Positions 1 through 64,000 of a stretch of DNA of 64,000 nucleotides are shown one piece after another. The number at the start of each line of letters is the position of its first letter. Position 1 is the first letter of the stretch. The stretch is taken from the NCBI RefSeq assembly GCF_003335045.1, contig NZ_QOZG01000001.1:372001-436000 (forward strand), read 5' to 3'. A program made the position numbers and the translations under genes. Under the pieces are notes generated by a model. The model was not told the DNA's origin and did not search any database. It saw only the letters and a list, made by a program, of their open reading frames with translations. This DNA comes from Paramesorhizobium salinisoli (GTDB lineage Bacteria > Pseudomonadota > Alphaproteobacteria > Rhizobiales > Rhizobiaceae).

Positions 1-247
1 CTTGCCAAAAATCTCTTCATGGATCAGTCTCACCTCGTTCGGGCATTTTGCGAACAATGGAAGACTGGAAGAACGGCGCGCCGGAACCGCTATAAGTCCC
101 GGGCCGGGAGTTTCCTGGCAATGATCGGCTCCTTCCCTGATTTCGAGAACTGCCTGCATGACCCTCCGCCGGGCGTGGTGCGCATGGCGGTTCTACTAAA
201 CCCGCTTTCCCGGAGGGAAGCGGCGCCAAGGAAAAGGAACGGATCCC
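1..247. other. Left edge and csp leader region
   Basis: No gene could be supported here on either strand; overlapping reading frames lack family features. The last 50 bases are the leader of the cold-shock gene. They include an imperfect hairpin at 201-223 (GCTTTCCC against GGGAAGC) and a purine-rich ribosome binding stretch just before the ATG at 248. A structured leader is common for cold-shock genes, but thermoregulation here is only inference. Confidence 0.5.
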
Positions 248-463
248 ATGGCACAGACCGGTTCGGTCAAATTCTTCAACAGCGAAAAAGGTTTCGGCTT
301 CATCAAGCCGGATAATGGCGGCCCGGACATCTTCGTCCACATCTCCGCCGTGCAGGCCTCCGGTCTCACGGGCCTGGCCGACAATCAGAAAGTTTCCTTC
401 GACACTGAGCCGGATCGCCGCGGCAAGGGACCGAAGGCTGTGAACATCGCGGTCGCTGACTGA
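248..463 (+). CDS. Cold-shock domain protein (CspA family)
   Basis: A 71-residue single OB-fold cold-shock protein that should bind single-stranded RNA or DNA in the cytoplasm and act as an RNA chaperone. RNP1 (KGFGFI, residues 14-19) and RNP2 (DIFVHIS, 27-33) are both intact, and the length is typical of the family. The start follows an AGGAAC-like ribosome binding site. The gene stands alone and is followed 28 bases later by a strong terminator. Which paralogue this is cannot be decided, since alphaproteobacteria usually carry several, and cold induction is not proven by sequence. Confidence 0.95.
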   Translation: MAQTGSVKFFNSEKGFGFIKPDNGGPDIFVHISAVQASGLTGLADNQKVSFDTEPDRRGKGPKAVNIAVAD

Positions 464-490
464 CATTCCGTTCCCGGTCCTACCGGAACG

Positions 491-519
491 AACCCCGGCC
501 GCAAAGCCGGGGTTTTTTG
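491..519 (+). terminator. Rho-independent terminator of the csp gene
   Basis: AACCCCGGC and GCCGGGGTT form a 9-bp GC-rich stem with a short loop, followed by TTTTTGTTG. It lies just after the cold-shock gene. Confidence 0.9.
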
Positions 520-688
520 TTGTTCGCTCAACACCCCCTGCGATCTCCCGCCATTGATCTGAGCCATAATAATACCGCGTTGGCCGTTCAGCTTGTGTTC
601 ATACAGGTTTGGATAAACCTGCAACCAGGTTGGGATAGAAGCGTTATCCCCACCGGAAATTTCCATGCTTCTGAAGGAGGCAAAAAAA

Positions 689-1177
689 ATGAACCGCATT
701 GTTAAGGCAGCAGTTCTGGCCGCTGCATCGGTAGCAGCCGTAGTCGCTCCGCTTTCGATGACCACCGCATCCGCAGGCGACTGGGGTAATCGCGGTGGCG
801 GGGGCTGGGGTCACCATCGTGGTGGCTGGGGCCCAGGCCCGGCCTGGGGCGGAAGGCCATACTACCGTCACCGGAACCGTAGCGGCGACGCTTGGGCAGC
901 CGGCGCCATCGGCCTCGCAGCCGGCGCGCTGATCGGCAGCGCGATGTCGCAGCCGCAATATGCGCCGCCACCGCCGATCATTTACGACCAACCCCCGGTC
1001 TATGGTGGCTATTATGCCCCGGCGCCGCGCCGCGTGATCTATCAGCGCTCTGTCGGCTTCCAGCCATGGTCGAACGGATGGTATAACTATTGTTCGAACC
1101 GCTACCGCTCATTCAACCCGCGGACGGGCACCTATCGGGGCTATGACGGTGCAGACCATTTCTGCACTGCAAATTGA
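689..1177 (+). CDS. BA14K family exported protein
   Basis: A 162-residue exported protein. An N-terminal signal peptide (positively charged start, Ala/Val-rich core, cleavage near ASAG around residue 29) is followed by a Gly/Trp/His-rich segment. Then comes a small Gly/Ala hydrophobic stretch near residues 68-85, a Pro/Tyr-rich linker, and a C-terminal domain ending in the CSNRYRSFNPRTGTY..GYDG..HFC pattern of BA14K proteins, named after the immunoreactive 14-kDa Brucella abortus antigen. The start at 689 is chosen because a GGAGG site sits about 9 bases upstream; an in-frame ATG at 665 lacks one. Some family members are reported to bind sugars; the function of this one is unknown. Confidence 0.85.
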   Translation: MNRIVKAAVLAAASVAAVVAPLSMTTASAGDWGNRGGGGWGHHRGGWGPGPAWGGRPYYRHRNRSGDAWAAGAIGLAAGALIGSAMSQPQYAPPPPIIYDQPPVYGGYYAPAPRRVIYQRSVGFQPWSNGWYNYCSNRYRSFNPRTGTYRGYDGADHFCTAN

Positions 1178-1205
1178 TAGACGGCGGCACTCACATAAAT
1201 AAAAG

Positions 1206-1236
1206 TAAAAGCCACCAGAAGTGGTGGCTTTTACTT
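1206..1236. terminator. Bidirectional terminator between BA14K gene and MBL hydrolase
   Basis: An AAGCCACC/GGTGGCTT stem is flanked by A-rich sequence on the left and T-rich on the right, so it can end transcripts from both the BA14K gene and the convergent hydrolase gene. Confidence 0.85.
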
Positions 1237-1295
1237 ATTAATACAGAGCAATAGATAAATTTTCTGAATCTATTTACTAAGTTATATCGCGCCTT

Positions 1296-1940
1296 TTATC
1301 CAACCAGGAACGGATTGGTCCGGCGCTCCTCGCCGAAACGCCCGCCCGGTCCGTGGCCGCAGATGAAGCCGATATCATCGCCGAGCGGCAGCAGCTTTTC
1401 TTTGATCGAGCTGATCAGCGCCGCATGATCGCCGCCGGGAAGATCAGTGCGCCCGATCGAACCGTTGAACAACACGTCCCCCACATGGGCAAAGTTTGCA
1501 TCCCTGTTGAAATAGACGACGTGGCCCGGCGCATGGCCGGGGCAGTGCAACACCTCGAACACATGGCTGCCAAAGGAAACCTTGTCCCCGTCCTGGAGCC
1601 AGAGATCGGGTGTCATGTTGCGGACGCCGCCGCTAATGCCATATCTGAGTGCGATCATCTCCAGATTGTCGAGGAGAAATTTATCCGCCTCGTGCGGACC
1701 GGTGACCTCGATGCCGAGCGCCTCCTTGAGATCGAGAGCGCCGCCCGCATGATCGATATGGCCATGAGTGAGCCAGATCGCCTGCGCGGTGATCCCGTTG
1801 GTATGCAGCGCTTCTAGGATACGGTCGACATCGCCGCCCGGATCGATAATCACGCCTGTTTTATCCTCATCATCGAACAGAATCGTACAATTCTGCTGAA
1901 AGGGAGTGACAGGAATGATGTGCGCCTTCAATTGACCCAT
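1296..1940 (-). CDS. MBL-fold metallo-hydrolase (glyoxalase II-like)
   Basis: A 214-residue metallo-beta-lactamase-fold hydrolase of the short glyoxalase-II-like type. The zinc-binding HxHxDH motif is intact (THGHIDH, residues 58-64). A further His lies in the CPGHAPGH segment around 134-141, an Asp in HVGDVLF near 152-158, and a C-terminal GHG near 195. Such proteins hydrolyse thioesters or related substrates with a binuclear metal site. It is shorter than true hydroxyacylglutathione hydrolases (about 255 residues), so the physiological substrate is unclear. It is transcribed alone and convergent with the BA14K gene. Confidence 0.9.
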   Translation of the reverse strand: MGQLKAHIIPVTPFQQNCTILFDDEDKTGVIIDPGGDVDRILEALHTNGITAQAIWLTHGHIDHAGGALDLKEALGIEVTGPHEADKFLLDNLEMIALRYGISGGVRNMTPDLWLQDGDKVSFGSHVFEVLHCPGHAPGHVVYFNRDANFAHVGDVLFNGSIGRTDLPGGDHAALISSIKEKLLPLGDDIGFICGHGPGGRFGEERRTNPFLVG

Positions 1941-2275
1941 GAATTGTCTCCGGCAAAAGCAGATTTTGTTTCGATCGAGCGGTCGGAAGAATGATACTGC
2001 ACGGCCTCATTTGAGACCGCAAATGGGTACCGCCCTCTCACCGATCAAGATGGACCTTTTCAGACTGCAACGTCTGCTCTACCGGCGCGACTATAATCAC
2101 CGAACTGGGCATCATGAAAACGGGCGGTCAAAGACCGCCCGTAAATCGTAATATATGGCAGTTCCCTCTTTTAATCGCCCGCAAAGCGGACGACCACTAT
2201 CTCATCCAGCATCCCGGCAAAGCCACGCCCACGGCCAGTGTCAGGCCCTATTGGAGCATGTCTATGCCGTCCGGC
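1941..2275. other. Intergenic region with a strong hairpin
   Basis: A stretch of 335 bases between the MBL hydrolase start and the stop of the small Gly-rich protein gene, both on the minus strand. It must hold the hydrolase promoter. The only clear element is the perfect hairpin at 2120-2142. No protein-coding signal was found. Confidence 0.5.
2117..2142 (-). terminator. Probable terminator of the Gly-rich protein gene
   Basis: A perfect 10-bp stem (ACGGGCGGTC/GACCGCCCGT) with a 3-base loop is followed on the minus strand by TTTT. It lies about 130 bases after the stop of the 93-residue protein gene. Confidence 0.6.
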
Positions 2276-2557
2276 TCACGCCTTGCTGGCAACCGCGTTC
2301 TTGATCAGACCGACAATGGCGGTCACGATGAGTCCGCCAGCGCCGCCGCCGATAGCGTGGCCAACAACGCCGGTGAGGACTGAATCAACGCTGCCATTCG
2401 TCAGAAGCGGCATAAGTTGGCCGAGCAAAAGGCCGCCAATACCACCTGCTACGGTATTACCAGCAGTACCGAGACTGAGATTCTTTGCTGCGCCGGCAAC
2501 ATTGCCGCCAAGCATGCCAGTAACCAGCTGAATGATGATCGGAAGAAGAGCTTCCAT
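2276..2557 (-). CDS. Small Gly/Leu-rich hydrophobic protein, unknown function
   Basis: A 93-residue protein made almost entirely of small and hydrophobic residues. Gly-rich repeats (MLGGNVAGA, AGGIGGLLLG, AIGGGAGGLIV) separate three hydrophobic stretches at roughly residues 3-20, 36-52 and 66-85. It could be a membrane-associated or glycine-zipper-like protein. No family is recognised. The ATG at 2557 is preferred; a GTG three codons upstream (2566) is also possible. It has its own flanking spacers and a probable terminator. Its reading frame and composition suggest a real gene, but no function is assigned. Confidence 0.6.
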   Translation of the reverse strand: MEALLPIIIQLVTGMLGGNVAGAAKNLSLGTAGNTVAGGIGGLLLGQLMPLLTNGSVDSVLTGVVGHAIGGGAGGLIVTAIVGLIKNAVASKA

Positions 2558-2654
2558 AATTGTCACCCCGTCAAAGTGTTTCTCGCCAAAGCAGAATCCT
2601 CAGGCAAGGTTGATGTTGGACGGTTTACCGGCAAAGTCAAACCAGAACACAGTT

Positions 2655-2688
2655 CAAAAAGAAAAATGCGGCGAAAACCGCCGCATTT
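2655..2688 (-). terminator. Terminator of ilvE
   Basis: A perfect 10-bp stem AAATGCGGCG/CGCCGCATTT (2664-2688) is followed on the minus strand by TTCTTTTTG. It lies 67 bases after the ilvE stop. Confidence 0.85.
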
Positions 2689-2702
2689 CTTGTTTAAAAC
2701 TT

Positions 2703-2755
2703 AACAGAGCATTTCCAGTAAAAAGCAGGAACCAATTTTACCTGCAGAAATAAGT
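2703..2755. repeat. Possible decayed copy of the AGAGCATTTCC-type palindrome
   Basis: The sequence begins AGAGCATTTCCAG, can pair AGTAAAA with TTTTACCT, and ends in AGAAAT. This resembles, with decay, the first hairpin of the repeat at 41166-41273. It lies directly after the ilvE stop. The relationship is inferred by eye. Confidence 0.35.
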
Positions 2756-3646
2756 TTATTCTGCTGCTGCCCGTTTTGGCTGAACCTCAGCCATGTAATC
2801 GTGCATCAAGTTGGTCGCGACATCGCCAACAGTAAAGCGATATGGCCCGATTTCAGCAACCGGAGTGACTTCCGCCGCAGTTCCTGTCAGGAAGCATTGC
2901 TCGAAACCTTCCAGTTCCTCCGGCATGATGACGCGCTCTATCACTTCGTAGCCACGGCGCTTGGCCAGGTCGATGACCGTGCGGCGCGTGATGCCGTCGA
3001 GGAAGCAATCGGGGATAGGCGTATGAATGACGCCATCCTTGACGAAGAAGATGTTCGCGCCGGTCGCCTCGGCCACCTGGCCGCGCCAGTCGAGCATCAT
3101 CGCGTCGGCATAACCCTTGGCTTCCGCCGCATGCTTGGAAATCGTGCAGATCATGTAAAGGCCGGCGGCCTTGGATTTCGACGGCGCAGTCCTTGGATCC
3201 GGACGGCGATATTCCGCGATATCGAGGCGGATACCCTTAAGCTTCTGCGCCGGATCGAAATAGCTCGGCCACTGCCAGATGGCGATGGAGAGATTGATGC
3301 GGTTGTTCTGTGCGGAAACACCCATGGATTCGCTGCCGCGCCAAGCAATCGGACGCACATAGGCATCCTCGAAACCTTGCTTGGCCAATAGTTGTCGGCA
3401 CGCCTCGTTGATCTCAGCGACGGAATAGGGAATATCGAAGCCAAGAATACGGGCGGATTCGTGCAGGCGCTCGTTATGCTCGTTGAGCTTGAAAATTTCA
3501 CCGCCATAAGCGCGCTCACCTTCGAACACGGCGCTGGCATAGTGCAGACCATGGGTCAACACGTGCACCTTCGCATCCCCCCAGCGAAGGAACTCGCCAT
3601 TCATCCATATGTAACCTTGAAGCTGATCGAACGGAACGGATGCCAT
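2756..3646 (-). CDS. ilvE: Branched-chain amino acid aminotransferase
   Basis: A 296-residue fold-type IV PLP enzyme that transfers the amino group between glutamate and the keto acids of Ile, Leu and Val, the last step of their synthesis and first of their breakdown. The PLP lysine lies in the SKSKAAGLY segment near residue 160. The WRGQVAEATGANIFFV and FLTGTAAEVTPV signatures of IlvE are present. Length matches group I enzymes (about 300). A GGAGG site precedes the ATG. The gene is monocistronic, with its own terminator, and divergent from the MarR regulator. A D-amino acid aminotransferase is less likely given the length and motifs. Confidence 0.93.
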   Translation of the reverse strand: MASVPFDQLQGYIWMNGEFLRWGDAKVHVLTHGLHYASAVFEGERAYGGEIFKLNEHNERLHESARILGFDIPYSVAEINEACRQLLAKQGFEDAYVRPIAWRGSESMGVSAQNNRINLSIAIWQWPSYFDPAQKLKGIRLDIAEYRRPDPRTAPSKSKAAGLYMICTISKHAAEAKGYADAMMLDWRGQVAEATGANIFFVKDGVIHTPIPDCFLDGITRRTVIDLAKRRGYEVIERVIMPEELEGFEQCFLTGTAAEVTPVAEIGPYRFTVGDVATNLMHDYMAEVQPKRAAAE

Positions 3647-3672
3647 GTTAACCTCCAGGCGTTTTCATCCCT

Positions 3673-3717
3673 GAGCATGATCGGGAAAAGTTGTGGACCT
3701 TTCCGGCAAGATCATGC
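3673..3717. repeat. GCATGATC-type intergenic palindrome
   Basis: A perfect outer stem GCATGATC/GATCATGC (3675-3682, 3710-3717) encloses an inner GGAAA/TTTCC stem. It sits in the ilvE / MarR divergent region. Related hairpins occur at 14075-14116 and 57579-57610. Confidence 0.6.
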
Positions 3718-3930
3718 GGCTATAAATTTTCCGGGTTTTCGCGTTACCATCCGTTCCCGGTTATCGAATGGCAGACTATCGAGCAAAACTGATTATATAC
3801 GCAATTCAGAGAGGGATTATGTCTTGAAAAGCGGTACTAAGTTTATGTTTCTTTCAAAATATGCCCCGACAGCTTAGCGAAAATTATCAGCGCCGCGAAA
3901 CTAAGTCAACAAGGCTGACATATTTTTACC

Positions 3931-4449
3931 ATGACCGGAGCCAACGAAGTGAAGCGCACCATGGATTCCCGTATTACAAAGGCCCTCTCGAACGAGGACG
4001 CACCGGACCTCAATCTGATCGAGTTGCTGTTCTTTGCCTATCGAGACTTCACTGCCGACCCGGATCTGATCCTTGAGAAGATCGACTTCGGGCGGGCGCA
4101 CCATCGCGTCCTCTATTTCATCAACCGGAAACCTGGCATGACCGTCGCCGAACTCCTGGATGTGCTGAAGATCACCAAGCAGAGCCTTGCCCGCGTCCTC
4201 AAGCAACTCATCGATACGGAGCACGTCGTGCAGGTGACCGGCCCCCGCGATCGCAGGCAGAGGGAACTTTATCCTACCGCCAAGGGAAGGGAACTGGCGC
4301 TTGCCCTCGCCCTGCCACAGTCGCGCCGTATCGCGCAGGCGCTGCAGGAAAGCGGTCCCGAAAATCGCAGGGCGATCGAATCTTTCCTCAAGGCCATGGT
4401 CAATCCCGATCAGCGCGCGCAGATCGACAGTTTGCCCGCCGCGGGTTAG
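3931..4449 (+). CDS. MarR-family transcriptional regulator (PetP-like by context)
   Basis: A 172-residue winged-helix regulator. The MarR core runs from about residue 40 to 125: HHRVLYFINRKPGMTVAELL, the recognition helix region KQSLARVLKQL, and the wing with the DRRQRELYPTAKGR motif. It should bind DNA as a dimer. It lies 43 bases before an OmpR-type response regulator and kinase. This MarR plus response regulator order matches petP-petR of Rhodobacter capsulatus, where the pair is reported to be needed for cytochrome bc1 and c2. Transfer of that role here is inference. The start could also be the ATG at 3961 (MDSRITKAL), which would remove ten residues. Confidence 0.85.
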   Translation: MTGANEVKRTMDSRITKALSNEDAPDLNLIELLFFAYRDFTADPDLILEKIDFGRAHHRVLYFINRKPGMTVAELLDVLKITKQSLARVLKQLIDTEHVVQVTGPRDRRQRELYPTAKGRELALALALPQSRRIAQALQESGPENRRAIESFLKAMVNPDQRAQIDSLPAAG

Positions 4450-4492
4450 AATTCGCGCAGCGGTGGAATCGTAAGGACGAGCAGGAAACTAT

Positions 4493-5221
4493 ATGATGAA
4501 GACAAGGGATGCCGACATGGTCATGGAAGAAAAAACAGTTTCCGACGATGCACCGCATCTTCTCGTTGTCGATGACGACACCCGCATCCGTAGCCTCCTG
4601 TCGCAATATCTGACCGGCAGCGGCTTCCGCGTGACGGTGGCCGCCAACGCAGCCGAGGCGCGGCGCAAACTGGAAGGCATCGACTTCGATCTGCTGATCG
4701 TCGATATCATGATGCCCGGGGAAAGCGGCGTGGCCCTGACAAAATCGCTGCGCGAGCAGAAGGATGTGCCGATCCTGATGCTGACCGCCCTGTCGGAAAC
4801 CGACAGCAGGATCGACGGACTGGAAGCGGGTGCGGATGACTACCTGCCCAAGCCCTTCGATCCGCGCGAGTTGATCCTGCGGATCAACAATATCCTGCGC
4901 CGCGGCTCGGCGCCGCAGCAGCCGAAGATCGAGCAGGTGGTGTTCGGTCCCTACACATTCTTCATTCCTCGCAAGGAACTGAAGAAAGCTGGCGAAAACA
5001 TCAAGCTGACGGACCGTGAACAGGACATCATGGCGATCTTCGCCGAGCGGGCGGGCGAGACCGTGCCGCGTCACGAACTGACCGGACAGGAAGGCGAGGT
5101 TGGCGAGCGCACCATCGACGTGCAGATCAATCGGTTGCGCCGCAAGATCGAGCAGGACCCGGCCAATCCGGTCTGGCTTCAGACCGTGCGCGGCATCGGA
5201 TACAAGCTCAGCATCGAATGA
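4493..5221 (+). CDS. OmpR-family response regulator (PetR-like)
   Basis: A 242-residue two-component response regulator. The receiver domain (about residues 20-135) has the acidic pair D27/D28, the phosphorylation site D71 in IVDIMMPG, and K120 in LPKPF. The C-terminal winged helix (about 150-240) has the TDREQDIM and VDVQINRLRRKIE-like segments of OmpR/PhoB proteins. A segment AGGAAA lies 8 bases before the ATG. It follows the MarR gene and precedes a sensor kinase, so the three probably form one transcription unit. Its targets cannot be read from the sequence. Confidence 0.92.
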   Translation: MMKTRDADMVMEEKTVSDDAPHLLVVDDDTRIRSLLSQYLTGSGFRVTVAANAAEARRKLEGIDFDLLIVDIMMPGESGVALTKSLREQKDVPILMLTALSETDSRIDGLEAGADDYLPKPFDPRELILRINNILRRGSAPQQPKIEQVVFGPYTFFIPRKELKKAGENIKLTDREQDIMAIFAERAGETVPRHELTGQEGEVGERTIDVQINRLRRKIEQDPANPVWLQTVRGIGYKLSIE

Positions 5222-5305
5222 GTTCTTACAAGAGCCGCGGGAAACTTCTACAAAACCAATCTGGCCTTGGCCGTGTGGCGTCGACCGGAGTTTTGATCTG
5301 ACAAG

Positions 5306-6646
5306 ATGAAATCGCTCTGGACGAGATCCGCCAGGTGGCTGGCGCGCAAGATGCCCAAGCGGCTTTATGCCCGCTCGCTCATCATCATCATCGCCCCGAT
5401 GGTGCTGCTGCAGTCGGTCATCTTCTTCGTTTTCATGGAACGCCACTGGCAGATGGTGACTGAGCGTCTTTCGACGGCTGTCGTGCGGGATATCTCCGCC
5501 ATCATCGACATTATCGAGACCTATCCGCAGGATCCGGGATATGAAAACATCATCCGCATCGCCCAGCAGCGTCTTGCGCTCAACATATCCATCCTGCCGC
5601 CCGATCCCCTGCCCCCGCCAGGCCCCAAGCCGTTCTTCTCGATCCTCGATTACTTTTTGAGCGAGGAAATCACGCGCCAGATCAACCGGCCGTTCTGGGT
5701 CGATACAGTAGGCGATTCCGATCTGATCGAGATCCGCATCCAGCTTGAAAACAAGGTGTTGCGCGTTTTTGCCCGCCGCAGCCAGGCCTATGCCTCCAAC
5801 ACGCTGATCTTCCTGATATGGATGGTCGGAACAGCGCTGGTGTTGCTCACCATCGCCATCCTGTTCCTGCGCAACCAGATCAGGCCGATCCAGCATCTCG
5901 CCCAGGCGGCCGAAAGCTTCGGCAAGGGCCAGCCCATGCCGGAGGGTTTCCGCCCGCGCGGTGCCGAGGAGGTCCGCCGCGCCGGTCTCGCCTTCATCCA
6001 GATGCGCGAGCGCATCGAGCGTCAGATCGAGCAGCGCACGGCGATGCTGAGCGGCGTCAGCCATGATCTGCGCACCATACTGACCCGCTTCAAGCTGCAG
6101 CTGGCGCTGGCCGGTTCCAAGATCGATGCCGAACCGCTCAACCAGGACATCGCCGACATGCAGACCATGCTCGAGGGCTATCTGGCCTTCGCCCGCGGCG
6201 AGGCGTCGGAAGAGCAGGGAACGTTCGATCTCGCTCGCCTCTTCGACAAGCTTGGCGAGGAGGCGAGATTGCGCCAGCGCGAATTCCGGTCAGCGATCGA
6301 GGGGGACAGCATCGTGCAGGTCCGCCCGAATGCCTTTTCGCGCCTGATCAGCAATCTGGTTTCGAACGCCTTCCGCCACGCGGAAACGGTCGAGGTGACG
6401 GCTGTTCACAGCGAGGCCGGGCTGACCATCACCGTCGACGACGACGGAAGCGGAATTCCCGCCGATAAGCGCGAGGATGTCTTCAAGCCCTTCGTCCGGC
6501 TCGACGAGGCGCGCAACCAGGACGCCGGCGGCACCGGTCTCGGCCTCGCCATCGCCCGCGACATCGCCCGCAGCCACGGCGGCGACATCACTCTCCATGA
6601 CAGCCCGCTCGGCGGCCTGCGCGCGACGGTGAGAATACCGGCTTGA
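5306..6646 (+). CDS. EnvZ-type sensor histidine kinase
   Basis: A 446-residue membrane kinase. One transmembrane helix lies near residues 24-45, followed by a periplasmic domain of about 120 residues and a second helix near 168-187. A HAMP domain, a dimerisation domain and a HATPase domain follow. The phospho-acceptor is H253 in SHDLRTILTRF. The N box (NLVSNAFRHAE), G1 (VDDDGSGI) and G2 (GTGLGLAIARDIARSHGG) are present. Unusually, the HDLRTP consensus has Ile258 in place of Pro. It should phosphorylate the response regulator encoded 84 bases upstream. The periplasmic ligand is unknown. Confidence 0.93.
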   Translation: MKSLWTRSARWLARKMPKRLYARSLIIIIAPMVLLQSVIFFVFMERHWQMVTERLSTAVVRDISAIIDIIETYPQDPGYENIIRIAQQRLALNISILPPDPLPPPGPKPFFSILDYFLSEEITRQINRPFWVDTVGDSDLIEIRIQLENKVLRVFARRSQAYASNTLIFLIWMVGTALVLLTIAILFLRNQIRPIQHLAQAAESFGKGQPMPEGFRPRGAEEVRRAGLAFIQMRERIERQIEQRTAMLSGVSHDLRTILTRFKLQLALAGSKIDAEPLNQDIADMQTMLEGYLAFARGEASEEQGTFDLARLFDKLGEEARLRQREFRSAIEGDSIVQVRPNAFSRLISNLVSNAFRHAETVEVTAVHSEAGLTITVDDDGSGIPADKREDVFKPFVRLDEARNQDAGGTGLGLAIARDIARSHGGDITLHDSPLGGLRATVRIPA

Positions 6647-6828
6647 GTTGGAGGGGATAGCCCATGAGGGATGGGCAAACATCCGCGACACGATCCAGAA
6701 ATCATCAGCTGAGGTGCAGGCATAGCCTTGAATTCGCAGAATGGCGAGCCCATACGTCACTTCCGCAGGATTTGCCTGTCCACGCCGTGCAAGACTTTCT
6801 ATAATTTCGAGCACGAAAGAGGGCTGCT

Positions 6829-7680
6829 ATGCACCATCAGGAGAACTACAAGGACCGCCTCGACCGGGTGCTCGATTACATCTACGCCCATCTGGAGGAT
6901 GATCTCTCTTTTGACCGGCTGGCGGAAGTTGCTTGCCTTTCTCCCTATCACTGGAGCCGGATTTATTCGGCCATGCGCGGAGAAACCGTTGTCGCGACGA
7001 TCCGCAGGCTGAGGCTCCAGCGCGCTGCTGATCAGCTTGCTAACTCCGATCTCGAAATCGGAGCAGTTACCGTGCGTGCTGGCTATAGCTCGACCGACAC
7101 GTTCGGGCGGGCATTCAAGGACGCATTCGGCGTGAGCCCCGTCGCCTACCGCGAGAAAGGCTCGCACGCTGCCTTCAAGGCCGCTAATGCGGCCAGCGAT
7201 GCAAGCGGCTTTCCAGTGGTAGTGGAGAGCTTGTCGGAACGCCGCTGCGCCGGGATCGATCACACCGGTTCTTACATGGAAATTGACCATGCCATGGGTA
7301 GACTCTTTACCGAGCTTGCCACCCGTCATGCCATGCCGCCCCAGCCCGCCATGATCGGGGTGTTTTTCGACGATCCCGATCTGGGAACTGAGGAGGAATT
7401 GCGCTCGCGCGCCTGCCTGCCGGTGGCAAGTTCCGTCACAATCGATGCGCCACTGGTGGAGACGGTTCTGCGCGGCGGGCCATATGCGAAACTGAGCTAT
7501 ACAGGTCCCTATGCCGATATGCGCGGTGCCTACCGCTGGTTTCTGGGCGTGTGGCTACCCGCTTCCGGCTATGAGCCGGATGATGCTCCGATCTTCGAAG
7601 CCTATCTCAACGACCCACGTGAGGTGCCGCAAAGCGAATTGCGCACCGATATTCACCTGCCTCTCAAGATAGCGCCATGA
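6829..7680 (+). CDS. AraC-family regulator with GyrI-like effector domain
   Basis: A 283-residue regulator with the domain order of the Rob/TipA-like group. An AraC double helix-turn-helix comes first (about residues 10-108, ending with the RAGYSSTDTFGRAFKDAFGVSP signature split over both helices). A GyrI-like small-molecule binding domain follows (about 125-280). Members with this architecture usually respond to amphipathic drugs or toxins. It overlaps the next gene by four bases (ATGA), so the two are co-translated. The inducer and targets are unknown. Confidence 0.9.
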   Translation: MHHQENYKDRLDRVLDYIYAHLEDDLSFDRLAEVACLSPYHWSRIYSAMRGETVVATIRRLRLQRAADQLANSDLEIGAVTVRAGYSSTDTFGRAFKDAFGVSPVAYREKGSHAAFKAANAASDASGFPVVVESLSERRCAGIDHTGSYMEIDHAMGRLFTELATRHAMPPQPAMIGVFFDDPDLGTEEELRSRACLPVASSVTIDAPLVETVLRGGPYAKLSYTGPYADMRGAYRWFLGVWLPASGYEPDDAPIFEAYLNDPREVPQSELRTDIHLPLKIAP

Positions 7681-8105
7681 CGAGTCCGCCTGTCCCTGGA
7701 CCCGTTGCCGAAGCGCTATCGCGCTACCCGGAGCCGCTGCGGGCGCGTCTGTTGGAGATTCGCGAGATGGTATTTGCGGTAGCCACTGAAACCGAAGGCA
7801 TCGGCCCGCTGACCGAAACGCTCAAATGGGGCGAACCGGCCTATCTGACCGAGGCAAGCAAGAGCGGAACAACCATCAGGCTGGGCACCACCAAATTGGC
7901 ACGCCAGGAATGCGCGGTGCTATTCAACTGCAAGACAGAACTTGTCAAAACGTTCCGAACCCATTTTCCTGACGATTTCGCATTCAGGGGAAACCGCGCA
8001 CTCGTCGTACCCATGGCGCGAGCTCTGCCGCACGAGCCACTGAAACTCTGCCTGCACGCGGCGCTGATCTATCATCGGCGGAAAGGCGCGGGTTCCTGGT
8101 CATAA
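7677..8105 (+). CDS. DUF1801 domain protein
   Basis: A 142-residue soluble protein of the DUF1801 (YdhG-like) family, recognised by the LKWGEPAYLTE segment around residue 45 and the overall length. No enzymatic activity is established for the family. It starts inside the stop of the AraC-GyrI regulator gene (4-base overlap), so it is probably the effector or partner gene of that unit. The physical link to the GyrI-like regulator is the best clue to its role. Confidence 0.85.
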   Translation: MTSPPVPGPVAEALSRYPEPLRARLLEIREMVFAVATETEGIGPLTETLKWGEPAYLTEASKSGTTIRLGTTKLARQECAVLFNCKTELVKTFRTHFPDDFAFRGNRALVVPMARALPHEPLKLCLHAALIYHRRKGAGSWS

Positions 8106-8297
8106 CGAAGCGCGGAGTTCGACCACGCCGAGACTGCTCGCAGTTCAGCCTGTTGCTCTCGCAACCCTGATTGTTGACAACCAGAGCTTTGCGGCGGCAA
8201 GCGCCAGGAAGCCGAAGTGGAGACGGCGGCCTTGTCATATAGGGTTGTAATGCGGCGGAACGGCCTTCAGCGGTTTGGGAATCCTTTGTCACAGGTC

Positions 8298-8645
8298 CTA
8301 AAACAGCTTGCCGCCGTTCGGCACAGGCTTGTCGACCGAGGCGAGTACGACAGCGCCCTCTTCGTCCGGCAGGCCGAGCGTCAATACCTCGGACACGAAT
8401 GGCCCGATCTGGCGCGGCGGAAAATTGACGACCGCCAGGACCTGACGGCCGACCAACTGCTCGGGGGTGTAATGCTTGGTGATCTGGGCCGAGGATTTGC
8501 GGACCCCGATCGTCTCGCCGAAATCGATCTTCAGCTTGATGGCCGGCTTTCGCGCTTCCGGAAAGGGTGCGGCTTCGATGATCGTGCCGCACCGTATGTC
8601 CACTTTCTCGAAATCGTCCCAGCTAATCGTGTCAGGCTTGCTCAT
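8298..8645 (-). CDS. csaA: CsaA-like tRNA-binding domain protein
   Basis: A 115-residue stand-alone tRNA-binding (EMAP/Trbp111-like) OB-fold protein. Family features are [11 protein letters not shown] (residues 12-22), the [16 protein letters not shown] segment and [21 protein letters not shown] near 64-85. In Bacillus, CsaA was described as a secretion-related chaperone; structurally it is a tRNA-binding dimer. It is followed downstream by 190 bases with no gene. It may share a transcript with the YbjN gene 32 bases upstream. Confidence 0.9.
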
Positions 8646-8677
8646 TTCTCGTGACCCCGAAAAATATCCTGTTGCGA

Positions 8678-9178
8678 TCAGGCGTGGCCGACGGTCTCGA
8701 ACAGGACGCTATCCAGCGCCTCGCGCGCCGAAATGCCCGACCAGACGACGAACTGGAATGCCTGGAAATAGCATTCGCAGGCGTCGAGCGCGCTTCCCAG
8801 AAGCACCTCAACCTGACGGCTCGTCGGCTCGGCGCCGCCGGCCAGGAGCAGCGACTGGCGAAACATGATCGCGCCTTCCTGCTGCCAGAAATCGAAGTGC
8901 CCCATCAGCAATTGCTCATTGATGAGCGAGAGAAGCCGCATCACTTCGTTGACGCGCGGCTCGCCGACCTTGATGTCGAATGCGCATGCCAAGTGAAGTG
9001 CCTCGAAATCCTCCATCCAGGAGAAGGAGACATGATAGTCGGTCCACAACCCAGCCACGGACATCGCAATTTCATCGTCGCCTGTACGCTCGAACGACCA
9101 GTCGTTTGAATGCGCGACCTGTTCGATGACATCCACGGGATGCGCATCGCGAGCGATTTCAAGCTCAAGAAGGCTCAT
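8678..9178 (-). CDS. YbjN domain-containing protein
   Basis: A 166-residue YbjN-family protein, a fold related to type III secretion chaperones and of uncertain function; E. coli YbjN affects motility and stress responses. Typical residues are [16 protein letters not shown] near 25-42 and the [19 protein letters not shown] helix near 80-98. The start at 9178 is chosen because an AGGAA site lies about 7 bases upstream; an ATG at 9184 would be too close to it. It is probably co-transcribed with csaA. Confidence 0.85.
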
Positions 9179-9517
9179 AACCATTTCCTGTATCTGGAGC
9201 AGACCTTCATAAAAAAGTCATGCTCAAAATCTTGACGAGCGCACCACACGCCCGCCTGAAAGACACGCAAACACATACTGATACTGGAGAACGGCCTAAG
9301 GCACCTTGACCCGCTAAAACCCCCTGTGCCGTCACCACATGACCCGGTTTCGAATCATGTAGTGTTTTCAGTCTATTGATGCTGAGTCAGAGCGCTAGTC
9401 CCTTTTCGAAAAGAGACGCGAAAGCATGTGGACAGAGCCTGCCGTGCAAATGCACCGGGCCGCTATAAGCGACTCTAAGACAAGGGTTTTTGGCGTCCGA
9501 AGCCTGTTGATAAATTT
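9179..9517. other. Intergenic region without recognisable gene
   Basis: 339 bases between the ybjN-type gene start and the ubiK stop (both minus strand). No open frame with family features, no tRNA cloverleaf and no strong terminator was found. The T-loop-like TTTCGAATC near 9348 has no matching acceptor or anticodon stems. It presumably holds the ybjN promoter. Confidence 0.4.
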
Positions 9518-9838
9518 TTAAGAATTATCTCGGGGTTTTGTCGAGGCAGAAGACGATTTGGCGGATTTGGGCGCGGATTGCGCCTCGATTTTCGAAAGGC
9601 GCGCCTCAAGTGCTTCGATCCGCGCGGTGAGCGCGCTGTTTTCGGTGCGTGCCTTCGCCGCCATTTCGCGCACGGCCTCGAAGTCCTCGCGCTGCACGAC
9701 ATCCATGGAGTTGAGGATGCGCTCGACCTGCGCGCGCATGGCGGTTTCCACTTCGCGACGCACGCCCTGGGCAGCACCGGCCGCGTCGGTCACAAGCTTG
9801 GCAAGTTCGTCAAGCACCCTGTTCGTTCCGCTGGTCAT
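9518..9838 (-). CDS. ubiK: UbiK-like ubiquinone biosynthesis accessory factor (YqiC/BMFP)
   Basis: A 106-residue BMFP-domain protein. An amphipathic N-terminal helix (residues 1-40) is followed by a coiled coil around 50-85 (VVQREDFEAVREMA, LTARIEALEARLSKIE) and a Ser/Lys/Ala-rich tail. UbiK of enterobacteria aids aerobic ubiquinone synthesis, and the homologous Brucella BMFP was shown to fuse membranes in vitro. The ATG at 9838 is preferred over a GTG at 9847 because the AGAGGTGA ribosome site overlaps the latter. It is divergent from lgt. Confidence 0.85.
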   Translation of the reverse strand: MTSGTNRVLDELAKLVTDAAGAAQGVRREVETAMRAQVERILNSMDVVQREDFEAVREMAAKARTENSALTARIEALEARLSKIEAQSAPKSAKSSSASTKPRDNS

Positions 9839-10007
9839 GGCAGTCACCTCTGTTGAGCATTCTTAATCAGATAAGCGCCCATATTATGCGATGCAAGCGC
9901 CTGATGGAAATCCGTAGCGAATTCATACCTCAACGCGAGCGATCGGACATCATGCTTGACCGGCGCTGGATCGTCTTGCATGGTCCGCGCAATTTTCGGA
10001 GAGACCC

Positions 10008-10856
10008 ATGATCGAACCGCTTCTACCGCTTTCCGCCCTCGCCTTTCCCGATATCAATCCGGTAATCTTCTCGATCGGGCCGCTGGCAATCCATTGGTAT
10101 GGCCTTGGCTATGTCGTGGGCATCCTCTTCGCCTGGTGGTACGGCAAGCGTCTTCTTTCCACGCCCCGCCTCTGGGCCGGCGACCAGCCCCCGATGAAGC
10201 CCGAAGCGCTCGATGATTTCGTGCTCTGGGCTGCCCTCGGCGTCGTGCTGGGCGGCCGCATCGGCTACGTGCTCTTTTATAATCTTAGCTTTTATCTCGC
10301 CAATCCGCTCGCCATCCCTGCGGTATGGGACGGCGGCATGTCGTTTCACGGCGGCATTCTCGGCACCACGCTCGCCATGATTCTCTTCGCCCGCCGCCAC
10401 GGCATCGGCGTTTGGAGCATGTTCGATACGGTCGCGGCTGGCGTGCCCGTCGGGCTCGGATTGGTGCGCATCGCCAATTTCATCAATTCCGAATTGTGGG
10501 GCCGAGTTACCGACGTTCCCTGGGCGTTCTATTTCCCGAATGGCGGTCCGCTTCCGCGCCATCCCAGCCAATTGTACGAAGCGGCGCTGGAAGGCCTCGT
10601 GCTGTTCGTCATCCTGTGGCTGCTCGTCCACAAAGGCCTGAAGCTCAAGATGCCGGGCTATATCAGTGGCGTCTTCGTTGCCGGCTACGGCCTCAGCCGA
10701 ATCATCGTCGAATTCTACCGCGAGCCGGATCCGCAGCTCGGCTATCTCTTCGGTGGCTGGCTCACCATGGGCATGGTGCTTTCCCTGCCGATGGTGCTGA
10801 TCGGCCTCTGGGCCGTGCTGCGCGCCAGGAGCGCTGCACGCCGCGCGGCAGCATAA
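10008..10856 (+). CDS. lgt: Prolipoprotein diacylglyceryl transferase
   Basis: A 282-residue inner-membrane enzyme that transfers diacylglycerol from phosphatidylglycerol to the lipobox Cys, the first step of lipoprotein maturation. Seven hydrophobic segments can be traced. The conserved SFHGGILG motif (His114), the [18 protein letters not shown] signature near 153-171 and the late [14 protein letters not shown] segment are present. Length is normal. A GGAGAG site precedes the ATG. The next gene begins 7 bases after the stop, so they form an operon. Confidence 0.97.
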
Positions 10857-10863
10857 TCCCAGC

Positions 10864-11961
10864 ATGACGGCTCTGAAACAGCGCCTCGTCAGGCTGATCG
10901 ACACCGCAGGACCGATCAGCGTCGCCGAATATATGGCGGCCTGCCTCGGCGACCGCGAGGCGGGCTATTACACGACGCGTGAACCTTTCGGCCGCGAAGG
11001 CGATTTCATCACCGCGCCGGAGGTGAGCCAGATGTTCGGCGAGCTGGTCGGCATCTGGTGCGCCGGCGTCTGGCAGGCATTGGGCCAGCCGCAAAATGCA
11101 GTGCTTTGCGAAATCGGCCCCGGACGCGGTACGTTGATGGCGGATATGCTGCGCACCCTGGCAAAGGTCGCGCCGGCCTTCCTCGGTTCCGCCCGCGTCG
11201 CCATGGTAGAGACCAGCCAGCGCTTGACCGAAATCCAGCAGAAAAAGCTGGCCGGCGCCGTGCCATCCATCACTTGGCACCGCGAGATCGAAGATGTTCC
11301 CGAGGGTCCGCTGATCCTTGTCGCAAACGAGCTTTTCGATGCGCTGCCGGTCCGTCAATATGTCAAGGTCAATGGCCGCTTCGTCGAGCGTCTCGTCACG
11401 ACGATGCAGACTGCCGATGGCACGGAACTGGGTTTTTCCGCAGGCGCCGGTTCGATCGACGCAGCACTTCTGCCGCCCCGCCACGCCCAGGCCCCCGACG
11501 GCGCCATCTTCGAGGCCGCCCCTGCCCGCACAGCCTTGATGCAGCGGATCGCCGAACGCATCGCCGCAAGCCGTGGAGCCGCCCTCCTCATCGACTACGG
11601 CCATCTCGAAACGGGATTTGGCGACACGCTGCAGGCAGTGTCGAAGCACAAACCGCAAGGCGTCTTCGAAAAACCGGGGGAAGCCGATTTGACCAGCCAT
11701 GTGGATTTCGCGGCGCTGGCCGACACAGCCCGCGCCTTTGCCTGCCGGACGGGCGCGATGACGCAAGGCGATTTCCTGCTTGCGATGGGGCTGCTCGACC
11801 GCGCCGGACAGCTTGGCGCCGATAAGAACGAAGCCTATCGCGAGCAGATAAGAACCGATGTCGAACGCCTCGCAGGCCCCGGGCAGATGGGCACGCTCTT
11901 CAAGGTGCTCTGCGTCAGCGATCAAAAGAGCCGCATCTTTCCATTCGATCCGTCAGTTTGA
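10864..11961 (+). CDS. MidA/NDUFAF7-family class I SAM-dependent methyltransferase
   Basis: A 365-residue protein of the family of mitochondrial NDUFAF7, which dimethylates an arginine of the complex I subunit NDUFS2. The N-terminal part has the family pattern YMAACLGDREAGYYTTREPFG split around residue 25-40. The SAM-binding glycine motif is CEIGPGRGTLMADML (about 83-97), and EVSQMFGELVG lies near 55. Bacterial homologues may assist NADH dehydrogenase assembly, but this is inferred from the mitochondrial protein. It is translationally close to lgt upstream and pgeF downstream. Confidence 0.9.
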   Translation: MTALKQRLVRLIDTAGPISVAEYMAACLGDREAGYYTTREPFGREGDFITAPEVSQMFGELVGIWCAGVWQALGQPQNAVLCEIGPGRGTLMADMLRTLAKVAPAFLGSARVAMVETSQRLTEIQQKKLAGAVPSITWHREIEDVPEGPLILVANELFDALPVRQYVKVNGRFVERLVTTMQTADGTELGFSAGAGSIDAALLPPRHAQAPDGAIFEAAPARTALMQRIAERIAASRGAALLIDYGHLETGFGDTLQAVSKHKPQGVFEKPGEADLTSHVDFAALADTARAFACRTGAMTQGDFLLAMGLLDRAGQLGADKNEAYREQIRTDVERLAGPGQMGTLFKVLCVSDQKSRIFPFDPSV

Positions 11962-12043
11962 CCCGTCCCGCTTTGACGACAATGGAGCGATTGACTTCCC
12001 TTTCCCTCTCGCTCAACATCCCGCGCCTTGAGGAGACCTGCTG

Positions 12044-12835
12044 ATGCTGACCATGGACCGCCCTGCCCCGATACGCTCACCACTGCTCCAGGCTGGGGAC
12101 GGCAAGAATATCGTGCATGGCTTTTTCACCCGTCAGGGCGGCATTTCCCAAGGGATATATCAGGGCCTCAATGTCGGCGCAGGTTCCCACGACCAGCCGC
12201 AACATGTCGCCGAAAACCGCCGAAAGGTGGCCCAGAGCCTTGGTGTGCAGCCGGACCACCTCCTGACGGTCCATCAGGTCCATTCCCCCGACGTCATCAT
12301 CGTAACCCGCCCCTTCGAGGGCGAACGGCCGAAAGCGGACGCCATGGTCACTGCCACGCCGGGCATCGCTCTCGGCGCGCTCAGCGCCGATTGCGGGCCG
12401 GTGCTCTTTGCGGATATCGAAGCCCGTGTCATCGGCTCGGCGCATGCCGGCTGGCGCGGCGCCATCGGCGGCGTTCTCGAAAATACGGTGGAGGCGATGA
12501 TCGCGTTGGGAGCCGACCGCTCGCGCATCGTCGCGGTGCTCGGGCCGACGATCGGACCGGAAAACTACGAGGTCGGCCCGGAATTTTTTGCTCAATTCGT
12601 TGAGCGGGATGCTTCCTATGCCGGTTATTTCAGCCCATCTCCGCAGGATGGCTACAAGATGTTCGATCTGTGGAGCTTCATCATCGACCGGCTGGAAGCA
12701 GCAGGCGTCGCGGCCGATGCCCTCAGGCAATGTACCTATGCCAACGAGGCGCAATTCTTTTCCTACCGGCGCGCCACCCACCGCAACGAAGCGGATTACG
12801 GTCGCCAGATTTCAGCCATAGCCATCGCGGAGTAA
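12044..12835 (+). CDS. pgeF: PgeF/YfiH-family protein (laccase-domain purine nucleosidase or peptidoglycan editing factor)
   Basis: A 263-residue YfiH-fold protein. The metal-site residues lie in LTVHQVHS (about 78-85), SADCGPVLFAD (about 115-126) and SAHAGWRGA (about 134-142). Bacterial members prevent non-canonical amino acids entering the peptidoglycan peptide (E. coli PgeF). The human relative FAMIN is a purine nucleoside enzyme, and older annotation says polyphenol oxidase. The ATG at 12053 is an alternative start. It is fifth-base spaced from the next gene (4 bases), so they are co-transcribed. Confidence 0.92.
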   Translation: MLTMDRPAPIRSPLLQAGDGKNIVHGFFTRQGGISQGIYQGLNVGAGSHDQPQHVAENRRKVAQSLGVQPDHLLTVHQVHSPDVIIVTRPFEGERPKADAMVTATPGIALGALSADCGPVLFADIEARVIGSAHAGWRGAIGGVLENTVEAMIALGADRSRIVAVLGPTIGPENYEVGPEFFAQFVERDASYAGYFSPSPQDGYKMFDLWSFIIDRLEAAGVAADALRQCTYANEAQFFSYRRATHRNEADYGRQISAIAIAE

Positions 12836-12839
12836 ACCA

Positions 12840-13991
12840 ATGGCCCTTCATTTCCAGCCGGAAGAGTATGCCGCTCGCCACGACCGCCTGCTTCTGAAGA
12901 TGGCGGAGGAAAAACTCGATGCGCTGCTGCTCTTCTCGCAGGAGAGCATGTATTGGCTGACTGGCTACGATACGTTCGGCTTCTGCTTTTTTCAGTGCCT
13001 GGTCGTCAAGTCCGACGGCTCGATGGTGCTCATGACCCGCTCGGCGGATCTGCGCCAGGCGCGCCATACGTCGAATATCGACAACATCGTGCTGTGGACC
13101 GACCGGGAAAATGCCAACCCGGCGATCGACCTGCGTAATATTCTCAACGAGATGGATCTGCTCGGCAGCCGCATCGGCATCGAATACCAGACCCATGGGC
13201 TGACCGCCGCCAACGGCCGCCTGCTCGACGAGCAACTGACCAGCTTCGCCAAGCTGGCCGACGTCTCGGGCCTTGTCGATCGGCTGCGTCTCCTGAAGAG
13301 CCCGGCGGAAATCGCTTTCGCCCGCAAGGCCGCGAACCTCGGCGACGATGCGCTTGACGCCGCGTTGAAGATCGTCAAGGCCGGCGCCAGCGAAGCCGAC
13401 ATCCTCGCCGCGATGATGAGCGCGAATTTCCAAGGCGATGGCGATTATCCGGCCAATGAATTCATCATCGGTTCGGGCGCCGACGCCCTGCTCTGCCGCT
13501 ATAAGTCTGGCCGGCGCAACCTGACGAAGAACGACCAGCTCACGCTGGAATGGTCCGGCGTCTACCGGCATTATCACGCGCCGATGATGTGCACGATTCT
13601 GACCGGCAAGCCGACCAAGCGGCATCTGGAACTCTATGACGCCGCCCGAGAGGCGCTCGAAGCCGTCGAAGCGGCGCTGACCCCCGCCTCCACCTTCGGC
13701 GACGTCTTCGACGCCCATGCCAAGGCGATGGAAGCCCATGATCTGACTCGTCACAGGTTGAACGCCTGCGGATATTCCGTCGGCGCGCGCTTCACTCCGT
13801 CGTGGATGGATCCGCAGATGTTCTATTCAGGCAATTCGGAGCGCATCGAGCCCGATATGACGCTCTTTGCCCATATGATCATCATGGATTCCGACAGCGG
13901 AACCGCGATGACGCTGGGCCGCACATATCTGACCACGAGCGCCGCCGCCGAGCCCCTTTCGCGCCATTCTCTTGACTTGATTGTCAAGTGA
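12840..13991 (+). CDS. M24-fold (pita-bread) hydrolase, creatinase/ectoine hydrolase-like
   Basis: A 383-residue protein. A creatinase N-terminal domain (about 10-140) is followed by the pita-bread catalytic domain (about 155-380). It would often be called Xaa-Pro aminopeptidase, but the canonical metal ligands look replaced. Where metallopeptidases have two Asp residues there is LEWSGVYRHYHAPM, and instead of HGxG there is GYSVGARFTPSWMD. The latter resembles the GYSVG segment of creatinase and ectoine hydrolase, which work without metal. Substrate is unknown. It is directly downstream of pgeF. Confidence 0.8.
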   Translation: MALHFQPEEYAARHDRLLLKMAEEKLDALLLFSQESMYWLTGYDTFGFCFFQCLVVKSDGSMVLMTRSADLRQARHTSNIDNIVLWTDRENANPAIDLRNILNEMDLLGSRIGIEYQTHGLTAANGRLLDEQLTSFAKLADVSGLVDRLRLLKSPAEIAFARKAANLGDDALDAALKIVKAGASEADILAAMMSANFQGDGDYPANEFIIGSGADALLCRYKSGRRNLTKNDQLTLEWSGVYRHYHAPMMCTILTGKPTKRHLELYDAAREALEAVEAALTPASTFGDVFDAHAKAMEAHDLTRHRLNACGYSVGARFTPSWMDPQMFYSGNSERIEPDMTLFAHMIIMDSDSGTAMTLGRTYLTTSAAAEPLSRHSLDLIVK

Positions 13992-14074
13992 ATCGGAATC
14001 CTTATAAGTTGCCAATTGAGCGCCATGTGTCCAGTTTTTGGCGTGTAAGAACGATCTAAGTCTTTGAATCTACC

Positions 14075-14116
14075 CATCGCGCTTTCTGAAAAACGATTCC
14101 GGTTTTCGGGCCGATG
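14075..14116. repeat. Short intergenic palindrome of the AACCGGTTTT-like family
   Basis: CATCG/CGATG outer arms and a GAAAA/TTTTC inner stem surround ACGATTCCGG. The layout resembles the elements at 3673-3717 and 57579-57610. Family membership is judged by eye. Confidence 0.45.
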
Positions 14117-14170
14117 CAATAGGATGGAAATCGCGGAGATTGCCGCAGCTTCTGGAGCAAGCAGCCGAAA

Positions 14171-14755
14171 ATGAAAAAACAGTTCACTTCGATTGTTCTG
14201 CTCCTCGCAGGAGCTCTTGCCGCATGCAACAGCACGGAGGCAACGCTGTCCGTGCCGAGTTCCGGCGGCACTGCCGCGTCTGGTGCAACAACAGGCCAGG
14301 CAGCGGGACAGACCGCTACCCAACCGGGCACGGGATCACAGACCGCCGGAACGCTGCGTCTCGACAAGCTGCAGATCGCGCCGATCGTCGGTGCCCCGGT
14401 CAGTGTCGTCACGCCGCTGTCGCGCCGGCTCGCAGCCGATGCGAAAGCCAAGGGCGTGACATTGGCCGGACCCAACGAAGCCGGTCAGGCCTATGTCATG
14501 AAGGGCTATTTCTCAGCCCTTGCCGAAAACAACGAGACGACGGTTCTCTATGTCTGGGATATTCTCGATCCCTCGGGCAACCGCCTGCACCGCATACAGG
14601 GCCAGGAGAAGGTTGCAGGCAGCGCGCCGGATTCCTGGAGCGCCGTTCCCGCCTCCGCGATGGAGGCGATCGCCGGGCGCACCATGCAGGAATACGCATC
14701 CTGGCTTGCGGCAAACCGCGCACCGGCCGCGCAGACCGGCGCTTCCGCCCAATAG
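14171..14755 (+). CDS. Predicted lipoprotein, unknown function
   Basis: A 194-residue lipoprotein. The signal peptide ends in a lipobox LAAC (Cys19). Position +2 is Asn, so retention or export cannot be decided for this group. A low-complexity Ser/Thr/Gly/Ala/Gln linker (about 20-65) is followed by a compact domain (about 70-180) with no family I can name. That domain contains YVMKGYFSALAENNETTVLYVWDI split over two strands. It has its own promoter region before prs. It probably sits in the envelope; its role is unknown. Confidence 0.8.
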   Translation: MKKQFTSIVLLLAGALAACNSTEATLSVPSSGGTAASGATTGQAAGQTATQPGTGSQTAGTLRLDKLQIAPIVGAPVSVVTPLSRRLAADAKAKGVTLAGPNEAGQAYVMKGYFSALAENNETTVLYVWDILDPSGNRLHRIQGQEKVAGSAPDSWSAVPASAMEAIAGRTMQEYASWLAANRAPAAQTGASAQ

Positions 14756-14946
14756 CAGGAAATCCGCATAAAGCGTTGGAATCTGGCCAATAATCCCCAT
14801 TTCATGTCCCATTTTCGCTTGCCGGGCCTACGAATTTTTCGGTGATTGTTAGCCACGTATCACTAATGGACGCTTGCATTGTGCGAGAGTCGCGGTAAAA
14901 GGCCGCTCATCCATAGGGCTCGACCAGCGCCAGGGGCAGATCAAGC

Positions 14947-15879
14947 ATGAAACTTTTTGCGGGCAACTCCAATCGTGTGCTGGCTGAATCTGTCGCAAAA
15001 TACCTGAATATCCCCCTTGGAAAGGCCAGCGTCCGGCGCTTTGCCGATCAGGAGATCTTCGTCGAGATTCAGGAGAATGTCCGTGGCGAGGATGTTTTCG
15101 TCCTCCAATCCACATCCTATCCGGCAAACGATCATCTGATGGAACTGCTCATCATGATCGACGCCTTCCGCCGCTCGTCCGCCCGTCGCATCACCGCCGT
15201 CCTGCCCTATTTCGGCTATGCCCGGCAGGACCGCAAGCCCGGCCCGCGCACGCCGATTTCCGCCAAGCTGGTCGCTAATCTCATCACCGAGGCCGGTGCA
15301 AACCGTGTCCTCACGCTCGATCTCCATGCCGGCCAGATCCAGGGGTTCTTCGACATCCCGACCGACAACCTCTACGCCGTTCCGGTTATTGCACGCGATG
15401 TGAAGGCGCATTACAGCACCTCCAATGTCATGGTCGTTTCGCCTGATGTCGGCGGCGTCGTGCGCGCCCGCTCGCTGGCGAAGCGCATCGATGCGCAGCT
15501 CGCCATCGTCGACAAGCGCCGCGAGCGCCCGGGCGAATCGGAAGTCATGAACGTCATCGGTGACGTAACCGGCAAGGATTGTATCCTTTTCGACGATATC
15601 GTCGATTCCGGCGGCACGCTGTGCAACGCCGCCGAGGCGTTGCTGGCCAAGGGCGCGAAGAGCGTCACCGCCTATATCACCCACGGCGTGCTCTCCGGCG
15701 GCGCCGTCGCGCGCATCGCCGCATCCAAGCTGAAGGAACTGGTCATCACCGATTCCATCCAGCCCACCGCCGCAATCATCGCCGCGCCCAATATCCGGGT
15801 TCTGCCCATTGCCGACCTGATCGGCGAAGCCATCTCCCGCACGGCTTCAGAAGAGTCGGTTTCGAGCCTCTTCGATTAA
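14947..15879 (+). CDS. prs: Ribose-phosphate pyrophosphokinase
   Basis: A 310-residue class I PRPP synthetase, making 5-phosphoribosyl 1-pyrophosphate from ribose 5-phosphate and ATP for purine, pyrimidine, His, Trp and NAD synthesis. Seen are [11 protein letters not shown] (N-terminal), the ATP site [17 protein letters not shown] split around residue 92-108, [15 protein letters not shown] near 125-139, and the PRPP loop [10 protein letters not shown] (about 215-224). Length is standard. It is monocistronic, followed by a long palindrome. Confidence 0.97.
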
Positions 15880-15928
15880 AGCGGCACTGCAGACCGCCCT
15901 TTTTCAGTAGCGATTCCCGGTATTGGTT

Positions 15929-15969
15929 GAGGAATGGATCTCAGTGACAGGCACTGGGATCCATTCCTC
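15929..15969. repeat. 18-bp-arm palindrome downstream of prs
   Basis: GAGGAATGGATCTCAGTG (15929-15946) pairs with CACTGGGATCCATTCCTC (15952-15969) across a 5-base loop, with a single T-G wobble. No T-run follows on either side, so it looks more like a dispersed palindrome or processing site than a classical terminator. Confidence 0.65.
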
Positions 15970-16041
15970 GTCATCTCCATAGCCGCGACGGGCAAAATAG
16001 CTCAAGCAGAGCGCTTCGTTATAACAAGAAGCGCTGACCGG

Positions 16042-17553
16042 CTACTCGGCAGCCGAACGTTCTTCCGCCGCCTCATCCGGTGCATTCGGGTCGCCCGGCC
16101 CCGTCTCGCAGCCCAGATCGGGAAAGGCGACGATGCGTTTCCCGGTAAAATCGGTGCGAACCACCAAAAGCCCCCTCTCCTCGAAATAGGTGAGAAGCCG
16201 CCGCGCCCGGCTCACGGAATGCGTGCCATAAGCGCGCGCCAGCACCGCGTCGGACGGGCAAGGTGCGCCTGTGACAGCGGCTTGCGCAACGATGAGGAAC
16301 ACACCCTGGACATCGTCGGTCAGGCTTTCCGAAAGATTGAGCGCCTCCTGCCAGGTCTTCCCCGCGGCCGTCTCGCCATCGAGATTGGTCTGCGCCAGCG
16401 CCAGCTTGCGGCGGAACGCCGGCAGCGCCAGCGGCTCTCCCGGCACGCGGTGGATGCGGCAACGGACGAGAAAATCCTGATAGAGTACGGCGACGGAGCG
16501 GAACGAGGCTTCGGGATCGTCGATGATCTCGCGCATCACCTTGTCGATGAGGTTTTCCCGCTCGGCTTCGGCTATCCCCGGAAAAAGCGGCTCCACCGGC
16601 GCTTCGGGCTCCGGCCTCGCCTTCGTGAGTTGCGCCAGGATCTCGGCGGTGGGACGCGGCGGCGGCGGCGCGGGCGCACGCTTCACCATGGGGCGTATCT
16701 CGCCGGGACTGGGCGTGAAGATCAGCCCACGCGCATCCTCCGGCGCATCCGGCAGCGGCATCAGCTTGGGGCTGCCCGACCGGGCGGAGGTTTCCACCGT
16801 GCCGATCTTGATCGGCAGCGGCCGCCGCGACAGCGCCGGCCCGAGCGCCACGAAATGGCCGCGCGCCAGGTCCCGGAACATTTCCGCCTGCCGCCGCTCC
16901 ATGCCCAACAGATCGGCGGCCCGCGCCATGTCGATATCGAGAAAGGTCCGGCCCATCAGGAAGTTGGAGGCCTCGGCCGCCACATTCTTGGCGAGCTTCG
17001 CCAGCCGTTGCGTGGCGATGACGCCGGCAAGCCCGCGCTTGCGGCCGCGGCACATCAGATTGGTCATCGCGCCGAGCGAAAGCTTGCGCGCCTCGTCCGA
17101 CACTTCGCCGCCGACGGCCGGAGCGAAGAGCTGCGCCTCGTCCACGACGACCAGCATCGGATACCAGTAATCGCGGTCGGCATCGAACATGCCGCCCAGG
17201 AAGGCGGCGGCGCAGCGCATCTGCTGCTCGACATCGAGCCCTTCCAGATTGAGGATGACCGAGACACGGTGCTGGCGAATGCGCGCGGCGATCCGCGTCA
17301 ACTCGGCCTCGGTGCGGGCCGCATCGACCACCACATGGCCGAACGCATCGGCAAGCGTGACGAAATCGCCCTCCGGATCGATGATGCACTGCTGCACCCA
17401 GGGGGCGCTCTGCTCAAGCAGGCGGCGAAGAAGATGCGACTTTCCCGAACCCGAATTGCCCTGGACCAGCAGGCGCGTCGCGAGCAATTCCTCCAGATCG
17501 AGCATGGCCGCGGTCCCGCCGGACGTGGCTCCCATGTCGATGCCGACCTTCAT
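16042..17553 (-). CDS. HerA-like P-loop ATPase
   Basis: A 503-residue ATP-binding protein of the HerA/VirB4-like hexameric ATPase group. Walker A is QGNSGSGKSHLLRRLLE near residues 32-48. Walker B is MLVVVDEAQLF near 135-145, with a following RGRKRGLAGVIATQRLAKL segment (sensor and arginine region). The C-terminal third (about 300-500) is less conserved and contains a winged-helix-like region. HerA proteins are DNA translocases, and bacterial forms also occur in defence systems, but no partner nuclease gene is adjacent here. The start at 17553 has an AGGAGG site 4 bases upstream; an extended frame to 17604 lacks one. Confidence 0.8.
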   Translation of the reverse strand: MKVGIDMGATSGGTAAMLDLEELLATRLLVQGNSGSGKSHLLRRLLEQSAPWVQQCIIDPEGDFVTLADAFGHVVVDAARTEAELTRIAARIRQHRVSVILNLEGLDVEQQMRCAAAFLGGMFDADRDYWYPMLVVVDEAQLFAPAVGGEVSDEARKLSLGAMTNLMCRGRKRGLAGVIATQRLAKLAKNVAAEASNFLMGRTFLDIDMARAADLLGMERRQAEMFRDLARGHFVALGPALSRRPLPIKIGTVETSARSGSPKLMPLPDAPEDARGLIFTPSPGEIRPMVKRAPAPPPPRPTAEILAQLTKARPEPEAPVEPLFPGIAEAERENLIDKVMREIIDDPEASFRSVAVLYQDFLVRCRIHRVPGEPLALPAFRRKLALAQTNLDGETAAGKTWQEALNLSESLTDDVQGVFLIVAQAAVTGAPCPSDAVLARAYGTHSVSRARRLLTYFEERGLLVVRTDFTGKRIVAFPDLGCETGPGDPNAPDEAAEERSAAE

Positions 17554-17826
17554 CCTGCCTCCTGAAATGCCTGTTCGAATCGTTGATGCCACCGGACGAA
17601 GCAATCATCCCTGCAACCTGCCCCCTTTAGCACTCCCATTCCCCCGGCGCGCCTGTCTTGTCGCGAAACCCACAACAAGGTACCGACAGGAACGAAAAAT
17701 CCCGATCAAACGAAAGTCTTGCATCAGACTTTGGAAGCATTCCAGGATTGTGCGACAAATATGCAGGAACCTGCAACCGGCCACGAGCCGAAATCAAGCT
17801 GCGACACCACCGAACGCCCTGCGAAC

Positions 17827-17855
17827 TTGCACATTTGCGACCTTTCCGTTATAGA
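17827..17855 (+). promoter_or_regulatory. Sigma-70-type promoter of rplY
   Basis: A -35 TTGCAC and -10 TATAGA are separated by exactly 17 bases, the best promoter seen in the window. The predicted start is near 17862, giving a leader of about 147 bases. Confidence 0.7.
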
Positions 17856-17903
17856 GCCGCCATCCGTGTAGACACCCTTGGAGGCAACACGGAATGGGGC
17901 GGC
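17856..17903 (+). promoter_or_regulatory. Structured 5' leader of rplY
   Basis: GCCGCC (17856-17861) pairs with GGCGGC (17898-17903), and CCGTGT (17864-17869) with ACACGG (17887-17892), giving an interrupted stem-loop at the very start of the rplY transcript. Ribosomal-protein leaders often bind their product. L25 binds 5S rRNA, so autoregulation is a reasonable but unproven idea. Confidence 0.5.
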
Positions 17904-18008
17904 CTTTCGTTCGCGTGTTCGGACGGCAAATTGGGCCGCTTCATGTTTTTCTGCCCGGCTTGCCGGGAGGAAGAACACTCCAGATTTAGAACCTCGAAAG
18001 GAAATGCC

Positions 18009-18647
18009 ATGAGCGAAACATACGAGCTCAAGGCCGAGGCGCGCGAACGGGTCGGTAAGGGGTCCGCCCGGGAACTTCGGCGCAACGGTAAAGTGCCAGC
18101 AGTCATCTATGGTGACAAGCAGGCCCCCATCTCGATTGCCTTGCCCTACAAGGAACTCTACTACAAGATTCACGGCGGCGGCTTCAAGACGACCATCGCC
18201 ACGATCGACGTCGACGGCCAGAAGATCCAGGTCCTGCCGAAGGATTATCAGCTTGATCCGGTTCGCGATTTCCCGGTTCATGTCGATTTCCTCCGCGTTT
18301 CGGCGAAGTCGGTCGTTCACGTGAACATCCCCGTTCACTTCGTGAATGAGGAAGCGGCTCCCGGCATCAAGCGCGGCGGCGTTCTCAATATCGTTCGCCA
18401 CGACATCGAGTTCACCGCGCCAGCCACGGCGATCCCCGATTTCATCGAGATCGACCTGACCGGCCTGCAGCTCGGCGATTCCATCCACATCTCGGCGGTT
18501 ACCCTGCCGAAGGATGTGACGCCGGTTATCCAGGACCGCGACTTCACCATCGCCACCATCGCTGCCCCTGCCGGCCTCAAGTCCGAGGAAAACGCGGCCG
18601 TTGACGCCGCCGGTGTGCCCGCGACGGAAGAGAAGGAAGGCGAGTAA
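18009..18647 (+). CDS. rplY: 50S ribosomal protein L25 / general stress protein Ctc
   Basis: A 212-residue long-form L25 (Ctc type). The N-terminal 5S-rRNA-binding domain (about 1-95) has the [21 protein letters not shown] pattern split over residues 8-30. The C-terminal TL5-like domain (about 96-190) has [12 protein letters not shown]. An acidic tail follows. The start at 18009 fits the [15 protein letters not shown]-terminus of the family; the frame is open further upstream but has no family similarity there. It heads the rplY-pth-ychF gene set common in this group of bacteria. Confidence 0.96.
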
Positions 18648-18677
18648 TCGTCTTTCCGCATATCGGGGGCCGTTTCC

Positions 18678-19421
18678 ATGCTGCTTATCGCAGGTCTTGG
18701 CAATCCTGGCTCCCGCTATGCGAAAAACCGGCACAATATCGGTTTCATGGCGGCGGATGAGATACACCGCCGCCATCGCTTTTCTCCCTGGCAGAAGAAA
18801 TTCCATGCGGAGATCGCCGACGGCGCCATAGACGGCGAAAAAGTGCTCCTCATCAAGCCCCAGACTTTCATGAACCTTTCCGGCCAGGCGGTCGGCGAGG
18901 CCATGCGTTTTTATAAGCTCTCCCCCGCCGATCTCGTGGTCATCTATGACGAGCTGGACCTGCCGGCGGCCAAGCTGCGCATCAAGACCGGCGGAAGCTC
19001 GGGCGGGCACAACGGCATCAAATCGATCGATGCCCATTGCGGCAAGGACTACCGCCGCATCCGGCTCGGCATCGGCCATCCCGGCGTCAAGGAACTGGTG
19101 CACGCCCATGTGCTGGGCGATTTCGCCAAGGTCGACGGCGAATGGCTGGAACTGCTTCTAGGCGGCATAGCGGATAATGCGGGGTATCTGGTCAAGGGCG
19201 ACGATAACGGTTTCATGAACCGCATATCGCTGGCCATGGGCGGCGGCGATCCGCGTTCGGGCGAGCGAAAAGAGAAAGCCGCCGGCGAAACGCAAAAGCC
19301 CGCCGCAGCGAAGGGCCAGAGCCATATACGCCAGGCGCGCACGCCGAAGTCCGCCGCCGATATCCCGGCCAGCGGACCTATGGCCGACATGCTGAAAAGG
19401 CTGTTCGGCAAGAAGGATTGA
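18678..19421 (+). CDS. pth: Peptidyl-tRNA hydrolase
   Basis: A 247-residue enzyme that releases peptides from stalled peptidyl-tRNA. Catalytic features are [18 protein letters not shown] (His near residue 22), [13 protein letters not shown] near 58-70 and [12 protein letters not shown] near 92-103. The [10 protein letters not shown] loop follows. The catalytic domain ends near residue 190. About 55 extra C-terminal residues form a Lys/Ala-rich tail longer than in E. coli (194 residues), as in related alphaproteobacteria. It is 30 bases after rplY in the same operon. Confidence 0.97.
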
Positions 19422-19464
19422 AATTCGCCTTTAAAGGCATTGAAATAGATAAGGACGGAATATC

Positions 19465-20571
19465 ATGGGTTTCAAATGCGGCATCGTCGGCCTGCCGAAT
19501 GTCGGAAAGTCGACGCTTTTCAATGCACTGACCAGGACGGCGGCAGCACAGGCTGCGAACTATCCCTTCTGCACCATCGAGCCGAACACCGGTGAAGTCG
19601 CCGTGCCGGACCCGCGCATGAAGGCAATCGCAGCCGTCGCCAAGTCGCAGAACATCATCCCGACCCGCATCTCCTTCGTCGATATCGCCGGCCTCGTGCG
19701 CGGCGCCTCGAAGGGCGAAGGCCTCGGCAACCAGTTCCTCGCCAATATCCGCGAGGTGGACGCCATCGTCCATGTGCTGCGCTGCTTCGAGGATGACGAC
19801 ATCACCCATGTCGAGGGCCGCATCGATCCGGTTTCCGATGCCGAGACGGTCGAGACGGAACTCATGCTCTCCGATCTGGAAAGTATCGAGCGCCGCATCG
19901 TGCAGATCCGCAAGCGCGCCACCACCGCCAAGGACAAGGAAGCGTTGGCTGTCCTGCCCCTGATGGAAAAGGCGCTTGAGCTCCTGCAAGCCGGCAAGCC
20001 CGTGCGCATCCTGCTCAAGGACATCGCGCCGGAGGATCTTCCGATTCTGCAGGAGCTGAACCTGCTGACCTCGAAGCCGGTCCTCTATGTCTGCAATGTC
20101 GCGGAAAGCGACGCCGTGGCAGGCAACGAGCACACCAGGGCCGTAGCCGCCATGGCCGATGCGCAGGGTGCTGAGTCGGTCGTCATCTCGGCTGCCATCG
20201 AGGCGGAGGTAGCCCAGCTTTCCGACGAGGAAGGCAAGGAATTCCTCGATGCCATAGGCCTTGAAGAGCCCGGCCTCGACCGGCTGATCCGCGCCGGTTA
20301 CAGGCTTCTCGACCTCATCACCTATTTCACCGCCGGACCGAAGGAAACGCGCGCCTGGACGGTGAAGCGCGGCGCCAAGGCGCCCCAGGCTGCCGGCGTC
20401 ATCCATACCGACTTCGAGCGTGGCTTCATCCGCGCGCAGACCATCGCCTTCGACGATTATGTAACGCTCGGCGGCGAAGTCGCGGCCAAGGAGGCAGGCA
20501 AGGCCCGCGACGAGGGCAAGGAATATGTCGTGCAGGATGGCGACGTGATGCTGTTCAGGTTCAACACCTGA
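19465..20571 (+). CDS. ychF: Redox-regulated ATPase YchF (OLA1 family)
   Basis: A 368-residue Obg-like P-loop protein. G1 is GLPNVGKST (residues 9-17), and G3 is DIAGLVRGASKGEGLGNQF around 72-90. The G4 position carries NVAE rather than NKxD, which explains the ATP rather than GTP preference known for this family. The TGS-like C-terminal domain (about 280-365) ends with GKEYVVQDGDVMLFRFNT. It is a ribosome-associated factor linked to stress responses. It sits in the same strand cluster as rplY and pth, 43 bases after pth. Confidence 0.97.
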   Translation: MGFKCGIVGLPNVGKSTLFNALTRTAAAQAANYPFCTIEPNTGEVAVPDPRMKAIAAVAKSQNIIPTRISFVDIAGLVRGASKGEGLGNQFLANIREVDAIVHVLRCFEDDDITHVEGRIDPVSDAETVETELMLSDLESIERRIVQIRKRATTAKDKEALAVLPLMEKALELLQAGKPVRILLKDIAPEDLPILQELNLLTSKPVLYVCNVAESDAVAGNEHTRAVAAMADAQGAESVVISAAIEAEVAQLSDEEGKEFLDAIGLEEPGLDRLIRAGYRLLDLITYFTAGPKETRAWTVKRGAKAPQAAGVIHTDFERGFIRAQTIAFDDYVTLGGEVAAKEAGKARDEGKEYVVQDGDVMLFRFNT

Positions 20572-20607
20572 GCCATCAGGTTCCAGACGCCGGCGGAGGA
20601 GACGGAT

Positions 20608-21096
20608 ATGGACATGAAGCCTCATCATTATGCCTATGAGGATTTTACGGTAGGACTGGAACTGCCTCTGGGTCCGAAGAAGGTGACGGCGGCGGAGATC
20701 ATCGCCTTCGCCAGCGAATTCGACCCGCAGCCTTTCCACCTCGACGAAGCAGTGGGAAAGGCGAGCATTCTCGGCGGGCTCGCCGCTTCAGGCTGGCACA
20801 CCGTTTCCATGCTGATGCGCATGATGTGCGACGCCTATATCACCGGCTCCACCTCGCAAGGCGCCCCCGGCGTCGATTTCGTCAAATGGAAGAAGCCGGT
20901 CCTGGCCGGGGATACGCTCACCGGCAGGAGCAAGGTTCTCGACCGCCGCCTTTCCAGGTCGAAGCCTAATCTCGGCTTCATCACCGTGCACCATGAATTG
21001 TTCAATCAGAACGGCGAAAGCGTCTGCGAAGTGCAGCACAGCGCCATGTTCCTCCTTCGCGATCCGCAACGCCAGGCCGAGGAGGCGGCGCGATGA
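20608..21096 (+). CDS. MaoC-like hot-dog dehydratase (first of a pair)
   Basis: A 162-residue single hot-dog-fold protein of the MaoC/(R)-specific enoyl-CoA hydratase group. The catalytic Asp/His region is FDPQPFHLDEAV (about 39-50), followed by GGLAASGWHT. Such enzymes hydrate enoyl-CoA thioesters in fatty acid or short-chain acid metabolism. It overlaps the next gene by four bases (ATGA), and that gene encodes a paralogue, so a heteromer is possible. A GGAGG site precedes the ATG. The substrate is unknown. Confidence 0.88.
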   Translation: MDMKPHHYAYEDFTVGLELPLGPKKVTAAEIIAFASEFDPQPFHLDEAVGKASILGGLAASGWHTVSMLMRMMCDAYITGSTSQGAPGVDFVKWKKPVLAGDTLTGRSKVLDRRLSRSKPNLGFITVHHELFNQNGESVCEVQHSAMFLLRDPQRQAEEAAR

Positions 21097-21557
21097 GCCT
21101 GCTGGAAGAACAGATCGGCGTCGAGCAGACGCTGGGCAGCTACACCTTCAGCGCCGATGCGATCATCCGCTTCGCCACTCTCTACGACCCCCAACCCTTC
21201 CACATCGATCCGGAAGCGGCCAGGAAAAGCAATTTCGGCGGCCTCTGTGCTTCCGGCTGGCACACCACTGCAGTCTGGATGAAGCTCAATGTGCAATCGA
21301 TGGGAGAAGCGCTGAAGCAAGCCACGGCGCGCGGCGAGCCGCTGCCGGTCTTCGGCCCCTCGCCCGGCTTCGAAAACCTCAAATGGCTGAAGCCCGTCTT
21401 TGCCGGCGACACCATCACCTACAAGCGCACCATCAAGGCAATCCGCCCCCTCACCTCCCGCCCCGGCTGGTCGATGCTGAACATGTACTCTTCGGCGTAT
21501 AATCAAGATGGCCTGAAAGTGATGGAGTTCGACAGCGCCGCGCTGGTGAAGGTGTGA
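21093..21557 (+). CDS. MaoC-like hot-dog dehydratase (second of a pair)
   Basis: A 154-residue paralogue of the preceding gene, with the same core: YDPQPFHIDPEA near 31-42, GGLCASGWHT near 51-60, and the GFENLKWLKPVFAGDTI strand pair near 92-108. Both keep the putative catalytic Asp and His, so neither seems a pure structural partner. It is translationally coupled to the first copy and ends just before a large inverted repeat. Confidence 0.88.
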   Translation: MSLLEEQIGVEQTLGSYTFSADAIIRFATLYDPQPFHIDPEAARKSNFGGLCASGWHTTAVWMKLNVQSMGEALKQATARGEPLPVFGPSPGFENLKWLKPVFAGDTITYKRTIKAIRPLTSRPGWSMLNMYSSAYNQDGLKVMEFDSAALVKV

Positions 21558-21578
21558 CGACAAATTTGGGAACGCTGG

Positions 21579-21754
21579 CGGGACAGCGCGCCCCTCTGGG
21601 CTGCCGCCCATCTCCCCCGCAAGGGGGGAGATTAGCCTTCATAAAATATTCGCACCAATCGCAATCGTTGCAGAATAAGCATCGAAAATCGCGTCAGCCA
21701 ATCTCCCCCCTTGCAGGGGAGATGTCCGGCAGGACAGAGGGGGCGCTGTCCCGT
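21579..21754. repeat. 176-bp nested inverted repeat (MITE/REP-like element)
   Basis: Two imperfect arms of about 55 bases (21579-21633 and 21700-21754) are reverse complements of each other, starting CGGGACAGCG. Each arm itself folds: ATCTCCCCC/GGGGGAGAT on the left and ATCTCCCC/GGGGAGAT on the right. The 66-base centre is AT-richer. No protein is encoded. It has the form of a non-autonomous or REP-type element and lies between a MaoC gene and the apt 3' end. Confidence 0.75.
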
Positions 21755-21800
21755 TAACCTTGCAATTTAACCTGAAGCGCCCTGACCAGCCGGTGGCCGA

Positions 21801-22346
21801 TCAATCCCCTTCGAATTCCACCAGCGTACGCACCGTTACGCCGAGCGCCTCCAGCTTCTTCCGCCCACCCAGATCCGGCAGATCGATGATGAAGCACGCG
21901 GCGACGATATCGGCGCCCATCTGCATGAGAAGCTTGGCCGCGCCCTCCGCCGTTCCGCCGGTGGCGATCAGATCGTCGACGAGGATGACCTTTTCGCCCG
22001 GCACGATGGCATCGCGGTGCATCTCCATCTCATCGAGACCATATTCGAGACTATAGGCGATGCGGACCGTATCGTGCGGTAGCTTGCCCTTCTTGCGGAT
22101 CGGCACGAAACCGGCTGAAAGCTGATGCGCGATCGCGCCGCCGAGGATGAAACCGCGCGCTTCGATACCAGCCACCTTGTCGGCCTTGCCGCCCGCATAG
22201 GGATAGACCAGTTCGTCCACAGCCCGCCGAAAGGCGCGCGCATTGCCCAAAAGAGTCGTGATATCGCGGAACATGATGCCGGGCTTCGGATAATCCGGGA
22301 TCGTCCGGATGGCTTCTTTCAATGTTTCACGCAGCGCGGAATCCAT
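21801..22346 (-). CDS. apt: Adenine phosphoribosyltransferase
   Basis: A 181-residue purine salvage enzyme joining adenine to PRPP to give [12 protein letters not shown] near 26-34, the [10 protein letters not shown] loop near 59-68 and the PRPP motif [13 protein letters not shown] (about 120-132) are all intact. Length is standard. It follows petC on the same strand but is separated from it by a strong hairpin, so it probably has a separate transcript or receives little readthrough. Confidence 0.97.
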
Positions 22347-22392
22347 GTGATTTCCTTTCGGTCGTACCGATTTTTGCAGGCATCTCTGTCAA

Positions 22393-22421
22393 AAGAAAGG
22401 GCGCCGTCGGCGCCCTTTCTT
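22393..22421. terminator. Strong terminator between petC and apt
   Basis: A perfect 13-bp stem AAGAAAGGGCGCC/GGCGCCCTTTCTT with a 3-base loop, flanked on the minus-strand exit side by TTTTGACA. It ends petABC. Confidence 0.85.
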
Positions 22422-22444
22422 CAAATAGCGGTTAGATTTATTGC

Positions 22445-23317
22445 TCAATGCGCGACATTCGCCCAGACCCGACGCTTGACGAGATAGACCATGCCGGCAA
22501 ACAGGATGAGGAAGATCATGACCCGGAAACCGGTCCGCTTGCGGGCTTCCAGATGCGGCTCTGCGGCCCACATCAGGAACGCCGAAACGTCGCGCGAATA
22601 CTGATCGAGCGTCTGCGGCGCCCCGTCATCATAGGTGACCTGGCCGTCATCAATCGGCTTCGGCATGGCCAGCGACTTGCCCGCGATGAAATACGGGTTG
22701 TAGTGCGTGCCTTCCGGGATCTGCATGCCCTCCGGCGGAGTGTGGTCATAGCCGGTCAACAGCGCATGGATATAATCCGGACCGCCTTCAGCATATTGCG
22801 TGAAGATATCGAAGATGAAGGTCGGAAAGCCACGTTCGACGCCGCGCGCCTTGGCGATCAGCGAGAAATCCGGCGGTACCGCGCCATTGTTGGAAGCTGC
22901 CGCGGCCTCGTCATTGGGGAATGGCGAGGGGAAATAGTCGGTCGCAATAGCCTTGCGGGTGAACATCTCGCCATCCGCATTCGGGCCGTCCTGGACCTCG
23001 TATTCGGCGGCGAAAGCCTTCACCTGGTCTTCCGAATAGCCAAGTTCCTCCAGCGAGCGAAAGGCAACGAGCTTCATCGCATGGCAGCTGGCGCAGACTT
23101 CCTTGTAGACCTTCAGACCACGCTGCAGCTGGCCCTTGTCATAGGTCCCGAAGGGACCGGCAAAGGACCACTTTTCCTGCTGAGGCTTGATCATTGGGAA
23201 ATGCGTCGGCTCCGCCGCGCTGTGTGCTTCCTCGGCAAGCGCGCTGCCGCCGACAAGACCGACAGCAAGCATGACGCCGAGGCTGAGCGTAGCGAGACCG
23301 GTGAGGATCGTTTTCAT
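22445..23317 (-). CDS. petC: Cytochrome c1 of the bc1 complex
   Basis: A 290-residue periplasm-facing haem protein anchored by one C-terminal helix. A signal peptide (about 1-28) is followed by the haem c site CASCH (Cys75, Cys78, His79). The distal methionine ligand is probably in the later GMQIPEG...AMPKP region. The anchor helix lies near 265-284. It passes electrons from the Rieske protein to soluble or membrane cytochrome c. It is not fused to cytochrome b, unlike the fbcH form of Bradyrhizobium. Third gene of petABC. Confidence 0.97.
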   Translation of the reverse strand: MKTILTGLATLSLGVMLAVGLVGGSALAEEAHSAAEPTHFPMIKPQQEKWSFAGPFGTYDKGQLQRGLKVYKEVCASCHAMKLVAFRSLEELGYSEDQVKAFAAEYEVQDGPNADGEMFTRKAIATDYFPSPFPNDEAAAASNNGAVPPDFSLIAKARGVERGFPTFIFDIFTQYAEGGPDYIHALLTGYDHTPPEGMQIPEGTHYNPYFIAGKSLAMPKPIDDGQVTYDDGAPQTLDQYSRDVSAFLMWAAEPHLEARKRTGFRVMIFLILFAGMVYLVKRRVWANVAH

Positions 23318-23346
23318 GAGACAGTCCTTAATATCTGGCAGTTCGC

Positions 23347-24645
23347 TCAGCCTTTGGTTTCCGGAGCGGCGGTCACGCCGGCCATCAGGCCACCGTTTTT
23401 CGACTTGGCCAGCACCGCTTCGGTAATCGAGTTCGGCAATCGCTTCGGCGTCTCGATCAATCCGAGAACCGGCATGATGACGAGGAAGAACGCGTAATAG
23501 TAAAGCGTGGCAAACTGCGCCATGTGGACATAGCTGCCCTCTGCCGGACGGGAGCCGAGCCAGCCGAGGAAGATGGCATTAACAACGAACAGCCAGAAGA
23601 ACAGCTTGTACCATGGGCGATAAACGGCCGACCGCACCTTCGACGTATCGAGCCAGGGCACCAGGAACAGCACCGCGATCGAACCGAACATGACCAGAAC
23701 GCCGCCGAGCTTGGAATCGATCGGGCCGATATTGAAGGTGATGGCGCGCAGCATCGCGTAGAATGGCAGGAAATACCATTCAGGGACGATGTGAGCCGGC
23801 GTCTTCAAGGAGTTTGCCGGGATGTAGTTATCCGGATGCCCGAGATAGTTGGGCATGTAGAAGACGAAATAGGCAAACAGGATGAAGAACAGAATCATGC
23901 CGAAGGCGTCCTTGACGGTCGCATAGGGCGTGAACGGCAGTGTGTCGGTCTTCGACTTGACCTCAATACCGGTCGGGTTGGTCTGCCCGGTCACATGCAG
24001 CGCCCATACGTGCAGGACAACGACACCCGCGATCATAAAGGGCAGGAGGTAATGCAGCGAGAAGAAGCGGTTCAGCGTCGGATTGTCGACCGAAAAGCCG
24101 CCGAGCAGCAATTGCTGGATCGGATCGCCAATGATCGGAAAGGCGGTGAAGAACCCGGTGATGACGGTCGCGCCCCAGAAGGACATCTGGCCCCATGGCA
24201 GCACGTAGCCCATGAACGCCGTCGCCATCATCAGGAGATAGATAATGACCCCGAGGATCCACAGAAGCTCGCGTGGCGCCTTGTAGGAGCCATAATAGAG
24301 ACCACGGAAAATATGGGCATAGACGGCCATGAAGAACATGGAAGCACCGTTGGCGTGCATGTAGCGCAGCAGCCAGCCGGAATTCACGTCGCGCATGATC
24401 TTTTCGACCGAATCGAACGCGAGGCCGGTCGCTGCCGCATAATGCATGGCCAGCACCACGCCGGTCAGGATCTGTGACACCAGCATGATCGCCAGGATGC
24501 CGCCGAACGTATAGGCATAATTCAGATTGCGCGGAACCGGATACGCGATGAAGGAATCATAGACGAGGCGCGGCAATGGCAGCCTTGCGTCGATCCATTT
24601 TCCGAGGCCGGTGCTCGGCGTGTAGGTGGAATGTCCGCCACTCAT
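23347..24645 (-). CDS. petB: Cytochrome b of the bc1 complex
   Basis: A 432-residue integral membrane subunit with eight predicted helices, carrying haems bL and bH. Haem-ligand helices contain LAMHYAA near 70-76 and [12 protein letters not shown] near 93-104 (helix B), and [18 protein letters not shown] near 195-212 (helix D). The Qo-site [10 protein letters not shown] motif is present near residue 285. It is 30 bases upstream of petC and 22 bases downstream of petA, in one operon. Confidence 0.97.
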
Positions 24646-24666
24646 ATCGTGTCTCCCAATAACCCT

Positions 24667-25230
24667 TTAGCCGATCTTGATATGCGTATCTGAGACGAAC
24701 TGATACGGTGGAATGGCCATGTTCTCCGGCGCCGGGCCGCTGCGGATGCGTCCGGCCGTATCGTAGGTCGAACCATGGCAGGGGCAGAACCAGCCGCCAT
24801 ACTCGCCTGATTCGCCGAGCGGAATACAGCCGAGATGCGTGCAGATACCGACCATGATCAGCCATTTCTCCTTGCCCGCGCCCGCCGAGCGGTCGATGTC
24901 GGTGGCCGGTGCATCGGACGCCAGATTGGCGTTGCGCGCGATCGGGTCCTTGAGCGCCGAGAGGGCCGTGTTCTTGGCGTCATCGACTTCTTTCGGCGTA
25001 CGGTTGCGGATGAATATCGGCTTGCCGCGCCATTTGACCGTCAGCGACATGCCCTCTGTCACGGAGGAGATGTCCACTTCGACCGAGGCTGCCGCCAGCG
25101 TCGAAGCATCGGGGCGCATCTGATCGATGAAGGGCCATGCGAGACTTGCCGCCCCCACGGCGCCCGCCATACCGGTCGCTATGTAGAGAAAATCACGCCG
25201 TGTCGGCTCAGCCGTGTCGTGTGCGCTCAC
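24667..25230 (-). CDS. petA: Rieske iron-sulfur subunit of the bc1 complex
   Basis: A 187-residue Rieske protein. A twin-arginine signal (TRRDFL, residues 10-15) runs into a single membrane anchor (16-36). The 2Fe-2S ligands lie in CTHLGC (130-135) and CPCHGS (149-154), with the bridging Cys pair C135/C151. A GTG at 25230 is chosen as start because AAGGA lies about 10 bases upstream; a TTG at 25248 is possible but has none. It begins the petABC operon. Confidence 0.95.
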   Translation of the reverse strand: MSAHDTAEPTRRDFLYIATGMAGAVGAASLAWPFIDQMRPDASTLAAASVEVDISSVTEGMSLTVKWRGKPIFIRNRTPKEVDDAKNTALSALKDPIARNANLASDAPATDIDRSAGAGKEKWLIMVGICTHLGCIPLGESGEYGGWFCPCHGSTYDTAGRIRSGPAPENMAIPPYQFVSDTHIKIG

Positions 25231-25290
25231 GAGACCTATCCTTTCCAACTTTCATTTCCACAAGGTATTCCGCGTCCCCTCTCATGAGAT

Positions 25291-25311
25291 CGGCCCATGG
25301 CGAATGGGCCG
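25291..25311. promoter_or_regulatory. Hairpin upstream of petA
   Basis: A perfect 8-bp stem CGGCCCAT/ATGGGCCG with a GGCGA loop, 60 bases before petA in its promoter or leader region. No T-run follows. It could be a leader hairpin or an operator-like palindrome. Confidence 0.4.
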
Positions 25312-25439
25312 GGCGGAATCCCCCGGCATGTTGCGTGGTTTCTAGGCGTGATGTTGCGGCTTGTCCAGACGGCAGGACGGGAGGACGGCAGGATGTCGCA
25401 GGCTGTACACAGCCGTGTTTTTGAACCCAAATCGGCGGT

Positions 25440-27296
25440 TCAGCCGCTGGCATCGACTTTGCCCAGGAAGCCGCCTGACTGGCGTGCCCAAAGCGCAGCG
25501 TAAATTCCGCCGCGCGCAAGCAATTCATCATGCGTGCCTTCCTCGACAATTCGCCCCTGATCCATCACCACGAGGCGGTCCAGCCGGGCAATCGTGGAGA
25601 GCCGGTGCGCGATGGCGATGACGGTTTTTCCCTCCATCAGGCGGTAAAGATTATCCTGTATCGACGCCTCCACCTCCGAATCGAGCGCCGAAGTCGCTTC
25701 GTCCAGTATGAGGATCGGCGCATTCTTCAGGATTGCCCGCGCGATTGCTATGCGCTGGCGCTGGCCGCCCGAGAGTTTCACCCCGCGCTCGCCGACAAAG
25801 GCATCGAAGGCCTTGCGCCCCTTTAAATCCTCCAGCGTCGCGATGAACTCGTCGGCCTCCGCCTGATGCGCGGCGGAAAGCACCTCCTCTTCGGTGGCAT
25901 CGTCGCGGGCAAGCAGGATATTGTCCTTGAGCGAACGGTGCAGCAGCGCCGTCTCCTGGCTCACCACGGCAAAGGCCCGCCGCAGCGAAGCCTGCGTCAC
26001 GCTGCTTATATCCTGGCCGTCAACCAGTATACGGCCCTTTTCAACATCGAAGAGCCGCAGGATCAGGTTGATCAGCGTGGTTTTGCCCGCGCCCGATTGA
26101 CCGACGAGACCGATGCGCTCTCCACCCCTGATGGAAAGGTCGATATCGTCCAGAACGCCGTTCGCTTTCCCATAATGGAACGTAACGTGCTGGATATCGA
26201 TCGCGCCCTTCGTGACCCGCAACGGCTTGGCGCCCGGCCGATCCTCGAGGCCGAGCGGCGCAGCGACGAGGCGCATCGAGTTCTCGATCAGGCCGAGTTG
26301 CCGCAACATGCCGTTCAACTGCATCATCAGCCGGCTGAGCAGCATGCTGAGGCGCAGCACCAGCCCGAGGGTGAACGACACCTCCCCCACCGTCATGATT
26401 CCCTTGGTCCACAAATCAATGGAAAGCGCCGTCACACTCACGATCATCAGGCCCGAAAGCGCGGTCAGCATTATCCGCACGCCCGTTATCGAGCGGTAGA
26501 ACGGTAGGAGCGTGGCCACATAGCGATCAAACCCGTCCCGCAGATAGGCTTCGTCCGCATCTGCAGTGTTGAGCTTGATTGTCTGGATGTTGGAGTAGCT
26601 GTCGACGATGCGCCCGTTGATCATCGAGCCGGCTTCGGCGGCCGCCTCGGCGCGAACGCGGATTACCGGCAAATAATGCCGTGCGATGAACCCGAACGCG
26701 ACGATCCACAGGATCACCGCCGCTGCCAGCCGCCAGTCCAGGCGGCCGACGAGCGTAAGCGTCGTGAAACTGTAGATCAGCATGAACCAGATCACCTGGA
26801 TGAAGGTAGTCATCAGGTCGCCGGCCGCCTGCCCGGCCTGCCAGACCTTCGTGGCGATGCGCCCGGCGAAATCGTTCTGGAAAAACGCATAGGACTGACG
26901 CAGCACATGGGCATTGGCCTGCCAGCGGATCAGATTATAGAAACCCAGCGACAGCGTCTGATCGTCCAGAAGCGTGTTTACCGCCGTGACCGCCAGACGC
27001 ACGATGAGAACCGTGATCGCCATGAAGAGCAGTTCCGGCCCTGCAGCAGCCATCAGGCCATGCCAGCTCTTGTCCGCCGTCTGGTCCAGGATATCGACCA
27101 GCCTGCCCATGAAATAGAACAGCCCCGCCTCTACCAGCGGCGCCAGTCCGCCGACGATGAGGGCGAGCGCAAGCGGGCCCCGCGCCTGCCGGGCATAATG
27201 CCAGAGGAAGCGCACCGTCGTACCGGGCGGGCGCAGATCGTCGATCTTGCGGAAAGGATCGACCCAGCGTTCGAAGAAGCTGTAGATCGCCTTCAT
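25440..27296 (-). CDS. ABC half-transporter, exporter type (second of a tandem pair)
   Basis: A 618-residue fused membrane and nucleotide-binding protein. Six membrane segments (about 45-330) are followed by a nucleotide-binding domain: Walker A GQSGAGKTT near 400, signature LSGGQRQR near 515, Walker B ILILDEATSALDSE near 535, H-loop AHRLST near 570. It is almost the same in the last 120 residues as the product of the upstream gene, and both are exactly 618 residues. The two probably form a heterodimeric exporter. It starts 12 bases after that gene. Substrate unknown; a lipid or peptide is possible. Confidence 0.92.
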   Translation of the reverse strand: MKAIYSFFERWVDPFRKIDDLRPPGTTVRFLWHYARQARGPLALALIVGGLAPLVEAGLFYFMGRLVDILDQTADKSWHGLMAAAGPELLFMAITVLIVRLAVTAVNTLLDDQTLSLGFYNLIRWQANAHVLRQSYAFFQNDFAGRIATKVWQAGQAAGDLMTTFIQVIWFMLIYSFTTLTLVGRLDWRLAAAVILWIVAFGFIARHYLPVIRVRAEAAAEAGSMINGRIVDSYSNIQTIKLNTADADEAYLRDGFDRYVATLLPFYRSITGVRIMLTALSGLMIVSVTALSIDLWTKGIMTVGEVSFTLGLVLRLSMLLSRLMMQLNGMLRQLGLIENSMRLVAAPLGLEDRPGAKPLRVTKGAIDIQHVTFHYGKANGVLDDIDLSIRGGERIGLVGQSGAGKTTLINLILRLFDVEKGRILVDGQDISSVTQASLRRAFAVVSQETALLHRSLKDNILLARDDATEEEVLSAAHQAEADEFIATLEDLKGRKAFDAFVGERGVKLSGGQRQRIAIARAILKNAPILILDEATSALDSEVEASIQDNLYRLMEGKTVIAIAHRLSTIARLDRLVVMDQGRIVEEGTHDELLARGGIYAALWARQSGGFLGKVDASG

Positions 27297-27308
27297 GCCG
27301 TTCTGCTC

Positions 27309-29165
27309 TTATTCAGCGGCCAATCCCTCCGAAGTGTCATCGAAACCCAGGAAGCCGCCCGACTGCCGCGCCCAGAGACCGGCATAGATGCCACCCTGCG
27401 CGATCAGTTCCTCATGCGTGCCATCCTCGACGATCCGGCCCCGATCCATGACGATCAGGCGATCCAGCGCCGCGATGGTCGAAAGCCGGTGTGCGATAGC
27501 AATGACGGTCTTGCCCTCCATCAGGCGGTAGAGATTGTCCTGGATCGCCGCCTCCACTTCCGAATCAAGCGCCGAGGTCGCCTCATCGAGAATGAGGATG
27601 GGTGCATCCTTCAGCATGACCCTTGCAATTGCAATGCGCTGGCGTTGTCCGCCGGAGAGTTTTACACCGCGTTCGCCGACATGCGCGTCAAAGCCCGTGC
27701 GCCCCTTGGGATCGGTCAGCGTCTGGATGAAATCGCCCGCCTCCGCGCCCTTGACGGCCTCCAGCATCATCGCCTCCGTGGCGTCAGGACGGCCATAGAG
27801 GACGTTGTCGCGCACCGAACGGTGCAGGAGCGAGGTATCCTGCGTGACCATGCCGATATTGGCGCGCAAGCTATCTTGCGTCACCCCCGCGATATCCTGC
27901 CCGTCGATCAGGATGCGGCCGGCTTCGACGTCGTAGAAACGCAGGAGCAGGCTCACCAGCGTCGACTTGCCCGCGCCCGAGCGCCCGACCAAGCCGATCT
28001 TCTCGCCCGGACGGATCGTCAGCGCCAGATCGTCGATCACCCCCTTCCCCTTGCCGTAGTGGAAGCGGATATGGTCGAAGACGATCTCCCCCTTCGAGAC
28101 ATGCAGGGCGGGCGCACCGGGCACATCCGTGATCATCTGCGGCTGTGCGATCGATGCCATGCCGTCCTGCACCGTGCCGATGTTCTCGAACAGCGACGAC
28201 ATTTCCCACATGATCCATTGCGACATGCCGTTGAGCCGCAGCACGAGGCCGATGCCGACCGCCACCGCGCCGATCGTCACGGCTTCGCCGAGCCAGAGCC
28301 AGATGCCAATGCTGCCGACCGAAAACAGAAGCAGGCAGTTCAGGATGTAGAGCGAGAAATAGAATTTCGTCACCAGCCGCATCTGGCGGTTGACCGTTTC
28401 CTGGAAGGTAAGGAGACTTTCGTGGGCATATTCTTCCTCCCGGTTCGAATGGGAGAACAGCTTGACCGTCGCGATATTGGTGTAGCTGTCGACAATCCGG
28501 CCCGTCATGATGGAGCGGGCGTTCGCCTGCTCCTCCGAGATGACCCGCATCTTCGGAATGAAGAAGCGCAGCAGCCCGATATAGGCGATCACCCACACCG
28601 CGAACGGCACCATCAGCCGCCAGTTCGCCGAGGCCGCGATGATGAGCGTGCCGGTGAAATAGACCACGACATAGTTGAGCACGTCGAGCAGCTTCATCAC
28701 CGTCTCGCGCACGGCGAGCGCCGTCTGCATCAGCTTGGTCGAGATGCGGCCGGCGAATTCGTCCTGGAAGAAGGTCATCGACTGGCGGATGAGATAGCGG
28801 TGGATCATCCAGCGCACCCGCATCGGAAAATTGCCGAGCAGCGTCTGGTGAATGACGAGCGAGTGGAACAGCACCACCGCCGGCAGGACGATCAGAACGA
28901 CCCCAGCGATCAGCGACAGCCGCCACCCCTCATTGGCGAGGAATGTCTCCCGCGACTGGTGCGAAAGCCAGTCGACGATATTGCCGAGGAACGCAAACAG
29001 CGAAACCTCGATCATGGCGATCGTCGCCGCGCCGAGCGCCATCAGCACGATCCACAGCCAGGCGCCCCTGGTGTAATACATGCAGAACGCGACCAGAGTG
29101 CGCGGCGGCTCGCGCAGCTCTGTGTCCGGAAATGCCTGTAGCCTTTGCTCAAACCAGCGGAACAT
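27309..29165 (-). CDS. ABC half-transporter, exporter type (first of a tandem pair)
   Basis: A 618-residue exporter subunit with the same layout as its neighbour: six helices (about 25-320), Walker A GRSGAGKST near 392, LSGGQRQR near 505, ILILDEATSALDSEVE near 525 and the AHRLST H-loop near 562. Both ATP sites look canonical, so the pair does not show the degenerate site typical of many heterodimeric exporters. This gene is transcribed first. The N-terminal membrane halves have diverged more than the ATPase halves, which fits an old tandem duplication. Confidence 0.92.
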   Translation of the reverse strand: MFRWFEQRLQAFPDTELREPPRTLVAFCMYYTRGAWLWIVLMALGAATIAMIEVSLFAFLGNIVDWLSHQSRETFLANEGWRLSLIAGVVLIVLPAVVLFHSLVIHQTLLGNFPMRVRWMIHRYLIRQSMTFFQDEFAGRISTKLMQTALAVRETVMKLLDVLNYVVVYFTGTLIIAASANWRLMVPFAVWVIAYIGLLRFFIPKMRVISEEQANARSIMTGRIVDSYTNIATVKLFSHSNREEEYAHESLLTFQETVNRQMRLVTKFYFSLYILNCLLLFSVGSIGIWLWLGEAVTIGAVAVGIGLVLRLNGMSQWIMWEMSSLFENIGTVQDGMASIAQPQMITDVPGAPALHVSKGEIVFDHIRFHYGKGKGVIDDLALTIRPGEKIGLVGRSGAGKSTLVSLLLRFYDVEAGRILIDGQDIAGVTQDSLRANIGMVTQDTSLLHRSVRDNVLYGRPDATEAMMLEAVKGAEAGDFIQTLTDPKGRTGFDAHVGERGVKLSGGQRQRIAIARVMLKDAPILILDEATSALDSEVEAAIQDNLYRLMEGKTVIAIAHRLSTIAALDRLIVMDRGRIVEDGTHEELIAQGGIYAGLWARQSGGFLGFDDTSEGLAAE

Positions 29166-29599
29166 TATGAAACCTCATATGCGGTGGCCTCATCGCCCCG
29201 GCAAGGTCGCGCGGGGGGAGAGGCGGAAAAGAACGCCGAAACCAGTGGAAGGCTGCCGACCCGCAGCAGCGCCTCGAAACGCAGAATTCTGGACATGACG
29301 CAAAACCTGCTAGCGCGGAAAACGGCTGCGGCTCTGGTCAGGACTGGGATACGGAATCTGGAGAAGAACTACCGGAAACGATCGGACGCAGAACCGGGGG
29401 ACATGGAGGAAGGAGACACCTTCGGCCATGGGAGAAGTCTGGTCGTGCTGATCATCGACACCTCCAGCGGTTCGTTTGCGGGAGTTTGCTATAGACAATC
29501 TTTCTACTTTTGGCGAGACCCCACGCGACAAAATGTCCTGCCGCCTGCCCTCAACTGACAGATGTTGCCATTCAGCCACCATCCGGCTACGCCGCCTCC
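29166..29599. other. Divergent intergenic region, no gene recognised
   Basis: 434 bases between the starts of the ABC exporter gene (minus) and trmL (plus). Frames on both strands lack family similarity and ribosome sites. It should hold both promoters, but no convincing -35/-10 pair was picked out. Confidence 0.4.
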
Positions 29600-30055
29600 A
29601 TGGACCTGCGAATAGCCCTCTACCAGCCCGATATCCCCGGCAACACCGGAACGATCCTGCGCATGGCCGCCTGCCTCGGCATCGGCGTGGATGTGATCGA
29701 GCCAGCCGGTTTCGACATCTCCGATAGAGCTCTGCGGCGCGCCGGCATGGATTATCTCGAGCAGGCCGCCCTCACCCGTCATCTCGATTGGACGCATTTC
29801 GACCGATGGCGGAAGAGCGCCGGCAGTCGGCTGGTGCTGTTCTCCACCAAGGCCGCCGAGCCATATACAAGCTTTTCCTTCGGCCCCGGCGACGTGCTTC
29901 TGTTCGGGCGAGAATCGGCGGGCGTTCCTGACCACGTACATGAAAGCGCCGATGCCAGGCTGCTGATACCGATGGTGGAAAACGCCCGCTCGCTCAACAT
30001 CGCCCTGTCAGCCGCGATGGCCGCAGGTGAAGCGCTGCGTCAACTTCGTCCATGA
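29600..30055 (+). CDS. trmL: tRNA (cytidine(34)-2'-O)-methyltransferase, SPOUT family
   Basis: A 151-residue SPOUT-fold enzyme that methylates the wobble ribose of tRNA-Leu isoacceptors using SAM. The N-terminus MDLRIALYQPDIPGNTG fits the family. The knot region is DVLLFGRESAGVP near 97-109 and IPMVENARSLNIALSAAMAAGE near 122-143. Length is close to E. coli TrmL (157). The open frame extends upstream to 29510, but the family start is at 29600. It is monocistronic. Confidence 0.93.
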   Translation: MDLRIALYQPDIPGNTGTILRMAACLGIGVDVIEPAGFDISDRALRRAGMDYLEQAALTRHLDWTHFDRWRKSAGSRLVLFSTKAAEPYTSFSFGPGDVLLFGRESAGVPDHVHESADARLLIPMVENARSLNIALSAAMAAGEALRQLRP

Positions 30056-30136
30056 GCGAAAACGAATCGCGAAACAACGGGATAGAATGAAAGCCGGAAT
30101 CAGGATGTGAACGCGGCCACATCCCCGAGCACCCCT

Positions 30137-30397
30137 TCAATCCGCCGTCGGCAGCCGCCTCATCGTGAACTCGATGACGTCGTCCGGCCGTTCGCACCAG
30201 CTCTCGATCTCGGTCCAGTAGGCAGCCTTGGGAAACATTGCGAACCATTCCCGCGCCTTTTCGCGGGCGTCGTGGCGCGGCAATGTGAATGTTTCGCGGA
30301 TGAAGCCATCGCGCGGCAGGCGCTCTTTGCGGGCGCGGCCGGCCTCAAGCTGCTTGCGCAAGCCATTGAGCGGTGGACGGGGCAGATTGGCGGCCAT
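30137..30397 (-). CDS. Small conserved-looking protein of unknown function
   Basis: An 86-residue basic protein that starts MAANLPRPPLNGLRKQLEAG and continues with an amphipathic, Arg-rich first half and an aromatic second half (REWFAMFPKAAYWTEIESWCERPDD). No named family is recognised. Codon usage and the defined ends suggest a real gene in a region otherwise empty between trmL and hemF. The start at 30397 is preferred over an upstream in-frame start at 30460, because the extra residues look unstructured. Confidence 0.55.
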   Translation of the reverse strand: MAANLPRPPLNGLRKQLEAGRARKERLPRDGFIRETFTLPRHDAREKAREWFAMFPKAAYWTEIESWCERPDDVIEFTMRRLPTAD

Positions 30398-30558
30398 CGT
30401 GAACCCTCGCAAAACCCTTCGCCGACAAGGTAGCTTGGTTGTAGCTGGAAAACGAGTCATTTCTTGGGGAGCAAGCCTTTCCGCCTCTGTTCGCTGGCGT
30501 TATCCCCTTTGCGCCATATCGAGAGTTTGCTACGAATTGATAAAAGGACAAAATTCTC

Positions 30559-31473
30559 ATGCAACGCCCTGATATTCCAACCACGCTTCCAGCTGAACTC
30601 GAAGAGAAGAAGGCCCTCGCCAAGGTCTGGTTCGAGGAACTGCGCGACAGGATTTGTGCGACGCTGGAGCAGTTGGAAGACGATCTGGACGGCCCGCTTG
30701 CCGACCGCGAGCCCGGCCGTTTCGTTCAGACCCCCTGGCAGCGCGACGATGGCAATGGCGGCGGCGGCGTGATGTCACTCATGCATGGCCGCGTCTTCGA
30801 AAAGGTCGGCGTCCACACCTCGACCGTCTTCGGCGAGTTCTCGCCCGAATTCCGCAAGCAGATCCCCGGCGCGGAGGAAGATCCCCGCTTCTGGGCTTCC
30901 GGCATTTCACTGATCGCGCATCCGCAAAACCCCAACGTGCCTGCCGTGCACATGAATACGCGCATGGTCGTCACCTCACGCCAGTGGTTCGGCGGCGGCG
31001 CCGACCTGACGCCGGTTCTCGACCGCCGCCGCACGCAGGACGATCTCGACGCACGAGCCTTTCACAAGGCGTTGAAATTCGTCTGCGACAAGCATCGCGA
31101 TGTCGTCGATTACGACAAGCTGAAGGAATGGTGCGACGAGTATTTTTTCCTGCCGCATCGCAATGAGCCGCGCGGCATCGGCGGCATCTTCTATGATTGG
31201 CTGCATTCCTCCGACGAAGCCGGCGGCTGGGACGCCGATTTCAACTTCACCCGCGATGTCGGGCGTGGCTTTTCGGTCATCTATCCACATATCGTGCGGC
31301 AGAACTTCAACATGGACTGGACCGCCGAAGACCGCCAGGAACAGTTGGTTCGCCGCGGCCGCTACGTCGAATTCAATCTTCTCTACGACCGCGGCACCAT
31401 TTTCGGCCTGAAGACGGGCGGCAATGTCGACGCGATCCTGTCGTCCATGCCGCCGACGGTGAAATGGCCTTGA
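30559..31473 (+). CDS. hemF: Oxygen-dependent coproporphyrinogen III oxidase
   Basis: A 304-residue cytoplasmic enzyme that decarboxylates coproporphyrinogen III to protoporphyrinogen IX with O2 in haem synthesis. Seen are [22 protein letters not shown] split over 69-93, VHMNTRMVV near 131-139, [10 protein letters not shown] near 144-153 and [18 protein letters not shown] split near 196-213. Length is standard. The gene is convergent with cca, leaving only 20 bases between stops. Confidence 0.97.
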
Positions 31474-31493
31474 GCCGCTGAACGACCGAATGC

Positions 31494-32768
31494 TCAGCCC
31501 TTCCCGGAAATCTCCGGCAATCTGGCGAGGAGCGCCTCGCGGTCGAGCGAGAAGCCTGATTCGATCCAGATGTCCTCGAGCGCACGCTGTGCGCGGCCGA
31601 CCTCCGGTCCCTTCTTCATGCCCGCCGCTATGAGATCGCCGCCGGTCAGGGGAAAGTGTGGGGTCTCGTAGGTCTCGGCCTTTTCCAGGAGGCGCGCATA
31701 GCGTCCCGCCTCCATCATCGCCGCCGCATCGCCGCTCCCCGCTCCGACGCGGGCTGCCGAAAGCGCCAGCCGCAACCGGTCGACGATCGCCTGCCTGCTG
31801 CCGCGATAGATCCGTCGGGCAAGTCCCATGTCGGAGAGGTTCGGCTTCAGCGCATCGGCCCGGGCCCAGGCCTCGATCCTCGCCCGCTCTGCGTTCGACA
31901 TCTTCAGCCGCTCGCCCAGCGCCTCCATGCGCGCCGCATCCGGTGGGATGAGGCTTTCGAGCCGCAGGAGAGGGTCCGCCGGCCAGCCGAGGTCCAGTTC
32001 AGCGCGGGTGAGGCCGTGAATGGCATCAATGCCCCATTTCTCGCTTTCCGGCAGGATGACGTTCAGAACGCCGGTCTGCCGCATCCACAAAAGCGCCCGC
32101 GAGGGATCGGGGGCCGAGAGAAGCTTCTTCATCTCGTCCCAGATCCGCTCTTTCGACAGGCCCGCCAACCCATCCTTCAGCCGCGTGCAGGCTTTCAACC
32201 CCTGCGCTTCCGGCCGCCCGGACCCGTACCAGGCGAAGAAGCGGAAGAAACGCAGGATGCGCAGATAGTCTTCCTGGATACGCAATTCGGCATCGCCGAT
32301 GAAGCGCAGCGTCCGCGTCTCGATATCCCTGAGCCCGCCGACATCATCGACCAAAGTGCCGTCGGCCTTGGCGTAGAGCGCGTTGATGGTGAAGTCTCGC
32401 CGCTCGGCGTCGGTCTTCCAGTCGCGCCCGAAGGCGACTTTCGCGCGCCGGCCGTCGGTTTCGATGTCGGCGCGCAGCGTCGTCACCTCGAAAGGCCTGC
32501 CGCCGGCGACGACAGTCACCGTCCCATGCTCGATGCCGGTCGGCACGGCCTTGAAGCCACGCTCCACGGCACGGCGCATGGTTTCATCGGGCGAGGTGGT
32601 CGTCGCGATATCAATGTCGGCGACCTTCTGGTCGAGCAACGTGTTGCGGATGGCGCCGCCCACGATACGCGCCTCCTCGCCATCGCTGGAAAGCGCACCC
32701 AGCAGCGATTGCAGGTTCTTGTCGGACAGCCACGGCGCCCGTCCTTCGATGGAAACGATATCGCTCAA
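31494..32768 (-). CDS. CCA-adding/poly(A)-type tRNA nucleotidyltransferase
   Basis: A 424-residue class II nucleotidyltransferase. The head has GGAIRN (about 38-43), the metal-binding DIDIA (about 52-56) and RRDFTINAL near 123-131. RFFRFFAWYG follows near 175. The C-terminal half is alpha helical. Class II enzymes either add CCA to tRNA or add poly(A); context does not separate the two, although CCA addition is the common reading in this group. Its start overlaps the NUDIX gene by four bases. Confidence 0.9.
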   Translation of the reverse strand: MSDIVSIEGRAPWLSDKNLQSLLGALSSDGEEARIVGGAIRNTLLDQKVADIDIATTTSPDETMRRAVERGFKAVPTGIEHGTVTVVAGGRPFEVTTLRADIETDGRRAKVAFGRDWKTDAERRDFTINALYAKADGTLVDDVGGLRDIETRTLRFIGDAELRIQEDYLRILRFFRFFAWYGSGRPEAQGLKACTRLKDGLAGLSKERIWDEMKKLLSAPDPSRALLWMRQTGVLNVILPESEKWGIDAIHGLTRAELDLGWPADPLLRLESLIPPDAARMEALGERLKMSNAERARIEAWARADALKPNLSDMGLARRIYRGSRQAIVDRLRLALSAARVGAGSGDAAAMMEAGRYARLLEKAETYETPHFPLTGGDLIAAGMKKGPEVGRAQRALEDIWIESGFSLDREALLARLPEISGKG

Positions 32769-33433
32769 GCGTAGAGCCTTTCATAAAGGGTGCGGATGAT
32801 GCCGGCAGTCACGCCCCAGATGAAGCGCTCCTGATAGGGCATCGTATAGTAGGATCTCTCGCGGCCTTCCCATACCCTGCTCTCGCGGCGGTGGTTGCGC
32901 GGGTCCATCAGGAAGGAAAGCGGTACCTCGAACACGTCAGCCACTTCATCCGGATTGGCAACGAGATCGAATGGCGGGCGCAGGATCGCGAGAACCGGCG
33001 TGATCGAATAGCCTGTTGTCGTGAGATAGCGCGGCAGACGGCCGAGAAGCTCCGTCCTGTCGGCGGCAAGGCCGATTTCCTCATGCGCCTCGCGCAGCGC
33101 GGCATGTTCCGCCGTGCCGTCCCCCGGATCGATGGCGCCGCCAGGAAAGGCGATCTGGCCGGAATGCTTGCGCATGGAGGCGTTGCGCAGCGTCAGGAGC
33201 ATCGTCGCTTCCGGCCCGCGATCGACCACGGGCACAAGCACCGCCGCATCCCGCATCTTCCCGGCAGTGACCATCTGGTCGAGATCGGACGCAAGTTCGG
33301 CATTGAGCAGATGGTCGCCGCGATCCGCGCTCACCCCGTCATGGCCGACATCGGCGATGCGCGCGGCGAAGGCTTGTGCGGAAAACGCGCCTGCTTCTTC
33401 GCCATGCCTGGCTTCCCCGGTGATGGCCCTCAC
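32765..33433 (-). CDS. NUDIX CoA pyrophosphatase-like hydrolase
   Basis: A 222-residue NUDIX hydrolase. The NUDIX box runs from GGAIDPGDGTAE to LREAHEEIGL (about 104-128), preceded by the LTLRNASMRKHSGQIAFPGG segment of the CoA diphosphatase (YeaB/NudL) subfamily. These split CoA or its derivatives to 4'-phosphopantetheine and adenosine 3',5'-bisphosphate. It overlaps both neighbours by four bases, the middle gene of DUF1285-NUDIX-cca. Confidence 0.88.
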   Translation of the reverse strand: MRAITGEARHGEEAGAFSAQAFAARIADVGHDGVSADRGDHLLNAELASDLDQMVTAGKMRDAAVLVPVVDRGPEATMLLTLRNASMRKHSGQIAFPGGAIDPGDGTAEHAALREAHEEIGLAADRTELLGRLPRYLTTTGYSITPVLAILRPPFDLVANPDEVADVFEVPLSFLMDPRNHRRESRVWEGRERSYYTMPYQERFIWGVTAGIIRTLYERLYA

Positions 33434-34050
33434 GACCGGAACGCCTCCAGCGCGTCGGCAGGCAGGATCGGAAAGACCACGCCGCTCGAGCGGACCGCGA
33501 ACATGGCCCTGCCGTCGATCTCCACATCCTCGCCCAAGCCCACCAGATCGTACATGACGGGCCGCGCCAGCAGCGCCTCCAGCCTGCCGCGGACCAGGAG
33601 ATAGGGCTTCAACCCCTCGTTTTCGCGCGCAACCTCGAAGCGCAGCGGATTGCCGGGCCCGGCCTCCACCACATCGCCGACATTGGTGCGAAACGTCAGG
33701 ACCTGCTCGCCGCCCTCACCCGACACATTCATCTCGACCGCCAGGAATGGCGCATCCTCTACCCGAATGCCCACCTTTTCCACAGGGGTCACAAGATAGG
33801 TCCGGCCGTCCCCGTCCTTGCGCAGGATCGTCGAGAAAAGCCGGATAAGCGGTTTGCGGCCGATCGGCGTGCCCATATAGAACCACGTCCCGTCGGCGCG
33901 GATTTCCATGTCGATATCGCCGCAGAAATCGGGATTCCACCGCTCGACCGGCGGCAGGCCCTTTTCGCTCGTCCCGTCGGCGCGCGCGCGGGCGATCAGG
34001 GCTTCCAGCCCCGCCATGTCCGATCCGGAAACTATACTGCTCTTTCCCAT
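33430..34050 (-). CDS. DUF1285 domain protein
   Basis: A 206-residue soluble protein of the DUF1285 family. Typical segments are PPVERWNPDFCGDIDMEI and DGTWFYMGTPIGRKPLIRLFSTILRKD around residues 33-85, then TPVEKVGIRVEDAPFLAVEM. Family function is unknown; the fold resembles a two-domain beta protein. It begins the three-gene minus-strand operon and is divergent from the MoxR operon, 161 bases away. Confidence 0.88.
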   Translation of the reverse strand: MGKSSIVSGSDMAGLEALIARARADGTSEKGLPPVERWNPDFCGDIDMEIRADGTWFYMGTPIGRKPLIRLFSTILRKDGDGRTYLVTPVEKVGIRVEDAPFLAVEMNVSGEGGEQVLTFRTNVGDVVEAGPGNPLRFEVARENEGLKPYLLVRGRLEALLARPVMYDLVGLGEDVEIDGRAMFAVRSSGVVFPILPADALEAFRS

Positions 34051-34211
34051 GCGACTCGGTTATTCTCACATTGAAAATTAAGGATACGTCACGAAATAGT
34101 CACCGTTTCGCGGCTTGTCAGCATGTCATAGTGATTTAACTTGTCCAGTGAGGGGCCAGTTTTAGAGCACTGTTCAGCTGTCATAGCGGCCGGACCATTT
34201 GCGAGGAAGCC

Positions 34212-35219
34212 ATGAGCGTTGTCAAAACAGCCGATCCCATCGATCCCAAAGCTCTGGTTGCCGAAGCCGAGCGCGCCCTTCAGGACATCTCGAAAATCCG
34301 CGAAGCCGTCGGCACGGTCATCTTCGGACAGGAGAGCGTCATCGAGCGCACCCTCGTCGCCCTTCTGGCCGGCGGCCATGCGCTGCTCGTCGGCGTTCCC
34401 GGCCTCGCCAAGACCAAGCTGGTGGAAACGCTGGGCACTGTGCTCGGCCTCGATGAACGCCGTGTGCAGTTCACGCCCGACTTGATGCCATCGGACATCA
34501 TCGGCTCGGAGGTCATGGAGCAGAACGCCGACGGCCGCCGCTCCTTCCGCTATGTGAAGGGACCAATCTTCGCGCAGCTCCTGATGGCCGACGAGATCAA
34601 CCGCGCCAGCCCCCGCACCCAGTCGGCGCTGCTGCAGTCGATGCAGGAATATCATGTGACGGTCGCCGGCGAGCGCCATGACCTGCCCTCGCCCTTCCAT
34701 GTGCTGGCGACCCAGAACCCGCTGGAGCAGGAAGGCACCTACCCGCTGCCGGAAGCCCAGCTCGACCGCTTTCTCATGCAGATCGATATCCTCTATCCCG
34801 AGCTGGACGCCGAGCGCCGCATCCTCCTGGAAACCACCGGCACCTCCGACGCCAAGGCCCGTGCTGTCATCACCGCCCTGCGGCTGAAGGAGATGCAGAA
34901 CCTGATCCGCCGCATGCCGGTTTCGGAAAACGTCGTGGAAGCGATCCTCAAGCTGGTGCGCTCCGCCCGCCCCGGCGCCGGCAGCGAACATGCCGACCGC
35001 CACATCGCATGGGGACCCGGACCCCGCGCCAGCCAGGCGATGACGCTGTGCGCCCGCGCCCGCGCGCTTTATGACGGTCGTCTCGCTCCATCGGTCGACG
35101 ACGTGAAGGCGCTTGCCGAGCCCGTCCTGCAGCACCGCATGGCGCTGACCTTCGCGGCGCGCGCCGACGGTATGAACGTCCGCGATGTCATCGCCAATCT
35201 CGTGAAGGCAGCCATTTGA
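34212..35219 (+). CDS. MoxR-type AAA+ ATPase
   Basis: A 335-residue AAA+ chaperone-like ATPase. Walker A is GVPGLAKTK (61-69), Walker B LLMADEINRASP near 125-136, sensor-1 VLATQNPLEQEG near 165-176 and the C-terminal lid near 240-330. MoxR proteins work with vWA-domain proteins in assembling or activating membrane complexes. It is the first of four tightly packed genes; its stop overlaps the next start by one base (TGATG). An AGGA site precedes the ATG. Confidence 0.95.
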   Translation: MSVVKTADPIDPKALVAEAERALQDISKIREAVGTVIFGQESVIERTLVALLAGGHALLVGVPGLAKTKLVETLGTVLGLDERRVQFTPDLMPSDIIGSEVMEQNADGRRSFRYVKGPIFAQLLMADEINRASPRTQSALLQSMQEYHVTVAGERHDLPSPFHVLATQNPLEQEGTYPLPEAQLDRFLMQIDILYPELDAERRILLETTGTSDAKARAVITALRLKEMQNLIRRMPVSENVVEAILKLVRSARPGAGSEHADRHIAWGPGPRASQAMTLCARARALYDGRLAPSVDDVKALAEPVLQHRMALTFAARADGMNVRDVIANLVKAAI

Positions 35220-36133
35220 TGGCGGCGTTCGGCGCGCAAGTCCAGCCGGTCGCGACGACCGACGCGCTTGCCCGCGCCAGACAGCGCGCCGCGCTGGTGC
35301 CCGATCTCCTGGTCGAGGCGCGCCGGGTGGTCAATACGGTCATCACCGGCTGGCATGGCCGGCGCAGGCGCGGCATGGGCGAGAATTTTTGGCAGTTCCG
35401 TCCCTATGTCGAAGGCGAGGCGCTGTCGCGCATCGACTGGCGACGTTCGGCCCGCGACGATCATACCTATGTGCGCGATCGCGAATGGGAAGCGGCGCAT
35501 ACCGTCTGGCTATGGGCCGATCCTTCCGCCTCGATGCTTTTTCAGTCAGATCTCGGCGAAGTCGCCAAGGAATGGCGCTCGCTGGTCATCACGCTGGCTA
35601 TGGCCGAGCTTCTGTCGCGTAGCGGCGAGCGCATCGCCTATCCCGGCATCATCGCCCCGTTCGCCGCGCGCAATGGCGCTGAAAGGCTTGCCGCAGCCCT
35701 CGTCCATTCCACGGGCGTGACCGCCCTGCCCGATATAGCCGGCATCAGGCGCTTCTCCGATATCATCCTGGTCAGCGATTTCCTCCAGCCCGTCGAGGAG
35801 ATGCAGGAGCTTCTCGAACGTCTGGCCAAGCACGGCGTCCGCGCCCACCTGATCGAGATTGCCGATCCGGCGGAAGAGGTGTTTCCCTATTCCGGCCGCA
35901 CCGAGTTCCGCGATCCCGAGACGGGCGAAAAGATCACCGCCGGCCGCGCCGAGACCTATGCCCAGGATTATCGCAAGCTCTATCTCGCCCGCCGCGAGAC
36001 GCTTTCTGACTATTGCAAGCGGCTCGGCTGGAGCTACACCGTCAATCACACCGACCGCCCGGCATCCGAAGCGCTGGTGAAGGTGCATATGAACATGACC
36101 GCCGATATGGGCCGTCGCGGAGGTGCGGCATGA
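35219..36133 (+). CDS. DUF58 domain protein (MoxR operon partner)
   Basis: A 304-residue protein. The DUF58 signature is RRRRGMGENFWQFRPY near 43-58, and GEALSRIDWRRSARD follows near 62-76. The rest adopts a vWA-like domain (WLWADPSASM: D-x-S-x-S MIDAS near 101-105). It is probably a membrane-proximal adaptor for the MoxR ATPase. The ATG at 35219 is used; a TTG one codon earlier is in frame. The stop overlaps the next start by four bases. Confidence 0.9.
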   Translation: MAAFGAQVQPVATTDALARARQRAALVPDLLVEARRVVNTVITGWHGRRRRGMGENFWQFRPYVEGEALSRIDWRRSARDDHTYVRDREWEAAHTVWLWADPSASMLFQSDLGEVAKEWRSLVITLAMAELLSRSGERIAYPGIIAPFAARNGAERLAAALVHSTGVTALPDIAGIRRFSDIILVSDFLQPVEEMQELLERLAKHGVRAHLIEIADPAEEVFPYSGRTEFRDPETGEKITAGRAETYAQDYRKLYLARRETLSDYCKRLGWSYTVNHTDRPASEALVKVHMNMTADMGRRGGAA

Positions 36134-39066
36134 ATGCGCTTCCGTTTGCCTTCGGCGCACCGATGATCCTCGCAGGCCTCATTGCCTTGCCTGTTATCTG
36201 GTGGCTCCTGCGCATGACGCCGCCGCGCCCGCAGGAAGAGGTGTTTCCGCCGCTCAGGATCCTCGCCAATGTGCTGAAGAAGGAGGAGACGCCGAGCAAG
36301 AGCCCATGGTGGATGACGCTTCTGCGCCTTTTGCTTGCCGCGCTGGTGATCCTGGCCCTGGCCGAGCCCGTCTGGAACCCGCGTCCCGTCACCCTTGCCG
36401 GCAAGGAGCCCGTCGCCATCGTACTCGACAATGGCTGGGCATCGGCCGAGAACTGGAACCAGAAGCTGGAAACGGCGGAGCGCCTCGTCACCGATGCGGA
36501 AGCCTCGGGCGCGTTGATCTATGTCATGGGCACCGCGGAGCGCACCAATGTCGAGATTGGACCTTTCGATGCCCCCCGCGCTCTGGAAAGGCTGCAGGCG
36601 TTAAAACCCCGTCCGATCCCCGTCAACCGCCAGGAGGCGTTCAACCGCCTTTCCACGTCGATCTCAGCCACCCCCGGCGCACGCGTCGCCTATCTCAATG
36701 ACGGGATCGAGACGGCGGATGCCGCGGCTGCCCTCGCGAGCCTCGATCAGAGCGGCGCGTCCTCCATGCTCTGGTACAGGCCCGATACGTCTAACCTTGC
36801 CGCCCTCACCTCGGTCGAGAACGGTGCCGACGGGCTCGTCGTCCATGCCGTGCGGCCAAGCGACGCCAGCCAGCCGCGCAGCGTCACCGTCGGCGCTTTC
36901 GACACTAAGGGCCGCCGGATCGCCGAAACGAGCCTCGCCTTCGCCATTGGCAGCAGCACGGCCGAGGGCCGCATCGAGGCCCCCATAGAGTTGCGCAACG
37001 ATTTCTCGTTCCTCCGCATCGATGGCGCATCGCAAGCGGCCGCGACGCGTCTCCTCGACAGCAATGCCAAAAGGCGGCGCGTGGCCCTTTTATCCGGCGC
37101 AGACGCCGATAGCGCCCAGCCGCTTTTGTCGCCGCTTTATTACATTTCCCGCGCCCTCAACCCCTATGCCGATCTCGTGCAGCCGCGCACCGCCGATCTT
37201 GCCGTTTCGGTGCCGGAACTGCTTGAGCAGAATCCGTCCGTTGTGGTGATGGCCGATATCGGCAAATTGCCGGAAGCGGCGGAACAGCGGCTGGCCGACT
37301 GGGTCGCCAAGGGCGGGACGCTCATCCGTTTCGCCGGGCCGAAGCTTGCAGGCGCCAGCGACGACGATACGCTGCTGCCGGTCACGCTCAGGCGCGGCGA
37401 ACGCTCGCTTGGCGGCACGCTTTCCTGGACCGAGCCGCAGCCGCTGGCGGCATTTCCGGCAGCCGGGCCGTTCGCGGGCCTTCCCACCCCACGCGACGTT
37501 ACCGTGACGCGTCAGGTGCTGGCGGAGCCTTCTCCCGGCCTCTTTGAAAAGAGCTGGGCGAACCTCGCCGACGGAACGCCTCTTGTAACGGGGGAAACCA
37601 GGGGTAGCGGCCGGATCGTGCTTTTCCACGTCGCGCCTAATGCCACCTGGTCAAATCTGCCGATCAGCGGCACCTTCGTTGAGATGCTGCGCCGTATCGT
37701 TGCCCTCTCGCAGAATCTCGGCGGCAGCGAGGATAAGGGTACGGCAAGCGTTTCGCTTCCGCCTTATCTCATGCTGGCGGCAGATGGCTCGACCATGCCA
37801 CCGGCGCCGGAAACCAAACCGCTCACCATCGGCGGCGGCGCTACCCCTCAGGTGAGCTATGACAACCCGCCCGGCTTCTACGGCTCCGAGGAGGCGCTTT
37901 ATGCGCTGAACCTTCTCGGCCCGCAGGCAAAGTTGAACCCGCTCATCCAGCCTTCGCTGTCCTTCCCCGTCACCGCGAGCGCCTATGCCGCCGATGAATC
38001 GATCCGCCTGCGCGGACCGCTCTTTGCGGCGGCGGCAATCCTGCTGGCGCTCGATACCCTGCTGGTGCTGTGGCTCGGAGGACATTTCCGCATGGGCGGT
38101 CCGCGCAAGGGTGGCCGGATGCAGGGCGGGCGCAAGGCGGCGGCCCTGGGCGCCCTGGCGCTGCTGCTTCTGCCGGCTGTGCTGTTCGCGTCCGCCTCTC
38201 CGTTTGCCGGCGGCGGGGCCATGGCGCAGACGACAGCACCCGCCCCTCCCGCTCCACCAGCGGCCCAACCGGAAAGCAGCGACAATGTCGTGCATGACGA
38301 CAGCAGGCCCGGCGACCAGGCGATGATCGATGCGGTTTCCGTCACGCATCTGGCCTATATCGTTACAGGCGACAAGGCCGTCGACGATATCAGCAAGGCA
38401 GGCCTGCAAGGACTTACGCAGTTCCTGATGGAGAAGACGGCAATGGAGCCCGGCGAGCCGATCGGCCTAGACCCGGCGCGCGACGAGCTTGCCTTCTATC
38501 CGCTGATCTACTGGCCCATCGATGCCAACGCACCGATGCCGAGCGAGGCCGCGATCGCCCGCATTGACGCCTATATGCAGCAGGGGGGCACGGTGCTGTT
38601 CGACACCCGCGACGAATTTGCCGCCGGTGCAGGGCTAGACGGCTCGACCACGCCCGCCGGGCAGCGCCTGCGCGCCATTCTGGACGGCATGAACGTACCG
38701 CCGCTCGAGCCTGTGCCGAGCGATCATGTCCTGACGAAATCCTTCTACATCATGCCGGATTTTCCGGGGCGTTACCGTGGCAGCCCGCTCTGGGTGGAGG
38801 CCTCGCTCAACAGCGAGAGCCGCCAGGACCGCCCGGTTCGAACCGGCGATGGCGTCAGCCCGATCCTCATCACCGCCAATGATCTTGCCGGCGCCTGGGC
38901 CATCGACCAGCGTGGCGCGCCCTTGCTCCCGACTGTTCCCAACGATCCGATGCAGCGGGCCTATGCCCTGCGCGGCGGAGTCAACATCATGATGTACATG
39001 CTGACCGGCAATTATAAATCCGATCAGGTCCACGTCCCCGTTCTGCTCGAACGGCTCGGAAACTGA
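36130..39066 (+). CDS. BatA-like / DUF4159 fusion membrane protein
   Basis: A 978-residue protein. The BatA-type N-terminus has two membrane helices (about 8-25 and 60-80, around LRLLLAALVILALAEPVW) and a vWA-like or GATase-like region (about 85-330 and beyond). A membrane helix near 625-645 is followed by a short basic loop (GGPRKGGRMQGGRKAAA) and another hydrophobic run ending in ASASPFAGGGAMAQ. The latter looks like an embedded signal peptide. The C-terminal DUF4159 domain follows (about 735-975: YIVTGDKAVDDI, FYPLIYWPID). The start at 36130 overlaps the DUF58 stop (ATGA). Likely part of an envelope complex with the MoxR ATPase. Confidence 0.88.
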   Translation: MNALPFAFGAPMILAGLIALPVIWWLLRMTPPRPQEEVFPPLRILANVLKKEETPSKSPWWMTLLRLLLAALVILALAEPVWNPRPVTLAGKEPVAIVLDNGWASAENWNQKLETAERLVTDAEASGALIYVMGTAERTNVEIGPFDAPRALERLQALKPRPIPVNRQEAFNRLSTSISATPGARVAYLNDGIETADAAAALASLDQSGASSMLWYRPDTSNLAALTSVENGADGLVVHAVRPSDASQPRSVTVGAFDTKGRRIAETSLAFAIGSSTAEGRIEAPIELRNDFSFLRIDGASQAAATRLLDSNAKRRRVALLSGADADSAQPLLSPLYYISRALNPYADLVQPRTADLAVSVPELLEQNPSVVVMADIGKLPEAAEQRLADWVAKGGTLIRFAGPKLAGASDDDTLLPVTLRRGERSLGGTLSWTEPQPLAAFPAAGPFAGLPTPRDVTVTRQVLAEPSPGLFEKSWANLADGTPLVTGETRGSGRIVLFHVAPNATWSNLPISGTFVEMLRRIVALSQNLGGSEDKGTASVSLPPYLMLAADGSTMPPAPETKPLTIGGGATPQVSYDNPPGFYGSEEALYALNLLGPQAKLNPLIQPSLSFPVTASAYAADESIRLRGPLFAAAAILLALDTLLVLWLGGHFRMGGPRKGGRMQGGRKAAALGALALLLLPAVLFASASPFAGGGAMAQTTAPAPPAPPAAQPESSDNVVHDDSRPGDQAMIDAVSVTHLAYIVTGDKAVDDISKAGLQGLTQFLMEKTAMEPGEPIGLDPARDELAFYPLIYWPIDANAPMPSEAAIARIDAYMQQGGTVLFDTRDEFAAGAGLDGSTTPAGQRLRAILDGMNVPPLEPVPSDHVLTKSFYIMPDFPGRYRGSPLWVEASLNSESRQDRPVRTGDGVSPILITANDLAGAWAIDQRGAPLLPTVPNDPMQRAYALRGGVNIMMYMLTGNYKSDQVHVPVLLERLGN

Positions 39067-39078
39067 GCGGAGAAACCG

Positions 39079-41169
39079 ATGCATCTGTCGCTTGATTTCC
39101 AACCGCTCTTCTCATGGCCCTGGCTTGCGGCCATCCTCGTGCCGCTGGCGCTGCTGGTGCTTGCCGGGCTCTTCTTCCGCCAGCGCGGCGGCGTCATCCG
39201 CTTGCTGGCGCTTCTGGCGCTTGTTCTCGCTCTCATCAATCCGATCCTGATCGATGAAGAACGCGAACCGCTGAAGAGCGTCGTCGCCGTCGTCGTCGAC
39301 CGGAGCCAGAGCCAGGATATCGGCAACCGCCGTGCCGATGCCGACGCCGCCGTCAAGACGGTCGAGGAAGAGCTTGGGAAGCTGCCGCAATTCGACGTGC
39401 GCGTCGTGGAGGCCGGGCGCGCGAGCGACGATGATGACGGCACCTCGACAAAGCTGTTCCAGGCCCTGAACGGCGCCTTCCGCGACGTGCCGCCCTCGCG
39501 CATCGGCGGCGCGATCATGGTGACGGACGGCCAGATACATGACATTCCGGAAAACGCCGCCGCGCTCGGCTTCAATGCGCCCATCCACGGGCTGATCACC
39601 GGAACGCCCGATGAGTTCGACCGCCGTATCCGCTTCGTGCAGGCGCCGCGTTTCGGCATCGTGGGAAAACCGCAGCAGCTCGTCTATACCGTCACCGACG
39701 AGGGCCAGAATCCGCAGGCAAGTGGAGCTGCGCGCGTGCGTATCCTCGTCAACGGCAATATCGTAAGCGAGGAAAACGCCGTCATCGGCAGCGAAACGCC
39801 CGTCGAAGTGACCTTGCCCAAGGCGGGCGCCAATATCGTCGAGATCAGGACCGATCCGATCTCCGGCGAAGTCACCGAAACCAACAATCGCGCCGTGGCG
39901 ATGATCGACGGCATTCGCGATAACCTCAAGGTTCTTCTCGTTTCGGGCGAGCCGCACAATGGCGAGCGCACCTGGCGCAACCTTCTCAAGGCCGACGCAT
40001 CCGTCGATCTCGTCCATTTCACCATTCTGCGTCCGCCGGAAAAGCAGGACGGGACGCCCATAAATGAACTGTCGCTGATTGCCTTCCCGACGCGTGAGCT
40101 CTTTGTCGAGAAGATCGAGGATTTCGACCTCATCATCTTCGACCGCTACCAGCACCGCGACGTGCTGCCGCTGCTCTATTATGATTATATCGCCCAATAT
40201 GTCGAAAACGGCGGTGCGCTGCTGATTGCGGCCGGCTCCGAATATGCGGGCAACCAGTCCATCGCGCGCACGCCGCTCCTGAGCGCCCTGCCCGCGCTCC
40301 CCACCGGCGAGATCACCGAAAAGGCCTTTTATCCGCGCCTGACCGACATGGGCAAGCGCCATCCCGTGACGCGTGGGCTGGAAGGTGGGGCGCAGGAGCC
40401 GCCGCGCTGGAGCCGCTGGTTCCGCATCATCGACATCAACCAGCCTCAGGGCGAGGTCATCATGAAGGGCGCCGACAACAAGCCGCTCCTCGTGCTCAAC
40501 CGGGTCGGCGAAGGCCGTGTCGGCATGTTCCTGTCCGACCAGGGCTGGCTCTGGGCGCGCGGCTTCGAAGGCGGCGGTCCCTATGCCGCGCTCTACCGCC
40601 GCATCGCCCACTGGCTGATGAAAGAACCGGAACTGGAGGAGGAAGCGCTGACGGCAAGCGGCAGCGGCCGCACACTACATATCCGCCGCCAGACCATGGG
40701 CGACAATCCCGGCAATGCCACCGTCATCACCCCGACCGGCCAGACCGTCGAAGTGCCGCTTACCCGCACCGAGCCCGGTATCTTCAGCGGGTCGCTGCAG
40801 TCCGACGTGATCGGGCTTTTCCAGGTCGCCAATGGCGATCTGAGCACGCTCGCCCATGTCGGCCCGATCGACGCGCCCGAGTTCACCGACAGCATCTCGA
40901 CCACCGCCAGCCTCGATCCAGTGGCGCGGGAAACCGGCGGCAGCGTGCGGCGATTGCGAACAGAAGCGGGTCAGGCGAACGTTGAAGTGCCCAGCATCAT
41001 CGCCGTGCGCAACACGGCGGTGGCGAGTGGCAACAGTTGGATCGGCCTGCGCGAAACCGGCGACACGACGCTCAAGAGCGTCAACCGCCTGCCGCTCTTC
41101 TCGGGCTTCCTCGGCTTGGCCGCGATGCTCCTGGTGCTCGGCAGCATGTGGTATCGCGAGGGGCGTTAG
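39079..41169 (+). CDS. vWA/GATase-like membrane protein, last gene of MoxR operon
   Basis: A 696-residue membrane protein. Two N-terminal helices (about 13-30 and 38-55) lead to a vWA-like domain with an intact-looking MIDAS: DRSQS near 74-78 and a TDGQIHD loop near 150-156. A central beta-rich part and a class-I-glutamine-amidotransferase-like domain follow (about 275-520, LLVSGEPHNGERTW to FLSDQGWLWARG). A C-terminal helix lies near 672-690. A GGAGA site precedes the ATG, 12 bases after the previous stop. A metal-dependent binding partner for the MoxR/DUF58 pair is likely by analogy. Confidence 0.85.
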   Translation: MHLSLDFQPLFSWPWLAAILVPLALLVLAGLFFRQRGGVIRLLALLALVLALINPILIDEEREPLKSVVAVVVDRSQSQDIGNRRADADAAVKTVEEELGKLPQFDVRVVEAGRASDDDDGTSTKLFQALNGAFRDVPPSRIGGAIMVTDGQIHDIPENAAALGFNAPIHGLITGTPDEFDRRIRFVQAPRFGIVGKPQQLVYTVTDEGQNPQASGAARVRILVNGNIVSEENAVIGSETPVEVTLPKAGANIVEIRTDPISGEVTETNNRAVAMIDGIRDNLKVLLVSGEPHNGERTWRNLLKADASVDLVHFTILRPPEKQDGTPINELSLIAFPTRELFVEKIEDFDLIIFDRYQHRDVLPLLYYDYIAQYVENGGALLIAAGSEYAGNQSIARTPLLSALPALPTGEITEKAFYPRLTDMGKRHPVTRGLEGGAQEPPRWSRWFRIIDINQPQGEVIMKGADNKPLLVLNRVGEGRVGMFLSDQGWLWARGFEGGGPYAALYRRIAHWLMKEPELEEEALTASGSGRTLHIRRQTMGDNPGNATVITPTGQTVEVPLTRTEPGIFSGSLQSDVIGLFQVANGDLSTLAHVGPIDAPEFTDSISTTASLDPVARETGGSVRRLRTEAGQANVEVPSIIAVRNTAVASGNSWIGLRETGDTTLKSVNRLPLFSGFLGLAAMLLVLGSMWYREGR

Positions 41170-41273
41170 AGCAATTCCAGGAAAAAGTGCGAAGCGGTTT
41201 TCCGTCCGGAATTGCGTAAAAATAAATGTTTAGAGCGGTTCTCCGATTCGATCAAAACAGGAACCGCTCTAAA
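41166..41273. repeat. Double-hairpin intergenic repeat
   Basis: The first hairpin pairs GCAATTCC with GGAATTGC, with an inner GGAAAA/TTTTCC stem. The second pairs TAGAGCGGTTC with GAACCGCTCTA perfectly over 11 bases. I recall sequences of this shape as very frequent between genes of Brucella and its relatives; this needs a genome count. It overlaps the end of the MoxR operon. Confidence 0.7.
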
Positions 41274-41284
41274 GCCTCCGCCCT

Positions 41285-41791
41285 TCAGGCGCGATCGGCG
41301 TGACGCACCAGGCCTGATACATTCTCCAGCGCACGGACCGTGAATTCGCATGCGAGCAACCGGTGGGGATCGACGGGCGCGGGCATCATGATCCGGCCAG
41401 GCTCGACCTTGCGGAAACCGAAAGGCCCATAATAGGGCTCGTCGCCGACAAGCACGACCAGCCGGTGGCCGGCAAGCTTTGCCGCCTCCATCGCCTGGCT
41501 CATCAGCGCGCGGCCGATGCCCCGGTTTTTCCATTCCGGCCTCACCGCAAGCGGCCCGAGCAGCAGCGCCCGCGTCTTCCCGATCACGATATGCGTCATC
41601 CGTACCGAGCCGACGACGATGCCGCCCTGCAGCGCCACGAAGGAAAGCGAGCGGTCGTGCGAGCCGCCTTCACGGATGCGATACGCGGCCCGCGTGAAAC
41701 GGCCCGGCCCAAAGGCCTGGCTGTTGATGGCTTCGATCTCGGGATCGTGCGCGGGATCTTCCTGCGCGTAGGTCAGTTCGAGTTGCAGCAT
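41285..41791 (-). CDS. GNAT-family N-acetyltransferase
   Basis: A 168-residue acetyltransferase. Motif A (LLLGPLAVRPEWKNRGIGRALMSQAME near 75-101) contains the acetyl-CoA pyrophosphate loop RNRGIGR-like Q/RxxGxG/A. The LVVLVGDEPYYGPFGFRKVEPG segment follows near 110-131. The substrate is unknown; the YhbS-like subgroup is the closest match by pattern. It is convergent with the MoxR operon and ends inside the repeat-flanked spacer. Confidence 0.88.
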   Translation of the reverse strand: MLQLELTYAQEDPAHDPEIEAINSQAFGPGRFTRAAYRIREGGSHDRSLSFVALQGGIVVGSVRMTHIVIGKTRALLLGPLAVRPEWKNRGIGRALMSQAMEAAKLAGHRLVVLVGDEPYYGPFGFRKVEPGRIMMPAPVDPHRLLACEFTVRALENVSGLVRHADRA

Positions 41792-42091
41792 GGCAAGACG
41801 GTCACAAATTGAGAAATCGGAACGCCGCGAAGGGCGCAGACAGGCATCGAGGGCAGCGCGCCTGGCGCCGCTCTGGTTTCATCGTCGGATGAAAGGCAAT
41901 CCTGTCAAAGCATTTCTCCCGGAATACGGCCGCATCGGGCGCCGTATGGTTAAAACGGCTCCTATCATCAAAAAAACCTGGCGTAAACGAAATAAATCGC
42001 AGGTGGTTGCCGGGGGGTTACGCTGCGTTCAACGATCCGCGGCTGCCAAGTCCCACCCCTTTCCCTATATTGAGCTCAAAGGAGATATGAC
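41792..42091. other. Divergent intergenic region before the glutathione-dependent reductase
   Basis: 300 bases with no supported gene. Only the AGGAG ribosome site at about 42080 and the opposite GNAT promoter are expected here. Confidence 0.4.
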
Positions 42092-43084
42092 ATGGGACTT
42101 CTGGTTGACGGCGTCTGGCACGATCAATGGTATAATACATCGGAGAGCGGCGGGCGCTTCGTGCGCTCCAAATCGCAGTTCCGCAACTGGGTGACGGCCG
42201 ACGGCAGCGCCGGCCCGAGCGGCGAAGCGGGCTTCAAGGCCGAGCCGGGGCGCTATCACCTCTATGTCTCCTATGCCTGCCCCTGGGCGCACCGAACGCT
42301 GATCTTCCGCGCGCTGAAGAAGCTCGAGGACGTGATCTCCGTCTCGGTGGTCGATTATCACATGGGCGAGGAAGGCTGGACGCTGTATGGCGAAGATGGC
42401 GGAACGGGCGATCATCTCTATGGCGCGAAACGGCTGCACGAGATTTATACCCGCGCCGACCCGAAATATTCCGGCCGCGTCACGGTTCCTGTTCTCTGGG
42501 ACAAGCAGCGCCAGACCATTGTTTCGAACGAATCGGCCGAGATCATCCGCATGCTGAATTCAGCCTTCGACGAATTCGGCGATGCTTCGCTCGATTTCTA
42601 TCCGGAGGCCCTGCGCGCCGAGATCGACGAGATGAACAATTTTGTCTATCCCAATATCAACAACGGCGTTTACCGCGCTGGCTTCGCGACGACGCAGGAG
42701 GCCTATGAGGAAGCCTTCAGCCAGTTATTCGCAGCGCTCGATGACATCGAGGATCGGCTTTCCCGCCAGCGCTATCTCACGGGCGGCACGCTGACCGAAG
42801 CCGACTGGCGGCTGTTCACCACGCTTTTGCGCTTCGACCCGGTCTATGTCGGCCATTTCAAGTGCAACCGGCAGCGGATCGTCGATTATCCGAACCTCTC
42901 GAACTATACCCGCGAGCTCTATCAGGTGCCGGGGATCGCCGGTACGGTCAACATGCGCCACATCAAGGCGCACTATTACGGCAGCCATAAGACGATAAAC
43001 CCAACCGGGATCATCCCTCTCGGGCCGGAGATCGATTATGGCGCGCCTCACGATCGCGACCGTCTTGCGGGCAAGGCCGCATGA
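42092..43084 (+). CDS. Glutathionyl-hydroquinone reductase (Omega-like GST family)
   Basis: A 330-residue protein of the Ecm4/YqjG/PcpF group. The catalytic Cys lies in SYACPWAHRT (Cys near residue 63). The thioredoxin-like domain occupies about 45-165 (TVPVLWDKQRQTIVSNESAEIIRML), and the all-helical C-terminal domain includes TGGTLTEADWRLFTTLLRFDPVYVGHFKCN. These enzymes reduce glutathionyl-hydroquinones and are cytoplasmic. The length matches the family (about 320-330). It has its own AGGAG site and is monocistronic. Confidence 0.93.
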   Translation: MGLLVDGVWHDQWYNTSESGGRFVRSKSQFRNWVTADGSAGPSGEAGFKAEPGRYHLYVSYACPWAHRTLIFRALKKLEDVISVSVVDYHMGEEGWTLYGEDGGTGDHLYGAKRLHEIYTRADPKYSGRVTVPVLWDKQRQTIVSNESAEIIRMLNSAFDEFGDASLDFYPEALRAEIDEMNNFVYPNINNGVYRAGFATTQEAYEEAFSQLFAALDDIEDRLSRQRYLTGGTLTEADWRLFTTLLRFDPVYVGHFKCNRQRIVDYPNLSNYTRELYQVPGIAGTVNMRHIKAHYYGSHKTINPTGIIPLGPEIDYGAPHDRDRLAGKAA

Positions 43085-43233
43085 GGGTTTCGGCCCTCAG
43101 GCTCGCGATTCCGGCTGATCGACGCGCACCGCCTGCCCCGCAAGCGCCACTTTGAACCGCCGCGGCGATGGAATGGGCAACCGGAATCAATTTGACAGGA
43201 AAGCCGCGCAAGCGATTCAACCCACTCAATAAT

Positions 43234-43704
43234 TCACCACGAATCCGACGGTTTCTCGCCTTCAAGAATTTCCCTGAGACGGCGGCGCGTTGCCTGTGTT
43301 GTCGCCTCCGGCAGATCGTTGAGGGGAAAGAAACCGGATTCAGCGATCTCGCGGTTTCCGACATGCGGAGAAGTCTGGCGGAAATGACGGCAGACATAGA
43401 GCGCCACATGGTCCCGCTTGGAGGCATGCGAATTCTTGTAGAGCGCGAAAAGTTCAGGTGCTCCGGTCAATTCGATATTTCCCTCCTCCCGCAACTCCTT
43501 CGCCAAAGCCGCGCCGAAGGTTTCGCCGGTCTCGACGCCACCGCCCGGAAACTGCCAGCCAGGCACGTAGGTGTGGCGGATGAGGAAGACTGTTCCCGCC
43601 TTCTCGTCAATTACAGCGCCGCGCACCCCCAGCGTCATCGGCCGGCGCAACAGGAAATAGCTGTGGAACAGCCAGTGCCGCAGTTTCATGCTGATGTCTG
43701 CCAT
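43234..43704 (-). CDS. NUDIX hydrolase, short form
   Basis: A 156-residue NUDIX protein. The box runs from GGGVETGETFGAA to LREEGNIEL (about 54-78). In it, the REUXEE segment reads KELREEGNI, close to consensus. The N-terminal WLFHSYFLLRRPMTLGVRGAVID pattern marks a group common in rhizobia. The substrate is not predictable. The start at 43704 is preferred (GGGAAG site 9 bases upstream) over a GTG at 43731. Confidence 0.85.
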   Translation of the reverse strand: MADISMKLRHWLFHSYFLLRRPMTLGVRGAVIDEKAGTVFLIRHTYVPGWQFPGGGVETGETFGAALAKELREEGNIELTGAPELFALYKNSHASKRDHVALYVCRHFRQTSPHVGNREIAESGFFPLNDLPEATTQATRRRLREILEGEKPSDSW

Positions 43705-43787
43705 GTGAACCGCTTCCCTTTCGCTTTTCACGATACAATGCAGCCTGACACTGGATTTGAAACCGCCAACATTCTAAACCGGTAGGC

Positions 43788-44720
43788 ATGTTTCATCTGG
43801 CGCACATCTCCGACATACATCTTTCTCCGCTGCCCGGCATCACCTATCGGGAACTGGCGTCGAAGCGTATCACCGGCTACTTCAACTGGCGACGCAACCG
43901 GCAAGCCGTGATGACCAGCGGCGCGCTTGAAGCGCTGACTGCGGAGTTGAAGGCACAAGCGCCGGATCATATCGCCATCACCGGCGATCTCGTCAATCTT
44001 GCGCTCAATCTGGAACTGGAAGCGGCGCGGCTTTGGCTGGAAACACTGGGCAATCCTGCCAATGTTTCGCTTGTTCCCGGCAATCATGACGCTTATGTGC
44101 CGGGCGCCCTCGACAATGCCTGCCGCATCTGGGAGCCCTGGATGCGCGGCGACGGTGTCGACAATGCCGGTCATCGGGTGCAATTCCCCTATATGCGCGT
44201 CCGTCAGGGCGTCGCGCTGATCGGCGTATCCTCCGCGCGCGCCACGGCCCCCTTTATGGCCAGCGGAGATTTTGGCGGCGCTCAGGCCAAACGTCTGGCC
44301 AAGATGCTGGATGAGGCGGCCGAACGCGGCCTTTTCCGGGTGGTGATGATCCATCATCCGCCGGTGCGGGGCGCAGCACCGGCCCATAAGCGGCTCTACG
44401 GGATCGGAAAGTTCCAGAAAGTGGTGAGCAGGCACGGCGCCGAACTTATCCTGCACGGACACACCCATCTTGCAACGCGCTATGAGATCGACGGGCCATC
44501 CTGGAAGGTTCCCGTCCTCTGCGTGCCTTCCGCCAGCCAAAGCTTTGGGGCAAAGCGTCCTGCGTCGCGCTTCAACCTCTTCTCCATCGGAAAACAGGAT
44601 GGGATCTGGACATGCCGCTGGACAGAACGCGGCATTATTGATTCCGGTCAGAAGATCGCAACGATCGCCGAACATAAGATCGATATCGCCCATGCTCTAC
44701 AGACGGGGAAGATCTCTTAA
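43788..44720 (+). CDS. Calcineurin-like metallophosphoesterase
   Basis: A 310-residue phosphoesterase. Metal ligands are in ISDIHLS (Asp9, His11), ITGDLVN near 64-70, PGNHD near 97-101 and the late HGHTHLATR near 223-231. The VMIHHPP segment sits near 185-191. These are the five blocks of the dinuclear phosphoesterase fold. A cyclic-nucleotide phosphodiesterase or lipid phosphatase are both possible, and no more specific name can be given. It is divergent from the short NUDIX gene, 83 bases away. Confidence 0.92.
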   Translation: MFHLAHISDIHLSPLPGITYRELASKRITGYFNWRRNRQAVMTSGALEALTAELKAQAPDHIAITGDLVNLALNLELEAARLWLETLGNPANVSLVPGNHDAYVPGALDNACRIWEPWMRGDGVDNAGHRVQFPYMRVRQGVALIGVSSARATAPFMASGDFGGAQAKRLAKMLDEAAERGLFRVVMIHHPPVRGAAPAHKRLYGIGKFQKVVSRHGAELILHGHTHLATRYEIDGPSWKVPVLCVPSASQSFGAKRPASRFNLFSIGKQDGIWTCRWTERGIIDSGQKIATIAEHKIDIAHALQTGKIS

Positions 44721-44827
44721 AAGAGAGCGCAATCCGCAGGGAATGTTGAGATTCCAGTCAAAGCGAAGCGCAAATAGCGGACCAGAAAAGCGATATTTTC
44801 GGCCGTCGATCACCGAGCTACGAATAT

Positions 44828-45469
44828 CTAGATCACCAGCTCGATCCGATCCTGTAGCAACAACAGCACGACGCCACAGGCAGCGAGAGCACCGATCAAA
44901 AACCAGACGAGCCCCGCGATGAAACCGGTCCATCGGCTCCGCCTGGGGGGCTGGGCAAGCGCGGCAGCCTGAACGGAAACAGGTGTGAGGGCCGCCTCCT
45001 CCTTCGCAAGAGCCTCCGAAATTGGCGTGCCGGCGCGCAGGCTGATGAGATCGCCCTCAAGAAGACGCTCCCGCTCAACGATACGTTCTGCAATGTAGGC
45101 GGTCACGGCAGCGGAAACGGGGCTGATCTCGGTTGATTCAACGACGACAATGCGCCCCAGCCGCGTATCGCGCACAAAACGGTAGGTGCGCCGGTCCCGC
45201 GCCATCATCACATGCGACGTGGCGTCGATCCACAAGCGCGGCTGCAGCCCGGTCGAGAGCGCGAAATCCCACTGCGGATCGTCGGAAGGAACTTCGTCGA
45301 ACACCGGCTGCAGATCCTGCGCCAGCAATTCCAGCCTGACGCGGTCGGCCTCCTTCATGTCGACGACCACATCCCCACGGTCCGCAGCGGCGATCTTCGC
45401 CGTTCGCACCGCATCCGACAGCCTGTGTACGACTGCGGCCGAACTGGCCTTCTCGCTCGTCTCGCTCAT
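44828..45469 (-). CDS. Tail-anchored membrane protein of unknown function
   Basis: A 213-residue protein. A soluble N-terminal region (about 1-180) contains VVVDMKEADRVRLELLAQDL and LWIDATSHVMMARDRRTYRF near 35-105, then a basic RRSRWTG near 187 and one C-terminal helix (GFIAGLVWFLIGALAACGVVLLLL split near 191-213). No family is recognised. The start at 45469 (MSETSEKAS) is more natural than a frame extension to 45502. It is convergent with the phosphoesterase gene. Confidence 0.75.
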   Translation of the reverse strand: MSETSEKASSAAVVHRLSDAVRTAKIAAADRGDVVVDMKEADRVRLELLAQDLQPVFDEVPSDDPQWDFALSTGLQPRLWIDATSHVMMARDRRTYRFVRDTRLGRIVVVESTEISPVSAAVTAYIAERIVERERLLEGDLISLRAGTPISEALAKEEAALTPVSVQAAALAQPPRRSRWTGFIAGLVWFLIGALAACGVVLLLLQDRIELVI

Positions 45470-45615
45470 GACATGTCCTGTCCTGGGGCCTTGGTTAATC
45501 AAGCATTAACCTAGTGCAAGCTGTTGGCAAATGGAAATGTTCTGTTTGCGGGGGCGCAGCCGCTGGAAAGCGCGCGGGAGGAGCGGCATCCGCCCCTCCC
45601 CAAGGACAAGACAGT

Positions 45616-47334
45616 TTACTTCTGGGTTTCTGTGGCAAGCACCCGGTTCGCCGCCGCGATGATCGCCTCGAGCGAGGCGGTGACGATGTTGTCATTGATG
45701 CCGACGCCGAAAATCTTGCCCGCGGGATGCGCGATTTCCATGTAGCACACCGCCGATGCGTCAGACCCTTGCCTCAGCGAATGCTCGGAATAATCGACCA
45801 CCGAAAGCTTGATGCCGAGATAATGCGAGAGCGCATCGACGAACCCATCGATGGGCCCCGTTCCATTCCCTTCGATCCGCTTCGTCACACCGCCATCGCT
45901 GATCTCCGCCGCCATGATCCGGCGGCCCTTCCTTTTGGGGTCCGGATAGGTGTGGTGGTCGACGAATTTCAGCCGCGCGCCGGGCTGCTCCACGTAAACG
46001 CGCTGGAATTCATCATGGATGCGCTTCGACGGCAGTTCCTTGCCTTCCTCGTCGGTGATCTGCTGGATCACATCGCGGAACTCCACCTGCAGATTGCGCG
46101 GCAGGTTCAGCCCGTAATCCGCCTGCAGGATATAGGCGATGCCGCCCTTGCCCGATTGCGAGTTGATGCGGATGATCGCCTCGTAGGAGCGCCCGACATC
46201 CTGCGGATCGATCGGCAGGTAAGGCACTTCCCACAGGGGCTTGTTGGCCTGCCGGATCGCCTTCATACCCTTGTTGATGGCGTCCTGATGCGAACCCGAA
46301 AACGCCGTATAGACCAGTTCGCCTACATAAGGGTGCCGCTCGGCGATCTTCAACTGGTTCGAATATTCATAGACATCCTTCATCCGGTTGATGTCCGAAC
46401 AGTCGAGTTCCGGATCGACGCCCTGCGTGAACATGTTGAGCGCCAGCGTCACCACATCCACATTGCCGGTGCGCTCGCCATTGCCGAACAGCGTGCCCTC
46501 CACCCGGTCGGCGCCCGCCATCAGGCCCATTTCGGTCGCGGCAATGCCGGTGCCGCGGTCATTGTGCGGATGCAGCGAGACGATCAGGTTTTCGCGATTG
46601 TCGAGATTGCGGCACATCCATTCGATCCGGTCGGCATAGATGTTCGGCGTCGCCATCTCGACCGTCGACGGCAAATTGATGATGAGCTTGTTTGCAGGCG
46701 TGGGCTGAATGATCTCGCTCACCGCATTGCAGATCTCGAGCGCCACTTCCAGCTCGGTGCCGGTGAAGCTCTCCGGCGAATATTCGAAGCGGTAGCCGCC
46801 GCCGGCTTTTGCCGCCATATCGGCGATCATCTTGGCCGCATCGGTGGCGATCTGCTTGATGCCGGCGACGTCCTTGGCGAACACCACGCGACGCTGCAAT
46901 TCGCTGGTGGAATTGTAGAAATGGATGATCGGGCGCTTTGCGCCTTCAAGTGCCTCGAAGGTACGGCTGATCAGTTCCGGCCGGCATTGCACCAGTACCT
47001 GCAGCGAAACGTCGTCGGGAACGTTGCCCTCCTCCACGCACCAGCGCGCAAAGTCGAAATCGGTCTGCGACGCCGAAGGGAAGCCGATCTCGATTTCCTT
47101 GAAGCCCATGTCGAGCAGAAGCTGGAACATCCGCGCCTTGCGATCATGGCCCATCGGGTCGATCAAGGCTTGATTGCCGTCGCGCAGATCGACGGAGCAC
47201 CAGATCGGCGCTTTTTCGATGCGCTTGCCGGGCCAGGTACGGTCGGGAATATCGACCGCCGGATAGGCCTGGTACTTGGCGGCGGCGACGGGCATGCCTT
47301 TGGCAAAGGCGGAAGGAGCTTTGTTCTCGTTCAT
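45616..47334 (-). CDS. leuA: 2-Isopropylmalate synthase
   Basis: A 572-residue enzyme of the long LeuA2 type, condensing acetyl-CoA with 2-oxoisovalerate, the first committed step of leucine synthesis. The RDGNQALIDPM divalent-metal site lies near 50-60, the GNGERTGNVD segment near 280-289, and the regulatory leucine-binding domain near 435-560. It is preceded by a Leu-rich leader peptide and an attenuator, so transcription should respond to charged tRNA-Leu. It is downstream of a cation-efflux gene but separated by a terminator. Confidence 0.97.
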   Translation of the reverse strand: MNENKAPSAFAKGMPVAAAKYQAYPAVDIPDRTWPGKRIEKAPIWCSVDLRDGNQALIDPMGHDRKARMFQLLLDMGFKEIEIGFPSASQTDFDFARWCVEEGNVPDDVSLQVLVQCRPELISRTFEALEGAKRPIIHFYNSTSELQRRVVFAKDVAGIKQIATDAAKMIADMAAKAGGGYRFEYSPESFTGTELEVALEICNAVSEIIQPTPANKLIINLPSTVEMATPNIYADRIEWMCRNLDNRENLIVSLHPHNDRGTGIAATEMGLMAGADRVEGTLFGNGERTGNVDVVTLALNMFTQGVDPELDCSDINRMKDVYEYSNQLKIAERHPYVGELVYTAFSGSHQDAINKGMKAIRQANKPLWEVPYLPIDPQDVGRSYEAIIRINSQSGKGGIAYILQADYGLNLPRNLQVEFRDVIQQITDEEGKELPSKRIHDEFQRVYVEQPGARLKFVDHHTYPDPKRKGRRIMAAEISDGGVTKRIEGNGTGPIDGFVDALSHYLGIKLSVVDYSEHSLRQGSDASAVCYMEIAHPAGKIFGVGINDNIVTASLEAIIAAANRVLATETQK

Positions 47335-47436
47335 GGCTATTCTCGTTTCCTGAGATCGAGCAGCATACCGGCAGTATATGACCGGATATCGACAGCGGCG
47401 ATCTGAATCAGCGGTTACGGTTCTGATGTAAAGGGC

Positions 47437-47480
47437 AAAAGGAGCATGGGCCTGGCGACCATTCGACCGCCGGACGCTCC
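47437..47480 (-). terminator. Attenuator terminator of leuA
   Basis: GGAGC/GCTCC outer pairing (47476-47480 with 47441-47445) with an inner GGCG/CGCC stem ends in TTTT, then TTT after GCCC. A competing fold pairs GGCGACC (47497-47503, inside the leader peptide) with GGTCGCC (47454-47460) over seven bases and would break the terminator. This is a classic attenuation arrangement. Confidence 0.75.
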
Positions 47481-47482
47481 TC

Positions 47483-47599
47483 TCAACGAGCCCGACGGTC
47501 GCCGATAAGGCCGAGAAGAAGCGAGAGTGGCAACGCGCAAGCCTTCACTTCCGCGAATGCGGAACGAGCGAAGGAGGATATGACCCGGCGCGTGTTCAT
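47483..47599 (-). CDS. leuL: Leucine leader peptide (attenuation)
   Basis: A 38-codon reading frame ending 149 bases before leuA. Residues 23-31 are LPLSLLLGL, with six Leu codons in nine positions, followed by IGDRRAR and stop. Stalling at the Leu run would free the downstream antiterminator. No ribosome site precedes the ATG; the promoter lies so close that the mRNA is predicted to begin at or next to it. The leader is unlikely to make a functional protein. The identification as leuL is based on position, codon run and hairpins; the exact leuL homologue was not compared. Confidence 0.75.
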   Translation of the reverse strand: MNTRRVISSFARSAFAEVKACALPLSLLLGLIGDRRAR

Positions 47600-47607
47600 G
47601 GAGACGA

Positions 47608-47636
47608 TTGATAATCGAGACAGGGTGACGACGCAA
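47608..47636 (-). promoter_or_regulatory. Promoter of the leuL-leuA transcript
   Basis: A -35 TTGCGT (47631-47636) and -10 TATCAA (47608-47613) with a 17-base spacer. The -10 ends eight bases before the leuL ATG, so the predicted transcript is leaderless or nearly so. Confidence 0.6.
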
Positions 47637-47660
47637 GAAAATTAAAAGAGCGCCACGCTC
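47637..47660 (-). terminator. Terminator of the cation-efflux gene
   Basis: A GAGCG/CGCTC stem with a CCA loop is followed on the minus strand by TTTTAATTTT. A further GAGCCTG/CAGGCTC hairpin (47663-47689) overlaps the gene's stop codon. It directly abuts the leuL promoter. Confidence 0.8.
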
Positions 47661-47687
47661 CTGAGCCTGCTTCAAAACGGGTCAGGC

Positions 47688-48602
47688 TCAAGCAAAAGGC
47701 ACCGCGGCCGTCCCCCTTGGCAGCTTCGCCTCCTCTTCCGGCTCCACGTGGATGATGACGCGGGCGCTGGGGATCACCGTCTTCAACGCGTCCTCGATGC
47801 GGTCGCAGATGACATGAGCGTCGCCGACGCTCATGTCAGCCGCCACCACCATATGGAATTCGATGAAGGTAGCGCGGCCGGCGATGCGGGTTTTCAAATC
47901 ATGCACCTCGATCGCCCCGCCTGCATTGGCGGAAATGATGTCGCGGATACGCATCGTTTCGTCGAGATCGACACCGACATCCATTAGCCCCTGTACTGAG
48001 GAATTAATGACATGCCAGCCCTGCCAGAGGATGTTCAGGGCGACGATGATGGCAAGCAGCGGGTCGAGCACCGCCCAGCCGGTGGCCAGCGCCGCGACCA
48101 GGCCGATGATCACGCCGACAGACGTGACCACATCGGTCATGATATGCCTGCCGTCCGCCAGCAGCGCCGGCGATTTCTCACGGGTTCCCACGCGGATCAG
48201 CAGCATCGCCCAGAAGATATTGATGACGCTGGCGGCGCCGTTGATGGCAAGGCCTATCCCCGGCTGCTCCAGCATGCGTGGCGCCTGCAATGCCCACCAT
48301 GCCTCGCGGAAGATCAAAAGGGCAGCGACGACGATCAGCACGCCTTCGAGCACAGCCGAAAAATACTCGGCCTTGTGATGACCGAAGGGATGATTCTGGT
48401 CGGCGGGCTTGTGGCTGACCCGGATCGCCCACCACGCGGCGACGGCGGCAATCACATTGACGATGGATTCCAGCGCGTCGGAATAAAGCGCCACCGAACC
48501 GGTGATGGCGAAAGCAATATATTTCAGCCCGAGAACACAGAAAGCGACGGGAATCGACCATATGGAAAGAAGCTGAATCTTTTTCTTCGTATCCATGGCC
48601 AA
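47688..48602 (-). CDS. Cation diffusion facilitator transporter
   Basis: A 304-residue inner-membrane cation/proton antiporter of the CDF family. Six predicted helices (about 12-215) include the metal-site pair on helix 2 (ALYSDALESIVNV, SxxxD) and helix 5 (HIMTDVVTSVGV). The cytoplasmic domain (about 220-300) has EVHDLKTRIAGRATFIEFHMVV and a late HVICDRIED. The D/H pattern suits Zn2+, Fe2+ or Mn2+, and the metal cannot be fixed from sequence alone. It lies 88 bases after trpE(G) on the same strand. Confidence 0.93.
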   Translation of the reverse strand: MAMDTKKKIQLLSIWSIPVAFCVLGLKYIAFAITGSVALYSDALESIVNVIAAVAAWWAIRVSHKPADQNHPFGHHKAEYFSAVLEGVLIVVAALLIFREAWWALQAPRMLEQPGIGLAINGAASVINIFWAMLLIRVGTREKSPALLADGRHIMTDVVTSVGVIIGLVAALATGWAVLDPLLAIIVALNILWQGWHVINSSVQGLMDVGVDLDETMRIRDIISANAGGAIEVHDLKTRIAGRATFIEFHMVVAADMSVGDAHVICDRIEDALKTVIPSARVIIHVEPEEEAKLPRGTAAVPFA

Positions 48603-48689
48603 CCCTCTGTAATCGCCTTCATTAAAGCGACTGGCGACGGCATGTCTGCCGCCGCCTATCCATTTTGTCGCGCTATGCCGTGAGCTTTG

Positions 48690-50885
48690 TCAGGCCGCCC
48701 GCTCTTTCGCCCGCCGCGGCAGATGCGCCACGACATTCTCGATCATGCGCATACCGGCATCATGGCCGAGCGTCATAATCGATTCGGGATGGAACTGCAC
48801 CGCTGCGATGGGCTCCTTCTTATGCTCAAAGGCCATGATGACGCCGTCCTCGGTCTCGGCCGTGACGATGAAATCATCGGGCAAGCGCACCGGATCGGCG
48901 AAGATCGAGTGATAGCGCCCGACGGTCACCTCCTTCGGCAAGCCGGAGAAGATGCGCCCCTGCTTCAGCACGCGGATGCGCGATGGCTTGCCGTGCATCG
49001 GTTCATGCAATTGCCGAAGCGTGCCGCCATAGGCCTCGGTGAGCGCCTGCAGCCCGAGACAGACACCGAAGATCGGCAGGTTGCGCTGCCGCGCCTTGGC
49101 AATTGTCGCCTTGCAGTCGAAATCCTCCGGCTTGCCGGGACCGGGCGAAAGCACCACCAGATCCGGCTTCAGCCGGTCGAACAATTCCTCAGGCACTGGC
49201 GAGCGAACCGTCGAAACGGTCGCCCCGGTCTGGCGGAAATAATTCGCCAGCGTGTGTACGAAGGAATCCTCGTGATCGACCAGCAGGATCGTCAGCCCCT
49301 CGCCGACGCGCGACGCCGCCCGCGCCTCTCCCGAAGCATTGGCCTTGTGCGCGTCGCGAATGGCCGAGAGCATGGCCGAAGCTTTCAGCTCGGTCTCCGC
49401 CTCTTCCTCCTCCGGAATGGAATCATAGAGAAGCGTCGCGCCGGCGCGCACCTGGGCGATGCCGTCCTTGATGCGGATGGTGCGCAGCGTCAGGCCGGTA
49501 TTCATGTCACCATTGAAATGCACCATGCCGATCGCGCCGCCATACCAGGCGCGCGGGCTCTTCTCGTTTTCCTCGATGAAGCGCATCGCCCAGAGCTTCG
49601 GCGCACCCGTCACCGTCACCGCCCAGGCGTGGCTGAGAAAACCGTCGAAAGCGTCCATCCCCTCACGCAACCGCCCCTCGATATGATCGACGGTGTGGAT
49701 GAGGCGCGAATACATCTCGATCTGCCGCCGCCCGATGACGCGGACGGAACCCGGCTCGCACACCCGGCTCTTGTCGTTGCGGTCGACATCCGAGCACATG
49801 GTCAGTTCGGATTCGTCCTTCTTGGAATTGAGGAGCTTCAGGATCTGCTCCGAATCCGAAATCGCGTCATCACCGCGCTTGATCGTGCCTGATATGGGGC
49901 ATGTCTCGATCCGCCGGCCGTTGACCCGCACGAACATCTCCGGCGACGCGCCGACCAGATACTCGCCGTCGCCCAGATTGATGAAAAAGGAATAGGGCGA
50001 CGGATTGATCGACTTCAGCCGGCGGGAAATCTCCGAAGGCTTGGTCTCGCAGCGCTCATAGAAGGTCTGCCCCGGCACGACCTCGAAAAGATCGCCGCGC
50101 TTGAAGCTCTCCTTGGCCTTCTCGACCAGCCGCGCGAACTCGCCCGGATTGTGATCGCCGCGAGGCGGTATGCTGGCCGAAGGTTCGAACGGCGCGACCA
50201 CGGTCTCGCGCGACAGCCCCTCCGTGGAGGACCCGCCGAAGGAGAACTCATAGCGGTCGAACCACGCCTTGGCCGAATAATGATCTGCGACCAGTATCTC
50301 GTCGGGCAGATAGAGCACCAAATCGCGCTGGTCGTCGGGGCGCTTCAGCTTGAATGCGATGGGATCGAACTGGAACGCCAGATCGTAGCCGAACGCACCA
50401 TAAAGCCCGAGACTGGCATCGTCCTCGGAAAAAAACAGGCCGACGATGGCGCGCAGCGCCGTGAACACCGAAGGCGCGCGCGACCGTTCTTCCTCCGTGA
50501 AATGCCGCTGCGGTTCGGCGATCTCAAGCTCGATCAGTTTTTCTTCAGCCGTTACCACCGTCACGTCGGCAAGACCCTTGAGGACACCAAGGACCGGGCG
50601 CAGCATCACCACGCCGCGCGTGTTGAGCGCCTCGATCTTCATGCCGCGACCGCTGGAGGTGATGACCACCGGCGGGTCGATGATCGCGGTATCCCAGCGC
50701 GTATAGCGGCCCGGATATTCGTAGTTGGAGGAGAAAACCGCGCCGCGCCGCCCATCGAGCGCGTCGATGCGCGCTTCGATCGCCCCGGCGTAAGCCGTCG
50801 GCACCCGCGTCCGTGTGATGGCGATTCCGCCAGCCGTCACATAATCATGCACTTCGTTCTCGGCAGTCATTGCCATCGTCCTCAA
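48690..50885 (-). CDS. trpE(G): Anthranilate synthase, fused components I and II
   Basis: A 731-residue fusion of TrpE (about 1-510) and glutamine amidotransferase TrpG (about 530-725). It makes anthranilate from chorismate and glutamine, the first step of tryptophan synthesis. TrpE blocks include [13 protein letters not shown] near 330, [11 protein letters not shown] near 365 and [21 protein letters not shown] near 445-465. TrpG has the catalytic Cys in [10 protein letters not shown] near 605 and the FHPES site near 700. The fusion is typical of rhizobia and Brucella. Its transcript begins with the trpL leader, so Trp attenuation is expected. Confidence 0.97.
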
Positions 50886-50927
50886 CTCCGTTGCGCCTCA
50901 GCCCTGGCGGCTCTGCGGACGGTCAAA

Positions 50928-50960
50928 CAAAAAGGCCGCCCGGAAATTCCGTTGCGGCCT
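50928..50960 (-). terminator. Attenuator terminator of trpE(G)
   Basis: A perfect AGGCCGC/GCGGCCT outer stem (50933-50939, 50954-50960) and an inner CGGAA/TTCCG stem are followed by TTTTTGTTT. An alternative partner GCGGCC lies immediately after the leader stop, giving the antiterminator. Confidence 0.85.
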
Positions 50961-51000
50961 GATCCCTTTGCGCGCGTGCAAAACGACTGCGTGGCCGCTC

Positions 51001-51048
51001 TTAGCGGACCCACCACCAGCCATTCGTGACAATGCGCGTGTTGTTCAT
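51001..51048 (-). CDS. trpL: Tryptophan leader peptide
   Basis: A 15-codon frame, MNNTRIVTNGWWWVR, with three successive Trp codons (residues 11-13). The rhizobial trpL of Sinorhizobium is a 14-residue peptide with the same WWW core and is known to control trpE(G) attenuation; its transcript also yields a small RNA. The stop lies 40 bases before the terminator hairpin. No ribosome site is visible and the promoter predicts a leaderless mRNA, as known in Sinorhizobium. Confidence 0.9.
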   Translation of the reverse strand: MNNTRIVTNGWWWVR

Positions 51049-51055
51049 GCCCCGA

Positions 51056-51084
51056 TTGTTAGCGTCGAGTCGCATTTCTTGCAA
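51056..51084 (-). promoter_or_regulatory. Promoter of trpL-trpE(G), leaderless
   Basis: A -35 TTGCAA (51079-51084) and -10 TAACAA (51056-51061) are separated by 17 bases; seven bases follow to the trpL ATG, so the transcript start falls at or next to the initiation codon. Confidence 0.65.
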
Positions 51085-51126
51085 CTGCAAAATAATATCC
51101 GCGCCCCGGGGAGAGGGCGCGAGAAA

Positions 51127-51161
51127 GGAAAAAGTCCGGACCGTCGAAGCGGTCCGGACTT
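51127..51161 (-). terminator. Terminator of the candidate sRNA (or of putA)
   Basis: A perfect 11-bp stem AAGTCCGGACC/GGTCCGGACTT with an 8-base loop, followed on the minus strand by TTTTTCCTTT. It lies between putA and the trpL promoter, so it also insulates trp from readthrough. Confidence 0.85.
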
Positions 51162-51235
51162 CCATTGTCCGTTTTGAAGGGACAATATATCAGGCAGGGG
51201 TTAGGCGGGGGCTGGTTCCCTGTCCTGATCTCAGA
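51127..51235 (-). ncRNA. Candidate small RNA between putA and trpL
   Basis: Predicted transcript of about 110 nt. It begins with a weak GTTCT/AGGAC hairpin, then a C-rich single-stranded stretch with CCCCCGCC and ACCCCTGCC. A perfect ATTGTCC/GGACAAT hairpin (51164-51186) follows, then a perfect AAGTCCGGACC/GGTCCGGACTT terminator (51132-51161) ending in TTTTT. A promoter lies at 51241-51269. This order is typical of bacterial sRNAs that pair with ribosome binding sites through C-rich loops. The alternative is a long 3' end of putA. No family was recognised. Confidence 0.6.
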
Positions 51236-51240
51236 ACATC

Positions 51241-51269
51241 CAAATACCTTGAGTATTAGATATTCGCAA
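51241..51269 (-). promoter_or_regulatory. Putative promoter of the candidate sRNA
   Basis: A -35 TTGCGA (51264-51269) and -10 TATTTG (51241-51246) with a 17-base spacer, in an AT-rich stretch. The predicted start is near 51235. Confidence 0.45.
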
Positions 51270-51380
51270 TACAACTATTAGGTGATCAAACATATGCAAT
51301 ATGGCTTAACACCTATCTAAGGTTGCATTGATTCGCAAGCAGGAAAACTTCATTTCCGAAGCTTTCTTGCGTTTTCTGTT

Positions 51381-51421
51381 AAAAAAACAATGAACAGCGG
51401 CGCAAGAGTACACCCTTTGCG
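51381..51421 (-). terminator. Possible putA terminator
   Basis: A CGCAA/TTGCG-based hairpin (51401-51421), starting five bases after the putA stop, is followed 13 bases later by a run of seven T on the minus strand. The gap before the T-run makes it less certain than the others. Confidence 0.4.
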
Positions 51422-51425
51422 TGCA

Positions 51426-54400
51426 TCATTCCCCCATGGCAATGAGGCTAGCATTGCCGCCGGCAGCCGCGGTATTGACCGAAACCACCTGTTCCAGCGC
51501 GAAGCGCGTGAGATAAGTTGGTCCGCCCGCTTTTGGCCCGGTGCCGGAAAGTCCGGAGCCGCCGAAAGGCTGTGTGCCCACAACCGCCCCGATTGTGTTG
51601 CGATTGACATAGATATTGCCGACGTCCAGTCGATCCACAGCCTTGGCGACCGTTGCCTCGATGCGGGTATGCAGGCCGAAGGTCAGACCGTATCCGGTGG
51701 CGGCGATCTGGTCGAGCACACGGTCAAGTTCTTTGGCTTTCCAGCGCACGACATGAAGGATCGGTCCGAATACCTCGCGCGTCAGCGCTTCCGGCCGGTC
51801 GAGCTCGACGATATGCGGCGCGAAAAAAATCCCCTCGTCGGGCGCGGTGCCGGCGAAGCGGATCTTCTGCGTCTTCCGCATTTCCGCGATATGGTCGGCG
51901 AGCATGGCGCGCTGCGCCTCATCGATGATCGGGCCGATATCGGTGGAAGGCAAAGCCGGATCGTCCAGCACGAGCTCCCGCGCAGCGCCCTCGATCATCT
52001 CCAGCATGGAATCGGCGATATCCTCCTGCAGATAGAGGATGCGCAGCGCCGAGCAGCGCTGCCCGGCGGACCGGAAGGCCGACATGACCACATCGTCCGT
52101 CACCTGTTCGGCCAGCGCCGTCGCATCGACGATCATCGCGTTGAGCCCGCCGGTTTCCGCGATCAGCGGCACGATCGGGCCATCCTTGGCGGCAAGCGCC
52201 CTGTTGATCGCCCAGGCCGTCTTGGTCGAGCCGGTGAAGGCGACGCCGCCGATGGCCGGATGCGCGGTGAGCGCGGCACCCACCGCGCCATCGCCCGGCA
52301 CGTAGAGCACCGCATCCCTCGGCACGCCCGCCTCGTGCAGCAGTTTCACCGCCTCGAAGGCGATGAGCGGCGTCTGCGGCGCGGGCTTGGCGATCACCGC
52401 ATTGCCGGCGGCAAGCGCCGCCGTCACCTGGCCGAGGAAGATCGCCAGTGGGAAATTCCATGGGGATATACAGACGAACACGCCGCGCCCGCGATGGCGC
52501 AGCCGGTCGTCCTCGCCCGTCGGCCCGGGCATGACCTGATCATGGGCGAACTGGCGGCGCGCCTCGGCCGCATAATAGCGGCAGAAGTCCACCGCCTCGC
52601 GGATTTCGGCAAGGCCGTCGTCCAGCGTCTTACCCGCCTCGCGGGTCAGCAGATCCATCAGCCTGTCGCGGTTCTCTTCCAGGAGATCGCTGGCGCGTTC
52701 CAGTGCCGCCGCACGCTCCTCCGCCGCCACGCGCGACCACGCCACAAAGCCCTTGCGCGCAATCTCGACAGCCCGCCCCGCCTCGTCCGCGCCAGCCGGA
52801 ATGACGGTGCCGACCTTTATGCCATTGACTGGCGAAAGCACCGGCTCCGCCTTGCCCGAAACCTTGAGACCCGGAATGAGCGGAACCGCATCGACATTGC
52901 GCCGCACCGCGCCGATGCCGCTAACGAGGCCGGCCAGCGCCTCCCGATCGCCGAATTCGATGCCGGCCGAATTGCGCCGCTTGCCGTAGAGTTCGCGCGG
53001 CAGCGGGATGCCCGGATTGCGATAGCCCCTGCCGTCCTCCAGCCTCGAGGCCGGGCGCACCAGCAGATCTGAAATCGGCACGCTTTCATCGCCCACCACT
53101 GAGACGAAGGAGGAATTGGCGCCGTTCTCCAGAAGCCGGCGCACGAGATAGGCGAGCAAATCGCGATAGCCGCCAACCGGCGCATAGATGCGGCAGGCGA
53201 TCTTCTCGCCCTTCTCGGTAATCTGCTTATAAAGGCTCTCGCCCATGCCGTGCAGCCGCTGGAACTCGAAGCCGCTCTTGTCGGCGCCCGCCATCTCCAG
53301 GATGGCGGCGACCGTCAGCGCATTATGCGTGGCGAATTGCGGGAAGATGCGCGGGCGCGCCGCGAGCATCCGCTGGGCGCAGGCGAGATAGGAGATATCC
53401 GTCGCCGGCTTGCGGGTGAAAACGGGATAATCGTCGAGCCCGCGCTCCTGCGCCCGCTTCACCTCCGTGTCCCAATAGGCGCCCTTGACGAGGCGCACCA
53501 TCATGCGCCGCCCGAAACGCCCGGCCAGCGCATCGATATGCTCGATGACGGCCAGCGCACGCTTCTGATAGGACTGGATGGCGAGGCCGAAACCGTCCCA
53601 ACCGTCGAGCGAAGGATCGGCGAACACCCGGTCGATCACGTCGAGCGAGAGTTCCAGTCGGTCCGCCTCCTCCGCGTCGATGGTGAAGTTCAAATCATAG
53701 CTCTTCGCCTTCTGCGCCAAGGCCAGCACATCCGGCACCAGCTCTTCCAGCACCTGTTCGCGATGGGTCGCGAGATACCGTGGGTGCAGCGCCGAAAGCT
53801 TGACCGAAATGCCCATGCGATCCGGCAAAGGCTTGCCCCCCGCCGCCTTGCCTATGGCGTCGATCGCATCGGCGTAGGATTTGTAGTAGCGCTTCGCGTC
53901 GGCCCGCGTCCGCGCGCCTTCTCCCAGCATGTCGAAGGAATGGCGATAGCCCTTGGCCTCAGCCGCGCGGGCACGCTTCAACGCTTCCCCAATCGTCTCG
54001 CCCAAAACGAAATGATGGCCGAGGAAGCGCATCGCCTGCTTGGTCGCGGTGCGCACTGTCGGCAGGCCGACGCGTTTCATCAGCGCGGCGACGACGCCCT
54101 CCGGCGTCTCGCCCGGCTTGATTACCTTGGCGGACAAGCCCAGCGCCCAGGCGGAGGCCGAGACGAACCAGGTGTCGCCCTGCCCTTCATGTTCGGACCA
54201 GCGGCCCTGCTTCAGCTTGTCCTCGATGAGCTTGTCCTGCGTGGCCGCATCCGGCACCCGCAAAAGCGCCTCGGCAAGCACCATGAGCGCCAGGCCCTCA
54301 CGCGTGGAAAGCCCGTATTCGCGCAGGAAATCCTCTACACCGCCGATGCCGCTCGCCTGCTTGCGGATCGTGGCGACAAACTCCGTCGCCCGCTTGTCGA

Positions 54401-54551
54401 TGCGCTTGTTGGCCGCCGCATCGAAGCTGACGGCCTTGATAAGCGATGCGACAAGCGCCTTGTCATCGGCCGCATAAGGCGCCGCGAATGGCGGGATCGC
54501 CGGCTCGGTGGAGAAACTGGCGGAAGAAGGGGTGGCGGCCTGGACAGGCAT
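51426..54551 (-). CDS. putA: Bifunctional proline dehydrogenase / L-glutamate gamma-semialdehyde dehydrogenase
   Basis: A 1041-residue short (type A) PutA converting proline to glutamate. The FAD-dependent proline dehydrogenase barrel (about 170-440) has YDLNFTIDAEEADRLELSLD near 283 and RLVKGAYWDTEVKRAQERGLD near 352. The aldehyde dehydrogenase domain (about 520-1030) has ISPWNFPLAIFLGQ near 693, LIAETGGLNAM near 795 and the catalytic Cys in SAGQRCSAL near 833. The N-terminal RHH DNA-binding domain of E. coli PutA is absent, so a separate regulator is needed. The divergent Lrp-type gene is the obvious candidate. Confidence 0.97.
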   Translation of the reverse strand: MPVQAATPSSASFSTEPAIPPFAAPYAADDKALVASLIKAVSFDAAANKRIDKRATEFVATIRKQASGIGGVEDFLREYGLSTREGLALMVLAEALLRVPDAATQDKLIEDKLKQGRWSEHEGQGDTWFVSASAWALGLSAKVIKPGETPEGVVAALMKRVGLPTVRTATKQAMRFLGHHFVLGETIGEALKRARAAEAKGYRHSFDMLGEGARTRADAKRYYKSYADAIDAIGKAAGGKPLPDRMGISVKLSALHPRYLATHREQVLEELVPDVLALAQKAKSYDLNFTIDAEEADRLELSLDVIDRVFADPSLDGWDGFGLAIQSYQKRALAVIEHIDALAGRFGRRMMVRLVKGAYWDTEVKRAQERGLDDYPVFTRKPATDISYLACAQRMLAARPRIFPQFATHNALTVAAILEMAGADKSGFEFQRLHGMGESLYKQITEKGEKIACRIYAPVGGYRDLLAYLVRRLLENGANSSFVSVVGDESVPISDLLVRPASRLEDGRGYRNPGIPLPRELYGKRRNSAGIEFGDREALAGLVSGIGAVRRNVDAVPLIPGLKVSGKAEPVLSPVNGIKVGTVIPAGADEAGRAVEIARKGFVAWSRVAAEERAAALERASDLLEENRDRLMDLLTREAGKTLDDGLAEIREAVDFCRYYAAEARRQFAHDQVMPGPTGEDDRLRHRGRGVFVCISPWNFPLAIFLGQVTAALAAGNAVIAKPAPQTPLIAFEAVKLLHEAGVPRDAVLYVPGDGAVGAALTAHPAIGGVAFTGSTKTAWAINRALAAKDGPIVPLIAETGGLNAMIVDATALAEQVTDDVVMSAFRSAGQRCSALRILYLQEDIADSMLEMIEGAARELVLDDPALPSTDIGPIIDEAQRAMLADHIAEMRKTQKIRFAGTAPDEGIFFAPHIVELDRPEALTREVFGPILHVVRWKAKELDRVLDQIAATGYGLTFGLHTRIEATVAKAVDRLDVGNIYVNRNTIGAVVGTQPFGGSGLSGTGPKAGGPTYLTRFALEQVVSVNTAAAGGNASLIAMGE

Positions 54552-54662
54552 TAAAGCTCTCCAAATGAATTTTCACCCATATATTTTATTTTACATAGTT
54601 ATTCTCGCCGATTAAGAACAGGGTAATAGCGATTGCACCTAAATAAAGGGGAATTTTAGGGA
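54552..54662. promoter_or_regulatory. putA / Lrp-regulator divergent control region
   Basis: 111 bases, clearly AT-richer than the flanking genes, with T/A-rich stretches around 54573-54602. The two promoters must lie here, and Lrp-type proteins bind such degenerate AT-rich sites. No single operator palindrome could be pinned down. Confidence 0.5.
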
Positions 54663-55124
54663 ATGAAGGATCTCGACTCGATGGATCGCAAGATCCTGCG
54701 CGCCTTGCAGGAGAATGGCAGGCTGACAAATACCGAACTGGCCGACTATATCAACCTGTCGCAGACGGCGACGGCGGAGCGCGTCAAGCGCCTGACACGC
54801 GACGGCTATATAACAGGCTATTCCGCACGGCTGTCGCCGAAGCTCCTCGACCGCTCGATGCTGGTCTTCGTAGAGATCAAGCTCGACCGCACGACGCCTG
54901 AGGTCTTCGACATCTTCGCCGAAGCGACCCGCAAGAACCCCGACGTGATGGAATGCCACATGGTGGCCGGCGGCTTCGACTACCTGATCAAGGCCCGCGT
55001 CGCCGACATGGAACACTACCGCCGCTTCCTCTCCGACGCGCTGCTGTCACTGCCGGGGATACGCGAGACGCACACCTATGCGGTGATGGAGGAAGTGAAG
55101 GAAACGGCGAGCATCGCGATTTGA
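54663..55124 (+). CDS. putR: Lrp/AsnC-family regulator, probable PutR
   Basis: A 153-residue Lrp-type regulator. The N-terminal helix-turn-helix (about 5-55) contains LQENGRLTNTELADYINLSQTATAERVKRL split over its two helices. The C-terminal RAM ligand-binding domain (about 65-150) ends in the LPGIRETHTYAVMEEVKET segment. In Agrobacterium and related bacteria a divergent Lrp-like PutR activates putA in response to proline. Identity as PutR rests on this same divergent arrangement. Confidence 0.9.
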   Translation: MKDLDSMDRKILRALQENGRLTNTELADYINLSQTATAERVKRLTRDGYITGYSARLSPKLLDRSMLVFVEIKLDRTTPEVFDIFAEATRKNPDVMECHMVAGGFDYLIKARVADMEHYRRFLSDALLSLPGIRETHTYAVMEEVKETASIAI

Positions 55125-55150
55125 GGGCTCTTGCCTGTAAAAGAGTCCGC

Positions 55151-55363
55151 TCAGGCTTTTCCCTGCGCCAGATGGTAAGCCACCAAGGCATTGGCATGCC
55201 CATGCCCCATCCCATGCTCTGCCTTCAACACCCCCACCATCTCCATATGCTTCTTCCCCTTCAGCCCATCCAGCACCGCCAGCCAATGGCTGATCGGCTG
55301 GCCATAGGTCTTCTCGATGGAAGGAAAGTAGGAAGCAGGGCCTTTGACTTTTTCTTCCGGCAT
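55151..55363 (-). CDS. DUF4287 domain protein
   Basis: A 70-residue protein of the DUF4287 family: GPASYFPSIEKTYGQPISHWL near 8-28, then LKGKKHMEMVGVLKAEHGMGHGHANALVAYHL near 34-65. Family function is unknown; it often accompanies DUF5655 or similar. It ends 27 bases from the putR stop (convergent). Confidence 0.88.
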   Translation of the reverse strand: MPEEKVKGPASYFPSIEKTYGQPISHWLAVLDGLKGKKHMEMVGVLKAEHGMGHGHANALVAYHLAQGKA

Positions 55364-55405
55364 TTGTGTCGTCTCCTGTCTTGGTGAATTCGATATTAGA
55401 GGCGT

Positions 55406-56488
55406 TCACCCTTTGCGTTTGCGGCGCGGCGGCGTGTCTTCGCTCAACCGCTTCTCGCGCGGAAAGGCGGCGGCGGTTGCGATGACCGCCAGGCTGCTGC
55501 CGACCAGCATGTCCTGCACACGCTCGACCAGCAATCCCGACACATGATTTGAGCCAAATTCGATGAGATCATAGGCAATGAGGATCAGCGCCGTGATAAC
55601 CGCCGTATGCAACCAATAGCGTCGCGCGAAATGGTGCGGCGTCAGTAGCGAGAGAAACACAACCGCCACGCACAGCAAGGCTGGTGAGCCGAACAGCTTC
55701 ACGACCAGCCATGCGCCCATAACACCGGCAAAGGTTCCGGCGGTGCGCTCCACCACGCGCACATAACTGGAGTGCGCATCCGGTTGCATCACCAGCATTG
55801 TGGTCACCACCACCCACAGCGCATGCCGCGGGTCCAGTTCCATACCGATCCAGAGACCGGCCACCGCCGCACTGGCATAAGCCAGCGCAAACCGGGCCCA
55901 GCCATCATCCATTGGCGGTGCCATGCCCACCGGCGAACGCAACTGGGGAAGCGGTCCGAACAGCCATTGGTCCGCCAGCCGCGTCACCGCGACCAGCGCG
56001 GCCCCGCCAAGCGCAAAGACAATCAGATGCGGATCTACCTGCGCGATCCCGGCAGACACGATCATCGCCAGGGCGGCAAGGCGCATCGCCATGGCCTGCG
56101 CCTTGCCCACGCGATAAAGAAAGCCTGCTGCAAAGGCCGAGGCTGCGAAGACAATCCAGAAGAGCGCCTGATGATTTTCCAGAAGATGCCCGGCCAATAC
56201 GCCTGCGAACAGGCCCGCGGAACATAGGGCCAGAATGGAAAAACGCTGTCGCAAGCCGCCATCGGCATCGGCGAAATAGAGCAGCAGGCCGGTCACCCCG
56301 CCAATGAGTCCGGCTTCCGCTTGCCCCATCGCCGCGCCGACGACAATCGGCCCTCCGGTCGGGATCAGGCATAAAACCGCCCGGCGCAAGGTGTCGCGAT
56401 CCGACAAGGCGGCGAGAAACGCACGCCATTCCAGCGTCAACTTATCGATCGGACGTTTAGCTGGAATGGAAGGCTTATCGCGAACCAT
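55406..56488 (-). CDS. FUSC-family membrane protein (aromatic acid exporter-like)
   Basis: A 360-residue membrane protein. Two blocks of hydrophobic helices (about 35-155 and 195-330) flank a loop. This is the half-size FUSC/DUF2955 layout of the aromatic acid efflux and fusaric acid resistance group. The second block carries GMELDPRHALWVVVTTMLVMQPDAHSSYVRVVERTAGTFAGVMGAW, typical of FUSC domains. The substrate is unknown. It stands alone on the minus strand, with its own 90-base upstream spacer. Confidence 0.85.
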   Translation of the reverse strand: MVRDKPSIPAKRPIDKLTLEWRAFLAALSDRDTLRRAVLCLIPTGGPIVVGAAMGQAEAGLIGGVTGLLLYFADADGGLRQRFSILALCSAGLFAGVLAGHLLENHQALFWIVFAASAFAAGFLYRVGKAQAMAMRLAALAMIVSAGIAQVDPHLIVFALGGAALVAVTRLADQWLFGPLPQLRSPVGMAPPMDDGWARFALAYASAAVAGLWIGMELDPRHALWVVVTTMLVMQPDAHSSYVRVVERTAGTFAGVMGAWLVVKLFGSPALLCVAVVFLSLLTPHHFARRYWLHTAVITALILIAYDLIEFGSNHVSGLLVERVQDMLVGSSLAVIATAAAFPREKRLSEDTPPRRKRKG

Positions 56489-56579
56489 GAGAATAAAGCT
56501 TTTCCCGAATAAAGACTTGGAGATTGAGTGACACCTGCCAACTGTAATTGCAAGTTGCTTCAGAGCTCAACCTACTCCT

Positions 56580-57554
56580 CTACACTGCATCTCCCCAATC
56601 CAGCCGCCGCGCCTTGCGATAGGCCTCCCCGTCCCGCTTGGTCACGACCCTCTCCTCCACCGTCCCATCCGCGCGGCACAACTTCAGCTCCACCTTCCCC
56701 GAACTCGCTCTCGGCGGCGCAAGCACCCGCGCGCCCGCCGCCACAGCCGGAAACCGCGTCGCGGCGAGGTAGATGTATTTTTCGTCTTCCCACGGCACTT
56801 CGCCGCCCTTCGCCAATCGGTGCAGGCGCGAGCGGGCGACACGGCGGGAGAAGTGGCACCAGTCCGGAACCCGGTCTGGAGCCATGAGCGGGCATGTCGC
56901 CGCGTGGACGCAGGGGGCGGCGAGATGAGCGCCTTTTTCGAGGAGAAGCTTGCGCACCGCCATCATGCGCCGCCAGCCGGCCGGCGTTCCGGGCTCGACC
57001 ACGACCAGCATGCCTTTTGCCGCCTGCCAGAGCGTGTTCGTAAGCGCCAGCCCTTCCTCGGGCGAAAGCTCGTCCAGCACATAGGCGAGCGTCACCAGAT
57101 CGAATTGTCCCGTCTCGGCCACGCTACGCGTCACATTGGCCGATCGCCATTCTATACGGTCGAGCCGCGAATGCCGGGAAAGTTCCTCGCCGAGCGCCCG
57201 GATCGAAGGGCTCGCCTCCAGCAGCACGGCCGTTTCGAGAGACGGCCAGCAATCGCTTGCCGCCCATAGCGCCGTGCCCGGCCCGGCGCCGACATCGAGC
57301 AGGCTCTTCGGCGCGAAATCGGGGGTGAGTTCGGCAGTGCTTTCCATGCTCGCGCGCACCGCCGCATAGGTCGCGGGCAGCCTTGTCGCGAGATAGGCGC
57401 GGGCCGCCAGATCGCTTGACAGATGCAAGGCGCCGTCGCGCGTCTCAGCCCGGTAGCGGCGCGAGAGAAGGTCGGCGGCGCGCTTCAGATCGGCAAGCGC
57501 GGAGCCTTCCAGCGCCGCATCGACGGCGAGCCTTAAAGGTGAGGGAAGTTCCAT
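56580..57554 (-). CDS. Rsm22/METTL17-like methyltransferase-fold protein
   Basis: A 324-residue protein of the Rsm22 (METTL17) family of small-ribosomal-subunit factors. The SAM-binding-like motif is LLDVGAGPGTALWAA near 84-98. A Cys cluster that in METTL17 binds an Fe4S4 centre is present: APCVHAATCPL and DWCHFSRR near 205-235, plus KLCRADG near 290. The start at 57554 (MELPSPLRL) is preferred over a TTG at 57578. It is next to the DUF2333 gene upstream, 75 bases away across a palindrome. Confidence 0.87.
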   Translation of the reverse strand: MELPSPLRLAVDAALEGSALADLKRAADLLSRRYRAETRDGALHLSSDLAARAYLATRLPATYAAVRASMESTAELTPDFAPKSLLDVGAGPGTALWAASDCWPSLETAVLLEASPSIRALGEELSRHSRLDRIEWRSANVTRSVAETGQFDLVTLAYVLDELSPEEGLALTNTLWQAAKGMLVVVEPGTPAGWRRMMAVRKLLLEKGAHLAAPCVHAATCPLMAPDRVPDWCHFSRRVARSRLHRLAKGGEVPWEDEKYIYLAATRFPAVAAGARVLAPPRASSGKVELKLCRADGTVEERVVTKRDGEAYRKARRLDWGDAV

Positions 57555-57578
57555 GGCGGGGTCCGGCGCTCCAAGCAA

Positions 57579-57610
57579 GGCCAGGGAAAGTGGGAACCGG
57601 TTTTCCGGCC
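57579..57610. repeat. Short intergenic palindrome upstream of the Rsm22-like gene
   Basis: GGCC/GGCC arms and a GGAAA/TTTCC inner stem surround GTGGGAACCGG, followed by GTAAATAAAAAC. It closely resembles the first hairpin of the 41166-41273 element (GTGCGAAGCGGTTTTCCG... GTAAAAATAAA). Confidence 0.55.
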
Positions 57611-57629
57611 GGGCTCGTGTAAATAAAAA

Positions 57630-58832
57630 CTAGCGTTCCAGCACCTGCCTTATATCCACCAGGTTGGAGCGTACGCGCAGGATATGAAAGCCCATAGTGG
57701 TCAGGTGCGACGGCGTGAACCAGGCGTCCTCGCGGCCATTGGAGACGAGCGTCGGCTGCATATTGAGGGAGGAGCGCAATTGCTGCTCCATCGTGTCCCA
57801 CAGCCCGTCGAGATGCTTTTCGGCAAGCACCCCCCTGAAATCCGAATGAGCCGCGCGCAGCAGCCCGTAATAGGCATAGAGCTGGCCATAGGCGAACCAG
57901 AATCGGTCGTCGGCGCGCGTGTCGAACCAGCCTGCGTGGTAGTTCTCAGCCCGGTCCTTCAGGATCGCCGAGGTGGAGCCCAGATCATTGGCTATGCGGT
58001 CGACATATTGGATGAGATTGTCGGCGCGCGCGTCGAACACCGCCTGACAATCCTCAAGCCGCGTGTTGAACGCGCGCAGGTCGCGGATGGCCGCGCGGTA
58101 ATAGCTCGGCGTCGGCGTCTTCGGGCCGAAGGGGCTCAAGCCGAAATACCAGCTATCCTCGGCGAACTGCAGATTGCCGCGCGCCTTCTGCAGATCGGCG
58201 TCGATCTGCGACGTGCCGCGCTGGCGGCCGAGCGAATCCACCAGCTCGATCGCCGTGCGTCGCACAGCGGCATTTATGCCGCGCTGGAACGATGCCTTGT
58301 TGTCGAGAAAGGGCGTGCGGTCCCAGGAAAGGCCAAAGAACCCGGCCTTGTAGAGCACCATCGACGAGATCCAGGCATTCTGGTTGACGTTGAAATCAGT
58401 GAGGTCGGCGGTAACTTCGGCAATCGCCGAGCGTGCGCATGACTTAGCCGCGACAGGCGCTTGTGCTGGCTGGGGCTGTACCGTGTCGTTCGCAGCGCCG
58501 GGCGATGCGGTCGTATCCTCCGGCGCGGCCGGTGACGCAGTAGGAGGCGCGCCGACCGGCTCGCCCGGCGTCTGCGCCTTCTCATAGGCATATTGCGCGG
58601 GATAGTCGGGATTGAAATTAGTCCAGACCTGCGTCTGCCAGATGAAATAGACGTAAAGCGCGGCCAGCCCCACCACCAGCAGGCCGACCACGCCCTTCCA
58701 GATCAGGCCTAGCTCGAGGAAAAGCCGCCACAGCGCGCCCAGCGGCACGGCAATCAGCCGGGCCAGCGCCAATAGGAGCCGCCCGATAAAGGAGAACACG
58801 CCCCGCAAAACCTTCAAAACAGTATCCAGCAC
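57630..58832 (-). CDS. DUF2333 family membrane protein
   Basis: A 400-residue protein anchored by hydrophobic N-terminal segments (about 10-35 and 45-65). A Pro/Ala/Thr-rich linker (about 80-130) leads into a soluble domain (about 130-400) that ends LRVRSNLVDIRQVLER. Segments such as TPFLDNKASFQRGINAAVRRTAIELVD (split near 180-205) and FWFAYGQLYAYYGLL near 315-329 are characteristic. The function is unknown, and a periplasmic location of the soluble part is inferred. It is upstream of the Rsm22-like gene on the same strand. Confidence 0.88.
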   Translation of the reverse strand: MLDTVLKVLRGVFSFIGRLLLALARLIAVPLGALWRLFLELGLIWKGVVGLLVVGLAALYVYFIWQTQVWTNFNPDYPAQYAYEKAQTPGEPVGAPPTASPAAPEDTTASPGAANDTVQPQPAQAPVAAKSCARSAIAEVTADLTDFNVNQNAWISSMVLYKAGFFGLSWDRTPFLDNKASFQRGINAAVRRTAIELVDSLGRQRGTSQIDADLQKARGNLQFAEDSWYFGLSPFGPKTPTPSYYRAAIRDLRAFNTRLEDCQAVFDARADNLIQYVDRIANDLGSTSAILKDRAENYHAGWFDTRADDRFWFAYGQLYAYYGLLRAAHSDFRGVLAEKHLDGLWDTMEQQLRSSLNMQPTLVSNGREDAWFTPSHLTTMGFHILRVRSNLVDIRQVLER

Positions 58833-59203
58833 GTTTCATCCCCAATTGAACCGACATGTCGTATCGACAAGCAAGGCCGCACCGGCGGCGGCCTCTTCCC
58901 CCTCAGATAGAGCGCTTTGCGCAATTCAACAACCGCACAGCCGAAGGTCGCCACCGCCTTGGGTCAGCTTTTTTGCCGTTTCGGGGTTGCAGCGCGCCGG
59001 CTGATCCTTAGGATCGCCACTCCCACGCCCTGAAACAGCCACCGGTATTTTTCCGATTCCCCCTAGCGCCCAAATTATCCTGCAGCAATTGTCGTGAACG
59101 AAAGCATTTTCGCCGCGCCGACGCTTGAACGGCTGCCACTTTGGTGCTTGGGTTCTTCAATTGGAGACCGGAGAAAAATGAGCCCGGTAATGGAGAGAAC
59201 AAC
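58833..59203. other. Divergent region between the DUF2333 gene and choX
   Basis: 371 bases. It contains a perfect 7-bp hairpin AGGCCGC/GCGGCCT at 58874-58894 near the DUF2333 start. The right half leads to choX with a GGAGAG ribosome site at 59192-59197. No gene or clear operator was identified; BetI-like or other choline-responsive sites were not seen. Confidence 0.45.
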
Positions 59204-60148
59204 ATGAAGTCCCTACCCCTCGCAATCGCCTCGTCCCTTTTTGCGCTGTCGCTTTCCAGCGCTGCCCTGGCCGCCGAGCCCGAAAGCTGCTCGACAGTGC
59301 GCTTTTCCGATGTCGGCTGGACTGACATCACCTCGACCACGGCGGTCGCCACCGAGATCCTCAAGGGCCTCGGTTACAAGACGGATATCAAGGTCCTATC
59401 GGTTCCCGTCACCTATGCCTCGCTGGCCAAGAAGGATATCGACGTCTTCCTCGGTTACTGGAAGCCGTCCATGAACGCCGATCTCCAGCCCTATCTCGAC
59501 AACAAGACGGTCGAGACGCTGCGCACCAACCTGACCGGCGCGAAATACACGCTTGCCGTGCCGAAATACACCTATGAGGCAGGGCTGAAGGATTTCAAGG
59601 ACATCGCCAAGTTCAAGGACAAGCTCGGCGGCAAGATCTACGGCATCGAGCCCGGCAATGACGGCAACCGCCTGATCCTCAGCATGATCGAAAAGGATGC
59701 TTTCGGGCTGAAGGGTTTCCAGGTAGCGGAATCCTCCGAGCAGGGCATGCTGGCGCAGGTCGGCAAGGACGTGAAGCGCAAGGAGCCGATCGTCTTCCTC
59801 GCCTGGGCGCCGCATCCCATGAACAAGAATTTCGAGATCGAGTATCTCTCCGGCGGCGATGAGTTCTTCGGCCCCGATTTCGGGGGCGCGACGGTCAACA
59901 CCAATGTGCGGGCAGGCTATACCGCCGAATGCCCGAATGTCGGCAAGTACCTCGCCAATCTGGAATTCTCCCTGGACATGGAAAATGCCATCATGGGCAA
60001 GATTCTCGATGATGGCGAAGAGCCCGCGAAAGCCGCCACCGAGTGGCTGAAGGCCAATCCAGCCGCGCTCGACAAATGGCTCGCCGGCGTCACCACGAAA
60101 GACGGCGGCGACGGCCTGGCTGCCGTGAAGACCTCTCTCGGCCTTTGA
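59204..60148 (+). CDS. choX: Choline/glycine betaine-type periplasmic binding protein
   Basis: A 314-residue exported binding protein. The signal peptide ends around residue 23 (ALAAE). Aromatic residues expected to cage the quaternary ammonium group lie in DVGWTD near 37-42, GYWKPSM near 86-92, YTYEAG near 120 and LAWAPHPM near 199-206. The DGNRLILSMIEKDAFGLKGF segment follows the choline-specific ChoX of Sinorhizobium more closely than ProX. It feeds the membrane components encoded downstream. The ATG at 59204 is preceded by GGAGAG; a longer frame to 59141 lacks a signal peptide. Confidence 0.93.
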   Translation: MKSLPLAIASSLFALSLSSAALAAEPESCSTVRFSDVGWTDITSTTAVATEILKGLGYKTDIKVLSVPVTYASLAKKDIDVFLGYWKPSMNADLQPYLDNKTVETLRTNLTGAKYTLAVPKYTYEAGLKDFKDIAKFKDKLGGKIYGIEPGNDGNRLILSMIEKDAFGLKGFQVAESSEQGMLAQVGKDVKRKEPIVFLAWAPHPMNKNFEIEYLSGGDEFFGPDFGGATVNTNVRAGYTAECPNVGKYLANLEFSLDMENAIMGKILDDGEEPAKAATEWLKANPAALDKWLAGVTTKDGGDGLAAVKTSLGL

Positions 60149-60156
60149 GTGCCACT

Positions 60157-60185
60157 GCCGCCCGATACATCCGGGCGGCTTTTTA
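60157..60185 (+). terminator. Hairpin with T-run between choX and choW
   Basis: GCCGCCCG/CGGGCGGC, a perfect 8-bp stem with a 7-base loop, followed by TTTTT. It looks like an intrinsic terminator placed inside the choXWV operon. It may allow choX to be made in excess. Confidence 0.85.
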
Positions 60186-60291
60186 CGCTTGGCGCCGGGC
60201 CAAAGGCGGGCGGCAGCGCAACAATGCAATATGTTAGAGACATTTGATGAATCGAATTCTCAAACGATAGATAATGCAGGGAACCTGAAGT

Positions 60292-61122
60292 TTGGATTGG
60301 CTGACTGAATACAAAATTCCGGTCGGGCGCACGGCCAAGACCGTTGTTGACTGGCTGACAGACAATTTTGCATGGCTGTTCGATGGGCTGGCAACCGTCA
60401 TGCAGACAATGATTGACGGGCTCCTGTTCATTCTCAACGTGCCGCCTCCGCTGGTGACGGTCGCCATCTTCGCAGGCGTGGCATGGTTCCTGCAGCGCAA
60501 GCTCTCGGTAGTGCTTCTGACTGTTTTGGGCTTTCTCTTTATCCTCAACCAGGGATATTGGGAGGAGACGATGGAAACGCTGACGCTGGTCCTGTCATCC
60601 TGCGTCCTCTGCATGGCTCTCGGCGTGCCGCTCGGCATCGCCGCCGCGCATCGGCCAAGGCTCTATGCCGCAATGCGCCCGGTGCTCGATCTCATGCAGA
60701 CGTTGCCGACCTTCGTCTATCTCATTCCGGCCATTGTCTTCTTCGGCATCGGCATGGTGCCCGGCCTGCTGGCGACGGCAATCTTCGTCCTCCCCGCTCC
60801 GGTGCGCCTCACCCATCTTGGCGTTTCATCGACGCCGGCACATCTGATCGAGGCCGGCGAAGCCTTCGGCGCCTCGCCCCGCCAACTCCTGTGGAAGATA
60901 GAACTGCCCTATGCCATGCCGCAGATTATGGCCGGCCTGACGCAGACGATCATGCTGTCCCTGTCGATGGTGGTCATCGCCGCCCTCGTCGGCGCCGACG
61001 GCCTCGGCGTGCCGGTGGTGCGTGCGCTCAATTCGGTCAATACCGCCCTGGGTTTCGAAGCCGGGCTGGTCATCGTGGTCGTCGCCATCGTGCTCGACCG
61101 TATATTCCGGTCCAAAGCATGA
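60292..61122 (+). CDS. choW: Choline ABC transporter permease
   Basis: A 276-residue inner-membrane permease. Six or seven hydrophobic segments lie at about 30-60, 66-85, 88-112, 130-160, 180-200, 218-235 and 245-270. The cytoplasmic EAA loop (EAGEAFGASPRQLLWKIELPYAMPQI split near 184-209) contacts the ATPase. The start is the TTG at 60292, the only start codon after the in-frame stop at 60286-60288. An AGGGA stretch lies about nine bases upstream. Confidence 0.9.
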   Translation: MDWLTEYKIPVGRTAKTVVDWLTDNFAWLFDGLATVMQTMIDGLLFILNVPPPLVTVAIFAGVAWFLQRKLSVVLLTVLGFLFILNQGYWEETMETLTLVLSSCVLCMALGVPLGIAAAHRPRLYAAMRPVLDLMQTLPTFVYLIPAIVFFGIGMVPGLLATAIFVLPAPVRLTHLGVSSTPAHLIEAGEAFGASPRQLLWKIELPYAMPQIMAGLTQTIMLSLSMVVIAALVGADGLGVPVVRALNSVNTALGFEAGLVIVVVAIVLDRIFRSKA

Positions 61123-61192
61123 TTCCGGACCGACGGTCAGGGCCGGCAAGAATGTTGCGGGCTATTCGGATAAACAACCAAGGAGAGATGGG

Positions 61193-62260
61193 ATGACGGC
61201 GATCACACTCGAAAACGTCTGCATCATCTTCGGTCGCCGGACGGATAAAGCGCTGGCGCTGGCCGACGGCGGCGGCACGCGTTCGCAGATCCAGTCCGAA
61301 ACCGGACATATCCTCGGCGTTCATAATTGCTCGCTCGACATCAGGGAAGGCGAAATTCTGGTCCTGATGGGGCTTTCCGGCTCAGGAAAATCGACACTGC
61401 TGCGTGCCATCAACCGGCTCAACCCGATTACGCGCGGCCGCGTCGTCGTCCACGATGGCGGGCACGATGGCGGGCACGATGGCGGGCGCGCTATTGATGT
61501 CGGCAATGCCGACAGGACAACATTGCGTCATCTGCGCACCCATCTCGTCTCGATGGTGTTCCAGCAGTTCGGTCTCCTGCCCTGGCGCACGGTCGAAGAA
61601 AATGTCGGCTTTGGCCTCGAGATATCAGGCATTGCGAAGGAGAAGCGCAGTGAGGCTGTACGCCAGCAACTGGAGCTGGTCGGCCTCAACGAGTGGGCAT
61701 CCCGCCGCGTTGGCGAGCTCTCCGGCGGCATGCAGCAGCGCGTCGGCCTCGCCCGCGCCTTCGCCACCGGCGCTCCTATTCTTTTGATGGACGAGCCCTT
61801 CTCCGCACTCGACCCGCTGATCCGCGCCCGGCTGCAGGACGAGCTTCTTGATCTGCAGGCGCGGCTCAGGAAGACCATCGTCTTCGTCAGCCATGATCTC
61901 GATGAAGCCATGAAGATCGGCAACCGCATCGCCATCATGGAAGGCGGGAGGATCGTCCAGTGCGGGACGCCGCAGGAAATTTTGCTCAAACCCGCCAATG
62001 ACTATGTCGCGGATTTCGTCGCCAACATGAACCCGCTCGGCGTGCTCAAGGCGGAGGACATCATGGCGCCGCTCGACCGCACCCCCGGCACGCGCCCCTT
62101 CGCCGCCACGGCCAGACGCGAGACGCCGGTGCGCGAGATCATGCAGGCGGTGGCGAGCAACAGCGGCGATGTCGGCATTGTAGAAAAGGGTGCGATCATC
62201 GGCAAGATATCCGCGGACGATATCATCCGCGGGCTCTTGCAGCATCAGCGGCAGGGGTAG
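61193..62260 (+). CDS. choV: Choline ABC transporter ATP-binding protein
   Basis: A 355-residue ATPase. Walker A is GLSGSGKST (60-68), the signature LSGGMQQRV follows near 175, Walker B is ILLMDEPFSALDP near 200 and the H-loop is VSHDLDEA near 232. The C-terminal region (about 285-350) is CBS-like and regulatory, as in the ProV/OpuAA group. Between Walker A and the Q-loop is an in-frame tandem repeat (DGG HDGG HDGG, residues 88-98), probably a surface loop. The start at 61193 has an AGGAG site 7 bases upstream. Its stop directly abuts the dppF-like stop. Confidence 0.93.
   Translation: MTAITLENVCIIFGRRTDKALALADGGGTRSQIQSETGHILGVHNCSLDIREGEILVLMGLSGSGKSTLLRAINRLNPITRGRVVVHDGGHDGGHDGGRAIDVGNADRTTLRHLRTHLVSMVFQQFGLLPWRTVEENVGFGLEISGIAKEKRSEAVRQQLELVGLNEWASRRVGELSGGMQQRVGLARAFATGAPILLMDEPFSALDPLIRARLQDELLDLQARLRKTIVFVSHDLDEAMKIGNRIAIMEGGRIVQCGTPQEILLKPANDYVADFVANMNPLGVLKAEDIMAPLDRTPGTRPFAATARRETPVREIMQAVASNSGDVGIVEKGAIIGKISADDIIRGLLQHQRQG
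61451..61486 (+). repeat. Three perfect 12-bp tandem repeats inside choV
   Basis: The unit CACGATGGCGGG occurs three times without a mismatch. It codes for HDGG repeats in the loop before the Q-loop of the ATPase. Its length is a multiple of three, so copy-number changes keep the frame. Confidence 0.9.
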
Positions 62261-63109
62261 TTACGCCCCCACCGCCGCCCTCTCCTTCTGCCGTGCCGCC
62301 ACCCGCGCCCGAATGCTCTCCACATCGGCGTTCGGCGTCGCAGCAAACAGCGTCCTGGTATATTCGTGCTGCGGGTCGGAGAACACCTTCTCGCGGGGGC
62401 CGTATTCGACCACTTCGCCATAATACATCACCATCACCTCGTCGGCGATGTAGCGCACGACGGACAGATCATGGCTGATGAACACGTAGGTCAGCCCGAA
62501 CTCGTCCTGCAGGTCTGAGAGAAGGTTCAAAACCTGCGCCTGCACAGAAAGATCGAGCGCCGAGACAGGCTCGTCCAGCACCAGCAGGCTGGGGTTCAGC
62601 ATGAGCGCCCGCCCAATCGCGATGCGCTGCCGCTGGCCGCCTGAGAACATATGCGGATAGCGGTTGAAATGCTCCGGTCCGAGCCCGACCTTGATCAGCA
62701 TCTGCATGGCGAGATCGCGCCGCTCGGCAGCCGATTTGTTGGTGTTGAGCAGAAGCGGTTCGCCCAGCACATCGCCTATCTTCTGGCGCGGGTTGAGCGA
62801 GCCATAGGGGTTCTGGAAGACAATCTGCACCTTCTGGCGCATTTCTCGCGTCAGCCCGTCGCGCAATATGTCGATCTTCATGCCGTCGATGAACAGTTCG
62901 CCTGATGTCGGAGCATCGATCAGTGTCAGGATGCGCGCCAGCGTGGACTTGCCGCAGCCGCTCTCGCCGACGATGGCAAGCGTCTTGCCCTTTTCGACCG
63001 AAAAGTTGACGCCCTTGACGGCATGGATGGTCTTCTGCTTGCCGAACATGCCGCCGCCGACATGATAATCGCGAACGATATTGCGCGCCTCTAGAACAGG
63101 TTGGGTCAT
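62261..63109 (-). CDS. Oligopeptide/dipeptide ABC transporter ATPase (DppF/OppF-like)
   Basis: A 282-residue ATPase of a peptide-type importer. Walker A is GESGCGKST near 49-57, signature SGGQRQRI near 158, Walker [13 protein letters not shown] near 178, H-loop ISHDLSV near 215. The C-terminal extension (about 240-280) has the [11 protein letters not shown] segment of the oligopeptide family. Its start overlaps the DppD-like gene by four bases. With the gene above and a truncated permease it forms a peptide importer; the exact peptide is unknown. It ends tail-to-tail with choV, no base in between. Confidence 0.9.
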
Positions 63110-63957
63110 TGTGCGGCTCCCGTTGCGATTTCATCCAGCACGAAATCGGAGACCGTCGGGAGGCGGTCGCCCACCGCATTCTCCGGCAATGCGGAGAGAA
63201 GTGCGCGCGTATAGGCGCTCTTCGGCGCCTGGAACAGTGAAAGCACGTCGGCTTCCTCCATCTTGCGGCCCTTATACTGAACGATGACGCGATCCGCCGT
63301 CTCGGCGACGACGCCCATGTCATGGGTGATCATGATGAGGGCCATGCCGTGCTCGGTTTGCAGACGCATCAAGAGATCGAGTATCTGCTTCTGGATCGTC
63401 ACGTCGAGCGCGGTCGTCGGCTCATCGGCGATGAGCAGCTTCGGATTGCAGGCAATCGCCATTGCGATCATCACGCGCTGGCACTGGCCGCCCGACATCT
63501 GATGCGGAAACGCGCCGAGACGTGCGGCTGCATCGCGGATGCCGACCAGTTCCAGAAGCTCGACGGCGCGCTTCCGGCTCTGCGCCCGGTTGAGCCCGAG
63601 ATGCTGCCGTAGCGTTTCCTCGATTTGAAAGCCCACGGTGAAACAGGGGTTGAGGCTCGCGACCGGCTCCTGGAAGATCATCGACATGTCGCAGCCGACG
63701 ATCGACCGCCGCTGACTTGAGCTCAGCGTGCGAAGATCCGTACCGTCGAATGACATGACGTCGGCCGCTACCGCGGCCGTCTTCGGCAAAAGCCCCATCA
63801 CGGCCAGCATACCGACCGATTTGCCGGATCCGGACTCGCCGACAATGGCGAGCACTTCGCCTTTGTCGACAGTCAGATCGATCCCGTCGACCGCCTTGAA
63901 GGCGCCATGCGCGGTTTCAAAGGAAACGGAAAGATTCCTGATTTCGAGAAGTGCCAT
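63106..63957 (-). CDS. Oligopeptide/dipeptide ABC transporter ATPase (DppD/OppD-like)
   Basis: A 283-residue ATPase. Walker A is GESGSGKSV near 38-46, the family segment [17 protein letters not shown] lies near 90-106, signature SGGQCQRV near 155, Walker [15 protein letters not shown] near 175 and H-loop ITHDMGV near 215. The [12 protein letters not shown] segment closes the domain near 255. The signature motif has Cys where most relatives have Arg or Lys (SGGQCQR), a mild oddity. It overlaps the next gene (ATGA) and follows the permease gene, whose stop lies four bases before its ATG. Confidence 0.9.
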
Positions 63958-63961
63958 CGGA

Positions 63962-64000
63962 TCAGCTCCTCTTCAGCTTCGGGTCGAGCGCATCGCGCAG
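63962..64000 (-). CDS. C-terminal end of a DppC/OppC-like permease (partial)
   Basis: The window ends inside a minus-strand frame whose last residues are [12 protein letters not shown] and stop. RDALDP-type endings are typical of the second permease (DppC/OppC) of peptide importers. It sits four bases upstream of the DppD-like ATG, with its AGGAG forming the ribosome site for that gene. Only 12 residues are visible. Confidence 0.8.

What the first reader, a model, noticed from the sequence alone, without database searches (positions are those of the whole stretch)
51127..51269. Unannotated small RNA candidate between putA and trpL
A promoter-like pair (TTGCGA-17-TATTTG), a weak 5' hairpin, a C-rich single-stranded region, a perfect seven-bp hairpin and a perfect 11-bp terminator with T-run follow each other in about 110 bases, with no credible protein. 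The C-rich segments could pair with G-rich ribosome binding sites. Its position next to proline catabolism and tryptophan synthesis suggests a metabolic link, but that is only a guess.
Basis: partly seen in the sequence, partly recalled or inferred. Interest (0 to 1): 0.75.

Follow-up and report, generated by a model that had tools for sequence, protein, structure and literature searches.

The report
Conserved small RNA beside tryptophan genes
The stretch between two amino-acid genes very probably encodes a small RNA of a family missing from the public RNA library, shared by related bacteria, with a nearly unchanging C-rich loop that may pair with messenger RNAs.

Summary
Its core (51231-51127, minus strand) folds into three hairpins: SL1 with a C-rich loop, SL2 and a terminator (z -7.2). 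It follows putA in 6 of 6 genus genomes. A covariance search blind to gene order found it in 29 of 394 family genomes; 23 of these have TrpE, which (in one case only a TrpG-like part) lies within about 2.2 kb downstream in 22, the other being cut by a contig end; six without TrpE keep the RNA. All 33 pairs of a 34-row alignment show changes on both sides, while the loop keeps CCYGCYW in 32 of 34. No Rfam family reaches threshold. Corrections: the C-rich run is a hairpin loop; a covarying 5' hairpin and an upstream box suggest a start near 51303 (about 177 nt); a proline or tryptophan role is unsupported. Best reading: an independent trans-acting sRNA with the loop as seed. Expression, Hfq binding and targets are unshown; two target tests found nothing specific.

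The parts
51335..51370 (-). imperfect hairpin after putA, probable putA terminator; separates putA from the RNA gene and overlaps the -35
   Evidence: sequence; hairpins seen by eye at the same place in the other genus members, not folded separately
51333..51338 (-). probable -35 element TTGCGA
   Evidence: sequence; aligned with CTTG-type sequence in the other 5 genus genomes. Weak match to consensus; the automatic scan does not pick it in the window
51310..51325 (-). conserved box CAACC-N3-GATAGGT over the -10 region
   Evidence: box pattern in 19 of 36 upstream regions against 0.9 expected; pattern written after seeing the sequences, and one of the 19 (L155) lies at another place
51127..51303 (-). 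proposed sRNA, about 177 nt; 5' end estimated, not mapped
   Evidence: box position, covarying 5' hairpin, terminator
51234..51265 (-).
   Evidence: forms in the single fold of each of 6 sequences; RNAalifold: 4 of 12 pairs with changes on both sides, 8 of 72 cells broken or gapped
51189..51229 (-). SL1, core hairpin that carries the C-rich loop
   Evidence: all 11 pairs have changes on both sides in 34 rows
51202..51211 (-). loop motif CCCCCGCCUA (family consensus CCYGCYW), proposed seed
   Evidence: 32 of 34 rows
51163..51187 (-). SL2, second hairpin
51127..51162 (-). SL3, Rho-independent terminator with tail
51001..51048 (-). trpL leader peptide ORF (MNNTRIVTNGWWWVR), neighbour, not part of the RNA
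   Evidence: sequence; RcsR1-like attenuator RNA 51029-50929 at 32 bits, below the gathering score of 60

Best explanation
The region encodes an independent small RNA of a family found in the window's genus (Phyllobacterium/Paramesorhizobium-like) and in related genera, usually upstream of trpL-trpE(G). It is made from its own promoter (about 51338-51310) and ends at its own terminator (51127). It probably acts in trans: the apical loop of SL1, CCCYGCUW, pairs with G-rich stretches of mRNAs, most likely around ribosome binding sites, probably with Hfq, and lowers translation or stability of several messages. Shown by comparison: gene, 3' boundary, three-hairpin core, nearly constant loop, presence without TrpE. 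Inferred: transcription, start, length, Hfq, base-pairing mode, repression, targets.
For: Single match in the own genome. All 6 genus genomes carry it after putA, two of them missed by blastn. Model search: 29 of 394 family genomes, 13 of 109 genera, E<=0.001. Gene order, not used in the search, agrees: TrpE (in G128 only a TrpG-like part) downstream on the same strand in 22 of 23 genomes that have it. Covariation: A7 24 of 33 pairs with changes on both sides, 0 of 500 shuffles; A8 33 of 33 pairs, 93.3% of cells paired against 70.2% shuffled and at most 52.3% slid. The cores folded singly give three hairpins in 29 of 29 by eye. Loop motif in 32 of 34 rows while stems change. RNA present in 6 genomes (G155, G231, G290, G419, G448, G010) with no TrpE at 1e-20, so it is not only a trp cis-element. 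In the 7 genomes of g147 the best promoter match lies 38-44 nt upstream of the core, e.g. TTGACA-17-TATAAG (G290) and TTGACA-17-TATAAA (G448).
Against: No expression data. Target tests gave nothing specific: the loop complement TAGCGGGGA has 23 sites in 7 g147 genomes, no more than the reversed control pattern (31 sites, my sum); 5 are the RNA's own loop, and of the other 18 only one place is shared, by two genomes, inside a coding frame. In 281 roughly called own-genome genes the loop prefers the ribosome-binding position (-8.8 against -5.8 to -7.0 kcal/mol elsewhere), but 8 shuffled loops do nearly as well (-8.0 against -5.2 to -6.3), so that preference follows from C-richness; starts were chosen partly by their Shine-Dalgarno match, which inflates the dip. 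In the window the promoter match is weak, the automatic scan prefers another place, and the 5' motif TACYNRA is not at the expected place. A7 and A8 are fitted to the model's structure, which inflates their pair counts. In a longer fold G005 loses SL2 to a long-range pairing. 49 of 60 further TrpE-upstream regions show no copy at E<=1.
Confidence: 0.6

Rival explanations
1. The loop is a protein-binding or protein-titrating site rather than an mRNA seed, in the manner of RNAs that sequester a regulator.
For: A short motif held nearly constant at the tip of a covarying stem is equally what a protein site looks like; no specific mRNA target appeared.
Against: No protein for this motif is known to me; C-rich or GC-rich loops serve as mRNA seeds in EcpR1 and AbcR.
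Confidence: 0.2
2. A cis-acting leader or readthrough terminator that controls trpL-trpE, or insulates it from putA.
For: TrpE or part of it lies downstream in 22 of 23 genomes that have it.
Against: Six genomes keep the RNA without TrpE; an RcsR1-like trpL RNA (below Rfam threshold) lies downstream in the window and in 13 of the 30 relative loci scanned; in G026 about 2 kb with an opposed gene lie between RNA and trpE; a strong terminator ends the RNA.
Confidence: 0.08
3. 3' UTR or terminator part of putA, processed from its mRNA.
For: Directly after putA in all 6 genus genomes.
Against: A separate hairpin follows putA and a conserved box precedes the RNA; among 29 genomes PutA is in the locus only in the 6 of this genus, and in the five g17 genomes a PutR-like gene diverges upstream.
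Confidence: 0.05
4. The family is already in print under other names, for example among predicted or Hfq-bound sRNAs of Brucella, Bartonella or Mesorhizobium.
Against: Word searches in five main texts found no anthranilate or tryptophan. One candidate, BSR1350, was dropped because its neighbour BMEI1351 is listed among penicillin-binding proteins and acylases. Published sequences and supplements were not available, so this stays open.
Confidence: 0.4

Closest known systems
EcpR1 (SmelC291), Sinorhizobium meliloti; PMC4414408, abstract and passages seen
   Same: Rhizobiales sRNA with a hairpin whose GC-rich, strongly conserved loop pairs with mRNAs; long (171 nt) and short (101 nt) forms
   Different: Loop UCCGCCGCAUCU, not CCYGCYW; encoded downstream of divK-pleD; two stem-loop domains
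AbcR1/AbcR2; PMC9751625, parts 1 and 2 of section 6 read
   Same: Alpha-proteobacterial sRNAs with short C-rich seeds (CUCCCA, GUUCCC); several relatives here read GUUCCC in or at the loop
   Different: The window's RNA has neither seed by eye; other locus; no alpha-r family among the Rfam matches listed
RcsR1 / rnTrpL (RF02552), the trpL attenuator sRNA
   Same: Neighbouring transcript on the same strand
   Different: Separate RNA downstream (51029-50929); ours carries no leader peptide
sar RNA (RF00262)
   Same: Weak Rfam resemblance of SL2 plus terminator (22 bits here, 34.2 in L121)
   Different: Below the gathering score of 43; a phage antisense RNA by recall

Membership tests
Any Rfam 15 family | score at or above the family's gathering threshold | tested here: not met
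   window at gathering: 0 matches; 14 and 16 relative loci at E<=1: no listed match reaches its gathering score
RcsR1 / rnTrpL | contains trpL ORF with Trp codons and an attenuator | tested here: not met
   an RcsR1-like RNA lies downstream of ours
EcpR1 | conserved loop UCCGCCGCAUCU | tested here: not met
   loop here CCYGCYW in 32 of 34 rows; EcpR1 loop from PMC4414408
EcpR1 | gene downstream of divK-pleD (as in S. meliloti) | tested here: not met
   window neighbours are putA and trpL-trpE
AbcR | M1 CUCCCA and M2 GUUCCC seeds | tested here: not met
   by eye neither is in the window's RNA; some relatives have GUUCCC only
Trans-acting bacterial sRNA (kind) | independent transcription unit with own promoter and Rho-independent terminator | tested here: inconclusive
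   terminator met; promoter supported by conservation, weak in the window; transcript not seen
Trans-acting bacterial sRNA (kind) | structure conserved by covariation | tested here: met
Trans-acting bacterial sRNA (kind) | base-pairs with target mRNAs | tested here: inconclusive
   no conserved or specific target found
Trans-acting bacterial sRNA (kind) | binds Hfq | not testable with these tools
   needs co-immunoprecipitation

The most novel reading that the evidence does not exclude
A previously undescribed, vertically inherited regulator whose nearly fixed loop (CCYGCYW) serves a core function unrelated to its trp neighbourhood, since it is kept in six genomes without TrpE, five of them 1.4-1.6 Mb, and stands in two tandem copies in two reduced genomes.
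Probability: 0.35. Interest if true: 0.7.

Novelty: new member of a known kind. Interest (0 to 1): 0.5.

Why it matters
It would add a structurally well-defined sRNA family to a group of Rhizobiales that ranges from soil and plant bacteria to small, reduced genomes. The near-constant loop gives a concrete seed to test, and the genomes that have the RNA but no TrpE separate the RNA's role from its genomic neighbourhood. It also shows a second RNA gene as a frequent neighbour of the trpL attenuator sRNA.

Tried and rejected
Known family: rejected, no Rfam match at threshold. Protein-coding: no ORF of 25+ codons over the core common to the six genus members; a mini-ORF seen by eye in the 5' region is not kept. 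Weak matches: G007 and G075 match only 35 and 26 bases, G007's on the terminator; dropped. Hits on the opposite strand of the terminator were left out. Of 80 named PutA loci 58 were searched with R1: 5 strong hits (the genus), 5 opposite-strand hits, and 3 weak ones; of these L065 and L067 look like degenerate copies after putA, L091 shows only a terminator. L065 and L067 were not scored with R2.

Of 114 genomes with TrpE I took 60 upstream regions, 40 from the top of the list and 20 from lower down, chosen by hand, leaving out those already known. 11 of 60 gave a hit at E<=1. I count 4 (L219, L208, L213, L214) by their loop; L166 and L167 (g17) lack the loop; L223, L209, L205, L170, L202 were not inspected. 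L214 did not pass the cut for A8. Order-wide: 3 of 397, none outside the family. The searches over more than 40 genomes use stricter filters that lose weak matches.

Target search: see evidence against. Three of the 18 non-self sites sit just before a start codon (L234, L231, L233); by recall the proteins look like a VirB9-type secretion protein, a TraB/GumN protein and NuoK. None is shared between genomes and I draw nothing from them. Literature identity: BSR1350 rejected; BSnc135, BSnc140, BSnc121 occur in only one held paper, the review table; the sequence of BbsR9 was not in the passages seen.

Full report
What is in the window. On the minus strand, between the end of putA (51426) and trpL (51048-51001), the sequence 51235-51127 folds into three hairpins at -50.3 kcal/mol against -27.25 (sd 3.19) for shuffles, z -7.23: SL1 (51229-51189) with loop AACCAGCCCCCGCCUAAC, SL2 (51187-51163) and the terminator SL3 (51162-51131). 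No Rfam family matches the window at its threshold; at E<=10 the trpL attenuator RcsR1 shows at 51029-50929 with 32 bits, below its gathering score of 60. The own genome has one match.

Close relatives. BLASTN finds it in 4 of 6 genomes of the genus; reading the DNA after putA in all 6 shows it in 6 of 6. An RcsR1-like trpL RNA follows in all six: 98 to 139 nt after the core in G000, G003 and G005, about 430 in G002, 574 in G001 and 646 in G004.

5' end. In the genus the segment upstream of SL1 forms a hairpin in the single fold of 6 of 6; in the alignment 4 of its 12 pairs change on both sides, for example AU, GC and GU types at one pair, and 8 of 72 cells are broken or gapped. There CTTG (the -35) and CAACC-N3-GATA (the -10 region) are aligned in all six. 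In 36 family members (the 34 rows of A8 plus L065 and L067) a box of this form or CAACC-N3-GGT lies upstream in 19 (0.9 expected; one, L155, elsewhere) and TACYNRA, perhaps the first transcribed bases, in 18 (5.6 expected). 14 rows have both; in 13 the two starts are 23-24 bases apart; the exception is the window, whose TACYNRA lies elsewhere and which reads CATATTG at the expected place. The patterns were written after seeing the sequences, so the expectations flatter them. In the 7 genomes of g147 the best promoter match lies at the corresponding place. I therefore put the start near 51303, with a second internal start possible.

Wider family. A model of the six (R1) found 27 of 394 family genomes at E<=0.01. 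Seven non-genus hits with the loop were added (13 rows, A7; 24 of 33 pairs with changes on both sides) to make R2. R2 found 29 of 394 family genomes in 13 of 109 genera at E<=0.001, and 3 of 397 in the order, all in this family. G124 and G010 have two copies in tandem. In 60 TrpE-upstream regions, 4 more genera carry a copy recognisable by the loop; 49 regions show nothing at E<=1. So the family is patchy, not universal, in this family of bacteria.

Gene order as an independent check. The model searches did not use gene order. Of the 29 genomes, 19 show TrpE sequence within about 1.6 kb downstream on the same strand (in G128 only a TrpG-like part), and three more (G187, G026, G030) within about 2.2 kb; in G151 the RNA lies near a contig end; six have no TrpE at 1e-20 (G155, G231, G290, G419, G448, G010). 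PutA is in the locus only in the window's genus; in the five g17 genomes a PutR-like gene diverges upstream. L065 (Pseudochrobactrum saccharolyticum) and L067 (an unnamed Rhizobiales isolate) have a weak, degenerate-looking copy after putA (22.7 and 23.4 bits).

Structure and loop. In the 34-row alignment A8 all 33 pairs have at least one change on both sides; 93.3% of cells pair, against 70.2% in shuffles and at most 52.3% when partners are slid. The alignment is fitted to the model, which flatters these counts; the single folds of 29 cores, three hairpins each by eye, do not depend on it. In a longer fold G005 loses SL2 to a long-range pairing. In the loop, CCYGCYW stands in 32 of 34 rows; L153 and L161 differ by one base.

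Mechanism. Stems that change freely around a nearly fixed loop, own signals at both ends, and presence without TrpE fit a trans-acting sRNA with the loop as seed. That last step is inference. The complement TAGCGGGGA has 23 sites in 7 g147 genomes, against 31 for the reversed control; 5 are the RNA itself, and the only shared one lies inside a coding frame in two genomes. In 281 crudely called own-genome genes the loop prefers the ribosome-binding position, but shuffled loops nearly as much.

Known or new. It is not RcsR1, EcpR1 or AbcR by the features tested. No Rfam 15 family covers it. Of papers on sRNAs of such bacteria I saw: PMC9751625 passages and two thirds of one section; PMC4365724 passages and one section; PMC12772402, PMC7717549, PMC5596092 passages; PMC4845025 only a term search without hits. 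Others seen as passages: PMC7143759, PMC3927594, PMC4414408, PMC6141144, PMC1877810, PMC9416531. None of the word searches met a trp neighbour; sequences and supplements could not be used. Ten paper searches were made. I rate it a new family of a known kind, with a real chance that single members are listed in print.

Noticed in passing
L157 (G124) 1501-1589 and 1732-1826; L160 (G010) 1501-1587 and 1794-1889: Two tandem copies of the RNA in reduced genomes of about 2 Mb; in G010 TrpE was not found.
   Followed up: partly
window 51325-51311 and upstream regions of relatives: ACC-N3-GGT near the promoter in 9 of 29 upstream regions (0.45 expected; the window itself lacks this exact form) looks like a regulator's operator; the regulator is unknown.
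   Followed up: partly
L158 614-709 (+): Weak match to the Brucella sRNA family BASRCI153 (30.8 bits, gathering 137), which fits the guess that g17 is Brucella-like.
   Followed up: no
window 50929-51029 (-): The trpL attenuator scores only 32 bits against RcsR1 (gathering 60) although leader peptide and terminator are plain; the Rfam model may be too narrow for this lineage.
   Followed up: no
L002, about 1650-1800: In Phyllobacterium leguminum an inverted repeat (CCCGTCATCCTCGCC...) sits between the RNA and trpL, seen by eye.
   Followed up: no
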